A stretch of DNA of 64,000 bases from the NCBI GenBank assembly GCA_021904315.1, contig CM038921.1, positions 14,538,146-14,602,145 on the forward strand. Reading direction: 5' to 3'. Made by a program: the position numbers and the translations under genes. Under the pieces are notes generated by a model, which was given only the letters and a program-made list of their open reading frames with translations, did no database searches and was not told where the DNA came from. The DNA is from Sphagnum magellanicum (lineage: Eukaryota; Streptophyta; Sphagnopsida; Sphagnales; Sphagnaceae). Of the stretch, positions 1 to 64,000 are shown piece by piece. Positions within the stretch are counted from its first letter, which is position 1; the number at the start of each line of letters is the position of its first letter.

Positions 1-2312
1 AACTTGTGTGTGTGGTGAAGTTAGTGCATGAGGTGATGGCAAACAAAGTTCAAGTGATGAAGCATTGGGCATTGGATGACAAAGAAATGGAATTGCAATG
101 TTGGGAGCTACAATTGTCATGGTAAAATGACAATGGCAACAAATTGTTACAACATTGGTGTGATGAACAATCAAGGCATGAGTGTAGTGAACAAAAAGTA
201 GTGGCAACAAATTATGGGAAGAAGGTGAACAATGATAACAATGATGATACAAACAACAAAAATAAGGCAATGGTGGCAAGTAATCTCAAGGGGCAAAAGG
301 GATTTGGAAAAAAAAACCTTATATGTCATTGTCACCTGAGTTAGTCTACTACCTAGACTAGGCACCTAACCTAATCTAGACAGCTTAACTACTCAAGTTC
401 TTCATTCACCTTGAGGTCATCATATCCTTCATCCTTTAGTGGTACCAATATAAATACTGATTCACCCAAAGCTATTGGGTTCCCAAAGCATGCAACATTT
501 ATAGTAAAGCTCTAGCCCTTTGTATGCTTGGACTTGTAAAACTCTAGGGACTTTTGCAGAATGTTGTTGTGGTGAGCACTTGATTCCTAGAGAGCTCCAC
601 CAAATTCGAAGGTCTCTATGAAGTTGCATTGATATCAACATGATTGTCAAGGTGATTAACATTAGAGCAAAATATATTGCAAGAGTTGATATGAAGTTCT
701 TCATTAAGTTATTTCCAATTTTCCATTGATCATTTTCTCATCTTCCTCAAGTACATCCTCAAACCATTGTATAGACAAGGGAACTTGATTTTATTCCTAA
801 TCCTTGGGAAAACATGCCATCTAATTTTTTTGAAAAAAATTGCCTTGTTAGCAATTTGAAAACTTGTGTTGGAAGGACTTTACATGACATTTCTTTAAAG
901 TAAAATTGCACACATCAAAGCACATTTATGATGTAGTTTTCATGTGATCCAACATATTGATGGCTCTCCCTGTTAGGGAGAGACTTTCATGTAGCTCTCA
1001 CTTGGTCCCACATTCTGAAGACTGTTCATTTACCAGGTATTACTATGAACCGCAAGTTCATTTTTGGAGAACTTCATGGAGCATTTCCTATTTTAACTGT
1101 TGATGGTTTGAACTTCGAACTTTGAACTTGCCATAATGTGCATGCAAAGCCCATTAAGCAATGATCTGGCAAATACTTCTGTCCTCTGATGCATGACTAA
1201 CATTTTATGTTACATTTCTTCTGCCCGGTCGGAGAGAGAACAAATCACATCAACTCACATGAGCACTTCTACAAGATCATTTTTTCAAAGTTAATACAAA
1301 GACACAGTGCAGAGGTTGACAGAAGAAAAACTCAACAAACTAGATAGCGCATGTGGGAGTTGAGTCTTCTTAGATGGTAGTAGTGTTAACCGGGGACCTT
1401 TACAACAGAATTGTGACAGTGGTTCTGCAAACAACACTAAGCAATTACAATGCAAAAACCAATTTACATTGCCAGACATTGACAAAAGTGTACACCATAT
1501 GTCAAAAATTGCAGCTCCCCTCCCAATTCACAAAGCTTTAATACCTTGTCACACACACTGAATGAGCTCTTGATGACACCTAGCATTAGGATACATAACA
1601 AGCATAGTGAGCTCTCACCCTTAGTTTTCACATTAGTCCCTTACTTGGATCACTTTATGGACAGCTCAAGATCTAGGATGTTAAAGGCAAATGCAGGACC
1701 AAAAAAGGTCCAAAGACACAATAATTTTACATCGTAAACCCTAATATAAGGCACTAGTCCCCTCCAAGACTACATTGAAATGACATTAAAAAAATTTCTT
1801 GAAATCAAAATATTTTCATGCCAGTCAATTTTGGGGTTTCATCAACCATCTCAGCTTGGGGGTACCTACAACTGGATTCCAAATATTTGAACTGATTTCC
1901 ATCTTTCTCCTGCAAGCAATGTTGATCCACTTGACTTCCTTGAACAAGTTTGGGCATTAGAGCACAAAAGCACCACCTTAAGCAATGGAAACAAAAACAG
2001 GGGAACATAGCATATGCAATGCAGAGACCATTGAGCTATATCACTTCCTCTTGCCAGCACTAGACATGAGATGGTCCTTGAGAAAGGGGCATTACCTTGA
2101 TGAGGGAGGTGGTTTGAGGCAGATACTGCTGCAGCATACAAAAAGGGAAGAGCTACTTTGTCTTGAACTAGAAGACAAAAGTTTCATGGGCATGCACTTC
2201 AGCAAGGCTACTGTTCAAATATGACATGTACCAGGCAACAATGGTGAGCAAGTACCATCTCAACTGGCCACTAGCTTCATCAACTCTGACAGCAGGCTAA
2301 TTTCAGTTGTAA
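1..2312. other. Intergenic DNA, no gene recognised
   Basis: No frame here shows a protein family I recognise, and the open frames are short and lack codon structure. The right part (about 1.2-2.3 kb) is less AT-rich than typical spacer and lies just beyond the 3' end of the ankyrin-repeat gene, so part of it could be its 3' untranslated region or a non-coding transcript. That is inference only. Confidence 0.5.
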
Positions 2313-2384
2313 GAAGGCCACACCGTGTACTCAGTTTTGATCAGTTAGGAAAGCTACACTGTGTACTCAGTTTTGATCAGAAAA
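2313..2384. repeat. 36-bp tandem duplication, two copies
   Basis: Two adjacent 36-bp units (2313-2348 and 2349-2384) share a nearly identical core GTGTACTCAGTTTTGATCAG with a few differences at the edges. This is a simple local duplication beyond the 3' end of the ankyrin-repeat gene. Confidence 0.85.
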
Positions 2385-2764
2385 TCCCCAAGAAAACAGG
2401 ATGACTCAATCATGGTATCACCTAGTGATGACAACAGAGTGCAGGAAGAAACCACAAAAAGCCACCCAAGGAGACAGGATAACATGCATGGGAGAAAGGA
2501 GGAGGAGAAGAAGCTCAAAGGAGGCAAAAGAAAAACTGACATCAAAGCAAAAGGCAAATGTAAATCCAATGCTTCTCAGTCTCCTGCAACACACAGGAAA
2601 TTTGTTGTTGCAGTGACAGGAGAGAGTGCCTCAAAACTACTCTTGGTTATCTTGAAACTCATCTTTCTGCTATCCATCCCCCATCCAGTAAAATGACAGT
2701 GGCTGCCACTGGAAACATGTACCTATCAGCAGCAACACTTTTCCTTAAAGGTGTACAAATAGTT

Positions 2765-5007
2765 CTACTTTTTCTTCAGAGTGATCTTCATCTTCTTTGG
2801 TGCAGACACAGATGCCTGTTTCCTGTAAGCAGAGAAAATACCACTGGGAATTACAACTTCCCCTCCTTCCTTGAGTACCTCATTAGCTGCCTGTTTTTCT
2901 GTATCATTGGTGCCTGAGGAAGGAGATGTCTTCTCCAAGCTGACACCAGCTTGCGCTTGCAAGGGAAGTATCTTTTCTAGCACTGCATTCTTCTCCTCAG
3001 CATCTCTTAGCAAGGAAGGGAATGATGACGATGCTTCACCACTGTTCTGCTGACTCTCTTGCACAACTGGTACACAATATAACCCACAAACAACACCTGT
3101 TAGTTAACTCTTGTGAGAAATGGCTGAGACTTTTGTATAGCTGCAAATAATAATGGTTCAATCTCCTTCTCCAAAAACCCATAACCTTAATCTCAGTCAT
3201 ACTCACATGCTGAGATGAGGGCAGAAACCTCATCATTGGCTGCCAATTCAAGAGCTACCTCATTACGGTTATTTCTCAGTGTTGCATCAGCACCTGTATC
3301 ACCACCTCCCTCAAAACCAAAGTATCATCAGGTTACAGGTCAACTGACATAAGCCAAGCTCAATAGAATTGAGATGTGGTGCGAAGGATATTGAGATTCC
3401 AGATCTGTTAACATATAAGCAGAACAGGAAAAATGAGACAAAAGAGAAAAAAACACAAGAAACCAACCCTCAAAAAATGGAGAAAAGAAGAAAGTAGTGG
3501 GAACAACCACAACAATCAGGCACATTTTTCAGTTATCTTCAACAGTAGCATGTATGGGTAGTGAGCAGCTACCACAACATATTCCCCAACTTCATCAGCT
3601 CCCAGCAGTGCATTGCCTGGGGATCAATGTCATACACTAGAACCAACATATTATGTTTGTGTCACAAGACCATTTGTAGCAGGGAGACTCAGTGATGATG
3701 CTTGCTAGCTGAACAAAACAGAAAGGAGATGACCAAGGCAACCAAGAAGAAAGAGAGAAAACTGAAAAGGAAAAAAACCAGACAAGCAACCAAACACCGA
3801 AAGAGGAGGAGGCGAGAGAAATAACCACACATGACTTCAAGCGCATGAAATTTTTGAGGAGAAAATGGGTGGATTTGCAAAGCTCTGCATTCAGGATAGA
3901 CATCAACAGATATGCTGCTGAAAGATGCTGTCAAATCAGTGCTTGAAAGACAGATTTTCTTCCTTGATTTCTACCACATTTGTATCAGATAGAAAAAAGC
4001 TCAATCAAGAACATGAAATCCATTGAGAAGAATTACCCACACTTATTTTCAGACCCACCATTTCTCAGAAGAAGCTGTACAAGGTTGCCATGGCCAGCTT
4101 TTGCTGCCCAAAGAAGTGCACTGTCTCCTTGCTGCAGATGTGTAGCACACACACACATCACATTCTTAAGCTTAACTTTTGCTCTCTTTTGTCCCTAGAA
4201 ACCCAATTGCAAATGCAGCTCCCAGAAAGCTTTTTGTGATTAGGGATTTTGCAGAAAAAGATTGAAGAGAGAGAGAGAGAGTGCATAGCTGCTGTTATGA
4301 TGTGACTGACGGACCTTTGTTGTGGCGTTCACAAGAGCTCCATTTGTAATAAGAAGTTGTGCAGTGGCAAGCCATCCTCGGTCACAGCACCAATGCAGCG
4401 GTGTCCTGTTCCCCACCACTCCAGATGAAGCGGCTTTTTCTCACTGTCTGCATTCATTTGCACCCATTTTCTCCTCAGAGCAATTGTTGTTCGTTTCTTT
4501 CTCTCTCCTTTCCACTCTCATACTCTCCCTGAACATTCAATCTGATGATGCTTTTGATTCCTCTCCTCTCTGTCTCTCTCTGTTTCTTAGTTTTTCTTAG
4601 GGTTTTTACAGTTCACAAACTCCAGAAGAATGGCCACCATGAATCTCCCTACAACAATTGCAAAATTGGGAACAAACTCGAGTCACAAGCTCCGGTTGTT
4701 GCGTCAGCCAACAAACCCTAAAACTCTAACCCTAACAGAAGCGAGAGAGAAGGTACCGGCCCCAGGCATCTTGAGCAGAGAGGCGCGCACCAGCGGCAAG
4801 AAGCGTCTCGGCGGCTTCATAGTGACCGGAATGCATACAGAGGAGAGACAAAGAGGAGCGTTGGAAGGTGTCCTCGAGGTTGGGATCAGCGCCGCCCAGC
4901 TGCAACAACCGCCGCAGCTCCGCCAACTCCTTCTCCCTGAAGTCGACGATGCAACAAAGTCTCTGCAGACTAGTGCGAGCGGGTCCTGCATCGCTCAAGT
5001 TCTGCAT
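2765..5007 (-). CDS. Ankyrin-repeat protein, five exons, 267 aa
   Basis: Exons on the minus strand are 5007-4757, 4405-4315, 4131-4059, 3293-3207 and 3066-2765. All junctions are GT-AG and in phase, and the coding length is 804 nt with the stop. The start is the first ATG after an in-frame TAA 24 nt upstream. The product has about four ankyrin repeats over residues 35-160. Recognisable cores are GADPNLEDTFQRSSL, RTPLHWCCDRGW, GDSALLWAAKAGHGNLVQLL and GADATLRNNRNEVALELA. A charged, probably disordered tail of about 100 residues ends in a lysine-rich KKMKITLKKK. Exon ends fall near repeat boundaries, as is common in ankyrin genes. Ankyrin repeats mediate protein-protein contacts; no catalytic domain, signal peptide or membrane segment is visible, so a soluble adaptor is likely. 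The partner is unknown. Confidence 0.85.
4269..4282. repeat. (GA)n microsatellite in intron 2 of the ankyrin gene
   Basis: A short GA run follows the donor side of the second intron of the ankyrin-repeat gene. It is small and of no evident function. Confidence 0.7.
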
Positions 5008-5137
5008 CCTCGTTTTCTTCTGTCCCCCTTACACCTCAAAAAACCGCGGCTTTCCAAAAAAAAACTGATGGCTACGAACTTGCAACTACCACCCCTTCTT
5101 GCCCCTCGCAACTCGGCTTCCTCAGCTGATGTATAAT

Positions 5138-5163
5138 TGTGATCACAAGCACCCTAATGGAAA
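5138..5163. repeat. Short third copy of the element-flanking repeat
   Basis: The stretch GTGATCACAAGCACCCTAAT and the following GGAAAG closely match the start of the repeat at 5431-5456, 293 bp away. Similarity fades after about 26 bp. It shows that the repeat bordering the gypsy element exists locally outside the element. Confidence 0.55.
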
Positions 5164-5406
5164 GCCAATGATATAAGGCCTTTGTTTCTTGCTGTATGGA
5201 TAGTCACTTTCCATTGGAGAACTGTGCGACTGTGATAAAAATATGTATAGAATCATGTTAGGAACTCTAGGAACACATGTCTTGATAAAAAACAATTCAA
5301 GATAGATTGTCCTTTGCAAGGTGAGTCACAGTTTGTCTCTCAGCTTTTGCAATTGGTCAATGCTTGAACAGCACAATTATGATGAGACAATTGTGAGAAC
5401 TACTTG

Positions 5407-5509
5407 AATAAAACATAATGAAAAGCTAATGTGATCACAACAGCCTAATGGAAAGATGTCCTAAGTCTTTTCTCACTTGTATCTGAACATGGAGTGAAAC
5501 AGGTGTCAC
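5407..5509. repeat. Left copy of a ~100-bp direct repeat bordering the gypsy element
   Basis: This segment begins CATAATGAAAA, contains GTGATCACAACAGCCTAATG and ends GGTGTCAC directly at the outer end of the left LTR. A diverged copy (roughly 70 percent by eye) begins one base beyond the outer end of the right LTR at 14729. The two segments lie in the same orientation. Confidence 0.7.
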
Positions 5510-6747
5510 TGAAAAGAAGAAAAGGGAGGAATGAAAACTTACTTCCTCCTTGTCAATGAAATCAATGACACTTTCTTCTCTTTTTTTTGTCTTTGTTCAA
5601 TGTACAAAGAACATAGGATAGAGATGGAAACCTAAAGAACAATCCTATAACATGTATCTAAAGCACATTTGAGCTTTACTCTCAAAAGCTGATGGCTTAT
5701 CAAAATCGTTTCACAATGGAAAATGTCCTCACATTTATTACTGAATTCCTATGGCAAGATCCCTTTACTAAATTCCATCAATAGCAAAATATCATCCCTC
5801 TCCCACTAGCATCACCCATGAATCCCACTACTAGATTTCAACAATTCCCCATTTGTTAAACAACTTGTAAAGCCCCCAACCTCCACCTTTCCTTGAAAAT
5901 TTTGACAAGAGAAAAAAACCCTCTTTTGTAATGTATTACAACAATAGGGACGAAAGAAATTCTCTCATGCAAATTTCACAATTTCCCACATTCAAGGTAT
6001 GCAACTTTTAGAGTTTCCACCAAAATAGATCTCACTTCCCATTTCTCCCCAATTCCAAGAAAATAAAAATCAAAGTAACTTCAAGTATACGAAGCTTGAA
6101 GTTGTGAAACAATTTTAGGCTATCTTTCAATCTCCCTAAAAAATTTCATCATTTTCAAATGTGCCTTAGTAATGAAACATTTGTCTAATTTCTTCTTGTG
6201 TCCAACCTAATCCTCCATATGCAACAAAAGAGTTTTTAAAAAATTTGGACTTAAACCCAAGGTATTGCTATCACATTGAAAGAAAAATAAATACCCTAAA
6301 TGTTCAAAAGAAATGTGTTTGGTTTCCCAAAGTTTTTTAAAAAAAAACCACGCATGTTCCAACAAGATGCTTCCCTTAAATTTTCTTCATTGCATCTAGG
6401 TAACTTCCACATCATAAATTGCTTTTGACAAACATCACACACCCAAAGGTTCAAGATTTGCCTCATGAAATACAAACCAATGAAAACATAAAGTAGCACC
6501 AACATCCTACCATCACAAATTCCTTCATGAAAAATAACAAACAAAAGGAAATCACCTACAATAAACAATAAACACAATATAATACAATGAGAGTAATAGT
6601 GTAAATAAGCTTGAATAAACTTTCGTGCTTCACATGATCACCAACCATCAAAAGTTTTGGCACCTTCTACTTGTCATCATCATATGTAACCTTTCATCCA
6701 TTAGGTTAAATCTTCATCCAATGTATTCCAAATGTAGTTTGACATCA
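5510..6747 (-). repeat. 3' LTR of the gypsy element
   Basis: This 1238-bp segment aligns along its length with 12385-14727, apart from the insertion in that copy. Shared blocks include CAAGTATACGAAGCTTGA, CCTAATCCTCCATATGCAAC and CTTCCACATCATAA. It reads from TGATGTC to CTTTTCA on the minus strand. Confidence 0.82.
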
Positions 6748-7759
6748 TAGGTGACAACTCCATTCCAAAAAAACTATGATTTCATAGATTCCATATTAAT
6801 TTGTAGAGTGACAAACTTGTAGATCCCTCCTTGTGTGCTCCTAATGTTGATGATATAAATCCTTGATGATGTAGACCATGTTGCCACCATCTTGATCATG
6901 GTCACCTTTCCATTTTTATAGCCTACAAATGTATATGGTTTTTCCCAACCACCATTTAAAACCCTTTCTTTTCAGGTTTGTGCATCTTCACATTTTTGTT
7001 TTCTTCAAAACCTTTAAATAATTGAACTCCCTCATGTGTAGCCTACAATGTTGTTGTTTCTTTTGTATTTGTTCAACCTTTTCCATCAAAGACTTGTGAA
7101 TATTGACAATCAACATCTTATGTACCACATCACAAACTTACTAGGTTTCATAGGTTTGTACAAATTTTGTGCAAAATCCAATTTTCATAGGTTTATATAA
7201 AAATTGTATGAATTCCATGCTATAGTTAATATGAATGATATTTATATGCATTCCATATCTTAAATATTCAAACGAATGAAACATTGTTTTTGAATGACAA
7301 ACGTGAATGTTCATGTTTAATACACAAAAATCGCATAGTTTTATCCAAAATTACATCATGATAATTGTACATATTTAGTTAAAATGTAAATTGTATGTAT
7401 TTCACATCAAAACATCACAAGTAGAAAAGACACATCATTTATATAGAAGTAATATGTATATTTTTTGTGTCATTTTTACACTTTGAAGCCCACGAATATT
7501 ACATAGACATTGTTTTACAATTTTCACATGGATTGTATTGAAATTTCGTGACATTGTAAGTTTGTGATGCATTTGTTTTGTAATAATTTCAACACTTGCT
7601 TATTCATCAACTATTTCACAAAGCTCATTTAAGCTATTGTCAATAATCAATCTTGGAATACACCCTATAAATACTTTAAAAGGAAAATATTTCATATTGG
7701 CTTGTATGTCATAATGATACCCAAAGGGGATTTGGTAATTGTTGTAAAGTAGAAGTAGT

Positions 7760-8240
7760 TATGACAACTAATCCATGTTTAATTGTTTTAATCAAACATT
7801 TAACCATGCCCTTACATTGAGGCCACACATGAATAATGAATTAGTGAGTGATGCCATAGTTTTGATACATTTCATCAAATTTTTTCATGCATTCATTTCT
7901 TTTATCAATCAAAATAAAATTTGGACCATTGAATCTATAAATGATTTTTCTTTCCAAAAATCTAACAACTACAAGTGCGTTGTGTTTTTTTATAAGTCAT
8001 ATTTCACATCACTTGGAATAATGGTCTATTGCTACCAATATACATTTGTTGCCATTAACAATTTTAGGTTATGACCCTATAACAACATGATTAAACAAAT
8101 GACACATTGGTATGGTCTTCATCTCCTTAATACTAAATTTCAAATTTCCAGAATGTTTAATCGATTAACATATATCACATGCCCTTACAAATGTTTTGAC
8201 AAAATTAGTGTTGTCATGTAAGAATAATTGGTTCTTACCT
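7760..8240 (-). pseudogene. Gypsy integrase, broken
   Basis: Minus-strand frames show the integrase zinc region (a CDIC motif near 8170) and then the core beginning CILVAIDHYSK with the first catalytic aspartate. A second aspartate block reads FILID. The end of the core reads GMVKCLIKT, where lysine replaces the usual glutamate of the DDE triad. Stop codons interrupt the frame. It belongs to the element at 5510-14727 and cannot encode an active enzyme. Confidence 0.78.
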
Positions 8241-9318
8241 ATGTAAGAGTTTTTAGTTCATTAAAATGTCTAAATTTTTCATGCATTTTCTCAATCATTT
8301 TTTTTCTTTCTTCAAGTTTAGGCACCACTAGATTTTGAAAGTATAATGTGTCTTTCAATCAATGATATTTCATCGCTTTTTTTTTTGCCTTTTCGATATC
8401 AAAATAATCATGTACATGTGTCTCTAATAGGCCTCTAGTGAGCAAAGTCATAAACATTTCATCCTTCCATATGTCCAACTATTGTCCCTATCCATCCTCC
8501 CACAAATCCAACTTTTTATTGATTTCGTTTTCTAGAGTGGATTTGGATTTATCCACCATAACTTGTGCTTCCATGGTCAACTAGCATTAGTCCTCCTAAG
8601 TCATTTCCTTAATGTTTTTGTTTGATGTCTTGCATCAAATTTATGTCCTCCTAAGTTATATCCTTAATTGTTCTTCAAAAGATTGACACATTTTTCTTCC
8701 ATTTAATGAACTCTAGAAGCATTGACCTCCTTAGTATAACTTCTTATAAAGTAAACATGTTAATAATGGATTCATGCATCACATTGTTTCTATTATTTTC
8801 AACAAGAACAAATGATGCAATAATAGTTGTCAAAGTTCCTTGGATTTTTTCATAATTTAACATGGACCACATCCAAAATCCTGATCTTCCTCAAACATAA
8901 TGACTATATTCATGCTTAATGCATCCACATTGGTATATTTGTTACCAACATGATAGATAATTCAAAAAAGGAAATCCTATGGCATTGTAATCCAACCTCC
9001 CTTCCTTTTATATGCATTAGACACGATTGTAAACCATTATAATGGTTTATGATTAATTCACAACAAAAAGGATGTTTAATGAAAATATTGTTAGAAGTAC
9101 AATATACCTGATATTAGGGCATACCATTCACCCTCCATTGGGTGGAATATTCTCTATATAGGCAATAACCTTTTGTTGGCATAGTCAACTTCTTCTTGTC
9201 TTCCTAACTTTTGCGACATGATGATTCCAACACTCTTAATTTACCATTCCACATCCAAAATAAAGGTTTTCTTGAAGTTTGGTCTTACCAAGATAAGGTG
9301 TTTCCATTAACTTCTCTT

Positions 9319-10110
9319 TCATAACAACAAAAGTAACTTGGCATATTGGTGTGAGAGAAATTTGCACTCCTTTTTAATCAATGCAAAAAATGGTTTTGCA
9401 ATTTTGGCATATCCAAGTATAATTTTCTTACAATATATTATCGAACCCAAAAGTGCACGCACTTTTATTATTTTCCTTGGTACATGAAAATCTTCAACTA
9501 TTGTTACCTTTTTTGGATCATGATGTGATCCTTCACAATTCACCACACGTCCCAAAAAAGTAATGTTCTTCCAACCAAAACAACATTTGCTAGGATTTGG
9601 CTTCAAATTGACTACCTTTAACTTTTGAAAAACCATTAAGATATGGTGTAAGTGTTCCAACCAAATTTTCTTATGAATGTTAACATCATTAATGAACACC
9701 TTTAAGAATTAATTGGTCTAATCCTTAAATATTTTAGCAATAGTTTGAAAGAATGTACTTATGGCATTTTTTAGCCCAAATGACATTATGTTCCATTTAT
9801 AAAATCTTGACTTGGTCATAACAATAATCTTATTGATGTGATTTGGTTCCATGGGAATTTGTTAAAACCCTAATTGAAAATCCAATGTTGAAAACCATTT
9901 ATAATTTCCCAACTAACTCAAAACATCCTCTGTCAATGGTAGGGGAAAATAATCCTTCTAGTTTGTGAATTCAAAGGATGATAATGTCCATATAATCTCT
10001 ACCTACCATCCTTTTTAATTAGTAAAGTCACCTTACATGCATATTCTAAAACATTTTTACACATCTTCCCCAAATCAACAAATGCATGTATTTGTTTGTT
10101 TACTTTAGTT
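9319..10110 (-). pseudogene. Gypsy reverse transcriptase/RNase H, broken
   Basis: The open part at 9319-9699 carries a gypsy RT block around FINDVNIH, which corresponds to the YLDD catalytic box with its second residues altered. It continues with LKPNPSKCCFGWKNITFLG and the RT to RNase H connection ALLGSIIYCKKIILGYAKIA. The part to 10110 is the fingers region in broken frames. The altered YxDD box and stops mean it is inactive. Confidence 0.8.
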
Positions 10111-10115
10111 TCTTC

Positions 10116-10337
10116 CTAATAAGATAAACAACTTAGTGTTATGCCACATGGGGGTAAACCTTGGGTATCAATGGGATGTTCTACAATGGAACATTGCATC
10201 GACTCACATTTGTGCCATGCAAAAACTTCATGGAATTCATCAAACAACTTCCAAATTTGTTTCACTTGTTTTTCATCCAAAGATGCAACTAATTTGACCT
10301 TATATTTCATTAGTGCCCACCTATCACATTCATCCAC
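10116..10337 (-). pseudogene. Gypsy pol segment ahead of RT
   Basis: The frame includes LFDEFHEVFAWHKCES and CSIVEHPIDT. These match the conserved stretch just before the reverse transcriptase in plant gypsy polyproteins, where a DVFAW motif is followed by an EH(R/P)I motif. It lies in the expected place between protease and RT. Confidence 0.7.
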
Positions 10338-10800
10338 AAAGTTATCAAATTCTTGAATTTGAACGAAATAAAATGGATATTATATTCAAATTTCTTACCC
10401 ACCATATTTTACATCTATTCCTTTTCATCCACATCAACCCATTGAATCCAATTAGCATAATCATCCTCTTCACTAAATTTCCCCTACAACAATTTTTTGT
10501 GTTATTTTTGCAAAATCAATTTCAAGATTTACATGGGAGCTTTCCTTTTTACCATTAGATCCATCCCATGTCTCTTAGCTCTTCAATTTGAATTTTAAAA
10601 TATTGTAAGATCATTACTAAATCATCATTAGACGGGGAACCATCAATCAAACCTTCAAGATTTAATTTTGTTATTAGGCTTGTTATGTTCTTCAACTGTA
10701 ATTATTCCATTTACATCTTAGTTAATTCCTCATGCATCACATTAATGTTTTCGTTGTTTTAACATTTTAAACATATTAATAACATTGAAAAGAAAAAAAA

Positions 10801-11106
10801 TTACTTCCATCCTAGGTCCATTACCAACTTGGATGACTCATTTGTCCATATCCACTCTATTATTATTTTCATGAAAAAATTCAACCCCAACAACGAGTCA
10901 TAATTGTCCATGTCAATAACCAAAAACACCATTTGACAAATGATCTTACCAAGTATTATTAAAATTTGAATGATCCTTCCAAGTGCTTGGGTTACAATTC
11001 CAAATGTTGTCTTATATATTTCATGTCCAACTACCAAATGTATAATGCCAAGTTCCCTCACCACAGTTATTGCCATAACATACATGGATGCTCTAATATC
11101 CACCAA
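10801..11106 (-). pseudogene. Gypsy aspartic protease, degenerate
   Basis: A block MVDIRASMYVMAI stands where the retropepsin active-site D-(S/T)-G-A motif is expected, followed by a conserved-looking YDSLLGLNFF near the end. This fits a retropepsin fold between gag and RT. The glycine of the active-site motif is lost, so the enzyme is probably inactive. Confidence 0.65.
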
Positions 11107-11168
11107 TCCTTTAATTCTACAGTTTGATTGATCTCCATCACAAGATGTGATGTTTCATTGTCATGTGT

Positions 11169-11744
11169 TCAATTAACATTTACTTGACTAATAACATGTG
11201 TTTTTTGTACAACCACCATTTGAATTTTGTTTGCTTCAACATCCTTCTGCTTCCTTGCCAATTTAATAAGACACTCCAAGTATTCCAATTCACTTGAAAT
11301 GATCAATATGATTTCCATAGGAGTCAAGGAGATCTTTCCTTTAATAAAATGGGAAAGAATCATAAACCTTACAATAACTTCTACACCTACATTACTAGTC
11401 TCCTTGTTCTTTTCATTAGTCATCTCTTCAATTATTTTTCTTGCAAAGCTTAAAATTATAGGCAAATTTTTTTTTGGCATCCTAATTCCAAAAAGCAAAT
11501 CATGGTTTGTATTGCGTATTTTGTTCAATTCAAACAAGGTAGTCTCTTCGTCATTGACCACAACTTTTAGAAAATTTATAATAGTAGTAATACCCTTCAA
11601 ATTTTTCTTCCAACATTTTTCTTCCATATGCTTTAGTCCAAAACAAAAGGAACATTTAAGGCCACAATTATCTATTTTGTGCCCCTCATTGCATTTGGCA
11701 CATTTTGACCTTGTGTTGGCAATCTTGGGGCATAAAGAAACCAC
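11169..11744 (-). pseudogene. Gypsy gag C-terminal part with two CCHC zinc knuckles
   Basis: The 191-residue frame shows two adjacent knuckles, CAKCNEGHKIDNC (CX2CX3HX4C) and CSFCFGLKHMEEKC (CX2CX4HX4C), typical of retrotransposon nucleocapsid. A lysine- and isoleucine-rich stretch leads towards the protease region. It sits next to the protease remnant in the right order. Confidence 0.75.
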
Positions 11745-12371
11745 ATGTTTTGAAAATCAACATTGTTAACAACAAGTGTTGTTGGTAGGAAGTATTGAGT
11801 TAATACCTATTTTGTTATCAGTTCCTTTTCCAAAAAAATTGATAAAAATTGCATTCAAGGCATGCAATTGCCTATTTGTATTGCTTTCTTTATAAGATGT
11901 TATTTCCTCATGTTCTTCCTTCAATTGTTCATAAAAAGTTTTCCAATCTACCTCAAAACCTTTTCAATTTTAATTGTAGTAGTCACCATTTCTTCAACAT
12001 TAATGCATGTCTTTACAATGCACAAATTTTGAATTTTTGGCTTCAACTTGGAAACAAACTTGCACCATTTTTTTATGTCCTATATTCTTCTTTTCTAAAA
12101 AATACTTATCCAAATGTTCAAAATATTTTTGAACTTGCTCCTTGGGCTCTTGTTTGATTGTTTGTTTTACTTATGGTGCAATATGCTTCCTTGCATGATC
12201 AAACATAATAACTAATTATTCATGAATTTCTTGGGTAATATCGTTTACAACATATTCATTTTCATTAGATCCTAACATAATGACATGCAAAAAACATACA
12301 AATTTGTTAATATTGACATATTGTAACAATACTAATAACAACCATTAAATTTTGAACTTTAAGAACCAACT

Positions 12372-12384
12372 AGTTCTAATACCA
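12372..12384 (-). other. Primer-binding site of the gypsy element
   Basis: On the minus strand the sequence TGGTATTAGAACTAG begins directly after the end of the 5' LTR. The usual plant site complementary to the 3' end of initiator methionine tRNA is TGGTATCAGAGC, so two positions differ. It fixes both the LTR boundary and the element's orientation. Confidence 0.75.
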
Positions 12385-14727
12385 AAAGAAGTTTAAGAAT
12401 AATGAATTTTTTCCCTAGAAAATTAATGATACTTTTTAATTTCCATTCGATGTATAGAGAACATAAGATAGAAGTGTAAATCGAAATAACAATCCTATAA
12501 CATATGTCTAAGGCACATTTTGGATCAACACACTTTGAATTTATTCTCATAAACTATCATGACCTATTAGAATTGTTTCACAATAGAAGAATCCTTCCCA
12601 CATTTATTTATAGTTTCCTATAACAAGGTTTGCTTCTTTCATTCCATCAATAGCAAAACACCATTCTTTTCCCACTAGAATCACCCATGAATCCTACTAG
12701 TTTTCAACATTTTCCAATTGTTAAATAACTTGGAAAGCCCCAACCTCCACCTTTCCCTAAAAGTTCAAACAAGAAAAGAAAACCCTCTTTTTAAAGTTCT
12801 ACAACAATGTGGATGAAAGAATTCCCTCATACAAATTTCACAATTCCCCACATTCAAGTTATGCAATTCTTGGAATTTCCACCAAAACAAATTTCACTTC
12901 CCATTCCTTCCCAATTCCAAGAAAACAAAAGTCATAATAACCTCAAGTATACGAAGCTTGAGGTTGTGAAACAATTTTAAGCCAACTTTCAAATCACTAA
13001 AGGTTTTCATAATTTCCAAATGAACTTATATTCTAAAAAAATTTACCTTTCTTGTGTTCAACCTAATCCTCCATATGCAACAAAAGAAGTTTATGAGAAT
13101 TTTGAACATAAACATAAAGTACTACTATCACATTGAAAGAAAATAGACTACCCGAAAGGCTCAAAGGAAATGTGTTAGTTTCCCAAACCAAACAAAAAAA
13201 TGTCCTTGTTCTAGCAATACGCCCCCTTTAAATTTTTTGTGATCACATCTATTTAACTTCCACATCATAAGTCACCTTTGACAATTAACGCACACCCAAA
13301 GGCTAAAAATCCACTCATAAAGCACACACTAATGAAAATATAAAGTATCACCAACATTCCACCATTGCAAATTTCTTCATGAATAACAATAAACAAAAAG
13401 AAATAACTTTCAACAAATTATTAAGGAGTGAAATTGTGGCCCTCGATCATTACTGTCCTCCAAGGGGTAAGACCAGGGGCCAAGGTTGACACATTATTAT
13501 TCTACAAAAAGAATTACCCTCACTAACTTTATTACAACTACTCAAGTAATAAATAAGAAATCATATAAGGGAAAATAAGGAAGATAATGGTCTGCTTCGC
13601 TCTTTTATAAGTAGTCTAAACCAAGAAGTAGGGAGTAGAACATAAGGAGGGGAACAATATGAAAAAGGGGAGAACATGATAATAGTTATTCTCCTGAATT
13701 TTGTAGTACTTTCAACATTCCTGGATAGTGCCTAGGGGATATTTAAACCTTTCTACCACTACTATCCTTCTTCCCCCATGCTTGTAGGTTTTCTAGTAGC
13801 TCTACCTACCACCTGTAACCTTCAAAGAGACCTTTTTTTCCTCCATACCATCTACAACTAGTTGTCTTCCTTCTAAGTTCCTACCCATTGCTTACAACAA
13901 TGCCTTCTAGCTTGCAAGAGGCAATTCGGTGATTTGTTCCCCTTCATTTCCACCACCAAATATTGGTTGTAACCTTCATGTGGCAATTAGTAGCTTAGTG
14001 CTCCAAAGAATAACCAATGGTCAACCCATTACTATTTGTCCTAGAAGAAATGCAAAGATACTAATTCAAGGAAACATCCTACTTACATAACATAAACTAC
14101 TTTACCTCCCACATTTAATACAATAACAATGCAACACAAAAGACTCGAGTTCTTCAACCATTTTTCATTAAAATCACACACAATGTACATACATATTTTT
14201 CCATTCCTCACATCACTCTCCAAGGGAAAATTCTACATTCCCCAAAAGTCTCAAATAATCAATCTAATTCTCCCAACATTTTCCTTAATCCCCTTTCCCC
14301 ACATCCCACACAAGGCCCACATTGACCCCTAAAAAATAGGGCTTTTATTTTAATCCCTTCCTAAAAATCTCTTAGATGATTGGGTGGATTACCCCCCCCC
14401 CCCCCCAAACCACTCACTAATTTGCGCTATGTAATCCTTCTAACTTCACCCCTTGGGTAAGGGATGGTAAGTTTACCACTAGTAATTACTAGTTACTAGA
14501 AAGCCTATGAAACTAAATAATATAAAGATTTCTACATGTTAACACAAACAATAGACACAATCTAATACAAAGAAACTATTATCATAGATAAACTCAACTA
14601 AACCCTCATGCTTCACATGATCATTAGGTGCCAAAAGTTTTGGCATTTTCTACTTATCATCATGTATAACCTTTCATCCATTATGTTAAATCATCATTTA
14701 GCATATTCCAAATACAATTTGACACCA
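12385..14727 (-). repeat. 5' LTR of the gypsy element, interrupted
   Basis: This copy matches 5510-6747 in two blocks, 12385 to about 13411 and about 14546 to 14727. The middle is sequence absent from the other LTR. Its inner edge touches the primer-binding site. Confidence 0.8.
13412..14545. mobile_element. Insertion of about 1.1 kb inside the right LTR, family unknown
   Basis: Comparison of the two LTRs shows that this stretch exists only in the right one. Near its left end is TCCTCCAAGGGGTAAGACC. Near its right end the complementary strand reads CTTACCCAAGGGGTGAAG, a weak inverted similarity (CCAAGGGGT). A poly-C run lies at about 14393-14406. No coding frame is convincing. It may be a non-autonomous element or a solo LTR of another family. 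Exact edges are uncertain by a few tens of bases. Confidence 0.5.
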
Positions 14728-14728
14728 C

Positions 14729-14838
14729 ACATAATGAAAAACAATTGTGATCATAGTAGTTTAATGGAAATATGTCCTTAGTCATTTTCATTTGTAAATA
14801 AACATGGAATACAACAAATTGTCTATGAAGTGACAAAT
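14729..14838. repeat. Right copy of the ~100-bp direct repeat bordering the gypsy element
   Basis: It begins CATAATGAAAAACAATTGTG and ends GAAGTGAC. It aligns with 5407-5509, sharing blocks such as TAATGGAAA, ATGTCCT(A/T)AGTC and AACATGGA. It starts one base beyond the outer LTR end. Confidence 0.7.
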
Positions 14839-14879
14839 TGGTCGGCACCTTTTGCAAACACCATCCCAAAGATCTCTTG

Positions 14880-15240
14880 TTGTCATTGTTGATCTTTTTC
14901 TTGTTTCTAATATCTTCTTCGTATTGTCCATGGTCTCTTCTCTTTGTTTATTGTTTACGATCTTTTCTTCTTCTTGTGCATGATCTTTTTCTTCTTCTTC
15001 TTGTTCACAAGCTATTTCTTTTCATTCCTCTTCTCATCATTGTTCATGATCTTCTTTTTCTTCTTTGTCTTATCCACGACCTTCTTATTCTTCTTCATTT
15101 GATTGTTCATCATCTTTTCTTCTTATTCACAAGGTCTTCTTTCTCCTTGTTGACAATCTTTTATTCTTTTTCTTATTGTTATCCATGATCTCTACTACTT
15201 CTTCTTGTTCATGAACTTTTTCTTCTTCTTCTCATGATCT
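14880..15240. repeat. Degenerate TTC-rich minisatellite
   Basis: Units resembling TTGTTCATGATCTTCTTCTTC recur irregularly, with runs of TTC between them. The open frames across it consist of low-complexity leucine/phenylalanine or glutamate/lysine runs and are not taken as genes. Confidence 0.7.
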
Positions 15241-15799
15241 CCTTTTTTTAAAATTCCTTCCATTAGAAAGTATATTGGTTTTTGTTTGGGTAATGTATCA
15301 TGTATTTCTTCTCTCTCAACAAATCAACAACGTTTACAAACACGTGGAAAACTACTTGTGACCATGGTTTTGCATCTTGGGAAAGGGCATGCATCCACAC
15401 AAAAGTGTCATGTGTGTGCTACCTCCCACAACATTGCCATTGGAACATTCCCACCTCCAATGGCAATGTCATCAAGAGTGGACCCAAGAAAACTAGTAGC
15501 CCCAACAAAACAAAATCCTAGATAAAAAGTTGATTGCTTGCTCAATATGCAATATCTTTTGCTTAGAATGGAAACAGAAAAATGGAGGGAGACACAAGAA
15601 TAAGAGATTGATTGACATCATTAGGTGCAATTCATCATTTGTGGAATAGTACTACATTTTTGCACTTGTATACAACTACTATATATTACACCCATTGCAA
15701 GAACTCGTATGAATTTGAAAATCCAAATGGGAGTGGATTTCTGCCATGTGAAGTGACACCCTAGCATGGGCCACATGGTAATGAAAACTCTTGAACATT

Positions 15800-15915
15800 T
15801 TGTACAGAGGTGATGAAGAAGGTGTAGAGCCAGATGATGTCACTTTTTGTTTGTCAAGTCTTTCAACTTGTAGCCATGCAGGTCTGGTACATGAAGGATT
15901 GATTGTGTTGTTATG
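15800..15915 (+). pseudogene. PPR-protein gene fragment
   Basis: The translated stretch EGVEPDDVTF, then a slightly disturbed core, then CSHAGLVHEG closely matches one pentatricopeptide repeat of the plant PLS type (usual form EGVxPDxVTFxxxLSACSHAGLVDEG). Stop codons lie on both sides and no further intact repeat was seen. It is a remnant of a gene for an organelle RNA-binding PPR protein, probably a duplicated fragment. Confidence 0.8.
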
Positions 15916-15999
15916 GTTCCATAAGTGCAGTTTACAAAATTTCTGCAAAATTAGTATAGTGGGGAGGTTCTGCTGTCAGTGTGCTCTGCCCCAGACCTC

Positions 16000-16960
16000 G
16001 GGCACAATGGTTTGAACTTTGAACGTCTCTAGAAGTAGAGTGTTCACTTGTGAAACTTTTCATTACCCCCACTTTTCAATTGTGCTTTCTTGTGGCTATT
16101 GGAATTTGCGGTTTAAGCCTTTTGTTTCATAATTTCTGAAGCAACTTGAATCGTATTTATTGTGAAATGTTTACCATGAAATTATTCACCTATCCCAAGT
16201 GCAAACATTGTTTTGAAAATTGGGATAGGAGTGCTGCAAAATGTTGCAAGGTGTTGCAAAAGGAGAGGCTCTAAGGTGATATAAAAATGATATTATAAGA
16301 ACTGCAAAAAATTATATAGTCACAATTTCCAAAGCTGTCGTGGGAGGATAAATCATGACAATGGATTAGGGATATGTTAATGATTATCATAGTACCTTGG
16401 CAGCTTCGACACATATCTGTAGAATAATTAATTAATCTTGAAATTTTCATTTCAACAAATAGATTATTCTTTGAAGATACAGTATTGTCCTTCAAAACTT
16501 TTTTTCATTTTTTTTGAATTTTTTCTTCAACATTTCTGAAAATAATATAATTAATGTCAAAGCTTCAAAGTTAGTAGCGAATTATTGGTTTATAATTGAC
16601 ACAACCATTTGGCAATTCACCTAGTATTCAGATATATCCCACCTTTCCATCTAAATCTACAATTCATGCATCATTTTATTGGAGATTTTGAAAGAGAAAC
16701 TGCATGTGTGTAGGGTAACAATTCTAGTTCAAACTGGCAATCCAATCTGGCATGTGACAACAACTGCAGACGTACCTCTCTATGCCCAAATGGATGGATG
16801 TCCAAGAGCACCAAATCATGCACAAAACCAGAAGAAAGGGAGAGTTTTGTCATTTCATCATCATCTTGAGTGTCCAACTTTGAGTACTAATAATAGTCAT
16901 TTCAATCTGTACACAAATATGTCCAATAATTCTTTTTCTCCCATGGACTTGGGTTTTAGG
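16000..16960. other. Spacer without recognised gene
   Basis: AT-rich sequence with only short open frames of no recognisable family. It lies between the PPR fragment and the satellite-like array near the 3' end of the WRKY gene. Confidence 0.5.
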
Positions 16961-16969
16961 ATTTAGGAT

Positions 16970-17540
16970 TTAGGCTCTACAAATTTGTTCTCAAAAACCT
17001 GAATCTAAGATGCTCAAGCCACTATGGATTGATGGACCAAGGGGCCCAATTTCCATCTGAGATCAAATCTAGTTGCCTGCAGATCATGGAGATGAAATCC
17101 AATCCAGTTGCTTATGGATGACCAAGATCAAATTGTGTCACCTGCAATCGACTTGCAGTTTCTGCAAATGTTCTAAAAAACTTGAAGCTAAGGATGATGC
17201 TCAAGCACGATGGATTGACTAGGGCCTTCTCTTCTGCAATGTTCTCAAAAACTTGAAGCTAGGATGCTCGAGTAATATGAACCCACTATCCATTGTAGAT
17301 AGCTGAGATCAAATCCAGTCACCTGCAGATCACTGAGATGAAATACAAGTTTGCCAATGGATGGCCGAGATCAAATTTTGTCACCTGCAATGGACTTGCA
17401 GTTTCTGCAAATGGTCCCAAAAATCTGAAGCTAGGGATACTAAGGATGCTCAAGTACTATTGTGGGGCACTTTTGAAAATGTTCTCAGAAACCTGAAGCT
17501 TATAAGCTGGCTCAAGTACTATGGAGTGGTGCCATTTAAC
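16970..17540. repeat. Complex tandem repeat 3' of the WRKY gene
   Basis: One module, approximately TTCTGCAAATGTTCTCAAAA then CCTGAAGCTAGGATGCTCAA, occurs about five times (near 16977, 17160, 17233, 17400 and 17465). A second module containing GAGATCAAATCCAGT and CACCTGCAAT-GACTTGCAG alternates with it. The higher-order period is about 240 bp. It ends about 325 bp beyond the WRKY stop codon. Confidence 0.75.
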
Positions 17541-17865
17541 AAGAATCTGGGGTAATTAGAGTTGCTGCAGTTTAGACTTCACTATCACAAAATGGAGATC
17601 TGAATTGCAGCAGATTCCTCCCCCAAGTCTGCAATGGGTAAAAAGACAGAGGAAAGTGCAGGCAGTGTGGCATGGTAGTAATTTATGGCATGATTTGGTG
17701 ACACCCATGAGACACAAATCATGTGTTTGACTGACACCCAGGAGACCATCAATGTCTATCTCTTTCAAAAGGATTCTAGAGGAAAAAGAATGGCTCCAGA
17801 AAAACACATGAGATTTGAGAACTTGTGATTTGTGGCAAGCAATTTTGTTGGTGTGCTGTGTTGTC

Positions 17866-19500
17866 TCAAGCTGTTGTTGTTATGACTGCATAATTATTTA
17901 GAGCAGTGCTGATGGAAGGAGGAGTAGTACTGCTGCGAGGGTGGCTGTGTTCACCTTCATAGGTGACAATGAGCATGGATGAATCGTCCAAGGATCGCTC
18001 CACATGCTTCCTTGCAGGACAATTCCTCATGCTACTGCACTTGTAGTAACCCCTGCCAAGAAAGGAGAAGACACAAGAAAAGCTTAGAATTATCAAAGTT
18101 CCAGTCAAGAAGCTTTGTCAAGCAAGTTTTTGTCAAGCTTTCAGCTGTCAAGTTTCTTCTGTCAAGCTTGATATGTCATGCTTTTGTTTCTTCCTATACA
18201 AAACTACATGCATGGGAAATTGTGAAGAAGCTGTCAGATTGAAAGCTTCGGTTGGGGTTGGATCAATGGAGGAGAGAGATGGGTACCTTGGATGTGGGGA
18301 GCCTTTAATGGGCTTTTGGCCGTACTTGCGCCAGGAGTAATCATCAGGAGGAATATCAGCAAGCTTGTTGCTGATTGCTGGCACCCTGATTGTCCTCTTC
18401 ACTCTCAATTTTCTGTGTGCAAAGCCAAAAAAAAAATTCATTGTCCATAGCCAGAACAGCAGCAGCAACAGCAATTGACCGCAAACATTGATTCCCCTCA
18501 CTTTCTGTCTGTGGAACAAGAGTGAGGGATTAGGGTTTTGTGACCGTCAGAGAGGGGCTGGGAAGATTGAGTTTAACTAATACCTTCGCTTGGAGCAATG
18601 GCAGCGGCCTAACCGCTCACTGGTACAAGAATGGCCGCCACCATTCTCATCAGGTTTGCTGCTGCAGGATTTCTTTTTGCCTGCTGCTGTATGCACCGCA
18701 GCTACAGCTTGGGGTAGTAGTAGCCAGCCGGCTGCAGCTTGATTTCCTGCATTCAGATCCTGCTGTATGTTGGCAATAGAGAAGGACTTGTTGGTAGTGG
18801 AATGAAGCGGAGGACGATGATGTCCTCCTCCTCCTCCTGCTCCCGAGGTCATGGAATTCTCCAAGCTCATGCTCATGCTGCTGCTGCTGCTACGGTGGTT
18901 TTGTTTCTCCATTTGCTGTTGAATTTGCAGTTGGAGCTGGGGATGGAGCTGCTGCTGCTGCTGCTGCTGTTGGATCTGTTGTTGGGTATGTCGATACTCA
19001 TGCGGAGGAGGTGGTGCAGCAGAAACCACTTCACTAGGCACCTCTTCAAGAAATTTCACATTCGTGATCTCCTTCTCCTTCAGCTGCTCCTTGGACAGCT
19101 GCTTCCGCTTCAACTCATCCTCTTGCGCGAAATTGGCACTCTGGAAGAACACATACTCGAAGCCTGCAATCATAGGATTGATCCGAGCTGCAGTTGCTCT
19201 CCGAAACCTGGCGTGTCCCCTACAGCTCGTCCGACTACTACACAACTTCGACACCTGCACTTTCTGGAACTTGCAACGTTCGGCATCAGCGGCACTCATC
19301 ATCCTCTCCTTGCCATGTCCACCAGCTTCTTGCAAGCACTGCTGCTGCTGCTGTTGTTGCTGCTCCTGGTGCTGGTGCGATAACATCTGCAATAACCTCC
19401 TAGCACTATCTATCCCCATCCTCGCCGCTTCCTGCGCTTCGTAGCTGCTCATGTCCCTATCCCTCTTACCTAAGCTACTATACTCCATAACCTCCACCAT
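17866..19500 (-). CDS. WRKY transcription factor, group IId, three exons, 409 aa
   Basis: Exons on the minus strand are 19500-18584, 18412-18287 and 18052-17866, all GT-AG and in phase. The WRKY domain (about residues 325-385) has WRKYGQK at 333-339 and a C-X5-C-X23-H-X-H zinc finger (C353, C359, H383, H385). It is preceded by the group IId plant zinc-cluster region ending [15 protein letters not shown], a likely nuclear signal. The second intron splits the domain at SPHPR/GYYKC, the R-type position. The N-terminus ([20 protein letters not shown]) and HARFRR near residue 100 fit the IId N-terminal helix and calmodulin-binding motif, though the latter is diverged upstream of HARFRR. Glutamine tracts lie at 46-54 and 173-184. 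The family binds W-boxes in the nucleus and acts in stress, defence and development. Confidence 0.95.
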
Positions 19501-19639
19501 GTCTACAAACTGCTGTCTCCACTAAACTAAGAAGCTCAGCTCAGCTCCTTCTTCTTGTTCACGTTCTCGTCTCTAGCTCCTCCACCTCCTTCTCCACCAC
19601 CTCGTCCCTAGCTCCTTCTTCTCCACCTGGTCTCTAGCT

Positions 19640-19675
19640 CCGTCTTCTTCTTCTTCTTCTTCTTCTTCTTCTCCA
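19640..19675. repeat. TTC microsatellite in the WRKY 5' leader region
   Basis: A (TTC)n run lies about 150 bp upstream of the WRKY start codon, within CT-rich sequence. On the transcribed strand it reads as a GAA-rich purine leader. Confidence 0.75.
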
Positions 19676-19765
19676 CTTGGTCTCTAGCTGCTTCTCTTCT
19701 GATACCTATTACTCATGAACAAAACAGGCTTGGAATATTACCAACAACAAACCCACCATCTTTCC

Positions 19766-19771
19766 TTTATA
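19766..19771 (-). promoter_or_regulatory. TATA-like box of the WRKY gene
   Basis: The minus strand reads CATATAAAGG 266 bp upstream of the start codon. A start of transcription about 30 bp downstream would leave a leader of roughly 230-240 nt. This is inferred from sequence only. Confidence 0.5.
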
Positions 19772-19943
19772 TGATCAAGCTTCACTACAACAACAACAAC
19801 AACAAAAAACAAAAAACATAGGCTAACAACAACAAGATGATGCATGATCGCTCCATCGATCCTAGTCTTGTACCCGGCTGCTGCTGCTGCTGCTCATCAC
19901 TCCATCATCGATCAGGCCTGAGAACTACGACCACAAACATTTG

Positions 19944-19949
19944 TTGACT
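19944..19949 (+). promoter_or_regulatory. W-box upstream of the WRKY gene
   Basis: TTGACT matches the WRKY recognition core TTGAC(C/T). It lies about 175 bp upstream of the TATA-like box. WRKY genes are often self- or cross-regulated through such sites; use here is inference. Confidence 0.4.
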
Positions 19950-20216
19950 TGAGTGATGGAGTGTAGCTAAAAGGCACGAGGCGTCGTCACACCACCCATG
20001 GTGGCTTCTAAACCCACACAACCACAAGCTAGCTAGCTATGGCTAGAGCTTAGACTAGCAGCAGCTATTGCCTATTTTGCCAAAGCTTGCTTTCTTTCTT
20101 TCTTTCTTTGTAGATCATGATGTAAGTAAAACCCTTCCCCTCTAATTTTTTTTCAAAAAAAAAAAAAAAGAGAAGGTAGGGATGAGAGAACCCACCCACA
20201 ACAAGTACAAGGCAAA

Positions 20217-20541
20217 TAAAAGCACTTGAACACATTTCATGAAGAACCATAATAATCAAGACACCGCTAATTACACTAATCAAATACAAGATCATAATAC
20301 ACTAAAACAAATGGAAGATCATAATACACTAAACAAATGGAAGATTGTAAACTGAAAACATGTCGTCTTTCACAAATTGGCTAGTGACAAACAAGAGCAC
20401 ATTTCATGAAAAAAAACATAACAATCAAGAACTGTTCTAATTAATACATTAATCAAATAGAAGATCATAATACACTAAACACAATAAAAGATTGTAAATT
20501 AAAAAGGTGTTGTCTGTCACAAATTGGCTAGTGATGAAAGT
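20217..20541. repeat. Tandem duplication of about 170 bp
   Basis: Two diverged units share AGCACATTTCATGAA, AGATCATAATACACTAAA, GATTGTAAA and TCACAAATTGGCTAGTGA in the same order. A smaller internal duplication of AAGATCATAATACACTAAA occurs in the first unit. Confidence 0.75.
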
Positions 20542-20629
20542 GCACTGGCTATGATGTGTGGAAGAGATGAGTGAATTTTTTTTCCTCAAGTAAGTCTGCT
20601 GGTGAGCAAAGTTTTTTTTTGGTTTTGGG

Positions 20630-20790
20630 GGGTAATTTTGTGTTATAGTCAAAGTGGTGATCATCCACAAGAAGATTTTTAGCCAATTTTGGTTACAACC
20701 TAAATATGAAAATAATAAAAATTTAAAAACATCATTTTCATATTTTTGGCTACGTACTTGAACCATGTATAATAAATCTCAGCCAAACTC
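20630..20790. repeat. Dispersed TAGCCA-hairpin repeat, copy 1
   Basis: The order of motifs is TTTTGTGTTATAGTCAAAG, GTGGTGATCATCC, AAGATTTTTAGCCAATTTTG, CCTAAATATGAA and ATATTTTTGGCTA. The same order recurs near 21.6, 58.0 and 58.4 kb, which defines a short interspersed family with an inverted TAGCCA/TGGCTA core. Confidence 0.65.
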
Positions 20791-20879
20791 TCGCTTCTTG
20801 GAAATCTGGAAAAGCACATGATTTTAGCACTTTTAATTTTCTGATACAGCATTTTGGCTAATATATAGCCAGAAAAAAA

Positions 20880-20909
20880 GGGGGAGGGGAGGGGAGGGGA
20901 GGGGGGGGG
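20880..20909 (+). other. G-quadruplex-capable G-run
   Basis: Five successive G4-G5 blocks separated by single A residues, followed by a run of nine G, meet the usual intramolecular quadruplex pattern. The tract lies about 1.4 kb 5' of the WRKY start codon. Confidence 0.7.
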
Positions 20910-21594
20910 TGCTGGTGAGGATCCCCAGCATTAATTAATTAGCATTAAATGGCAACCCTCCTAAGTGGGTTGTAAATTTGTGGCGACCTATAAAAAGGAT
21001 TTTTCATGGAAAGGAAATAAAATGAAATGAAATAAGCCAGACTTCAAAGGAAAAAAAAAAATTCCAATTTGTAAAATATTTTTATAATAAATTCCAGCAG
21101 GTAGCAAAGAATATAGAAAGATTTTGATTTTATTCTACTTTCATATCTAGTATATGGCCAAATCTGGCTAAATAATTTATGGATGATTGTCACTTCAGCC
21201 TACTTCACAAAATTGGAAAAAAAACCCGTGTCCGGGTAACAGTAGAAACGTGCCTATATCTGGTGAACTCTTTTTTTAGGTGTGATTAATTCTGGCCAAA
21301 TTTTTTAGGATTTTTACAGATTTTTTTCGCCATTTTTCGAAATAAAAACAATTAAACTAACCACTTCTAGACCTAGGCACTTCATAGGTCATCACTTGTA
21401 GCGGCACTTTGTAAATAAAATAAAATGCTAAAGCCCACCTAGGACAATCGCCATTTAATGGCCAATCTATGAGTCGCCATTTAATGCCAATTTAAAAGAT
21501 GGGGGATCCTCGCCAATAAATGAGTAATTCTTTATTAAAAAATGCTATTGTCACGTGTGTCCAATAGTCACTTGCGAAGAAGTGTTTTTTGGGT

Positions 21595-21760
21595 CAATTT
21601 TGTGTTGTAGCCAAAGTAGCCATGAAGCACAAAAAGATTTAGCCAGATTTTTGGCTACAAGCTAAAAAAAATAAAACCAATTTAAAAAAAAACATCCTTT
21701 TAATATTTTTCGCTTGAACTATGTATCAAAAATGGCTATTTCTTCTTAATTTTTGGTTTA
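21595..21760. repeat. Dispersed TAGCCA-hairpin repeat, copy 2
   Basis: It contains TTTTGTGTTGTAGCCAAAGT, AAGATTTAGCCAGATTTTTG then GCTACAAGCTAAA, and an AT-rich stretch ending in ATATTTTTCG. The order of motifs is as in the copy at 20630-20790. Confidence 0.65.
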
Positions 21761-22014
21761 ATTATGGGTATTGAAATCTTCGCAAAGCACACATGATCAG
21801 GAGTCGCCACGTGGACAAAAGGACGAACAAGACGTACGCACAAGGACTGACGAGGAGGAAGAAGAAGAAGGTCGGGACCTCTGCCCGCTGCCCGGATCCA
21901 AAAAAACAAAGTGGGGGCGGGCCCATGGGTAACTGGTCTGGGGAGTTTGACCTAGTGGTCACTAGGTACTTCCATCGGTCTTCTTCGTAACTGTCAAATA
22001 CGCTTTTCAGCTTT

Positions 22015-22056
22015 GGTTACCGTTACCATTAACGGCCCGTTAAGGGTACCGTTAAG
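22015..22056. promoter_or_regulatory. Cluster of AACGG/CCGTT cores with a palindrome
   Basis: Within about 42 bp there are four AACGG or CCGTT cores, including the palindrome TTAACGGCCCGTTAA. AACGG is the core of the plant MSA element bound by three-repeat MYB factors in G2/M genes. No gene start was recognised nearby, so the role is unknown and it may equally be the terminus of a mobile element. Confidence 0.35.
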
Positions 22057-22265
22057 AGGGTTTTTAATTCTTGGGGGGTTGGGGGGGGGACATGGTAATT
22101 AAATATTCCAAATTTCATCTCATTTGCTTCTAAATATTATAAATATCTCATATAATTTAGACTAAATCAGGGTCTTTGAGTCCAAATCTAACATTTCTTG
22201 GGAAAATTTATATATTTTTCAATTGTTGTAAATTCCAATCTTACTAGGTTGAATTTGCTCATTTG

Positions 22266-22289
22266 ATATTGGGAGGGGGGGGGGGGGGG
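22266..22289 (+). repeat. Poly-G run
   Basis: A nearly uninterrupted G run followed by further G-rich sequence. Such runs are error-prone in sequencing, so the length is uncertain. Confidence 0.7.
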
Positions 22290-22697
22290 CGTTGGGGTGT
22301 GTGGGGCATGGGCGGGAGTTAGAATTATATGATTTTGCACTTCCCTTAAATAGTGATTGAGGGCTTAAGTCTTTGTTACGCTCGTTTTACTTCCAATTAA
22401 AGTCAGATTGGGTTGAGTGTATTCACCCATGAATGAGATTACAAAACAAAGTATTGGATTCAAAGTTTGCACATTCAAAAATCTTTGAAAAAACTTTCAA
22501 GCAAGGGACCCTAATAAATTGAAGTGAGTGATCAGCTTCCTCAGCTTGCACTCTAAATGGATAGTTTGGCTTGGTGCGACCTAGCACCGATGGAACACAC
22601 CACCCCTCTTTCACATTTTTTGAGGCCATCTAGTTGGATGGACCCCAATTCTATAACCCCTCACACACTTTTAGAGTTCTCTGATATGGGGAGGTTA

Positions 22698-23071
22698 TAG
22701 CATCTCCAGCGGTGCTCAGTATGTGATCCTGTAAATTAAAATTGGATGAAGAAAAGTCAAATTACGTTGGGAAAATGGTTTTGGCCCTACATAATTCTAC
22801 AGTTTGCGGTGGCTGGTAAATGACACAGCATTGGTGTGGACAACAGAAAAGAGTGTAATAAATATGATCTGAACTACTGCTGCTCCGTGTTTCTTGTTGG
22901 CCTATCATAATAATTCGTCCAGATGGTTTGCTATTACCTAGTAGTTCCACACCTATTTGTTGTCCACCAGTTTCAGTTGTACGGGTCACCGTTGCAAAAA
23001 AGAAAATAACTAAACTTGGATGTGAAAAGTATTTTTGCAGGGTCACATACGGAGCACAGCTACAGATGCTC
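22698..23071. mobile_element. PIF/Harbinger-type MITE, copy 1
   Basis: The 374-bp element is flanked by TTA at 22695-22697 and 23072-23074, the target duplication typical of PIF/Harbinger elements. Its left end TAGCATCTCCAGCGG is inverted-similar to the right end CAGATGCTC. It aligns along its length with 25614-25980, sharing AAATTGGATGAAG, AAGAGTGTAATAA and GGGTCACATA. It has no coding capacity. Confidence 0.85.
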
Positions 23072-23074
23072 TTA

Positions 23075-24504
23075 GCTACGGAACATGAATCCAAGGAAAG
23101 AAAAGTGTCCTGTCCATGTACCATCCATGGTCTATCCATGGTGGTGGTATGTTTGTGGGTGCTCATTTGGCGTGGACGGTGGTCTTGGTCTGTCCTTTAA
23201 GGTGGGCCTCAAGGTGGGCTTCATGGCCTTTTTTTGGATACTTCAAAAAAAGTCAGCTCAGCTCACTCCATTATCTAGTTCTTTCTGTAATTTGAGAAAA
23301 CTTGGACATGGGGAGTCTTGATTCATCCATTCATGTTCAGATGCCATTCATTGACATGACTCATGATAAAAGTAGGTCAAAGGTTGCTTGCACATTCGAA
23401 TTTTGGACATCTCCATCTCAAGACCACGTGGAGATGATGAACAGCTCCAATGGAGTTATGTAAGTCAATCCCAATGGAACGGTGCTGATGATGTTTTGAA
23501 ATTTTTTCAAACAAACATTGTCCATGGCAAAAGAAAATTTCACTCGTGGGCATATTTTAACATGACAATTGTAAATTAGTCACAAACAATACTTTATTCC
23601 CATTTGGGTGGCAATTTCTTTCTTTGAAACAAAAATTAACAAAAAAAAGCACTAAGCCTGCTGACTCTTACTTAGGAGACTTAGAGTTGGACGATGAAGC
23701 TTAAGCTTAAGTTTGACCATTGCAAAATTTGTTGCAACAACATTGAGATTGTTGGGCCTCTAACCTTCCTTCTTGAATGTGTAGAGAGAGATCTGGACAA
23801 TTAAAAAGAATTTGATGTTTTTGAGTGAAAGAGACAAAGGTTTGACCTCTTCATTTTGACATTCCAATTCAATCTGCCTCTAACTAACTTCCAGGTCAAA
23901 TGTGGTGATTTTGTTTTTAAAAATTTGACTCTTTTTTATGGTGAAATTTGGCTACTTTGTGAAATAGGTTTTGAGAAAAACTTGGGAAAAATGTGTTTTT
24001 AATTAGTTGTGAATTCAAACCTATTCTGATTGTAAAACTTTGCCACTTTCGTAAGCTGCAATAAAATAGTAGTAAAGCTCAAGTTTTATAGGGGTTGGAG
24101 GAGAGTCTAAAGACTTCATGAAAACCCAACTTTCACCAAAGCTGCCCATATTTTGTAAACTCAAGGTTTTGTTGACAAAGAATTTATTCATCATTGATGA
24201 TTGGTTTGAGGATACATTTTTGTGTTATGATAATGCACATCCTCCACATACAAAACGTTAATTTGTGCTAGATCTTTACAATTTTTGGAGGCATCTTGGC
24301 ATAGCAATACATCAATCTCTATCTTTACATTCCATAGATGTACACTTGAGAGTGCTTCAATCCGAGGCATAAAAAAGGAGGTGCCATTGTACGGGAAGAA
24401 AAGAAGTTTCCAAAGAAAGGAACTCATTGAAAGGAGATAAAAACAAACATGTGACTAAATCACAAAGGAAATAAAAAACATGCATTGACCACCCAATGAA
24501 TTAC
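23075..24504. other. Spacer without recognised gene
   Basis: No protein family was recognised on either strand. Short open frames lack support. Confidence 0.5.
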
Positions 24505-24572
24505 GACATCATTCCCATCACTTGATACCACTCTCGTTGACATCATTCCCATCACTTAATACCACTTTAGTT
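24505..24572. repeat. 34-bp tandem duplication, two copies
   Basis: Two adjacent 34-bp units each begin GACATCATTCCCATCACTT and differ at only a few positions. Confidence 0.85.
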
Positions 24573-25034
24573 GTTGTAGTTCAAGTCAAACAAAGGAAGG
24601 AAATGAATAAATTATTACCTATTGTCCACATGGGTGACTTTGGTCACATGGGAAAATGAAAGAAGGCACATCTGACATGGGTCCAAACTCCAAACTCTTC
24701 AGAGCCTGCTGGGCACAAAAAGTTATCTGTGAAGTCACCTTCTCTTTGCCTAGTTTGACCGTGTTTCATCCCCAATTTGAGTTGTAGTCGTGTAAAAGTG
24801 AGCAAAATAGGGTATGGATTCATGAAACTGGGTAGTCAGTAGTTCAGAAGATTTGCAAGATCCTATTCCGAGGAGGCTCTGATTTGAATGACGGATATGA
24901 GGTAAGGCAAACCCAAAACTGGGGGTGGAACTCCTATGAAGTTCAATTTAGGTGAGGAAGGTAGTTTGGCTCCCTGTTTTGTTCCTATTTACGGTTTTCA
25001 TCATGAATTCTCATTTCATTCCCAGATTTGACAA

Positions 25035-25063
25035 AAACTGGGGCCCAGTAGTAGCCCCAGTTT
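25035..25063. other. Perfect 10-bp hairpin
   Basis: AAACTGGGGC and its exact complement GCCCCAGTTT are separated by a 9-nt loop. No gene is adjacent. Confidence 0.7.
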
Positions 25064-25613
25064 GAAGTACTTTATTAATGTGTAGTAGATTTACTCAACC
25101 TTCCATGTGGTATTGGGCATAGCCTAATTGGCTCCCTCATGTGTTACCCCACATAATGGATAGGGGATTGACCATTCCATAGTATGTTAGTGGTGCTCAA
25201 GACATGGAGCATGAGCAAAGGGCAAAGGAAAGATGGCCCCCAAAAGTATACAATGAATAAAGAAATGCATCACTAGGATAAAAAAGTCACACCAAACAAG
25301 TTTTTTAGTGATAGCTTTTTCAAAGGAAAGGTACTGCACCAGCCTACCAAGTTAGGCACATAAGTCAGGCACATTGCTGCCTAATATTTGTTAAATAATG
25401 AAATTTTTTATTAAGAAAATGGAGTTAGAATTTCGGTGAAATTAGGCATTTAGATTTTTAATTTTTCTTGAATTAGGCTAATCGTTGAGGATAGGTGGAA
25501 TCAACACATGAGATGGACGCATGTATACTTGAGGGTACACTTCCTCCTATCTTGTTTAAGTTTGAAGAGTTGTGCCCACATAACATTACTTTATGCAAAT
25601 ATATTCATGGTTA

Positions 25614-25980
25614 GAGCACCTCCAATGGTGCCAAGTGTGCGTCCCAACAAAATCAAATTGGATGAAGCAAAATCAAAACATGCCATTTTGGTTCAGCAAA
25701 ATGATTTTGGCTAGCGTTTTTTCATAAAATGCTGAGCTTCGTAAAAGGAACAATAAGGTTTTAATAAATACGATTTGACTCCTATGAAGAGTGTAATAAT
25801 AGAATCTGACTGGTACTCCTTGTTCATGATTGGTCCAGGTGGTTTCATATTAGTAGACTCTCACCTATTTGCAATCCCAGTTTTAGTTTTCTGGGTGAGG
25901 TTGGAAAAAAAGAAGTAAAGAACTAAACTTGAATCTTAGAAATAGTTTTGCTGGGTCACATATCATCGTTGGAGTTGCTC
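25614..25980. mobile_element. PIF/Harbinger-type MITE, copy 2
   Basis: The 367-bp element lies between TTA at 25611-25613 and 25981-25983. Terminal inverted repeats GAGCACCTCCAATGG and the complement of CGTTGGAGTTGCTC are clear. It is the better preserved at its ends of the two copies and aligns with 22698-23071. Confidence 0.88.
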
Positions 25981-26459
25981 TTAAAGCTTTAATATGCTGT
26001 GTTTTAGAATTGGTGTTTAATGCGTTAATGGGTGAATTTATAGAGCATGTCCAGCAATAATGCTCGTTTGAACCTTTATCAATATTTAGCACATCTAATC
26101 TACAATGGTAGTTTTTCTCTCATCCTCACTCTAAAACTTGGAACAAAAATGGATTGTCCAAAGTGACTACCTATTTAAAGCTCACCACTTGAGCCAATCA
26201 TTAAAATTGACCAATACAAAACAATCATTTCTTGCCGCTTGCTAACATGTGCACTTTTACTAGCCCAAGCAGTTTCACAATGTTTAACGACAAATGTACT
26301 TTGAACAGAAGGTTCTGGTTTCATCTTTGGGCAAAAGAGAGGATGCAAGACAAGATGCACATCCAATCTGCGACTCAATAAAATAATAGAGGATCAAACT
26401 CTGAGGATCACCAAAAGCAGTGGTCCCTGGAATTTGATCCTGTATCCCGTGCTTTTGTG

Positions 26460-26487
26460 TTTTCACACATGATAGCATGTGTGAAAA
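26460..26487. other. Perfect 12-bp hairpin
   Basis: TTTTCACACATG and its exact complement CATGTGTGAAAA flank a 4-nt loop ATAG. It is the strongest simple hairpin seen in the window. It could be a transposon fold-back or chance. Confidence 0.75.
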
Positions 26488-26659
26488 AATCTTTGATTAT
26501 TGTGTACGGTGAGAGCTTCCACTAAGACTTTTTGTGTGCTGATCTGAAAATTAAAAAATTCTTGTGCTCTTCTTTGTGCATTTACAAGAAGCTGTGAAAA
26601 AGTATGTATAACACAAGATACGACTACTGGGAATTGGTTGAACAAGGAGTATAGCCTCC

Positions 26660-26914
26660 ACAAGCTTGTTGTTGCTAAACCAGCTACATGTGGTGTCGAG
26701 CTTGCACAACAATTTGCTTGTGGGCTTGTTTCTTGAAGGTTTTGACAACTGCACCAATTTGCACGCTGTATTCTTGGAGAATAACCCTTTCTCAGGTCCT
26801 TTGCCTTCTTCCTTTTCAGGTCTGTGGCATGGTCTCACATCTCACCCACCTTAGCTTGAGCTTCAACGATACAATCTAAGTGGACCAATTCCTGACTCCA
26901 TCCATGCATTCTCA

Positions 26915-26925
<11 letters not shown>
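26660..26925 (+). pseudogene. LRR receptor-type gene fragment
   Basis: Across shifting frames the translation gives LHNNLLVG, then NCTNLHAVFLENNPFSGPLP, then LTHLSLSFND and SGPIPDS. This is the regular plant-type leucine-rich repeat (LxLxxNxLxGxIP) found in receptor-like kinases. At least two frame changes and a stop interrupt it, and no kinase part was seen. It runs into a CT microsatellite. Confidence 0.82.

Positions 26926-26951
<26 letters not shown>
26916..26951. repeat. (TC)n microsatellite
   Basis: An uninterrupted TC dinucleotide run directly follows the LRR fragment. Confidence 0.9.
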
Positions 26952-26954
<3 letters not shown>

Positions 26955-26955
<1 letters not shown>

Positions 26956-29107
26956 CACAAAGTAACTACCCCATTTTCAAGCCGACCTACTTCATTCTTT
27001 TAATAATTATTTCCTTTTCTTATTAATTTTCTTAATGACTATTTCCCACCATTCTTATATAATTACCTTCATTTTATAACTATCTCATTCTTTTTCCCTA
27101 TCCACCAACATGGATACGACAAAACAAATTACCATGTGTCTTTTCATGCCCACGAAATGTATATTAATATAAATTTAATTTAATATTGACATAAATAAAT
27201 TATGAATTATTGAAAACCGTATGAAAACATAAGAAAATAAAATAAAAAATTATCATCATTGGTAATGTGCAACAACGTGGAGCTCACATTACAATAAGGT
27301 GTTTTACTGGTGCTATTGACCACGCTTTCAGTATTCATGTTTAAGGTGTCAAAAGTTCAATTTTTTTTGGAGAAATTAAACAACTTTCAAGCATAACTTT
27401 TGAGAATTAGGCACATGACACAAGTAATTATTAGAAATTTTCTTTTTTATCTAATTTTGTTCTAACTTGGTGAGCAAGTATGGGTACATGCAAAATGATT
27501 GAAGCAATATTTGCTTTAATCTCGTGTTTGTCATTTAGTAGGTAGCAAGGTTGGATCTTTATAGGACCCATGAAATCAAGGGGGTTTAAGCTTTACTCAA
27601 TAGGTAACCATGTTCATAGGAAGGGGTATTATCTTAAGCCAAAATCGGTAAAAAAATAAAATCTTAAGAGTGAAAATTTTACACATCCAAATGAGCCTAT
27701 GTCATTCTCAAAATGCTTCTTAAGAGTCTTGAAATTCAAACTTAACATTTCCTTAGGTTAAATATAGCCACTAAGATGCCTCATGGGAGATGTTAAATAC
27801 CTTCATTGAGCTCTATTCCACATTCAAAGTGGCCGACAATGCCATGCTTGCATAGTTGTTCTGTGCAATTGATTGTTGTTGTACAAAACAAAATCAATTA
27901 AGAAAGAAAAATTATAAGCTAATTGTGGGTCTTCATAGTGATCCCTCTTGTGCACCATGCCTCAAAAACTTTCAGAAGCCACAAAAAACCTACTTTGATA
28001 AGGCATCAAAATAAGGCCACAGGAGGGCCAGGCTTTTCTTTTCTTTTCTTTTTTCCAATTTCTTGGAATCAAAAGTTTGGCAAATGTTTTTGCAAAAATT
28101 AGCCATATTTGCACTAGAAACACAATTTTTTTTTTAATCCATTTTTTTAAAGAAAGCAACAAAATTTGTCCAAAAAAATCACTGGTGAGGGGGACTATTA
28201 GTGTAGGAGAAAGGAGAATTCAAGGGGAGAGAAATAGGAGGATGCCAGTACCCCCGCCCAATTTTATTTATTTATTTATTTATATTTATTTTTGGGTCAA
28301 CTTTGTGATGGCAATCATCCATGAGTGTATTTAGGCAAATTTTGAGATGTTCAAAATATGAAAGTAGAAAATCTTATGCACCCTTTCCTATAGTATGCAA
28401 TTGTGACGATTCCTGGCAATCTTTCTAAAAAAAATTTTTTTCGTTTTTTTTTTTTCAAAAAATAGGGGAATTTGTGAAATAAAATTATTTTTTTTCAATA
28501 TTTTTTCTAAAAAATGGGCAAAAAATCTGCCACAAAAAAAAACACACTGACCCCACCCATATCATGTATGATATTATCCATATATCACGTATTATCCAGG
28601 GCCTGTTCCACCGAGGAATGTGACAAGCCCAATATTGGGTGGTAATGGGTTTGAGGGAGGGCTTGTTCCCAAGTGTAATTGGTTGTTCCCACGGGGGGAT
28701 TCATCAATCCATAAGGCACATGTGTTCTTCATTGTGAATGTTTTTTAAACGTCAATGGACTATACCAAATGTGGAAGCAACATGTGATTATTTGTCCCAC
28801 CGACGAAACCAATTGAAATACTGCCACAATGCAACAATGTGTAAGGTAAAGCCCAAGGGTGCGAGTATTTGCAAAATAAAAGGCTTACAACATGATTGTA
28901 GATCCAATTTTGCCATGCTTTGGGAGAATACTTATCATCCTTGAGCTTTATGCATCATCAAGCATAAGGTTAACGATATCATGAACTTAAACATAAGTAG
29001 ACCACAAGGGAAAGGGGGGTGAGGGGTGATTACACCTTTTCCTTGAAAGTGGGCCAAATATTTTCAAGTGAGCTGGTTAAAAACCCTCCCATTCTCAAGG
29101 AAGAAGA
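26955..29107. other. AT-rich spacer without recognised gene
   Basis: It contains homopolymer runs and a (TTTA)n microsatellite near 28262-28285. A partial motif set like the TAGCCA-hairpin family occurs near 28290-28370. No coding region was supported. Confidence 0.5.
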
Positions 29108-29153
29108 CCCACTTTTAACCATCCGGAAGAAGCCAAATCCAGTTAAAAGTGGG
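29108..29153. other. 12-bp inverted repeat with 22-nt loop
   Basis: CCCACTTTTAAC at 29108-29119 is exactly complementary to GTTAAAAGTGGG at 29142-29153. No adjacent gene explains it. Confidence 0.65.
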
Positions 29154-30428
29154 CCAGTTAAATACACTTCCATTGTGAAGGAGTAGCCATAATATCCCCT
29201 TCCCTTTGCAAAGAGAGATATCCGTGCAATTAAGGTGCCTTCCAAGTTCTCTAGGGAATTTTCTCAATTGCTTTACCCTACATCAACTTGCAAGGCTTTG
29301 TTCCAAGAGAAAGTGAGACAGCCAAAATAAGAGGAAGAAAATGTGAAAAAGAGAGAAGACATGGTCCAGAGTTAATTATTGAATTTGAAATCTTACTGAT
29401 CTAGGACTAAACTAGAAGCCCTCCTTCAGCTACCTATATAACATATAAAATAATCTGAATTGGTAATTCCTTCCTCTTCAAGAATTTCAAATTCATGTCA
29501 ATTAACCTTAATTAATGTTCATGCTTTGTTGTCACTCATGGGGTTTGATGATCACCATTTCTCTTTGTAGTAATATGTGATGAAGCTATAATTATGCCAA
29601 CAATACATACTACCAACGCTTGTCCATGATCGTTCTTGAAGCTGAATACTTTTAATGTTTTGGATCCTTTTTATAGCTTCAAAGTAATGAAATTTTATTC
29701 AATGTCAATGTCAAATGCTGAAACTCAGCATTTTAATGCACAAGGTTCGAAAATAATTATAGTAGCCTAGTTGTACAAGTAGGAAGAGTGAAAATATATA
29801 TAGCAGCAGCAGTGGAGGCGCTCCAGAAAAGGGAAAGACAGGATAAATCTCAGTTTATCACCAAAATTGGTGGAAAAACTAGTTTGGGGCCAAGTTATTT
29901 CGTTTTGTAAAATTTTCATTCCAAGTTACGTGTTTGATGCCCTATTATGCTGAAACTGGCCGTTATTGCCCCCTGATCGTGGGACTTTTTGGATGACTAT
30001 CTCTATTATGTAGGAAAAAGTAATTGGAAGATAAAAACCCTGAAACTGAATGATTCTTTTTTTTGGGGAATTAACATTCTAAAAGAAGTTTCAAATTCAT
30101 TTTCTTGGCCTTGAATTTGATTTGATAATTGTTTTATGTCTTTTGTGAAAATGGTCAAAAGCTTATCATACAGGAGAGACTCATCATGTTAAAGAAAAGC
30201 ATTCATGAAAGCTTTTTTGTCACAATGAGAGACAAAATTTTAATAATTTCTTACAAATCACAAGAAGGGTAAGCCAGGTAGGAGTACCGATCTGAAAAAA
30301 CACACTCAGATGGGTGACGCACACCATGAGCATGTGTGCACTGTACATTTTGACGGCGGCTTGATAGATCCACATGTGCAAGATGGTACTTAAGTGGGAG
30401 ATCCATTTTCCATTGTGCAAGTGAAAAT

Positions 30429-30623
30429 TTGTGTTTGCACTTTGCTTACAAGTTATAAAACCTCAAAGGGTGCAATTAGGTGAAGTGGTGGACTATTGAA
30501 ATGAGACAAATTAGGCGGTCTTAAAATTGTGTTTGCACTTGTTTACAAGATATGGAGCCTCAAACAATGCAATAGGTGAAATAAATGGAGACTTCTCTCA
30601 AATGAGACAAAATAGAAGGTCTT
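30429..30623. repeat. 98-bp tandem duplication, two diverged copies
   Basis: Units at 30429-30526 and 30527-30623 both begin TTGTGTTTGCACTT and share CCTCAAA, TGCAAT, AGGTGAA and AATGAGACAAA in order. Confidence 0.75.
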
Positions 30624-32832
30624 CGGTCTAAGTCTCATAGAAGAAGTCCACTTTCAAGTGTATGTCCCACATTATCAGCACTAGTAGTAATAGAACGTTC
30701 ATGAATATTCCCACATGTCCCTGTATTCCTGAAATGTTAGATTTAAACTACGTTTCCTGGTTTTTAAAAATAAAATGAATATGACATTTTTTTATTAGGT
30801 ATCAATTCATGTTAATTAGGACAATTTGGGAATGATTAGGGTTATATTGAAAGTTGTTAAGGCATACTTGGGGTTGTATTTTAAACTTGTTAGGATTGAT
30901 TGAAACTATCTAAGACATTAATTTACGGATGCAATAAAAATTGATTAAAGTTTATTATGATTGACTTAATGTTGTTAGGAATTAAGACATAAGGTAACCA
31001 AACCTTCAATGATGAAACCATGCCAATCATAAATAAACCAAAGCACCCAAAAAGGGGGAATTCAAGGACAAAATGGAAGGACCCATGTCCAAGAAGGCAA
31101 AAGAACCACCCAAGAGGGCAAACCACAAGGGGAACATCAAGTTGTCGAACCCTCACATATCGCAAGAAGCATATCAAATAAGGAAAGGGGAGAATCTTTT
31201 CAAAAGATGCCTATCCTAAAAGGACCTTCACCTATTGCAACATTATGTTTCAAAATAGAGACTACTTGCGCATGTTATAATGTCATTAACACCCTATGTC
31301 TATAAAATGTGCATAAAATTGAGAGAGAAGGGCCTCCAATGCCCTTTGTTCCCCATGCCATGTTGGCACATCAATGAAAAAAATTCATTCGCCTGCTAAT
31401 GTAGACATTCAAAAACTTCGACAACTAAATGGAGAAACATGTTTATTGGGAATTCATCATGATAAAGACCTTCCTTTGCCTAAGCCACAATTATTGCCAC
31501 AACCCCATGAGAAAAAGTAACCCGCAAAATTAAATCAACTTAGGTGGGGTTGACAATGACAACATATGCCAATGTGTGAACACCATCAACCGATAACATA
31601 ATGTCGATTCAATGATGTGAAGACTATAGGGCAAGGGGCAAAAGGACATGTGTCTACTTTTGCAAGACATGAAATCCTGCATCTTTCGCAATGGCCATGT
31701 AAACATCTCACACAACATTATGCGAAGCCATCTTCTCCCCACCATGTGCACAACAAAGAAGGTGAATCCCCATAAGATCCAAAGGCTGGCTATAAATGTA
31801 GTGTGACACCCCAAGGACTAAAAGATGGGAAATACCCAACCTAATGTGCAATGTGGTGGAGAAAACATCTAAAGGCAGGCAAAAAAAAAGGAATGATTGG
31901 GCAAGTTAACAACCAAGTGTTTGCACTTGGCCCTACACACAACATCAAACATGTTCAATGTGAATTAAAAGGTAAATTTAAAAAGATGTTAGTAAAGGAA
32001 CGGTCGTGCAATTGCTTTGAAATGCTCTCTTATAGGCGATTTGTGCTTCTTTCAATCAATTGTTCAAAAAGGGGGACACATGTTATAGTCCGAAGGGGAA
32101 GAAGTTCTTTCACTAATCTTACATGTGCCTAGAAAAGAAGGGCCCCCAACTTGTTCACATTTATCACCTCTAACAAAAATGGACAAGAATCCACAAAAAC
32201 CTAAAAGCTATGATAAGGGCTATTAAAGAATAATACCCCAAATTAGAAGTTGGAGTAATGGCCTTTAAAGAAATCAACATTACGTCCCCATTGGAAATGG
32301 GGAGAGCCCCTTGTTGACAAATAAGGGGCTTCAAGGTGTTCCAAAGAGCATTGACCCAAAAGTCTTTCAAATACTCCCATCGAGGTGGAGTTAAAATTGA
32401 TGATCTAACTCTAAAAACCTACAAGGGGGAAGGAAACAATGAAGCAAAAAAAAAGGCCTATGGATGAAACATTGAGAAAGGATACCAAAAGCCACCTAAA
32501 TGCCCCTTAATCTTAGGAGCATGTTTACATTTCGAACATCTTCATTTAAAACCTCATGTAAAAATAAAAAAGTGAAGGAAATAGAGCCAAAGGGCCAAGA
32601 ATTTTGATGTCACCAAAAGGGCAAAAGAATTTGGCAAGGGGATGAACCCAAGATGTAAGTTAGATGGAACCTAAAGTGAGCACTTTGTAGGGTTAAACAA
32701 AAAATCCTTCAAAAAAAAATTGAAAAATAAAATGATCAAAAGTGAATGTGACAAATGTGAACATTAGACACCATCTTTTAATAAATGGAATTCATCCATA
32801 ATATTCGTCCATAACTCCTAGATAGATTTTAA

Positions 32833-33018
32833 TTAACTTTCAATTAAGTTCCAATTAACTTTTAGTTAGGTCCTAATTAAGTCTTTGTTAACTCCTAGTT
32901 AAGTCTAAGTTAATTTCAAGTTAACTTTCAATTAAGTCTTAGTTAAATTTAATTGTTTCTTAGTTGATTCCTAGTTAAATTTAAGTTATGTTTCAGTTAA
33001 TTCATAATCAATTCCTAA
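32833..33018. repeat. 11-bp TTAA minisatellite, 17 units
   Basis: Seventeen successive units of the form TTAA(C/G)T(C/T)(C/T)(C/T)A(A/G) can be laid end to end. Sixteen are exactly 11 bp and one is 10 bp. Examples are TTAACTTTCAA, TTAAGTTCCAA, TTAACTTTTAG and TTAAGTCTAAG. It lies within the non-LTR relic interval. Confidence 0.9.
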
Positions 33019-33674
33019 TTAGGAAAGTTTTCAAGAAACTTCCTTGTTTAATGCACACATAGAAGCCTCCTTGCAAACTTTTTTGAACTAGGTCCCCAAA
33101 TGGATATAAATAAAAATAGGACCCCTCATTTCTTTTAGTTTGTTCAACATTAATTTTAGGCACAATTTTACACCATAGCCTTATCATTTTCTTTTTATGT
33201 TCATGTTTACATATGTTAGTATAATAAAAATCCATTTTCACGTTTGTTTTGCACATTTCATGTTTTTGTTCTTAGTTTTTGTGTTTTTGTTTTTTTAATC
33301 ACATAATCTTGTATTGTTCCTTGTTTGGAAATTAGACTTAAACCTTTCCTTTAACTTTTGTTTTCGTGGTTTTTTTGTGTCCTTAACAATGAGGGAAACA
33401 ACATGGGTAGGGTCAAGGATATGGGTGTCATTGATTAAGGAAAAGAAAAAACATGAAAGAAAAACCCCTAAAGAATAATGTAAAACACGAAAATGAGTTA
33501 GGGTAGGTAGAAGCCCTTCAAGTGAATCGCCCTATCGTGTGCCCATAGAAGAAAAAATGACCAACAAAGCCCCTAAAGAAGAATGATGATTGAAGTACAA
33601 AAAAACTTGAAGGTTATGAATAAAACAAACAAAGGCGAAAAGCTGGGACAACTAACCCCTATTATTTGAAGCTC

Positions 33675-33944
33675 TTAAAAGATGACCTTACACGAGATGG
33701 CGTTGAAAATGTTTACAATGTCAACTTGAAACACCACCCAATCAAGATGGGCATCCAAAGTGGCTTGAATACCATCTACTACAACTTCACAACCTCTTTT
33801 AACCACCACTTCAAATTGATATGGTGAGAAATGAAAAATAAACGCATCACAAAACAACATACATAAAACCTTGTTCATCAACCGATAAAATGTTGCTCCC
33901 ACTATAATTAGACAAATGGCACCAAAAGGTTTGGCTAAAACCAA
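33675..33944 (-). pseudogene. Reverse transcriptase core of the non-LTR relic
   Basis: The open frame contains KPFGAICLIIVGATFYRL, VVVKRGCEVVVDGIQATLDA and DWVVFQVDIVNIFNAISCK. These correspond to RT motifs, with FQVDIVNIFN holding the first catalytic aspartate (usual form LxxDxxNAFN). The YADD part is not in this frame. Confidence 0.75.
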
Positions 33945-34962
33945 AAACTAACTAGCCTAAAGGACTCAAGCCATGGACCTAAACATCTAACCAATGGCCA
34001 GATGGGAACACAATTAGTGGAACTCAATGAATCCCCAAGGTCAAAAAAAATTCGAAAATGCTCAAAGACCATGCCAAAAGGACCACTAGTTGGCAGATGA
34101 AACATGTGCAAAAATGCCAACCTAAAAGAATCCATAGAAAGCTCAAAATTTGAATTAGGTTGAAAGTTTTACAAGGAATCCAAACAGGGGGATTATGTGT
34201 CTAGTGGGTGCAAAGCTAGCAATGCGATAACCATTTTTAAGGATGTTAAAACTAGGGCAAGAAGGGCAAGAACCTTGGTAACACGTGTAAACTCTTCGGC
34301 ACACCCTAGGGCTAAACTCCATCCTAGGCAACATGAGAGGGGGGGGGGGGACCATAAAGGTAGAATCAAAACTAAGAAAATTAAAATCAAAATTGAATGT
34401 GTGCCCCAATATTTTTGTACCCAATTAATCCCCCATGAAGGGGAAAAAAAGACACCAAAAGAACAATAAAAATAAGTCTCAAGTTGCCACGTCAAATGGG
34501 TCACATGCTAGGCGATCAAAAGGAAGGTGGAAAGCAAGTTGCACCTTTTGTTGAAGAATGAAAAGGATATGTGTGTGTACATATGTAATCGGGGAAGGCC
34601 CAAATGGAAGGTGCTCAAAGGATTTAACACCAAAATCCAAGCCTAGGTTGCGAGAGGGGAAATGGGGCCAAATAAAAAATAGAAAACCTAGAAAGTCATT
34701 TGGAGGGAGATTCTAATAAGCCCGATAATGCTTATAATGTCTAGCCATACCACACTAAAAAAAATAGGGCTCCACAACTGGAACATGGAGTGTTGCGAAG
34801 GACCCCACCCCTACCCCCAAAGGTATGATGAAATACTAAAAGGGCCATGAATCACTAAAGGAACCAAACTAGAATGAGAACCCAAGGGAGGCCCAAGAGC
34901 TAAAAAAGGAAGGGCCTCCATATCATTGAAGGGTAATGAAGAAGAACAAAAGGAGCCAATAA

Positions 34963-35172
34963 AAGGAAAGAAATAAATAAAGGAAAAGAAACTAGAAAAA
35001 ATAAAAAAAGAAGGAAAAAAAAAGGGAAAAAAAGAGAAAGGAAAAAAAAAAGGAGAAAGGAAGGAAGGAAAAGAAGCTAAAAAAAAGGAAAGAAAGGAAA
35101 ATGAAAAAAAGAAAGAGAAAAAAAAAGGGGGAGTAAAAGAAGAAGAAAAAGGTATAAAGAAAGGAAAAGAAA
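34963..35172. repeat. Polypurine tract of about 200 bp
   Basis: The + strand is almost entirely A and G across this stretch, with few pyrimidine interruptions (for example near 35075-35079). Mirror-repeat purine tracts can form triplex DNA. The opposite strand gives only phenylalanine/leucine/serine runs and is not a gene. Confidence 0.85.
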
Positions 35173-35179
35173 TTCAAAA

Positions 35180-36035
35180 ATTAAAATTAAAAAAAACAGA
35201 AACTTCTTTAGATTGTTGCATTGCTCCCACCCATTGAACTATCTTTTCTTGCCATTGCCAGAACACTTCCTTAATGCACTAACGCACCTCCTGCCATCAC
35301 TAGGACACCTCCCTTATGCATTAACATGATTCCTACCATTGCCAAGACCTAACTTTGGCCCCTAACTTTCTTCCTCCTATGTTGCCTCTTTTTCCCATGT
35401 CCTCATTCTCACTCCCACCTTTGCCATGGTTACCTGAGGATCAAACCAAGTAGGTTTGGCCAACTTTTGTGTTTGATTGATGATGGAGTTTGAATCCTTC
35501 CAACTGACCTTCTTAATATTCTTCATTCCCTTGATTGCCATTGATGTTTCTTATCCAATTCATCTTTTTCTAACTTATTAATTATGAAGGTTAATTGGTC
35601 TCTAGTAATCTCAAGCAAAGAAGCTCCTTGGCCAAACTAGACACTGCCATCGTTGCTTTCGACCGAAGCTTCTACTTCATCCAAGTTAACCCAAGAACTA
35701 GGGTTTAGCTTAAGTCCATTTATATGTCATGACTTTGAAAATGTTTAGTTCAAGTCTAATCACATAATCATCAAAGGTCATCATGATGTTCTTGTTATAC
35801 TCAATGAATAGTCCTTTGTTGAAACCCATTGTGTGGTTCACTCTAGAGGTTTGAGCAAAATCAAGAATCAACTAATGTGACTACAAGGGGCAATGGATTC
35901 TCTAATGCTAGTGCCATTTTTGTCTCATCATTTTCTCTAATTTTCATTTGTCACTAGGCCCAAAAGTGAGTGATACTTTCCTACAATACATTAGATTACT
36001 TTTCAATCTCAACATAGTGGTGACAAGTGTTGGGT
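35180..36035. other. Spacer without recognised gene
   Basis: Short imperfect repeats of TGCCATTGCC and CACTAGGACACCTCC type occur at 35.2-35.35 kb. The remainder, adjoining the transposase relic, may be its eroded 3' part, but no motif was secure. Confidence 0.4.
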
Positions 36036-36039
36036 TCAA

Positions 36040-36560
36040 TGGTAGGATTGCAATCACTTAATACCTCTTCAAGTCATAAGTTGAAGGTGTGAAAATATGT
36101 TATTGTCTCCACAAATTGTTCAATAAGTTACATTTTAGTTGCCATAGCATTTGGATCATATTCCAATAGTCTTGAACCCTTTGCATATGTTATGTGAATT
36201 CAATTTGTTTTTGAAAATTAAAAATGCCCATTATGTTAGATCCTCCTCTTTAGAATTTTATCCTTTGTTAGCAAATGTCCACATGTCCTTGTAAACTTTG
36301 AATGTTGTCTTGAAAGGTATAAAGCATGCAAGATCAAAAGGTTGTAACAAATGGCTTGTGTGATGACAAAGTGATCAAATCAAGCCCCACCTCCTTGGCT
36401 TTTGCATGTTTTTCATCACATGGGAGTTGTGGCCATTTAAAATATGTAAATGCCCATTAATTAAACACATGTTTCCTTTACAAGCTTGAACAAAGGTTAT
36501 AAATATGGAATCCATTTATTATTAAAAAAAAGGTTGTTTTAAAAACTTTTGACTGCATAA
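36040..36560 (-). pseudogene. pogo-like (Tc1/mariner, DDE_1) transposase relic
   Basis: Across two minus-strand frames the translation shows HILNGHNSHVMKN, then AKAKEVGLDLITLSSH, then ACFIPFKTTFKVYKDMW, then NICKGFKTIGI. This is the order of the DDE_1 endonuclease of pogo/jerky-type transposases (LILDGHxSH, LPxHTSHxLQPLDV, FKxxF, GFxxxGIWP). The catalytic aspartate of DGHNSH is asparagine here, and frame changes occur near 36.40 and 36.33 kb. It is a dead fragment, with no terminal repeats located. Confidence 0.75.
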
Positions 36561-36944
36561 CTATTATAACCATAGATTCACACCGCTCAATGTGCTTTTA
36601 GCACAATTGCTTACCTTTGAATATGTAGAAGTTTGATAAGTACTTGCCTATTGCATTGATGTAAAACAAAACCAATTTAGCCATTACCATTTATTTAGCC
36701 ATCAAATGATTCATGTGATTCACATCAAAGGTCGGATATCATTTTGATGATAACAATATGCTGTGAAAATATTTATTTATTTATTAAAAAAAAGGAAGTT
36801 TAACGATCCTAATTTGAAAATTTGAAATTTTTGATAGTTAAGGAATAGGTAGAAAAAGTGTTTTTTATGTTTTGTATTTGTAATATTATCTCATTTATTA
36901 GGATAGGATATTGGAAAACTTTGAAAAGGATGAAGGTCGGATAT

Positions 36945-37072
36945 CATCTAAAATCCAACCCTAAATTATCATCTAAAACCCGAACTCTAAAATATCATCT
37001 AAAACCCTAATCCTAAAATATCATGTAAAACTACTGCAACCCTAAAAATCCAGCGTTAAACCCTAAAAGTAT
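36945..37072. repeat. Telobox-rich 25-bp repeat array
   Basis: Four units of about 25-30 bp begin ATCAT(C/G)TAAAA and contain CCCTAA-type motifs (AACCCTAAA, AAACCCGAACTCTAAAA, AAACCCTAATCC). Teloboxes (AAACCCTA) are known promoter motifs of plant ribosomal-protein genes. This array ends about 170 bp upstream of the eS10 fragment, in agreement with that role. Confidence 0.7.
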
Positions 37073-37242
37073 AAACAGTGATCGTCTTTCCTCCTGTGTC
37101 GCTTTGGGCGATGTGTGGGTGTTGTTGCTGGTGAGAGAAGCGGCATCGCTGCTACGGAGTGTTTTGCTTCTGCAGTCGAGTTTCTTTCCATTGCTGGGGT
37201 TTGTCTGTCTGTCTGTTGCCTCGTGCAGCAGTGACAGGCAGA

Positions 37243-37440
37243 ATGCTGATCCCCAAGAAAAAACCGGGTGGAGGTTTACAAGTACTTGTTCCAGGAGGGC
37301 GTTTTGTATGCTAAGAAAGACTTCAATGCTCCAAGCACCCGGAGATCGATGTGCCAAACCTACAGGTTATCAAGCTTATGCAGAGTTTCAATTCCAAGGA
37401 GTATGTGAAGGAGAGTTTTGCATGGCGTCATTACTATTGG
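37243..37440 (+). pseudogene. Ribosomal protein eS10 (RPS10), first-exon fragment
   Basis: Starting at ATG 37243, the translation gives MLIPKK, then [19 protein letters not shown], then [20 protein letters not shown] and AWRHYYW. This is the N-terminal 66 residues of eS10, a protein of the 40S subunit. Two single-base indels break the frame: one extra A in an A run near 37256-37262 and one missing A near 37335. They cancel, so the end is again in the starting frame. A donor-like G/GTTAGC follows HYYW, but no second exon (usually YLTN..IEYLRTYL) was found downstream. It is either a pseudogene fragment or an exon with homopolymer errors. Confidence 0.82.
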
Positions 37441-38160
37441 TTAGCCTTTTTTTCCCTTCACGCTCTCTTTGATTGTCTCTTTGACTCATTCATAATTGCG
37501 TCGAGTTCATGGCTTTTTTTGGAGCAGGGGTTCCCATTACCATGAATGCAAACCCTGGCTATAAATGCCTTGCAAGAATCAGTAGGAAGATAATGCAAAA
37601 AAAAACTCTGCCGTCTAAGTAATTCTGGGAAATGATTGAGTGAGTTCATCATTTTCTGCTTCCTTGGTTAGGGTTTTGTTTGTTTGTGAGTTTCTGGGGA
37701 ATATTGGCTTCCCTTGACCTTCAGCTCAGATTTGTTAGACTGCAGATCTTGCAGAAATTTTCATGAAATTTGTCCTCTAGAGAGTTCTTGCTCTCTGAGT
37801 TTCCTATGTTCTTTCCAGCCTATTTTTTGCATGCTATGTATGGCCAAAAAAATTTATATTAAAAAGTGCTCAAGTCGTGCTTTTGGAGATTTTCAATAGC
37901 CAGAGTTTGACCAAATTTTAAGAAAAATCACAAGATTTTAATACATAGTTAAGTACTTAGCCCAAAATCTGGAGGAGGATGTGGGTTTGGCCGAGGAGGT
38001 GGTGGATTTAACTGCAGAGCACCTAGTGCAACCACAGAGTAGGGTGATGGACAATCCTTTCAACTTGCTACAGTTTTCCTTCCACCTTCACAACCAACAA
38101 TAATGTGCCAGATTTACATGTGTAGCATGGTCACAATATTGATGTTTTGTCAAAAAAAAG
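37441..38160. other. Region downstream of the eS10 fragment, no exon recognised
   Basis: I looked for the remaining eS10 exons and did not see them. A short glycine-rich stretch (GGGCGFGRGGGGF, near 37970-38010) is open but has no family signature. Plus-strand AATAAA motifs occur near 38659 and 38723, which would suit a plus-strand transcript end. Confidence 0.4.
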
Positions 38161-38332
38161 GCTACTGGTCAGATTCCTCTTGCAAGCATATACAGCTACC
38201 AAGAGGCCCTGATTACAAGCATGCTGACTACAAATCCCTAAGAAGTCTACTGGTTTTATTCCTTTTGCAAGCACATTTGAGTGCCATGAAGGTCCAACAT
38301 TTAAATATGCTGACTCTAAAATCCCAACAGAT
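38161..38332. repeat. 86-bp tandem duplication, two diverged copies
   Basis: Units at 38161-38246 and 38247-38332 share CTACTGGT, ATTCCTCTTGCAAGCA and ATGCTGACT in the same order. Identity is around 70 percent by eye. Confidence 0.7.
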
Positions 38333-38782
38333 AGAACCTCGGGTGCCCATCAAATGATTCCAACTTCACAACCAGAATTCTGATTGCATGAACATAACAT
38401 CACATGTAGAGACTGTGACTACAATCAGTTTGGCTCCAAATTAGGACACTCATTCACTTGTTTCCTGCAACCAGGCTACTGTATTGCTGAGGTCATAAGA
38501 TTAAACTCACAGGCCCTCTACCTCTGATGGAGTGACAAGTGTCCCATTGGGGTAAGAAGGTAAATTGTCTTGAACAGGAGGGGGAAAAACTAATGTAGAT
38601 GACCAGCGAATGTGAAAGTCCTCAAAGTTCGATACAACTCCAGCTCAAATGAATTTGATGAAATAAAGAATCTAGTTTCTTCTCTTTTAACCTCTTTCTG
38701 TTTGTGTAACTTGATTGCTCATAATAAAGTTACCCACAAGCATGAATTAAGCCAAAAAGTTGCAAGATGAAGAGCCTAGTGA

Positions 38783-41700
38783 TCAAGGATCAACTCGAAG
38801 AACATTATTTGAGCCAATATGGTGGTGTACTGCTTCTCTCTGGGGGTCCATTTGCCATTTGCCATCCACAATGAACTTGATCTCATGAACTCCTGGATAT
38901 AACCAAAGCTCCACAGACCACATCATGGGTCCACGGGATCCATCACGTTTGGGGGACTCAGAGGATAAATCTGGGAACAAGCACAAATGGTGTTCCCAGC
39001 CATTGAAACTCCCTGCAAGCTCTACTCGTTTGCCTTCTCCCCACCAGTCCACATGTACCTGTTCAAACACAGGAATATGCTGAGATGAAAAGCCAATTCT
39101 CAATAGACATAACAAAGGAGCCAAAACGAGGGCAAATATGAATTCAATGTGTAACTACCAATTTCAGGGATTGCAAGGCTTGTTGTGCCACTTGTAACTG
39201 GAGATCTTTCTCAGCAGCCTGCTGCTTAGCTTGTACCACTTCAGCAGCTGCTTTCACACGTATTAATGCAAGAAGTGCCTTCACCTCCTCAAGTTCACGA
39301 ATGACATTCAGATTTTCCATCTCCTTGGTATGCAGTAAGGCTTTGATGCAGTCCAGCTCTGTTGACAGATCTGTCCTGCAAAGCACATCACTTTCCACTC
39401 AAAAAAAGCAACTATCATAAAAGACTAGATTCAAGAATGCTGTCATCATGAACACTCACAGTTGGCTTGCAGACGGAAGAACTAAAACACATCAGGATTT
39501 ATGTATCAAGGCCCCTGAAAATGATCATCTCCTCTTCAGACCCATCATGGATGGCACTAATAAGATTTCAATATTATTGCCAATAAAACTCCACAAAACA
39601 TTTGACCAAAGGAATGTGCAGGACATCAGAAAGAGAAAAAAAATTGCAGAAAATAGCTGAGAGAGTATAGAAGATGCAAAACAAATGTGAAGGTTGGTTT
39701 TGACCTCTAAAACCATAAACAAATCATAGATCACAAGTCACTTGAACAAGTTCAAAATTTGAATGCAAACTCTTGAGTATGATTCACCTGGGTGCAGCCT
39801 GGATATCTTGATTTTCCTGCAAATGGGATGAGGATTTTAAAGGCTCCTCCTCCTTGGCCATATCGTCAAAGTATGCATCTTGGTCCCTTGACTTCTGTAC
39901 CATGGTTTTCTCAACTGGGTTGCTCAAGAAAGACTGAAGCTTAGTCTTCAGCATGGCAGCTTTCTGCCAGGCTATTCTTTCCTGGGAACCTGAAAAGTCA
40001 CTGGTGGAGTTTGACTGAAGCTCCTTGTCGTCACTTGAGTGTTCATCAGCATGAACGGCATGGACACCATTGGTGCTCCCGTTGTTAAATTTTCCTGCCC
40101 CCTGAGAGGAGTACTGTGAAAACTATGCTTTAAGGCTGCACATTTGGCAAGATTCAACTCATATGACTTTCTTTGGTGTAGCACTGTGGCCTTGTTGATT
40201 TCAGAACATGATGAGAGAAAGATGAAAAATCTATCTCAATGCTGCAAACCGGGCTGACAGATGTGAAACATTGAGCCACTTCCTCAGAGATATCATGCTA
40301 AACTAGTGAAGGCATGAGGCCACATCTCTCCTGTTGATATCAATGTTACACATAATAAACTACATCTGACTGGAGTAAGAAGAATTTCATCAAGCTGGAG
40401 CAAATATGATATCACAGAGAATGTGACGGGATAAGATAATAGAACTCATTGAAGTGCACTGAATTAATGGTACTGAGAGGAAGAGCAAAGATGCAAGGAA
40501 GCAGAAACCCAGAAAAACAATACCAGACGTAGCAAAACAGTGAAGTGACCCAAAAAAAAATTTGGATCAAAGTTGCATCGACTTAAACCCACATATTCTC
40601 TCACCTGAGTATGTTTGGCCATGTTTGGTTGAGTCAGCAGTCCTTGACATGACTCCAATTGCCATGTACGAGAAATATCAATTGCCTGATCTTCCTCATC
40701 CAGCAGTCCTGTTCTCTGGTTCAAGTATGACTTTGGCCTTCCCTCACAAGGAGGTAGTAAACTTGGAGTGGAAATGGCTGGCTCTAAGGGAGTTTCTGAA
40801 AAGGCAGCACAATCCCTCTGCAGGGTTGTTTGACCTGCCCCATTTCCTACAACCAATTCAGGATGAGGAGGAAAACAGCTCGGTCCAAGCTCAAGGCCCA
40901 GACCATTTATCTGCTGAGATGACACATACCCATTGGTGTTCCTGCCAGCAGTTTGGTAAATGTGGGCATGCTGCTGGACCTGTTGCCAGATGTCATGATG
41001 CTCTTGATGTGTAGTTTCATGTTCATGAACTCCTGTGAATATACATACATACACATGCAGGAATTATTGAGCTTGTGCTGGATTGTTCCCTTGAATGATC
41101 AAAACTGACATATGAAAAATTGATGTAGCACTACACTGGGCAACTAGTTTGTGAAGTTGTACAGTAAGATTCACATGAATGTTTTCCAGGAGCCAAGATT
41201 GAGCTCAACATTGGACATGCAAAATGAAGTGCCAAAAGAAAATTGCACAAGTTTGTTCCAGCCTAAATTCTATGCCATAACTGCAAACCAGAAAAAAAAC
41301 AGCATTGACTCCACAAAACCAGATGTAGAGAGGTCAGCAAAACAGGGCTAGAGAGAGTTCAACATAAACCCTGGCTGCGTAGCACAAACCCTAGGTGTCT
41401 AAAACAGCAGCGGCTTGAGGTTTATTGAGGTCTTGGCACTAGTGCAGAAATGCCTAAATTGGTATCCTGCAATCAAGGATTTGCTTTCCTTTTTGTCCGG
41501 AATTTTACCTGAAGAAGGTTGGGTCTGCACGGAACCGGAATCGGAGGTCTTCAGGAAATTAGGGTTTGCAAGAAGCTGCCCCACAACTTTGTACCCTCTT
41601 CGTCTTACGGCGTTGGCGAGGTCCTGTCTTCCGCTAAGGGCAAGATCGCGTGTCGACGGCACCTGCTGCGGCGGCAAATCTCCAGCCGCAATAAACTCGT

Positions 41701-42061
41701 GCAAAGCCGTCACCAAGTGCAAATCGCTAGCAGATATACGACCTGTGGTCGTCACTCCTTGTTGTTGTCTGCTAGGATTTGCCGCTCTGGTATTTCTTTT
41801 GCGCAACGGCTGTATATCACGAGACTTATCGCTGCTGCTTGAGGTCGAGCACATAGTAATCACAGGAAAAAAAAGAGGCCATGAAACCGAAGAAGAAGAA
41901 GAAGAAGAAGACGAAGAAGAAACGCAGCAATCAACTACTCTACAGTAATAGCTACTACAAAAGCTCACTCTCTCTAAGACTGTAAACTGTTCCCTGCTCT
42001 TCTCAACTCCGTTAATCCAACTACAAACACACCCTCCTCGCACACACGCGACTGCTGCCAT
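38783..42061 (-). CDS. PTST2/PTST3 (FLO6)-like starch-binding protein, five exons, 599 aa
   Basis: Minus-strand exons are 42061-41509, 41032-40605, 40113-39788, 39375-39159 and 39058-38783, all GT-AG and in phase (1800 nt). ATG 42061 is the first methionine; a longer open frame to 42124 would need a GTG start. Domains: a Ser-rich, possibly plastid-targeting N-terminus; a helical motif near residues 120-160 (LHEFIAAGDLPPQQVPSTRD to LANAVRRRGYK) characteristic of PTST2/3 and FLO6; a disordered middle; a coiled coil at about 436-508; and a C-terminal CBM48 domain at 509-599 (VDWWGEGKRVELAGSFNGWE, LYPGVHEIKFIVDGKW, NNVLRV). CBM48 domains bind starch or glycogen. In Arabidopsis PTST2 and PTST3 act with starch synthase 4 in plastids in granule initiation, and rice FLO6 binds isoamylase. 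A similar role is inferred. PTST1 is less likely because it lacks the N-terminal motif. Confidence 0.9.
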
Positions 42062-42224
42062 TACCCAAATATCACATTCCCAATTCCCGCGGAAATCTGC
42101 GCAAAACGCACTCGGATTCTCCACCCTCTCAGCCGTCGCCGGTCCTCCCCCGCGACAAGCGAAGAACCAAAAGAGCTTTCCTTCCTCAACGCAAGGGAGA
42201 AGTTCTAACGCTTTTTTTTTTCTT

Positions 42225-42560
42225 TTTTTTTTGGGTGCGAAAATTTGCCAAAATCAGAAAAAAAAAAAGAAAAAAAGGGAATAATATTCTATCATAAATT
42301 TGTTCTTTGTAAATTAATTTTTGGCGAACTTTCGCAACCTGGCGAGAGAAAAAAAGAGGGTGCAAAAGGATTTTTTGAGGGAAAAAATGGGGCCCCAAGT
42401 CGCCACATTATGAGGAAAAAAAAATCTTAAGGTCGCCATATTTGGAGGATAGCTTTCAACAAGTCGCCAAATAAAAGAAAGGAATCCTAAAGTTTTCTAC
42501 TCGCCCCCTCTGACCTCAAGCCAAATTTGGCTAATTCCTCTTGGGCATGCTCGCCAACCC
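42225..42560. repeat. Degenerate member of the TAGCCA-hairpin family
   Basis: AT-rich sequence holds recurring GTCGCCA, TTTGGCGAA and GCCAAATTTGGCTA motifs that resemble the dispersed family at 20.6, 21.6, 58.0 and 58.4 kb. The order is less well kept. It lies directly 5' of the PTST-like gene. Confidence 0.45.
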
Positions 42561-42693
42561 ACCCACCCACCTATTTCACAAATTTTTTTTAAAATTTTTT
42601 TAAAAAAAAACATGTCTATTTATTACCTTTGGCTTTTCGCTGAAAAAGCCAAATATTTGAATTTTTTTGGGGGCTTTTTTTAGCGAAAAGCAA

Positions 42694-42722
42694 GATAATA
42701 AATAAATAAATAAATAAATAAA
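42694..42722. repeat. (AAAT)n microsatellite
   Basis: A run of AAAT units upstream of the PTST-like gene. Confidence 0.85.
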
Positions 42723-42834
42723 ATTTTAGAATTATTTTTATTTTTAAAAAATAAAAATGAGAGACGAAGTCCAATTTAAACGAGAATTTCAGAAAACAAA
42801 AAGTTTTGAACCCTTTTCCCATTTTTTTTCCTCT

Positions 42835-42960
42835 ACTTGTCAGTCTTTCATTGGTCCATGTACCAAAAAAGGCACCAAAAAATTTCTGTTCCTTTTTGTT
42901 TTATCAAATACCCTACTTGTTAGCCTTTCATTGGTCCATGTGGGAAAAAAGGGCACGTGG
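42835..42960 (-). promoter_or_regulatory. Paired CCAAT boxes and a G-box, far upstream of the PTST-like gene
   Basis: The block CTTTCATTGGTCCATGT occurs twice, exactly 80 bp apart (ATTGG at 42850 and 42930), and reads as CCAAT on the gene strand. A perfect G-box CACGTG lies at 42954-42959. They are 0.8-0.9 kb upstream of the start codon, so a role is possible but unproven. Confidence 0.4.
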
Positions 42961-43073
42961 CAGCATGAAAATAGGTCCAAATAAAACCCACTCTCCAAAT
43001 TAAGCAACTGAAAATTTGAATATCTGTTTGGCCAAGTCAAGGTTTGCATGTGGGAAAAGGGGTAAGACTTTTT

Positions 43074-43230
43074 CCCCCTAAAATAAAAAATAATGAAATA
43101 AAATTGTTGGTAAGCTTTTTTTTTTTTCCTAAAATAAAATTGTTGGCAAGGCAAAAAAAAATTTCCCCTAAAATAAAAAAATAGTGAAATAAAATTGTTG
43201 GTAAGCTTGTTTTGGCCTAAAATTAAATAA
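43074..43230. repeat. AT-rich tandem repeat, three to four copies
   Basis: The unit CCTAAAATAAAA...AAATTGTTGGTAAGC recurs with variable inserts near 43075, 43130, 43168 and (weaker) 43216. Confidence 0.7.
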
Positions 43231-43399
43231 TAAAATTAAATTTGTGGATAAGTGTGTGTTTTTCCCTTGCATAAAGTACTTTTGGATGGGGAAAAAGAAA
43301 CTATGGTGGAATTGAAATGGGTTCAATGTGGATGAAAAAAATCTCACTTCAATGAAATTATGTGTTTGGATGAAAATTATCAACATTAGTGAAATCGAG

Positions 43400-43830
43400 G
43401 ATACAAATGACTTATGTCGTACATGAATGAAATGTATCTATCACATGTGCAAATTGGCCACTAAACTAGACAACAAATGAATGTGGGTTTGAATGTAATT
43501 TTTTTTTTTTTTTTTTCCCAAGGTCATGCAAATTGTGTAAATATGGATGGAATACATTGTGTAGATGAAAATAAATTTCAATGATGAAATTGATCACAAG
43601 GGATGATGCTAAAAAAATATGGATGAAAATTGATGACATGGATAAATGGACAATATGGATTAGATTGAAGACATGTTTACTAGATGGTTGAAATTGAGAA
43701 CATGGATGCAATTGTTCATGTGGATGGAATTCAATGAAATGTACTCATGTGATTGCACAAAAGCAATTGACCATATGGATGAAATTACATTCACATATGA
43801 AAGTGATCATAGTCTATATGGCCAATAGAA
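43400..43830. repeat. Loose ATGGATGAAATTG-type repeat
   Basis: Motifs of the type ATGGATGAAA, ATTGATCACA and ACATGGAT recur irregularly. The pattern is too decayed to give a fixed period. Confidence 0.4.
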
Positions 43831-44008
43831 TCCATAGGGAGTTCCATTCATTGGAACCAATTAGTTTAACAACAATGGGTGGTGTTTGAGAGTTCTTGTC
43901 ATTCATTGGAGATAAATTAGGGTGAAAGATCGTCTTCTCGAGAGCCTTATTGGAGTTATTCACATTTGCTTCTAAAGTTAAGCTTTGTCTAATTTGCAAG
44001 TTTTGGTG

Positions 44009-44289
44009 TGAAAAATGTGTTAATATTTAAAGTTTAATTATATTGAATTGAAGAAAAAGAAAGAAATTTTTAGCTATGTGTATGAACCAATGAAGAAATT
44101 AGAATATAAGCATGCATTAAGCATATTAGAGGATGATTAAAAAATGATCAACAAACTACAATTCACTAAATAGTGCTTAAGCAAATTAACTAACATATAA
44201 GACACAAGTGATGACCAAATTTTATTTGTCAAATTATTTAAAAAATTGTTGAACTATCTAAAAGCTTACATGGAATGTGAAAATTGACA
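44009..44289 (-). repeat. 3' LTR of the copia element
   Basis: It aligns with 49746-50017 through shared blocks ATTGAATTGAA, TATGAACCAA, TTGTTGAACTATCTA / TTGTTCAACTATCTA and AAGCTTACATGGAATGTGA. Confidence 0.8.
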
Positions 44290-44297
44290 CCCCTTTT
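44290..44297 (-). other. Polypurine tract of the copia element
   Basis: The minus strand reads AAAAGGGG directly before the LTR start TGTCAA. It primes plus-strand DNA synthesis in LTR elements. Confidence 0.7.
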
Positions 44298-44739
44298 CAC
44301 ATTCTAAGTTATTTGAATTATTATTTTTTCTTATTACACAAATTTTTGGTATTATTATGAATGTTTTAGCATTTTCTAGACTACAAATTAAAATGGCTCT
44401 TTAGAATTTTATTTTTAAAAAAAATTTGCTTAAAAGATTCATGAATATGTTTGTGAACTAATCCTTTGAGGCAACGTGTGAAATATATATTCTTTTTAAA
44501 TAACCTTTCACAAGTGTAATGATAATGGATATCATTAGTGAATGTGATACGTTTTGTAAAATCTCCAAAATTTAAGTGTGCTAACACATGAAGATTCCTT
44601 ATGTAAACGAGATGATTTCAATGTTCAGATACAAATAGAGTTTTTCAATTTGACATTTCAAAAGCACAATCGAATTGTGGTATTCAACTATTCAATTTTG
44701 AATTCATAAGTTGATTTCATTATATTTTAAACATTTTTC

Positions 44740-45150
44740 ATGCAAGCGTTAATTTTGCCATACCATGCTCAAGGAGCTCATAAATGCCATAGAAGGACTT
44801 CATTAATTTGCAACCCAAAACTCCTTTCCTTTAGCAAGTGTCATGTACACTTCATTGATAATAGGTCCATTCCAAAACATAGTTTTCATATCAAGGTGAA
44901 GCATTTTCCACCCATGATGTGTTGCAAGTGCCACAAACATTGCAAATAGTGCTCCATTTAACAACTTGAGCAAATGTTTCATGGAAGTTCACCCTCTCTT
45001 TTTATTCAAACTCACAAACAATTAAGCAAACTTTATACATGTACTTTGCTCAATCAATAGTAGGCTTCAACTTATAGACTCATATAATAGAAATTATTTT
45101 TTTATTAGGAGGTAAGTCTATAAACTAAAACGTTTTGTCGTGGTAAATCA
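44740..45150 (-). pseudogene. Copia RT N-terminal part, broken
   Basis: Minus-strand frames show FIDLPPNKK and VYKLKP, then NFHETFAQVVKWSTI, then KLMKSFYGI. These match the usual copia order LVxLPxxKKxIGxxWVYKxK, DFxETFAPVVKxxTIR and KLKKSLYGLKQ. The catalytic YVDD part is absent. Stops and frame changes are present. Confidence 0.72.
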
Positions 45151-46189
45151 AGTCAAGCTCTTAAAGCATTGTTCGACACCATTTACGATTGAAGAAGGCT
45201 TAAGAAAAACTACATGGTTCTACAAATGTTGAGTAATCAAGTTATTCTAATTGTAATGCATAAAAATTTATGAGCCATGATTGTATTAGGTTAGTTATTG
45301 GCCCTATGAATTGAACAACATCCTTCATCCAAAAGGAAACACTCCCCATACATGACTTTTGAAGCGTTGATTGTGTAAGTGGTAAGTAGTTCAATGATTC
45401 AATTTTTTTGGTGAAGATTGTTGTTGTGATAAACCTAATAAAAATGGTTGAGAAGGATATGATAAAGGCCCAAATAATGAAAACAAAACAAAAAATTATG
45501 TGGAAAAACTAGGTTGAATTTCATTGCACGATTCATCAAAAGTTGTTAATGTGGGCTTAGATGTGTCAATGAAATTACCTAGAACAGTTTAAGGTTAAAA
45601 AATAATCAATTTATTTTTGAAAATGTTGAATTTTCAGAAATTATTACTTTTAATAAATTAAAAAAATTATGAGGAATTTTTTTTTTTAATTGGTGAAAAC
45701 CCAAAGAGAGAATCTTGCTTTAGGCCAATTCACCATTGCAAAATAGGTTTCCAATAATTGAGAACATTTCTTTATTTTATAATTTGGTGAAACATTATGT
45801 CTCCTCATTTTTGCAAAAAGAAATACTCTTTTTTTTTGGTAAAAGGCCTCATTATGTCAAAGGTTTAGAGTCAAGAGAAATAGCCAAAGAATCTACATAT
45901 ATTTATTTCCAACATTTTATAGATTATATTTTTCATTGCTAAAATGAATTTTGAAATAAAATAATGATTTGGCACCCAAGTGTCAAACTTTTAAAAATAT
46001 TATTATAGTAACCATGCACTCTATGTATGACTACATGTATGGCTTAGGTCTTGGTTGTGATGTTGCTATTGGCAAGCATCAAGATCTAGGGCTTCATATT
46101 TTTACACTATAGCAAGTAGATATTGTTAATACATGAATAATTATTTAACAACTCTAACATCTCAACTAACTTAAAATTTATGTTTTTGA

Positions 46190-46300
46190 AGTATAAAACA
46201 ACAATAACCTTTAGTTACCTTATCATAACCAACTAAAACCCCTTTACAAGACTTTGGTTCTAATTTATTTTTATATTCTTTAGTTATGTGCGTAAAATTT
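46190..46300 (-). pseudogene. Copia segment between integrase and RT
   Basis: The translation THITKEYKNKLEPKSCKGVL then VGYDKVTKGY matches the conserved copia block FGCxAYxHxxKExRxKLDxKSxKCIFxGY. Confidence 0.68.
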
Positions 46301-46929
46301 TGCACTCAAATATGAATAGATGGGAAAGCTTAAATTTATTTCCTAAATAATTCTCCTCAAATGTAATGCCAAAGTTTCATTTAATGAGAGAACAATTATA
46401 CTCGAAGCATGTTATCATATTCACTCCTATCCATAAGAATTTTGACAAGTGCAACCACAATAACAAGACAACACTTATAATTAGTGCCCCATTTTTCATG
46501 TATTATTTTTCAAATTTTTTTCTAATGTTGCAATTTTTTATAATACTTTTATTTGATGCCCTTTCTAATATATTGTGCAAAAATATGGAATATTTTGGAT
46601 TGAATCTAATGAATTTTTTTTCTATTTTATTCATTTTGAGAAAAACTTGAAATGCTTTCAAAGTGACATAATCATGTACAATATTTATCCAAACCTTCAC
46701 ATAATTGAATGATGTCATTAAAAATAAAATTTTGATCATTGTAAAAATCATAAATTTCTAATTTGTCACTTTCTATAATTTATCACAATCTACCACATCA
46801 TCCTAGCAATCACTCCAACCATTATTTAAGTGGTCAAAAATAGTCCATTTCATTTTTGTTGCATGCGTAGGGTTGGTTCATGTTAGTGTGAAAAAAAAGT
46901 ACCTTGACACATATTTAGCCTTTAATATC

Positions 46930-47065
46930 ATGTTTTGTGTTTTTTCCAACAAGGATTTGTTCATTTGTTCCAAGACTCCATTTTGTTGCATCCAATGTGG
47001 GCATGAGTATATTGACAATGGATGCCATGTTGTTGGTAGAATTCATTCAAAGCTTTGAACAAATA
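46930..47065 (-). pseudogene. Copia integrase core end, broken
   Basis: Two frames give FYQQHGIHCQYTHAH and then QQNGVLEQMNKSLLE. These match the copia integrase end xxxxHGIxxxxTxxxTPQQNGVxERxN, which includes the third catalytic residue (glutamate). Confidence 0.75.
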
Positions 47066-48239
47066 TTCATCACCATTGTTACACTTTTGAGAATTTTGAT
47101 ACCTTCATTCTTGACCATCTACTTGAATATTTGAAAGTTCATCCTTGTGATGCATGAAATACACCTAAATCTTCTATGTGAACCTACATGGGATTGGATT
47201 GGAAAGGGTTCACAAATATTAATATGAATCAATCCTAAGACCTCTTTTGCACAATTTTGACTACTCTTAAATCTTTCTGTATGTTGCTTTTTGAGCTAAC
47301 ATCCCACAAACTTCTAAGAATTTAGGAGTTTTGCAATTCCTATTGTTAAGCCCTTGTTACATGATGTGTAATTTTTAGAAAAGTTGAAATGGGTGATCCT
47401 TCCATGCCATGGTCCTAATTGATGATGGTTTCTTATATATTAATTATCAAGTTTGGGTTAAGTAGTTCTAGTTTATAAAGCCAATCTTCTAAATCTTTAA
47501 TTGCTTTAGCAATGACCTCATGAATGACTTGAATATGTTTGATCACACAACCTTTATCATCAAAAATTGTTACATGTCTTTGATCAACCATGGACCTAAG
47601 TCAAAGAAATTTTTTATAACTTAAACCATGTATATACAAAACTTCACAATTTAGGGCTTTATTTCTCCAAAGGTGTGTGAACATTAACAATGCATTTTTC
47701 AATGATAAAATGAACATAACCACATGCCCTCCTTACTTTTGTTGCATTTTATGTTTTTTAAAATTTTTTGCATTAGAACTTTTACTCCTATGACATGTTT
47801 GGAAGCACTTAAATTTATTTACCATGTAGGTGACTACATATTTTGAAATATTCCCAAAATATTTCAAAAAACTTCCATTGGTAAATTAGAAAAAATCATT
47901 AAAATCTTCTTATGACCCAAAAAGATGTTGCATTATATTATTATGTAAAGACATGTTTAAAAAATCTGCGCAAAAAATGTCATTTTCATATCATTTTCAA
48001 TCCATTTATGAGTCATTAATTAACGAAAAAAATTTACAATGCTTTAAAATGTTTTTGAATATTATATCCTCATTAAATTCATTCCAAATCATTCTGCATG
48101 TTTTCATAATATATTAGAAAATTGTTATGTAAACACATTAAATAAGTTTTAAACATCATTATTATTTTAAACATTAAAATATGAACAACTAGGCAAATTG
48201 GTTACACATCTAGCGATTATTTTGACTATTATTTTCTCC

Positions 48240-48560
48240 ATTTTCTTTTTAATCATTTTCCTTCAGCACAATGTTGGTTGATTGACAAAACTTACATGCC
48301 TTTAACTAAATGCATCTATCCTTCTTAAGTTTACAAATGTTAATAAATTCGTCAAAGGTTGGAAAATCCTTTCTAGCATGCAAACATTGAATGAATGGGT
48401 TGTAGCTATCAAGAAGTGCATTGAATACAATGCAGATGAAGTTTTCATTGTCAATAGTGAAAGTTGTGACTTTGATGCCACCTAACTAAAATAGTAAGAC
48501 CTTTTTTAGAGGTCTGATTTCTTCTCCCATTTTAAGTTGGTTTTGCTTGTTTAATGTTCA
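48240..48560 (-). pseudogene. Copia gag (UBN2-type) fragment
   Basis: Minus-strand reading gives FICIVFNALLDSYNPFIQCL followed by HARKDFPTFDEFI. This is the typical UBN2 gag block (xxLxxLPxSYxxFxxxL). Earlier blocks are in other frames. Confidence 0.72.
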
Positions 48561-49733
48561 TTGCAAGGAAAGTGTACAAGTTTTCAAAAAGTTCTTAAGC
48601 TTCCTAAGGATCTTCTATTTTTGGGCAAAAGAACAATAGAGTGTAATACTTTCTAGCATATGTGAAGTCCATACTAGTATTAAAAATGGTCAAAATAATG
48701 TTATAAATGCATTGTAAGCAAGATGATCATATTACACAAGTCATATGGCAAGGCTAAGCAAATATTTTTTCCTTTTAAAGCTTTATCAATGATAGGTAAT
48801 TGTATCAAAACTTTGAAAAATGAGAACTCGAATAATTAATTAAGTAAATAAAAGACCATAATTTTTTTCATATTTCATCATATATCTCAAATTATGGTCA
48901 TCAAAATCTTTCCTCCTTTATTTCAACAACATCACAATACTTTCCATGTCCCCAAAAAAAACTCAATTAAACATTTTAATAAATGTGTAGCCCATAATCA
49001 TATAATATGGATTGTGATGTAGTCTTATAACACTTCAAAAGTTCAATTTTTGTTATGACAACTCAAAATCCATTCATGAAATTCATATGCTATGATCATT
49101 TCATATAAAATGTTATTTTGTTGAATCCCTTTCATACTTTATTCTTTTTTTTGTTCCATGGTTAATAATCAAGTTGTGATAGGATGATGTAGTCACTTGT
49201 AATATACTTTCACCCTTTTAAATATAACCAATAAGAATTCATCTTACATAGAAGACAAAGTCATTGACAAATATAGCTTTTATTTGCTTGTACTTTATAT
49301 CAAGCTCAAGTATGACTGTTTGTTTAGGTTATATCGATGACATTTCAATTGTAATTGTTGTTTGCAAGCATGAACTAGATGTACCATTAATCAATCCAAG
49401 CATTTGTGTGCCAAAAACAATCAAAGAAGCAACCACATCCCAAACTTTTTACCATTTCAAAAGGTGTTTAAGTTTAGTTTCCCAACTAAAATAATTGATT
49501 AATCCCCAATTGACCTTTTAGGCTTGCTTGACTAGCGGAAGAGATTATTTAAGATGCTTGACAATTTGGCAATTAAAAAAATATATATGATTGTTTTCAT
49601 GGAGTTAAGTTCATAAAAAACAAACTTTGATAGATTGAGAGTAGATTTAGCTTACTTTCCAAGTATAGTTTCACAAAAGATCAACTATGTGATAGATTGA
49701 TTTAAGTTTTCACCAAGATCAACAAGAGCCTAT

Positions 49734-49745
49734 GCTCTAATGCCA
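49734..49745 (-). other. Primer-binding site of the copia element
   Basis: The minus strand reads TGGCATTAGAGC at the LTR edge. The standard initiator-methionine tRNA site is TGGTATCAGAGC. Confidence 0.75.
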
Positions 49746-50017
49746 TGAAATAACTTATGGCTCAATTACATTGAATTGAACAAAAGGAACAAATTCCTAA
49801 TTGTGGTATATGAACCAACAAAAATGGTAAAACAAAAGCATGAATTAAGTATACCACAGGATGACTAAATAAATATTAACACAAAATTTGACAAACTAAA
49901 TTGTGTTTAAGCAAATTTAGAAATATTACAAGACAAAAATGGTGACTTGATTTCTACTAAACTATTTAAAAGGTTGTTCAACTATCTAGAAGCTTACATG
50001 GAATGTGATTATTAACA
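49746..50017 (-). repeat. 5' LTR of the copia element
   Basis: This 272-bp copy pairs with 44009-44289. Its inner edge is the primer-binding site and its outer edge reads TGTTAATAATCAC on the minus strand. Confidence 0.8.
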
Positions 50018-51761
50018 AAAGGGAGTCGTATTAACAAGTGGTGTTTTATTGTAGAAAGTAGTTTTAACAAGTAGTTAAGAAAAATATGAAGTCGATTTTG
50101 TTGTAGGAATGCAACATTGGCTTAAGTGAGGTCAAAATGCATGATTTCAAAATTTTCCTCAATATATATGTTCACATGGCCTTTTTCCTTTGTTTGTCTA
50201 GTTGTTATGGTTTATATCTCATAGATTAATAACAATTGAGATATTCGATTTGTTTGCAAGTTGTAATTAATTGTATAACGATTGCAACATGGAGGTAAAT
50301 GGTTCCTTGTTTTCATGCCAATTTTATTTTTTGCAAGTTGGTACTAGTGTTGGGCGGTTCTTAAAATGAAGGACAAGTTGATTATCAACCCTAGTGTATA
50401 TCCCCCCCCCTTAGTGGTTTTCAAATTTTCAAATAACTAGTTTTGGTATATAACAATGATTTTTTCTCTTTTTTTAATAAAAATTGGCCAAAGAATTGCT
50501 AGTTCTTTAATGAAAATCATCAATTCTTGTAGGTTTTTGAAACAACCAAAAATCGACAATTCTTTGATTTTAATTTTATCAAAGAACCAAAATTTGATGG
50601 TTATTTCAAAATTCAAAGACCCACCCAACATTGGTTGCTAAACTTGTTTGGTTTGTTTCTAACTATGATATTATATGTGGTTGTCATGAGTTTTTTTTTT
50701 TTTTTAAATTTCCTAATTTATTCATTTTTGGACTCCAATCCCCATTTAATATTATTTACAAGGTTTTGTTGCTAGTTTATGTGAATATGCATTGGTTCTT
50801 ATTTGCTTATGTGTTTTGTCATGGGTAGTACAAATCATTGTTGTTACTCATGTTTCATGAAATGTATTTGTTTTATTATGTGCACCACTTTGAAATTAAG
50901 AACCATGCATTTTTATTCAAACTTTGATGTTGTTAGACTTTTGCTTTATTGTGTGTATTACTATGAACTTCATAGTCATGTAAGTTGTCTATCTAGCCCT
51001 TAATGTTGTTATTAATGTTGTGTATCAAAGTATGTATGTTGTTTAGGTGTGCTCCATGACAACTTTAATTGGTTTGTGAGCACAAGAATGAAACATTTAA
51101 AGAATGCAAATATTTTCTTTATATAGTTTTTGCTTTGTTTTGTATGTTTCTTGGTTCAATGGTTATTATGAATAAATTAGTTAACAATTGTTAATTAACT
51201 AATACAAGGGTTGGTGATTTATGGACAAGTTTGAAAATGAATGAGGCATCAACAAATTCTAAATCTTGCAAAGTTTAGGGGCTTGGTTAGCATGTTTATT
51301 AGTTGTTTACATGGTGAGAGAAACACAATGAAAATACATAGAATATTTTACACACACAAGCCTTTAATTGATGTTTCCATGAATTATTAGATTTAGTCAA
51401 AGTTTGTAAATACAAAAAGGGATTGTGAAACTCCTTTCATATAAAATTTAAGATTCATGGTACTTTAAAAATACCTTAGGATAGATTTCAAAACCCTTAA
51501 TTAAGTGGAGCTAGACAAATGTTATTGCATAAAATCATTGAATTAAATAATTAAATAATTAACTATAATTAAGTAATTGACCATAATAAAATGTTTAGTC
51601 TTTTTTTGGCTATATACTTTTTTTGTTATTATATATTAATACTTAATGGAATCAAATTTATTGGTTTGGGCATCTTTTTTCACTTGTGTGGTTTCTCACA
51701 GCAATTAATGATGGATTCTAGTTTAACATTCCAAATTTTCTTAAAACACAATTGTAGAATG

Positions 51762-51764
<3 letters not shown>
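50018..51764. other. AT-rich spacer without recognised gene
   Basis: No protein family was recognised. A short C run lies at 50402-50410. Confidence 0.5.

Positions 51765-51797
<33 letters not shown>
51765..51797. repeat. (TA)n microsatellite
   Basis: An uninterrupted alternating AT tract. Confidence 0.9.
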
Positions 51798-51798
<1 letters not shown>

Positions 51799-51839
51799 CT
51801 TTCAACCTTTAAACCTAACATTTTGAGGCATATCCAAAT

Positions 51840-52460
51840 TAATCATCTTACATATGTTTTCAACTAAGTTTTGAGCATTAATATCAATTGGTTATGGACC
51901 ACATGTGATGAGTAAATCATCTACATAGAAAGCTAACACAAGATTTTGTTTCTAATTTCCATCCTTAATTTTTCTATTGAGACTCTTAAATGTTATGTAT
52001 GGAGATCTATCCATTTCTATGAAGCTTTAGGAGTTTGTTGTAACCCATATGAGGCATGTTTAAATTTACACACCTTGATTTCTTTCCACGTTTAACAAGG
52101 CCATGTTAAACTCATTCAAAAGAAACATTCTACTACATTTGTTCATTGATAAACAAAAAAATTGATATATATGTGATGAACTTTTCATCATTTGTCATTA
52201 GCAAAGTAACAATTGTCTTTATAGCTTTTTTCTAATGTGAAAAGGGTTCGTAAAAGTTTGTTTCAAATCTTTATTAATTTCACATTGAACTTTCTTTGTT
52301 ATATGAACCTTGTTTAACTATGTGTACCCATTTGACAAAATTGACTTTTTAACAGAAGGTAGAAATACTAACATCCATGTATGATTTTTGTGAATGGAGT
52401 TTATTTTCATTGATTGCTTTACAAAAGGTTAGTTGGCATGTAAGCTTATCCAAATTGTAA
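51840..52460 (-). pseudogene. Second copia reverse transcriptase relic
   Basis: The minus strand shows FYVDDLLIT, the copia RT catalytic box, near 51910. Upstream of it are CKFKHASYGLQQTPKA near 52070, VDFxExF-like remnants in broken frames near 52.2 kb and KAINENKLHSQK near 52.42 kb. It lies outside the LTRs of the 44-50 kb element and supplies just the part that element lacks. It may come from a separate insertion or a rearrangement. Confidence 0.75.
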
Positions 52461-52469
52461 TGTAGTTTT

Positions 52470-52990
52470 TAGCTTCACAAGTTTGAAAATCCATCAAATT
52501 GATTTTCTTATAATATTGTAGGTTCTAGTTTTTGAGCATTGTGGACTATTGTTGTCATTATCGTAAAGAATATGAAAATTTTGACTTTGTTTAAGAGAGC
52601 TTGTGTGTTGGCATTCTTCCTTTATTGACCATTTTCCCATGTTCTTATTTACAATCTTCTTGTGTACATGTAATATGAAGGTCGCAATTGGTGTCTTTTA
52701 AAATTGTGAATTTCCTTTCTATAACCATTATAAGCCTTGTCAAATTATTCAACTACAATGTTTTTAGATACAATGACCTCTTATAGAAATGGGATGTAAT
52801 ATTTTTGTAGATGTTATTTCCTTTTTGCATAAAGTTAAATATGGGATTGCCATGAAATTGTGAGCTCCCTTTTCCAAATTTGATTTCTAATGGTCCATAA
52901 ATGTCATCAAGCGAACTAGGTCTAATGGCCTTCAATTCTTTAGGTACTTAGATCACAAAATTTTATGAACGTTTGTTATTTTTGAAACAT
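52470..52990. other. Spacer, possibly further copia remnant
   Basis: It lies next to the copia RT relic in the direction of its integrase. No motif was clear enough to claim. Confidence 0.35.
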
Positions 52991-52999
52991 GTCTTATTG

Positions 53000-53185
53000 A
53001 TATAGTTTAGGGTCTAAAATTTGGGTTTTAAGGTTTGAAATTAAGATTATGGTTAAAGTTTTAGGGTATGATGTTTTGGGGTTTAAGGTCTAAATTTTAT
53101 TAATTTAGGGTTCAGAATTAAAATTTACTTTTTGAATTTTAAGGTTTTCAATTTGAACTTTAATGTTTAAAGTTTGGAAAAAGAA
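53000..53185. repeat. Degenerate telomere-like (TTTAGGG) stretch
   Basis: Variants TTTAGGG, TTTTAAGG, TTTGGGG and TTTAAAG recur on the + strand with short spacers. It is too diverged to be a recent interstitial telomere and could be simple-sequence decay. Confidence 0.45.
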
Positions 53186-53399
53186 GATTTTTGATGGAGT
53201 TTATTTCTCTTCATTTAAAATAAGCTTAAATGAAGCACAATTTTTTGGTTTGATGATTTTCTCCTCTTGTAGGAGTAGTTGAAGAGTCTTGTAGAGTTTT
53301 TCTAAGGAGGCTAGTAGTTCTTTGTTACCAAAAGGACCCTTTTTCTTTGTTAGGCTAGGGTTCTTTGCTTTGACATCATCCATCATGTTCATCTGCTAG

Positions 53400-54127
53400 A
53401 ACAAAGCTAGTCAAGATGATATCAAAGGTAACCATGGATGATGAAAGGCCATCACAGGGTGACTATACCTAGAAGATCAAAAGGTAGATGAATGAGGGGC
53501 AGGATGAATAGTTCCAGCCTCCCATGACATCCAACTACCATAAGTTCACCTGCATTCAAGTGAGGCCAAAACACTCTCCTTGCTAAGGACTCTGTTTCAC
53601 ATTAGACCAAGTCCATGAGCAATAGTAAAATGTAATGCAAGCTTCATAAAACTTCAAGCTATGCTGAAATGATGGGTTGATTCTTTGACAATTATACAAG
53701 CCTCCCGTATGAAAACTTACCATATAAAAACTTTGTCAAGAGGTGCCACAACATGAAAATTTCTGAGTGTTGTCTGCAGAAGGGAAGTAGTTTTTATCCA
53801 TTGCTACTTCAGACCACAGGATTGCTCTCCTCAGTCACACCTGCTGCAATGGCAATCAAGCAGTGCAGCACTCGATGATTCTGGTTGGCATGGACTGGAG
53901 TCCCACATCCCCTGAGGTGCAAAACCCTGTAGCAGTTCTGTTGGAGGATAAGTTTGGCTGCCTGACAATTTGTTCTTTTTCCTTCCATGAGGCTTAACAG
54001 CCAGGATTGTTTCATTATGGCCTCTTGTTGGTTTTGAGTTTCTAACTGCCCGCAACTGTGACAGAGGTCTTGAAGGAGGATGTAGCACTATCTCTGATTT
54101 TTGTTCTGGAGATGCCCTCTGTGGTGA
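53400..54127. other. Probable 3' flank or untranslated region of the cysteine-rich gene
   Basis: Base composition is higher in GC than the spacer and resembles the adjoining gene. Two open frames (53809-54015 and 53831-54088, minus) overlap in different frames, and neither has a recognised domain, so a 3' untranslated region or a spliced terminal exon are both possible. Confidence 0.4.
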
Positions 54128-56248
54128 TCACTCCACACGATGTTGAACTTGCAAATTTTGCCGGTATTGTGACTTCAAGTACTTGTAGAATGCATTCTGT
54201 TGACGTCTTGGGTGTGGATCTTCTGATGGCACTTTGGCATTGGGTGATTTTGCCTTTGGGTATGGTGATAGGGACCGTGTAGCATTCTTCACAAGCACAT
54301 CACGAATTGGAGAGAGCCTTGGTCCCACTGAAGACAGTGGCTTTGGAGATGAGTAATTTGGCAGTTTGAGAGCTCCAGTGTTTTCTGGTGAGCACGGCAA
54401 AGGATTAACTGCATCTGGCTCCAGAATCGGTGACTTGCTTGAGCAGGTAGGAATGGGGCAGCTACACATTCCACAGCAACATGAGTGAACAGAGCTGCAA
54501 AATGGGCATGTGATTGTGATAAAGCCAGTGTTAGTACATTTGTTCATTCCACAGCAACAATGGCTGGTGACGTCTTGTGCACTCTCAGATGGATTCCAGC
54601 TAGTGAAGTCCTCTGGTTGGGGTTTCAGTTCCAAGGCCTTTGTAGAGTACGTCTTGAAACTCTTGGAGCGCTGTTTCCTAGGAGGCGTTTGAGGAGAGGC
54701 ACATCGCAATGGACTGCATGACCTCTCTAACCCAGTGGCCCCATCATGGGCGGGGTTGTATTGCTCTATTGGCTCCTGATCTCTCAGTGGCTTAAAATAT
54801 GTGTTGTAATGAGGCAGATTAATATCAGACAGGCAAGGAGTTCTAGGGGACGTACTCTGACTTTCTATCCTCCCAAGAACCACAGAAGAGTCTAATATAT
54901 GGACTGAATTACCACGCTGGTGACACTCACAATCTCTGCATCGTGGGCTCTTACAGTCTGGTGAGTTGATCTGAGTAGAACACACAGAAGACTTCCAGGA
55001 GCCCTTGGAAGTATGGCACTCACAATCTCTGCATCGTGGGCTTGTACAGTCTGGTGAGTTGTTCTGAGTTGAACACACAGAAGACTTCCAGGATCCCGTG
55101 GAATTAGGGCACTCACATTCAACCTGTTGCGGGCTTAGAACAGGGCACTTGGGTGAGGATGCCAAAGGCTGATCAATGCAATTTACCTCTCCACTGAGCA
55201 ACTCTGCAGCAAGGGGGAATCGGAATGGTAGACATGGAGAACAAGGAGAAGATTGGAGGATTGGTGGACAAAGAGGGCTTGCCACCTTATGGCACTCACA
55301 GTCTATGCACCTTGGGCTCATGCGAGAGTCTGACATGCACCCAATAGAGGTTTCTTTTGCAACCTGTTTGCAATCTGGACTAATCTCCGCATCACAGGCA
55401 GCATCTGGTTGGTTTTGGTGTCTTCCTCTCAACGAATTGTCTGCACAAGCTCTTGGAGGAGGGAAACGGGAAAGGGGAGGAGAAGGACAACACACACGGA
55501 AAGAAGTTTGAGGGATTCTAGTGGAACTAGGTAAGTAGAAGTCAACAGGCTCTACAGACATTGGGGTAAGAGGTTTTGAGCAAGGCAAGTGTAAGTCATC
55601 ATGCTCTGAAAGTGCCAGAGAAGAAAACCTGAATGACCACTCTGAGCCAGCAGGAGTATGAGGTCTTGGGCTTGGCAAGTAGACATCAGAAAGGCATGCA
55701 GATGGTTTTGGGCACAGACAAAGTTTTGGTGGAGCTGGTGGGGGACATCTTGGGAGAGGTGAGGAACAGTGTCCAAGGTCCACATAGGAGCAAGGATTGG
55801 GGGACTGACAAGGAGGCAGGTATAAGTCATCATGTTCAACCACCCTCCTGGCCACGGGTAGATGGCTATCTTTACAATCAGGGTAGAAGCCTTCATATGG
55901 TGTATGCAAACCAGGGGTGCAGTCTACTGGGCCACATTGAGGTGAACTACTGTCACACAAGCATGGACAGCAGCATTGCTGATCCAAGTATGTGCATGAG
56001 TCACACCCATAACCACATTTCGGGGGGCAATCTGGAGGACCAGTGCCCCCCTTCATGTTCCGCTCTGGTTCTTTCAGCCCGATGGAGCTCAGAATCTCTT
56101 GCAGGTTTTTGTTATTCCTGCTTGAAGTCCATCTGGGACTCCCATTGCCATGGAGCTTCACATAAGCCCAGAAGGCCTTCTCATTGGTCTGAAAGTGAGT
56201 ATAAGTGGAAATCTCTGGGCATGGCTTACGAGCTCCTTCCTCTGCCAT
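54128..56248 (-). CDS. Cysteine-rich repeat protein of unknown function, single exon, 706 aa
   Basis: ATG 56248 has an in-frame TAG 9 nt upstream, and the frame runs unbroken to the stop. I do not recognise the family. About 65 cysteines (roughly 9 percent) are present. Visible parts are: an N-terminal block (13-58, YTHFQTNEKAFWAYVKLHG, then WTSSRNNKNLQEILSSIG) that looks folded; a cluster at 74-110 (CGYGC, CCCPCLC); a Pro/Ser-rich region (136-240) with repeated D-x-Y/H-LP motifs; SPRCxDCECH three times (312-320, 403-412, 434-443), two of them within 31-residue tandem repeats; a double CCCGM module (564-602) with CPFC between; and a basic end with AFYKYLKSQYRQ (686-697). There is no signal peptide or membrane segment, so it is probably intracellular. 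Metal or zinc binding is inference. Confidence 0.8.
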   Translation of the reverse strand: MAEEGARKPCPEISTYTHFQTNEKAFWAYVKLHGNGSPRWTSSRNNKNLQEILSSIGLKEPERNMKGGTGPPDCPPKCGYGCDSCTYLDQQCCCPCLCDSSSPQCGPVDCTPGLHTPYEGFYPDCKDSHLPVARRVVEHDDLYLPPCQSPNPCSYVDLGHCSSPLPRCPPPAPPKLCLCPKPSACLSDVYLPSPRPHTPAGSEWSFRFSSLALSEHDDLHLPCSKPLTPMSVEPVDFYLPSSTRIPQTSFRVCCPSPPLSRFPPPRACADNSLRGRHQNQPDAACDAEISPDCKQVAKETSIGCMSDSRMSPRCIDCECHKVASPLCPPILQSSPCSPCLPFRFPLAAELLSGEVNCIDQPLASSPKCPVLSPQQVECECPNSTGSWKSSVCSTQNNSPDCTSPRCRDCECHTSKGSWKSSVCSTQINSPDCKSPRCRDCECHQRGNSVHILDSSVVLGRIESQSTSPRTPCLSDINLPHYNTYFKPLRDQEPIEQYNPAHDGATGLERSCSPLRCASPQTPPRKQRSKSFKTYSTKALELKPQPEDFTSWNPSESAQDVTSHCCCGMNKCTNTGFITITCPFCSSVHSCCCGMCSCPIPTCSSKSPILEPDAVNPLPCSPENTGALKLPNYSSPKPLSSVGPRLSPIRDVLVKNATRSLSPYPKAKSPNAKVPSEDPHPRRQQNAFYKYLKSQYRQNLQVQHRVE
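54924..55117 (-). repeat. 93-bp in-frame tandem repeat in the cysteine-rich gene
   Basis: Two copies with a period of exactly 93 bp (CGTGGG at 54942 and 55035) encode 31-residue units containing GSWKSSVCSTQ and SPRCRDCECH. A third, partial SPRCIDCECH copy lies near 55.29 kb. The frame is kept. Confidence 0.88.
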
Positions 56249-57505
56249 TGGAGATTTCTAAGTCAAGTCCCTTCTTTCCATTAGGCCTTATACTGGTTTG
56301 CAAATATCCAATGAGAAAAAAGCTATTGGTTGTTGAAGCAACTAGCTCCGTGTGAGCTTGGAATGGCCACACATTTGATCCTTATGTCTACTTTTGGAGA
56401 CAGAATCTTTTTCCAATGTTCTGTTGCTTCTCTCTGAGCTGCTTCTTGGTGGTGGTGTTTCCTCTTCACTATCCTCTCCCTACAAGGAAAGTGAAGGTCT
56501 TCATAGCATGAAGTCAGTAAACTGGAACCATTAGATCCAGTCTCCAACAATACTTACTACCATCATGAACATTGAAACGAAGCAATTGGAGATCTCTCAA
56601 ACATCATTGGTCATGTCCAAATAAATGTTGGATAGCAATTTCTTCAGGATCCTTGGAAGCTCAGAATCATCATTCACGTTGAATGATCAAAATATCCATT
56701 CATTCTGCAGCTAAAATGCATGACAAGAGCCAGATATTGATCTTTCCAAAAGGTAAACAAAGTGAAGCCCACCTCTTCTCCTGAGATGTTGCAGAATGTA
56801 GACCTTCTTGGGGTCATGTGCAAGCAACTAGTAAACATATCTGCTTCAAAGTTCAAACTACGTGCTCATCAGATAAGAAGATAAAAGTGCCTGCTGCAAT
56901 GGGAGGGGGCATAGTGTCTAACAATTTTTGCAGACAATCCTTCAATCCAAAGGATCCTGTCCATCATGGTAATGAATGAAACTGCATTCTCCCCTGTTGA
57001 GATGGTCTAGAACTGAGGCTTACATTAACTAAGCATTTGGCAGTCTCTGAATGTGAGAGTGACACAGGCAGTAATAGCTTTTTCCAGCAACTGCTCCCTT
57101 ATGAGAAACTGGCAGCAAAAATTTGAGAAATTGAGAAGTTTTGCTCCTCAAGGTCCTAAAAGGCAAGTGAGATTACCGAATTCTTAGAATTGTGTTGCAA
57201 ATGTTTCCTACAGTTTTACTTATGTATCCGTCTTTCTTCCCCTTCACTTCATGCTCTTCCTCCTGCTCTCCCTCCACTACTTACTTCTATTCCACATACT
57301 TGACATTCACGCCTCAAATATCCTGACCGGGAGCAAGGATCCAAGTGAAGTACATTACACATTGGATCTGATCTCTCGACGACAGACGTGGAGTGTGACG
57401 TTTACTTGATCATAATGAGAAGAAAATTGATACAGTTCTTCTTCCCCCCAACTTCGAAAGGGCACGCATAAATCATGAAGGAAAAGGAAAATAAATCCTA
57501 ATAAA
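56249..57505. other. Upstream region of the cysteine-rich gene
   Basis: The sequence is less AT-rich than spacer. A 75-codon open frame (56323-56550, minus) has no recognised domain and may be leader sequence. No clear TATA box was chosen. Confidence 0.4.

Positions 57506-57508
<3 letters not shown>

Positions 57509-57549
<41 letters not shown>
57509..57549. repeat. (TC)n microsatellite upstream of the cysteine-rich gene
   Basis: A run of about 20 TC units, reading GA on the gene strand, about 1.3 kb upstream of the start codon. GA repeats in this setting can bind BPC/GAGA-binding factors in plants; a role here is inference. Confidence 0.85.
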
Positions 57550-57553
<4 letters not shown>

Positions 57554-57917
57554 CACGCTTGCATGCAAATCCTGCAACCATCATGCAATTTCTTGAAGAG
57601 GTTTGTGAAGAGAGATAGATTCTTAATCAGCACTGACTAGTATGAGTGAGAGACTTACATGAGTTCCAGGAAGATTCGAATGAAATCGGATATATATAGA
57701 AAATATTTCTTCACTGCAATTGCACACCGATTTTATTTTATTTGGCTGCAATTTTCATTCCTTCTTGCTTGTGTCGTTCCCGGAAGCGAAATGGAATGGC
57801 GATGGCGTTGGAGCGAGCGACAAAGCAATGTGCTTGCAAAACGCGAAGGGACGTAACTCCCAAAAGAGTGTGATGGGGCCATTGGCGCTACGACGGCGCC
57901 CTAAATCGAGGTCTCAC

Positions 57918-58000
57918 TTTTCAGGTCCCAAGGTCCAAGTGGAACCGGCTTTCAGGTCCCAAGGTCTAAGGAGAACGGCAGTGTTTTTTTTAGGAATTTG
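57918..58000. repeat. TTTCAGGTCCCAAGGTC short repeat
   Basis: TTTTCAGGTCCCAAGGTCCAAG and CTTTCAGGTCCCAAGGTCTAAG lie about 35 bp apart, and two more copies lie at about 58278-58330. Each set ends in GGAGAACGG...CAGTGTTTT and directly precedes a TAGCCA-hairpin copy. Confidence 0.75.
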
Positions 58001-58145
58001 TTTAATACTGTAGCCACAGTGGCGATCATCCCTGGGAAGATTTAGCCAAATCTGGCTATAAACTAAATATGAAGTATGAATCTTTAATCATCATTTTATA
58101 TTTTTCGGCTCCAAACTGAAAACCAAATGTAGAAATATCTCAATT
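58001..58145. repeat. Dispersed TAGCCA-hairpin repeat, copy 3
   Basis: It contains CTGTAGCCACAGTGGCGATC, CCCTGGGAAGA and the perfect inverted core TAGCCAAATCTGGCTA (58043-58058), then AAATATGAAG and ATATTTTTCGGCT. Confidence 0.8.
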
Positions 58146-58339
58146 TTTACTAATTTCTTTCTCACTTGTGGCGATTGAAAACTTTCAAATTGACTTCAAT
58201 TTTATTTTTTAATTAGTAATTTCATTTTTGGCGAAACTTCAACATTAGAAGGAAAAAAAAAAGGCTAAAAACATGCTTTCAGGTCCCAAGGTCCGAGGAG
58301 AACGGGATTTCAGGTCCCAGTGTCGAAGGAGAGAACAGC

Positions 58340-58530
58340 AGTGTTTTCTATGTAGCCAAAGTGGCGATAGAAGATAGGAAGATGCAAGAAGGTGATCATC
58401 CCTAGGAAGATTTGGCTAGGGTAGATTTAGCCAAATCTGGCTATAACCCAAATATGAAGTACGAATCTTTAATCTTCAAATTTATATTTTTGGCTAAACA
58501 TTGGAAAAACCATATGTAAAAATATAGTGA
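58340..58530. repeat. Dispersed TAGCCA-hairpin repeat, copy 4
   Basis: It contains TATGTAGCCAAAGTGGCGAT, GATCATCCCTAGGAAGA, TAGCCAAATCTGGCTA at 58428-58443, AAATATGAAG and ATATTTTTGGCTA. With copy 3 it forms a local duplication that includes the preceding TTTCAGGTCCCA block. Confidence 0.8.
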
Positions 58531-58799
58531 TTTTTTATTTTTATTTTCTCACTTCTCACAATTGAAAACTTCCAAAAAAAATTCATTTTCAAAAAATATA
58601 TATAATAATTTCACTCTTTGGTGAAATTTCACCAATGAAAAAAAGGGTTGGGAAAATGGGTTTTCAAGTACAAAGTTCTAACTAGAGTGGGTGTGTTTAG
58701 GTCCTAGGTCCAAGGAGGTGATTAATTGTAATTATGTGTAAGGTAAAGCCTTAGAGTGAATAAATTTTATGTATATTTTAGGAGAAAATAGTACCTCAC

Positions 58800-58822
58800 A
58801 AATAATAATAATAATAATAAAC
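58800..58822. repeat. (AAT)n microsatellite
   Basis: About seven AAT units. Confidence 0.8.
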
Positions 58823-59229
58823 GCACTTTCAATTGTTAGTCTCTCTATTTTATTGTCACATATGTACATCACAAGGCAAGGGAGGGGGAGAGTTTTTAAT
58901 GTTTAAACCTATTTTTTAAATTAAAAAATTAATTTTTAATTAATATAAATTAATTTAAAAAATTGACAAAATTTTGTTTATGCTATTATTTTTCATACTT
59001 ACCTCCCCAATTGTTCACACTCATGAATGATAATAGGCTATCATTCAACATACCTACCAAGACACATACCCCTTGTTCATGACAAAGGTGGTGCTATCAT
59101 TGATGACAAGAGGGGACATCACTTTACAACCTCACTATAAGCTCTCCTTTATCAAGATTAAACTTGATGCAAGTTTGAACATGCATGTTGAGTAGGCAAC
59201 TTGAGTGTGCATATTGAACATATCTTTTC

Positions 59230-60115
59230 ATGTTTGTTTCATGGTGCAAATTATCTACAAATGTAGAGCAAGTTTGTTTGATGTAGGCAAAGCCACCTTT
59301 CATTTGATGCTAGTTTGTTTGTGCAATGAACCAAGTGGTTGCGAAACCAAAGTAGGTGGCTAGAAGCAGATGAGGTCGCAAAAATCATGACTAGCTTCAA
59401 AGCCTTCTATGAACTTCTTTCAATTTATAATGCAATTGATGAAACGAATATACATGTTGTAAAACCATGTGCCCTTTTTGTGATGGATTATCATGGTTAC
59501 AAATCAAGAGCCCATAGTAACATTCAATTGCAAGTTGTAGTGGTTGATTGCAAAAGGTTTTATAGATGTGTTTATTGGTATTATGCCAAGGTTAATGAAT
59601 GATGCCCATATTCTACATATCTCAAGTTTGTACAATAGAGTTGTTTCTTGAATTATGTTCTAAGTTGAGCATGATGACAATCACATCAAACCATGCATGA
59701 TCAGTGAAAAAGGTTACTTTCTACTCCCATGGTTGATGATTTATTACAAAATGTGGCAATGTGCAACACACATTCTTAGAAATTTTGCTTAATAAACACA
59801 TTTGTCATAGAAAGAGCATTGTTAAGAATTCCTTTGGAATTTTGAAGATTTATTTTTGAAATCTATTAATGAAGATTAACCTACATGTGTTATTTTTGGT
59901 AGACATGGTGATTTGTTGTTGTGTCCTTTACGATATGATATTAAACAACAAAGATTTGAACATAGATGCATTCATGTTACAATTGGAGATAGAAATTGTG
60001 CAAACCATGGTAACCTTGTTCCTTGGCAAAGAGAACAATGAATTCCTATGGAACTTACAAATCTTAACAACAAAGAAAAACCGGAATACAAGGAGCAAAA
60101 ATATTAAAGACTAGT
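59230..60115 (+). pseudogene. PIF/Harbinger transposase (DDE_Tnp_4), broken
   Basis: The plus strand gives DEVAKIMTSFKAFYELLSIY, then AIDETNIHVVKP, then DYHGYKSRAHSNIQLQVVVV then DCKRFY. These match HARBI1-type transposases (GxIDGTHIxIxxP, then YxxRKxxxSxNxQxVxDxxxxF), with the first two catalytic aspartates present but the GTH changed to ETN. Further on, in other frames, come EKGYFLLPWLM (usual GDxGYPLxPWLM) and LHVLFLVDMVICCCVLYDMI, the C-terminal block. Stops break it. It belongs to the superfamily that mobilises TTA-flanked MITEs. Confidence 0.82.
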
Positions 60116-63100
60116 CAACACAACATATAATTGAAATCTTTTTTTACAAATAGGCCACATCAAAATTGAGCACATTGATTTTTCAAATATTTACATTGTG
60201 GCACAAGATGCATTGAAATTCATGTAATGTAGCAAATTTCATAAAGTGTCTCAAAATATTGTTTTGTTAAAACTAATGTGTATCTAAAACTAGAATTGAA
60301 TTAATTTTTAGTTACTTTTTTTTTTAAAAATTGAGTTTTACTTTCTTGTGGTATTGTTCATACCATCCTTTAACAATTTTATTGATTTACTTTGAACACA
60401 TCTTGGTTTGCATCAAATGAGCTACTATATCAAATGTGTAACTATTAGTCATGTATTACAACATTATATTCCTCTTTTTACAAATATGATTCAAAGTTCA
60501 AAGGTTGAGACATGAGAATTTTATTTTGAATAATTGCACATCACATGACTTGCTAAGATTTGAAAGCACATCAACCATGTTTTAACTAGTCTTATGAATT
60601 TTCATATCACATTTCATGAGGTATTGTAATCAATCTTTAGTAATCTTCTCATGTGCTTTGTTCCTATGGTCTTTGATCTCCAATTATGTTGTATGTTGTG
60701 TTGTATTCAACCTATCCAAAGGTTCAACAAGGACCATGTTACATTTATTAGTGACTTTAATGACAATTGAAAAAACATTGGAATGCTTACATTTTATTTT
60801 AATGCTTCTAGTCAGGGTTGGTGCGCATGCAAGAACTTAAACTTGGTTGGATTGCTGATTTTAATTATTTGACAAATTAATAATAAAAGGCCTTAACACG
60901 CACAATGTATGCTCCAAAATATTGTTCAAGTCTACCACATGCACCTTTGCTTGCATGTTTGGTCAAAATAATGGAAGCATTTTTTGAATTGTGTTATCAT
61001 CCCCCAAAAAGGTTATGCATCAAAAATCCTAATCACGTTGAATTGCATTCATCTTCTACATAGTCAACTTCTAATATGCTTAGAGTAGAATTGCCATCCC
61101 TTTCTATGTGTATATATTTTATGTGTTGGTGCATTAAAGATCCATTTGCCCTAGAACAATTCAATTGCTTCATAGTACTCCTTTTTGAATTGTTGTAATA
61201 AATGGTATTTGTCACATTCATTAATTGTGAGCACCCAATATCAAGTGTGTTTGCATGTCCCTATGTGGTAAGATGATATCTTATTATAATTTGAATTTAG
61301 GCCATTCCACTTATCCTTACACATTTTGTTGTTGCAATGCACTACTTTTTCATAATTTTTTGAAGTTCATCTACAAGTTTTTCCCACTATATTGTTGTAA
61401 GGACCATGTGAGCCCAAGGATCCACTAATTGTTTTTGAGCAATGTGTTCAAGATGCTTACATTTTATAAAGGCCATATAATTTCATTGTGCTCAAAGTTT
61501 CCATGGAAATGATGATTTGAACGAACTACACCATCATTTACACATCTTTTATTTGAACCTTTTTCTCATCCATGGGCTTTCCCACTTGCATTTGGTGTTG
61601 AATTGTTATGTTATGTTGAAGCTTCCACATTATTGTTGTTTATCTCCATCATTGTGACATCTAATAAATCTAACGACAAAGGAATGACAATGGAGCAAAA
61701 CTTAAATGCAAAATATCAAAAAAACAAAACTAAAGCACAAAACAATATAACAACAACACTAAAGTGTGAAGATGTGGTGAAGCATCAAGATGATGAAATT
61801 GGTAACTTATTTGTTGTGTTTTTGGGGTGACAATTTACTATGAATGATAAAAGGAGAGAAAAACAAGAATCTATAAATTTATTGCCACACTAATTGCTTA
61901 ACAATTCATGCTTTCACCAATGATAGGATTAGATATAAGGTTATCTGTGTAGGATATTAATCACAAAACAAACATGTAGTATTGACATAGGTTCTTTGTT
62001 AAAACATACTTAACATGTGCCTTATAAAAGTCCACATTATAATTCGCAACTATTTACAATATCAACAATTTTTTTTTTTTCTTGTTTTGAAGAGATGTGG
62101 AAATTTAAGGATGATCATTTTTTGGGATATTTGATTTATAATGTTCTACATAGGCACATTGTTTTGAATGATATATGAAGATGTGGAAAGGTGGAATTTA
62201 TAACAAGGTGCTTGGGGATTTATCTTGTGCATTATTATTGTGAATTGGAAGTGATGTATCAAAAATCTTGCTAGAAATACCTTTCTACACCATCCACCAA
62301 GTCAAATGTCAAGACCCTAACTTTGGAAAAAGGCCAAGTTGGACCTTGAGACTCATTCCCACAAGTGACAAAGAATGCAAGAATTTGAGTTCCAACTTTC
62401 AACACTCCCTAATTGAATCCAATTTGGAAATTGGGAATCACGAATGTTTTGAAACTTTGAATCAAGGTTTGAGGGCTTAAACCTTGACCAAATTAGGTTT
62501 TGTTTAAACCATTGAAAAGTTATTGAAAAAAAAAAACTAAAATTCCAAGGTCAAATTCCCAAAGAAGATATAAAAAAAACACAAGTTATGCCCATTTGAA
62601 ACATTGGGAATCAAATTGTCAACATGACTCTTGACCACTAAAATGTCCAATGGATGGGTCAAATTAGCTATGATTTAGGAGTTTAATATATTTTTGGAAA
62701 TATCTTTTCAAGGGCTATTTCTTGTATGTTGTGAATTTTTCAATAAAAGTTGAAAAAAATTTATGGACCCCCAAAATTGTGAGACTCATAATTTAGCAGT
62801 TTTCAAGACTTTCATTGGAGACACTTGGGAATCCTAAAAAAATTGTCAGTCAAATGTAATCCCATCTGGAGTATCAAAAAATACTATAAGGAAGAGAATG
62901 ATGGTTTTTCCCAAGTTTAAACTTTGTGATGTATTTTGTGAATTTGAGGTAGCTTGTGACTTGTCTATGCACCATGTTGGTTCTAAATTACAATAACAAC
63001 ATTTACTTTTTAATTTGTGCAATTTGACATGATCATTCTAAATTTCTCACACCTTCGTTCGCTTTGAAAGTGAGGGAATACACCTTGAATTTGCATTCCA

Positions 63101-64000
63101 TTGCAAAACCAATAATCAAAATGATTTTTCATGATTAATACCACTTGGCAAACCTAAGGGCACATCACCAAACTTCAAAATGGTATTGGTGGAGAAGATA
63201 CATGATTAGGTCAAAGCACAAGCAAATGTTCATTTGGATCATTGCGACTAGACCATCGAGTATAATGTCTAGGATTTAATAATAACAAAGGATTTTGACA
63301 ACAATGTTGTTAAGAAGGCAATGACAACAATATAATGATGTTGTAGCACCAAGGGTAACACCAAGGGTCTTGATAACTTGGCGTGTTATCACGCCCATTT
63401 GGGACAAACTCCTTGGACATTAAAAACTACCATCTCCTATGCTTGAGATTTGGTGGACAAATTTGCTTTTCATCCAATACCTTTCACTTTGCAACATTAT
63501 TAGCATTGTCTTCCACATCCACTAGATACTAGTGGCAAGGGAAAATATGAGAAGAAAGAATAGGCAACTACATTAGTGGGAGCATACTTGGATGTTAAAA
63601 AGTCCTCTAAAAGCAAAATTGACAATTTTTTCATTTAAATGGACTTTTCAAGAGCATGATCAATGAAGATTCGTTTTTTTAAAAACTAAAATTAAAGGTA
63701 AAGTAAAAGTAAAAGGTTGTAACATATGGCCTTAAAAGAAAGGGTTCAACGTTAGGGAAGGGAGTTACCAATAGGTAGATAAATATGGTTGAATAGGTTA
63801 ACCAAAAGAATTTAATTGAATATTATAATTAGTTGAAATATGCAATGCCACTATCAAGATGTTTTAACAAATGCGGTAATTGGTTAATTATTAATTATTT
63901 TTAATCTTATTGAAATAATGGTTTGTCAAATGAAGGCTTACCAACATGCATCTTAATCTTATTGTGGAATCTCCATAATTGGTTCATCATGCGCATTGTC
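60116..64000. other. AT-rich spacer without recognised gene
   Basis: Open frames here (for example 62268-62480, plus) are short. The stretch around 62.28-62.5 kb has a more coding-like base pattern but no recognised family. The minus-strand reading of 60.9-61.2 kb could be an eroded retroelement, not secure enough to name. Confidence 0.45.

Follow-up and report, generated by a model that had tools for sequence, protein, structure and literature searches.

An open reading frame of 706 codons in Sphagnum magellanicum, read on the minus strand of the 64,000-nucleotide stretch of DNA analysed here (the window, C15:14538146-14602145 of an assembly of 438,994,042 bases in 31 contigs), is, as judged from its sequence, a genuine nuclear protein-coding gene, and the frame of about residues 1-635 with its cysteines has been held by purifying selection between two copies in the same genome. 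The gene is probably one of two surviving open-frame copies, duplicated together with its chromosome, and its product is probably an intracellular, disordered, cysteine-rich protein. Metal-clamped scaffolding appears to be the most likely mechanism of that product, with redox sensing and disulphide cross-linking as live rivals. The features on which these statements draw are collected in Table 1.

Table 1. Features of the gene and its flanks, in window positions; residues are those of the 706-residue protein.
Feature	Position	Strand	Remark
Candidate promoter and first exon	57256..58255	-	CpG o/e peak; function putative
Predicted 3' splice site of the 5' leader intron, CTTTCCTTGTAG/GGAGAGGATAGTGAAGAGG	56479..56480	-	identical in C10
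Open frame, 706 codons plus stop	54128..56248	-	stop-free homologous frame on C10
N-terminal block, residues 1-65	56054..56248	-	50/65 identical in C10, dN/dS 0.28
Conserved block, residues 106-150	55799..55933	-	dN/dS 0.22; alignable in the C4 copy too
Four of five [DE]-hydrophobic-x-[LM]-P motifs, residues 141, 188, 218, 236	55529..55828	-	
SPRCxDCECH array, residues 311-443	54920..55318	-	includes the 93-bp tandem duplication
CCCG...CPFC...CCCGMC module, residues 564-609	54422..54559	-	12/12 cysteines kept in C10
Residues 640-706, open in the window, out of frame in C10	54131..54331	-	no third-position excess
98 further open codons in frame past the TGA, up to DCHCSRCD	53834..54127	-	

The frame begins with an ATG at 56248-56246 and closes with a TGA at 54130-54128, while the first frame of the plus strand of 54128-56248 contains many stops. 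When all six frames of 300 Markov-1 sequences of 2.6 kb were examined, the longest open frame per sequence averaged 128 codons and reached 227 at most, versus the 706 codons found here, and the length of the frame is thus not attributable to chance. Cysteine accounts for 63/706 residues (8.9%), proline for 95/706 and serine for 93/706, adding up to 251/706 for the three together, and the GRAVY of the protein is -0.60. SPRCxDCECH occurs at residues 311, 403 and 434, and CCCGM at residues 564 and 590. An earlier, sequence-only reading of this DNA had described a 706-codon frame with a defined start, about 9 percent cysteine, three SPRCxDCECH motifs and two CCCGM modules, all of which were confirmed, with the frame running from 56248 to 54128 on the minus strand.

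Searching the assembly with the protein returned the window copy itself, a C10 copy split into two pieces with 63% and 57% identity, and a weak match on C4; the same three places (C15, C10, and C4) were recovered with the C10 protein as the query. Because scoring in such searches is confined to the best candidates, the number of copies is a lower bound; neither two whole-protein queries nor two pieces turned up a copy on C11. The C10 copy holds a frame of 613 codons with zero stops, and 360/596 aligned residues (~60%) are identical between the C15 and C10 proteins, the alignment of the two copies spanning window positions 57424-53726. At the C4 place (C4:19277500-19287400, about 4500-5280), residues 56-173 align in a frame that is open for 151 codons and flanked by stops on both sides, and a short N-terminal match to residues 28-57 (E 0.43) lies in another frame. 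This place probably preserves a third copy as a relic; alternatively, it may be a strongly diverged gene that contains introns.

A 240-codon antisense frame at 55633-56355 on the plus strand overlaps the conserved 5' half. It was rejected as a gene on account of its five stops in C10 versus none in the sense frame, and is a shadow frame. The same comparison served as a control for the stop-free sense frame of C10.

The possibility that the 706-codon frame is a chance opening or a remnant of a transposon is regarded as extremely improbable, given a length far above chance, the conservation of the frame in the C10 paralogue (which contradicts such an origin), the lack of a Pfam domain, and the small number of copies found in the genome (two good and one weak, as a lower bound). 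What would favour it is the setting, since stretches of the window (for example 22699-23077 and 29680-29920) have matches at several positions within a 200-kb part of C10, in the manner of dispersed repeats. Of the 16 window ORFs of at least 130 codons, 9 were scanned, and neither these nor the 706-codon ORF showed a Pfam transposon domain. The surroundings of dead transposons claimed by the sequence-only reading may be reflected in the dispersed-repeat-like stretches and were not matched by any Pfam transposon domain in the ORFs just named.

Comparison of the C15 and C10 copies provided the evidence for selection. All indels in the shared frame (17/17, down to 54376) were multiples of three, the corresponding counts being 3/13 in the tail and 9/29 upstream. 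Over residues 1-628 (585 codons), dN was 0.262 and dS 0.507, giving a dN/dS of 0.52 with a bootstrap 95% interval of 0.41-0.64. For all 596 codons, dN/dS was 0.54 by LWL85 and 0.785 by YN00, so that the strength of the constraint is method-dependent, and the YN00 value counts against the best explanation, as does the dN/dS of 1.19 obtained for residues 226-300. Apart from the two blocks in Table 1, the remaining values were 0.49 for residues 66-105, 0.55 for 151-225, 0.68 for 301-400, 0.55 for 401-475, 0.41 for 476-560 and 0.35 for 561-625. In 1000 simulations of neutral drift in one lineage carrying half the divergence, about eight stops were expected and 0/1000 runs were stop-free. Cysteine was the best-kept residue, being retained at 47/58 positions versus 360/596 identical residues overall (permutation P 0.0005). 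The intactness of the frame, asserted earlier, is upheld, and the Ka/Ks check proposed at the same time, run here against the C10 paralogue, gave the above 0.52 (YN00 0.785), which is not near 1.

The constraint does not extend over the whole protein. Opposite window position 54352 (near residue 635), an indel of 14 nt shifts the frame of the C10 copy; past this indel, residues 639-683 still match stop-free in the shifted frame. Differences between C15 and C10 at codon positions 1, 2 and 3 were 0.31, 0.24 and 0.21 for residues 640-706, and 0.35, 0.40 and 0.28 for the tail past the TGA; purifying selection was looked for in residues 640-706 by comparison with C10 and no constraint was found. 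As the C10 copy is frameshifted and no third-position excess is seen beyond the frameshift, constraint is shown for about residues 1-635 only, and the earlier claim that the frame is under selection accordingly holds for these residues and is not borne out for residues 640-706. The probability of 98 open codons past the TGA by chance is about 1% (46/5000), and the DCHCSRCD at their end resembles the cysteine motifs of the protein; these codons may represent a former C terminus lost through the TGA. No evidence was obtained that the TGA is read through or spanned by a tiny intron; the comparison with C10 gave no coding signal in the tail.

Such observations also bear on the reading of the gene as a duplicate in decay that is turning into a pseudogene, its frame still open and its function being lost from the C terminus onwards. 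The frameshift of C10 near residue 635, the C4 copy with only 151 open codons between stops and its N-terminal part in another frame, the 98-codon extension that the window copy has perhaps lost via the TGA, the dN/dS of 1.19 for residues 226-300 and the overall YN00 value of 0.785 would all be in line with decay. This reading is nonetheless considered quite improbable, as the shared frame of both copies is devoid of stops and frame-breaking indels at a dS of about 0.5, and three blocks display dN/dS values of 0.22-0.35. In the preferred explanation, that of a functional gene, the extreme C terminus would be dispensable, or already lost in C10.

Upstream of the ATG, the leader at 57424-56768 and 56582-56249 can be aligned to C10 and includes a strong block surrounding the predicted splice acceptor at 56480, and this acceptor and the next 19 bases are identical in the C15 and C10 copies. 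The CpG o/e amounted to 1.02 and 0.62 in the two 500-base steps of 58255-57256 versus 0.05-0.35 across the ten others examined. The C10 copy has a peak of 0.60 and 0.53 similarly far upstream, against 0.00-0.44 in its other steps. The CpG peaks and the predicted acceptor suggest that both copies may be active genes with a spliced 5' leader. The leader could also hold an upstream peptide.

With regard to the origin of the two copies, Sphagnum has undergone two whole-genome duplications, with Ks peaks at 0.406 and 0.643, and its chromosomes 4, 10, 11 and 15 derive from one ancestral chromosome, C, according to PMC9946827. Taking contig number as chromosome number, the C15, C10 and C4 copies all lie within this group as given there, and the dS of 0.51 of the C15/C10 pair falls between the two peaks. 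A WRKY gene that also encodes a plant zinc cluster domain was observed in the window at 18151-19521 on the minus strand, both domains lying in 18151-18546; the WRKY exon probably ends there because only the first third of the profile was matched. The adjoining open frame at 18580-19521 (minus strand), taken as one gene with the WRKY exon, was used as the neighbour query and gave non-self matches on C11, C4, C10 (in two pieces) and C14, with four of the five rows in the group 4/10/11/15. Its match lies 0.38 Mb from the gene copy on C10 and 9.3 Mb from the putative relic on C4. With the copies and most of the WRKY matches in the group 4/10/11/15, an origin by whole-genome duplication fits, with local gene order giving no proof of it; these distances count against it, as does the result that, besides the gene itself, no collinear neighbours were found in the 200 kb around the C10 copy.

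A further likeness to the same region of C10 was noted in the window at 31008-32514, where blocks are 71-72% identical to C10:4264630-4270234 and their order is not kept. This C10 segment ends 1.2 kb from the start of the aligned C10 copy, and the window block lies about 21 kb from the gene, on its other side. It may be a rearrangement or a dispersed repeat.

The protein was then compared with known families. Pfam gave no match for the whole protein, for the version read through the TGA or for six pieces, the sole row being one for GPS on the read-through tail, whose E of 0.059 fails the cut-off of that model. No relative of the 706-residue protein was found in NCBIfam, and none among PDB sequences for the whole protein and two pieces (all E > 0.4). 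Scans that detect close relatives only found no relative in viral contigs, and 7 stretches fitting a pattern in GTDB genomes, 0 of which were confirmed. The earlier statement that the protein matches no known family is consequently borne out within Pfam, NCBIfam and PDB sequences, and "orphan" denotes here the lack of a relative in these three; the family is possibly moss-wide or wider. The literature, as far as it was covered, yielded nothing on this gene, which the published gene set may well carry as an uncharacterised protein. Structure prediction had been among the checks proposed along with the earlier reading; AlphaFold models of the whole protein and of residues 9-70 were of low confidence (mean pLDDT 35.7 and 56.9, respectively) and gave no usable fold, the N-terminal folds contradicting each other (two helices versus strands and one helix); low confidence obtained from single sequences is little proof of disorder.

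More can be said of the parts of the protein. Residues 106-150 contain CGPVDC..GLH..Y...YP.CKDSHLP.ARRVVEHDDLYLP. Two of the three SPRCxDCECH motifs are carried by a 93-bp tandem duplication (54921-55106, 91% identical), across most of the first unit of which the C10 copy shows a 111-nt gap. The CCCG...CPFC...CCCGMC module sits within the block of residues 561-625 (dN/dS 0.35), and at its end, from CPFC to SKSPIL, 2/29 residues differ between the C15 and C10 copies. CxC was observed 10 times versus 5 expected (35/2000 shuffles reach 10), Ser/Thr-Pro sites 32 times versus 17 expected from shuffles, and [DE][LIVF]x[LM]P 5 times versus 0.12 expected from shuffles, the fifth of these motifs being at residue 475. 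Four of the five still fit the pattern in C10 (DLYLP, EVHLP, EFNLP, and DIYMP), the fifth being DFYLS. Counting against a scaffold are the choice of the [DE]-hydrophobic-x-L-P pattern after the sequence had been inspected, the retention in C10 of only 12/23 aligned Ser/Thr-Pro sites, and the CC pairs, which are not enriched (4 observed, 5 expected). The EAR/TOPLESS motif is DLNxxP; its identity with the D-hydrophobic-x-L-P array is doubtful because the C10 forms include DFYLS and DIYMP.

We infer metal binding and scaffolding because the cysteines are conserved and the motifs occur in arrays. The explanation put forward, in which we place somewhat less than even confidence, is that of a metal-clamped, kinase-regulated intracellular scaffold, a disordered Cys/Pro/Ser-rich protein encoded by a retained nuclear gene duplicate. 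The protein would be a flexible chain, disordered for most of its length, in which reduced cysteines of the CPCLC, CGPVDC and SPRCxDCECH segments, and above all the C-terminal CCCG..KC..CPFC..H.CCCGMC.C....C module, would bind metal, most likely Zn2+. Metal binding would create small ordered nodes along the chain, and all five [DE]-hydrophobic-x-L-P motifs, together with the numerous Ser/Thr-Pro sites, would serve as multivalent docking and phosphorylation sites. An intracellular location is proposed because a signal peptide is absent by eye, no hydrophobic stretch of that kind being present in the N terminus MAEEGARKPCPEIS. The metal-binding or scaffold role guessed by the sequence-only reading accordingly appears plausible.

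Disulphides or redox sensing would account for the conserved cysteines equally well. The cysteines might be disulphide-bonded in a cross-linked structural or matrix protein of a specialised moss cell, for instance a spermatozoid or spore, comparable to the cross-linked, Cys/Pro/Ser-rich keratin-associated and outer-dense-fibre proteins of animals; the combined cysteine, proline and serine content (251/706) is typical of such proteins and the cysteines are strongly conserved. We deem this unlikely in view of the N terminus, which lacks a hydrophobic signal-peptide stretch by eye, and of the CxC and CPFC spacings, which are closer to those of metal ligands. Likewise of low probability is a thiol-based redox or metal sensor that steers transcription or signalling via the docking motifs: it would account for the conserved cysteine clusters next to the arrays of Ser/Thr-Pro and [DE]-hydrophobic-x-L-P, and is weakened by the lack of any DNA-binding or enzymatic Pfam domain and of a known partner.

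A bolder extension of the metal-clamped scaffold should be given some consideration, doubtful as we hold it to be. The gene may represent a moss-restricted family with a new cysteine module, C3G-x2-KC-x9-CPFC-x3-H-x-C3GMC-x-C-x4-C, and a [DE]-hydrophobic-x-L-P docking array, a duplicate of which has been kept since one Sphagnum whole-genome duplication (over 100 million years) as a scaffold that depends on metal and is specific to peat mosses. Peat mosses are associated with hyperacidic conditions in PMC9946827. Should the module indeed bind metal and occur in peat mosses alone, it would constitute a new metal-binding module in the plants that form acid bogs, and would be a concrete candidate for what sets peat mosses apart. 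At the least, a supported orphan gene is provided together with a map of its selected parts (residues 1-65, 106-150, and 561-625), through which mutants and binding tests can be targeted.

Among known systems, the plant metallothioneins are short proteins of under about 100 residues with terminal cysteine clusters. The protein shares with them its CxC pairs and the lack of a visible signal peptide, and differs in its 706 residues, its CC pairs without enrichment and the lack of any matching Pfam model; membership of that family was rejected on its length and the missing Pfam profile match. With the keratin-associated and outer-dense-fibre proteins it has in common a repeat-bearing, Cys/Pro/Ser-rich composition, whereas those proteins are animal and no sequence match to them was found in Pfam or PDB. 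A faint likeness around CPFC to PDB chains of a transcription elongation factor 1 homologue and of p300/CBP TAZ2 (E 0.45-0.57) involves few residues at chance-level E-values. Orphan (lineage-specific) gene duplicates retained after whole-genome duplication are a known kind. Constraint in the present case is centred on the cysteines and three blocks, and local synteny does not prove a whole-genome duplication; like those duplicates, however, the gene has no library relative, two open-frame copies, and contigs that fit one ancestral chromosome group, and it appears to be a retained duplicate of an orphan gene.
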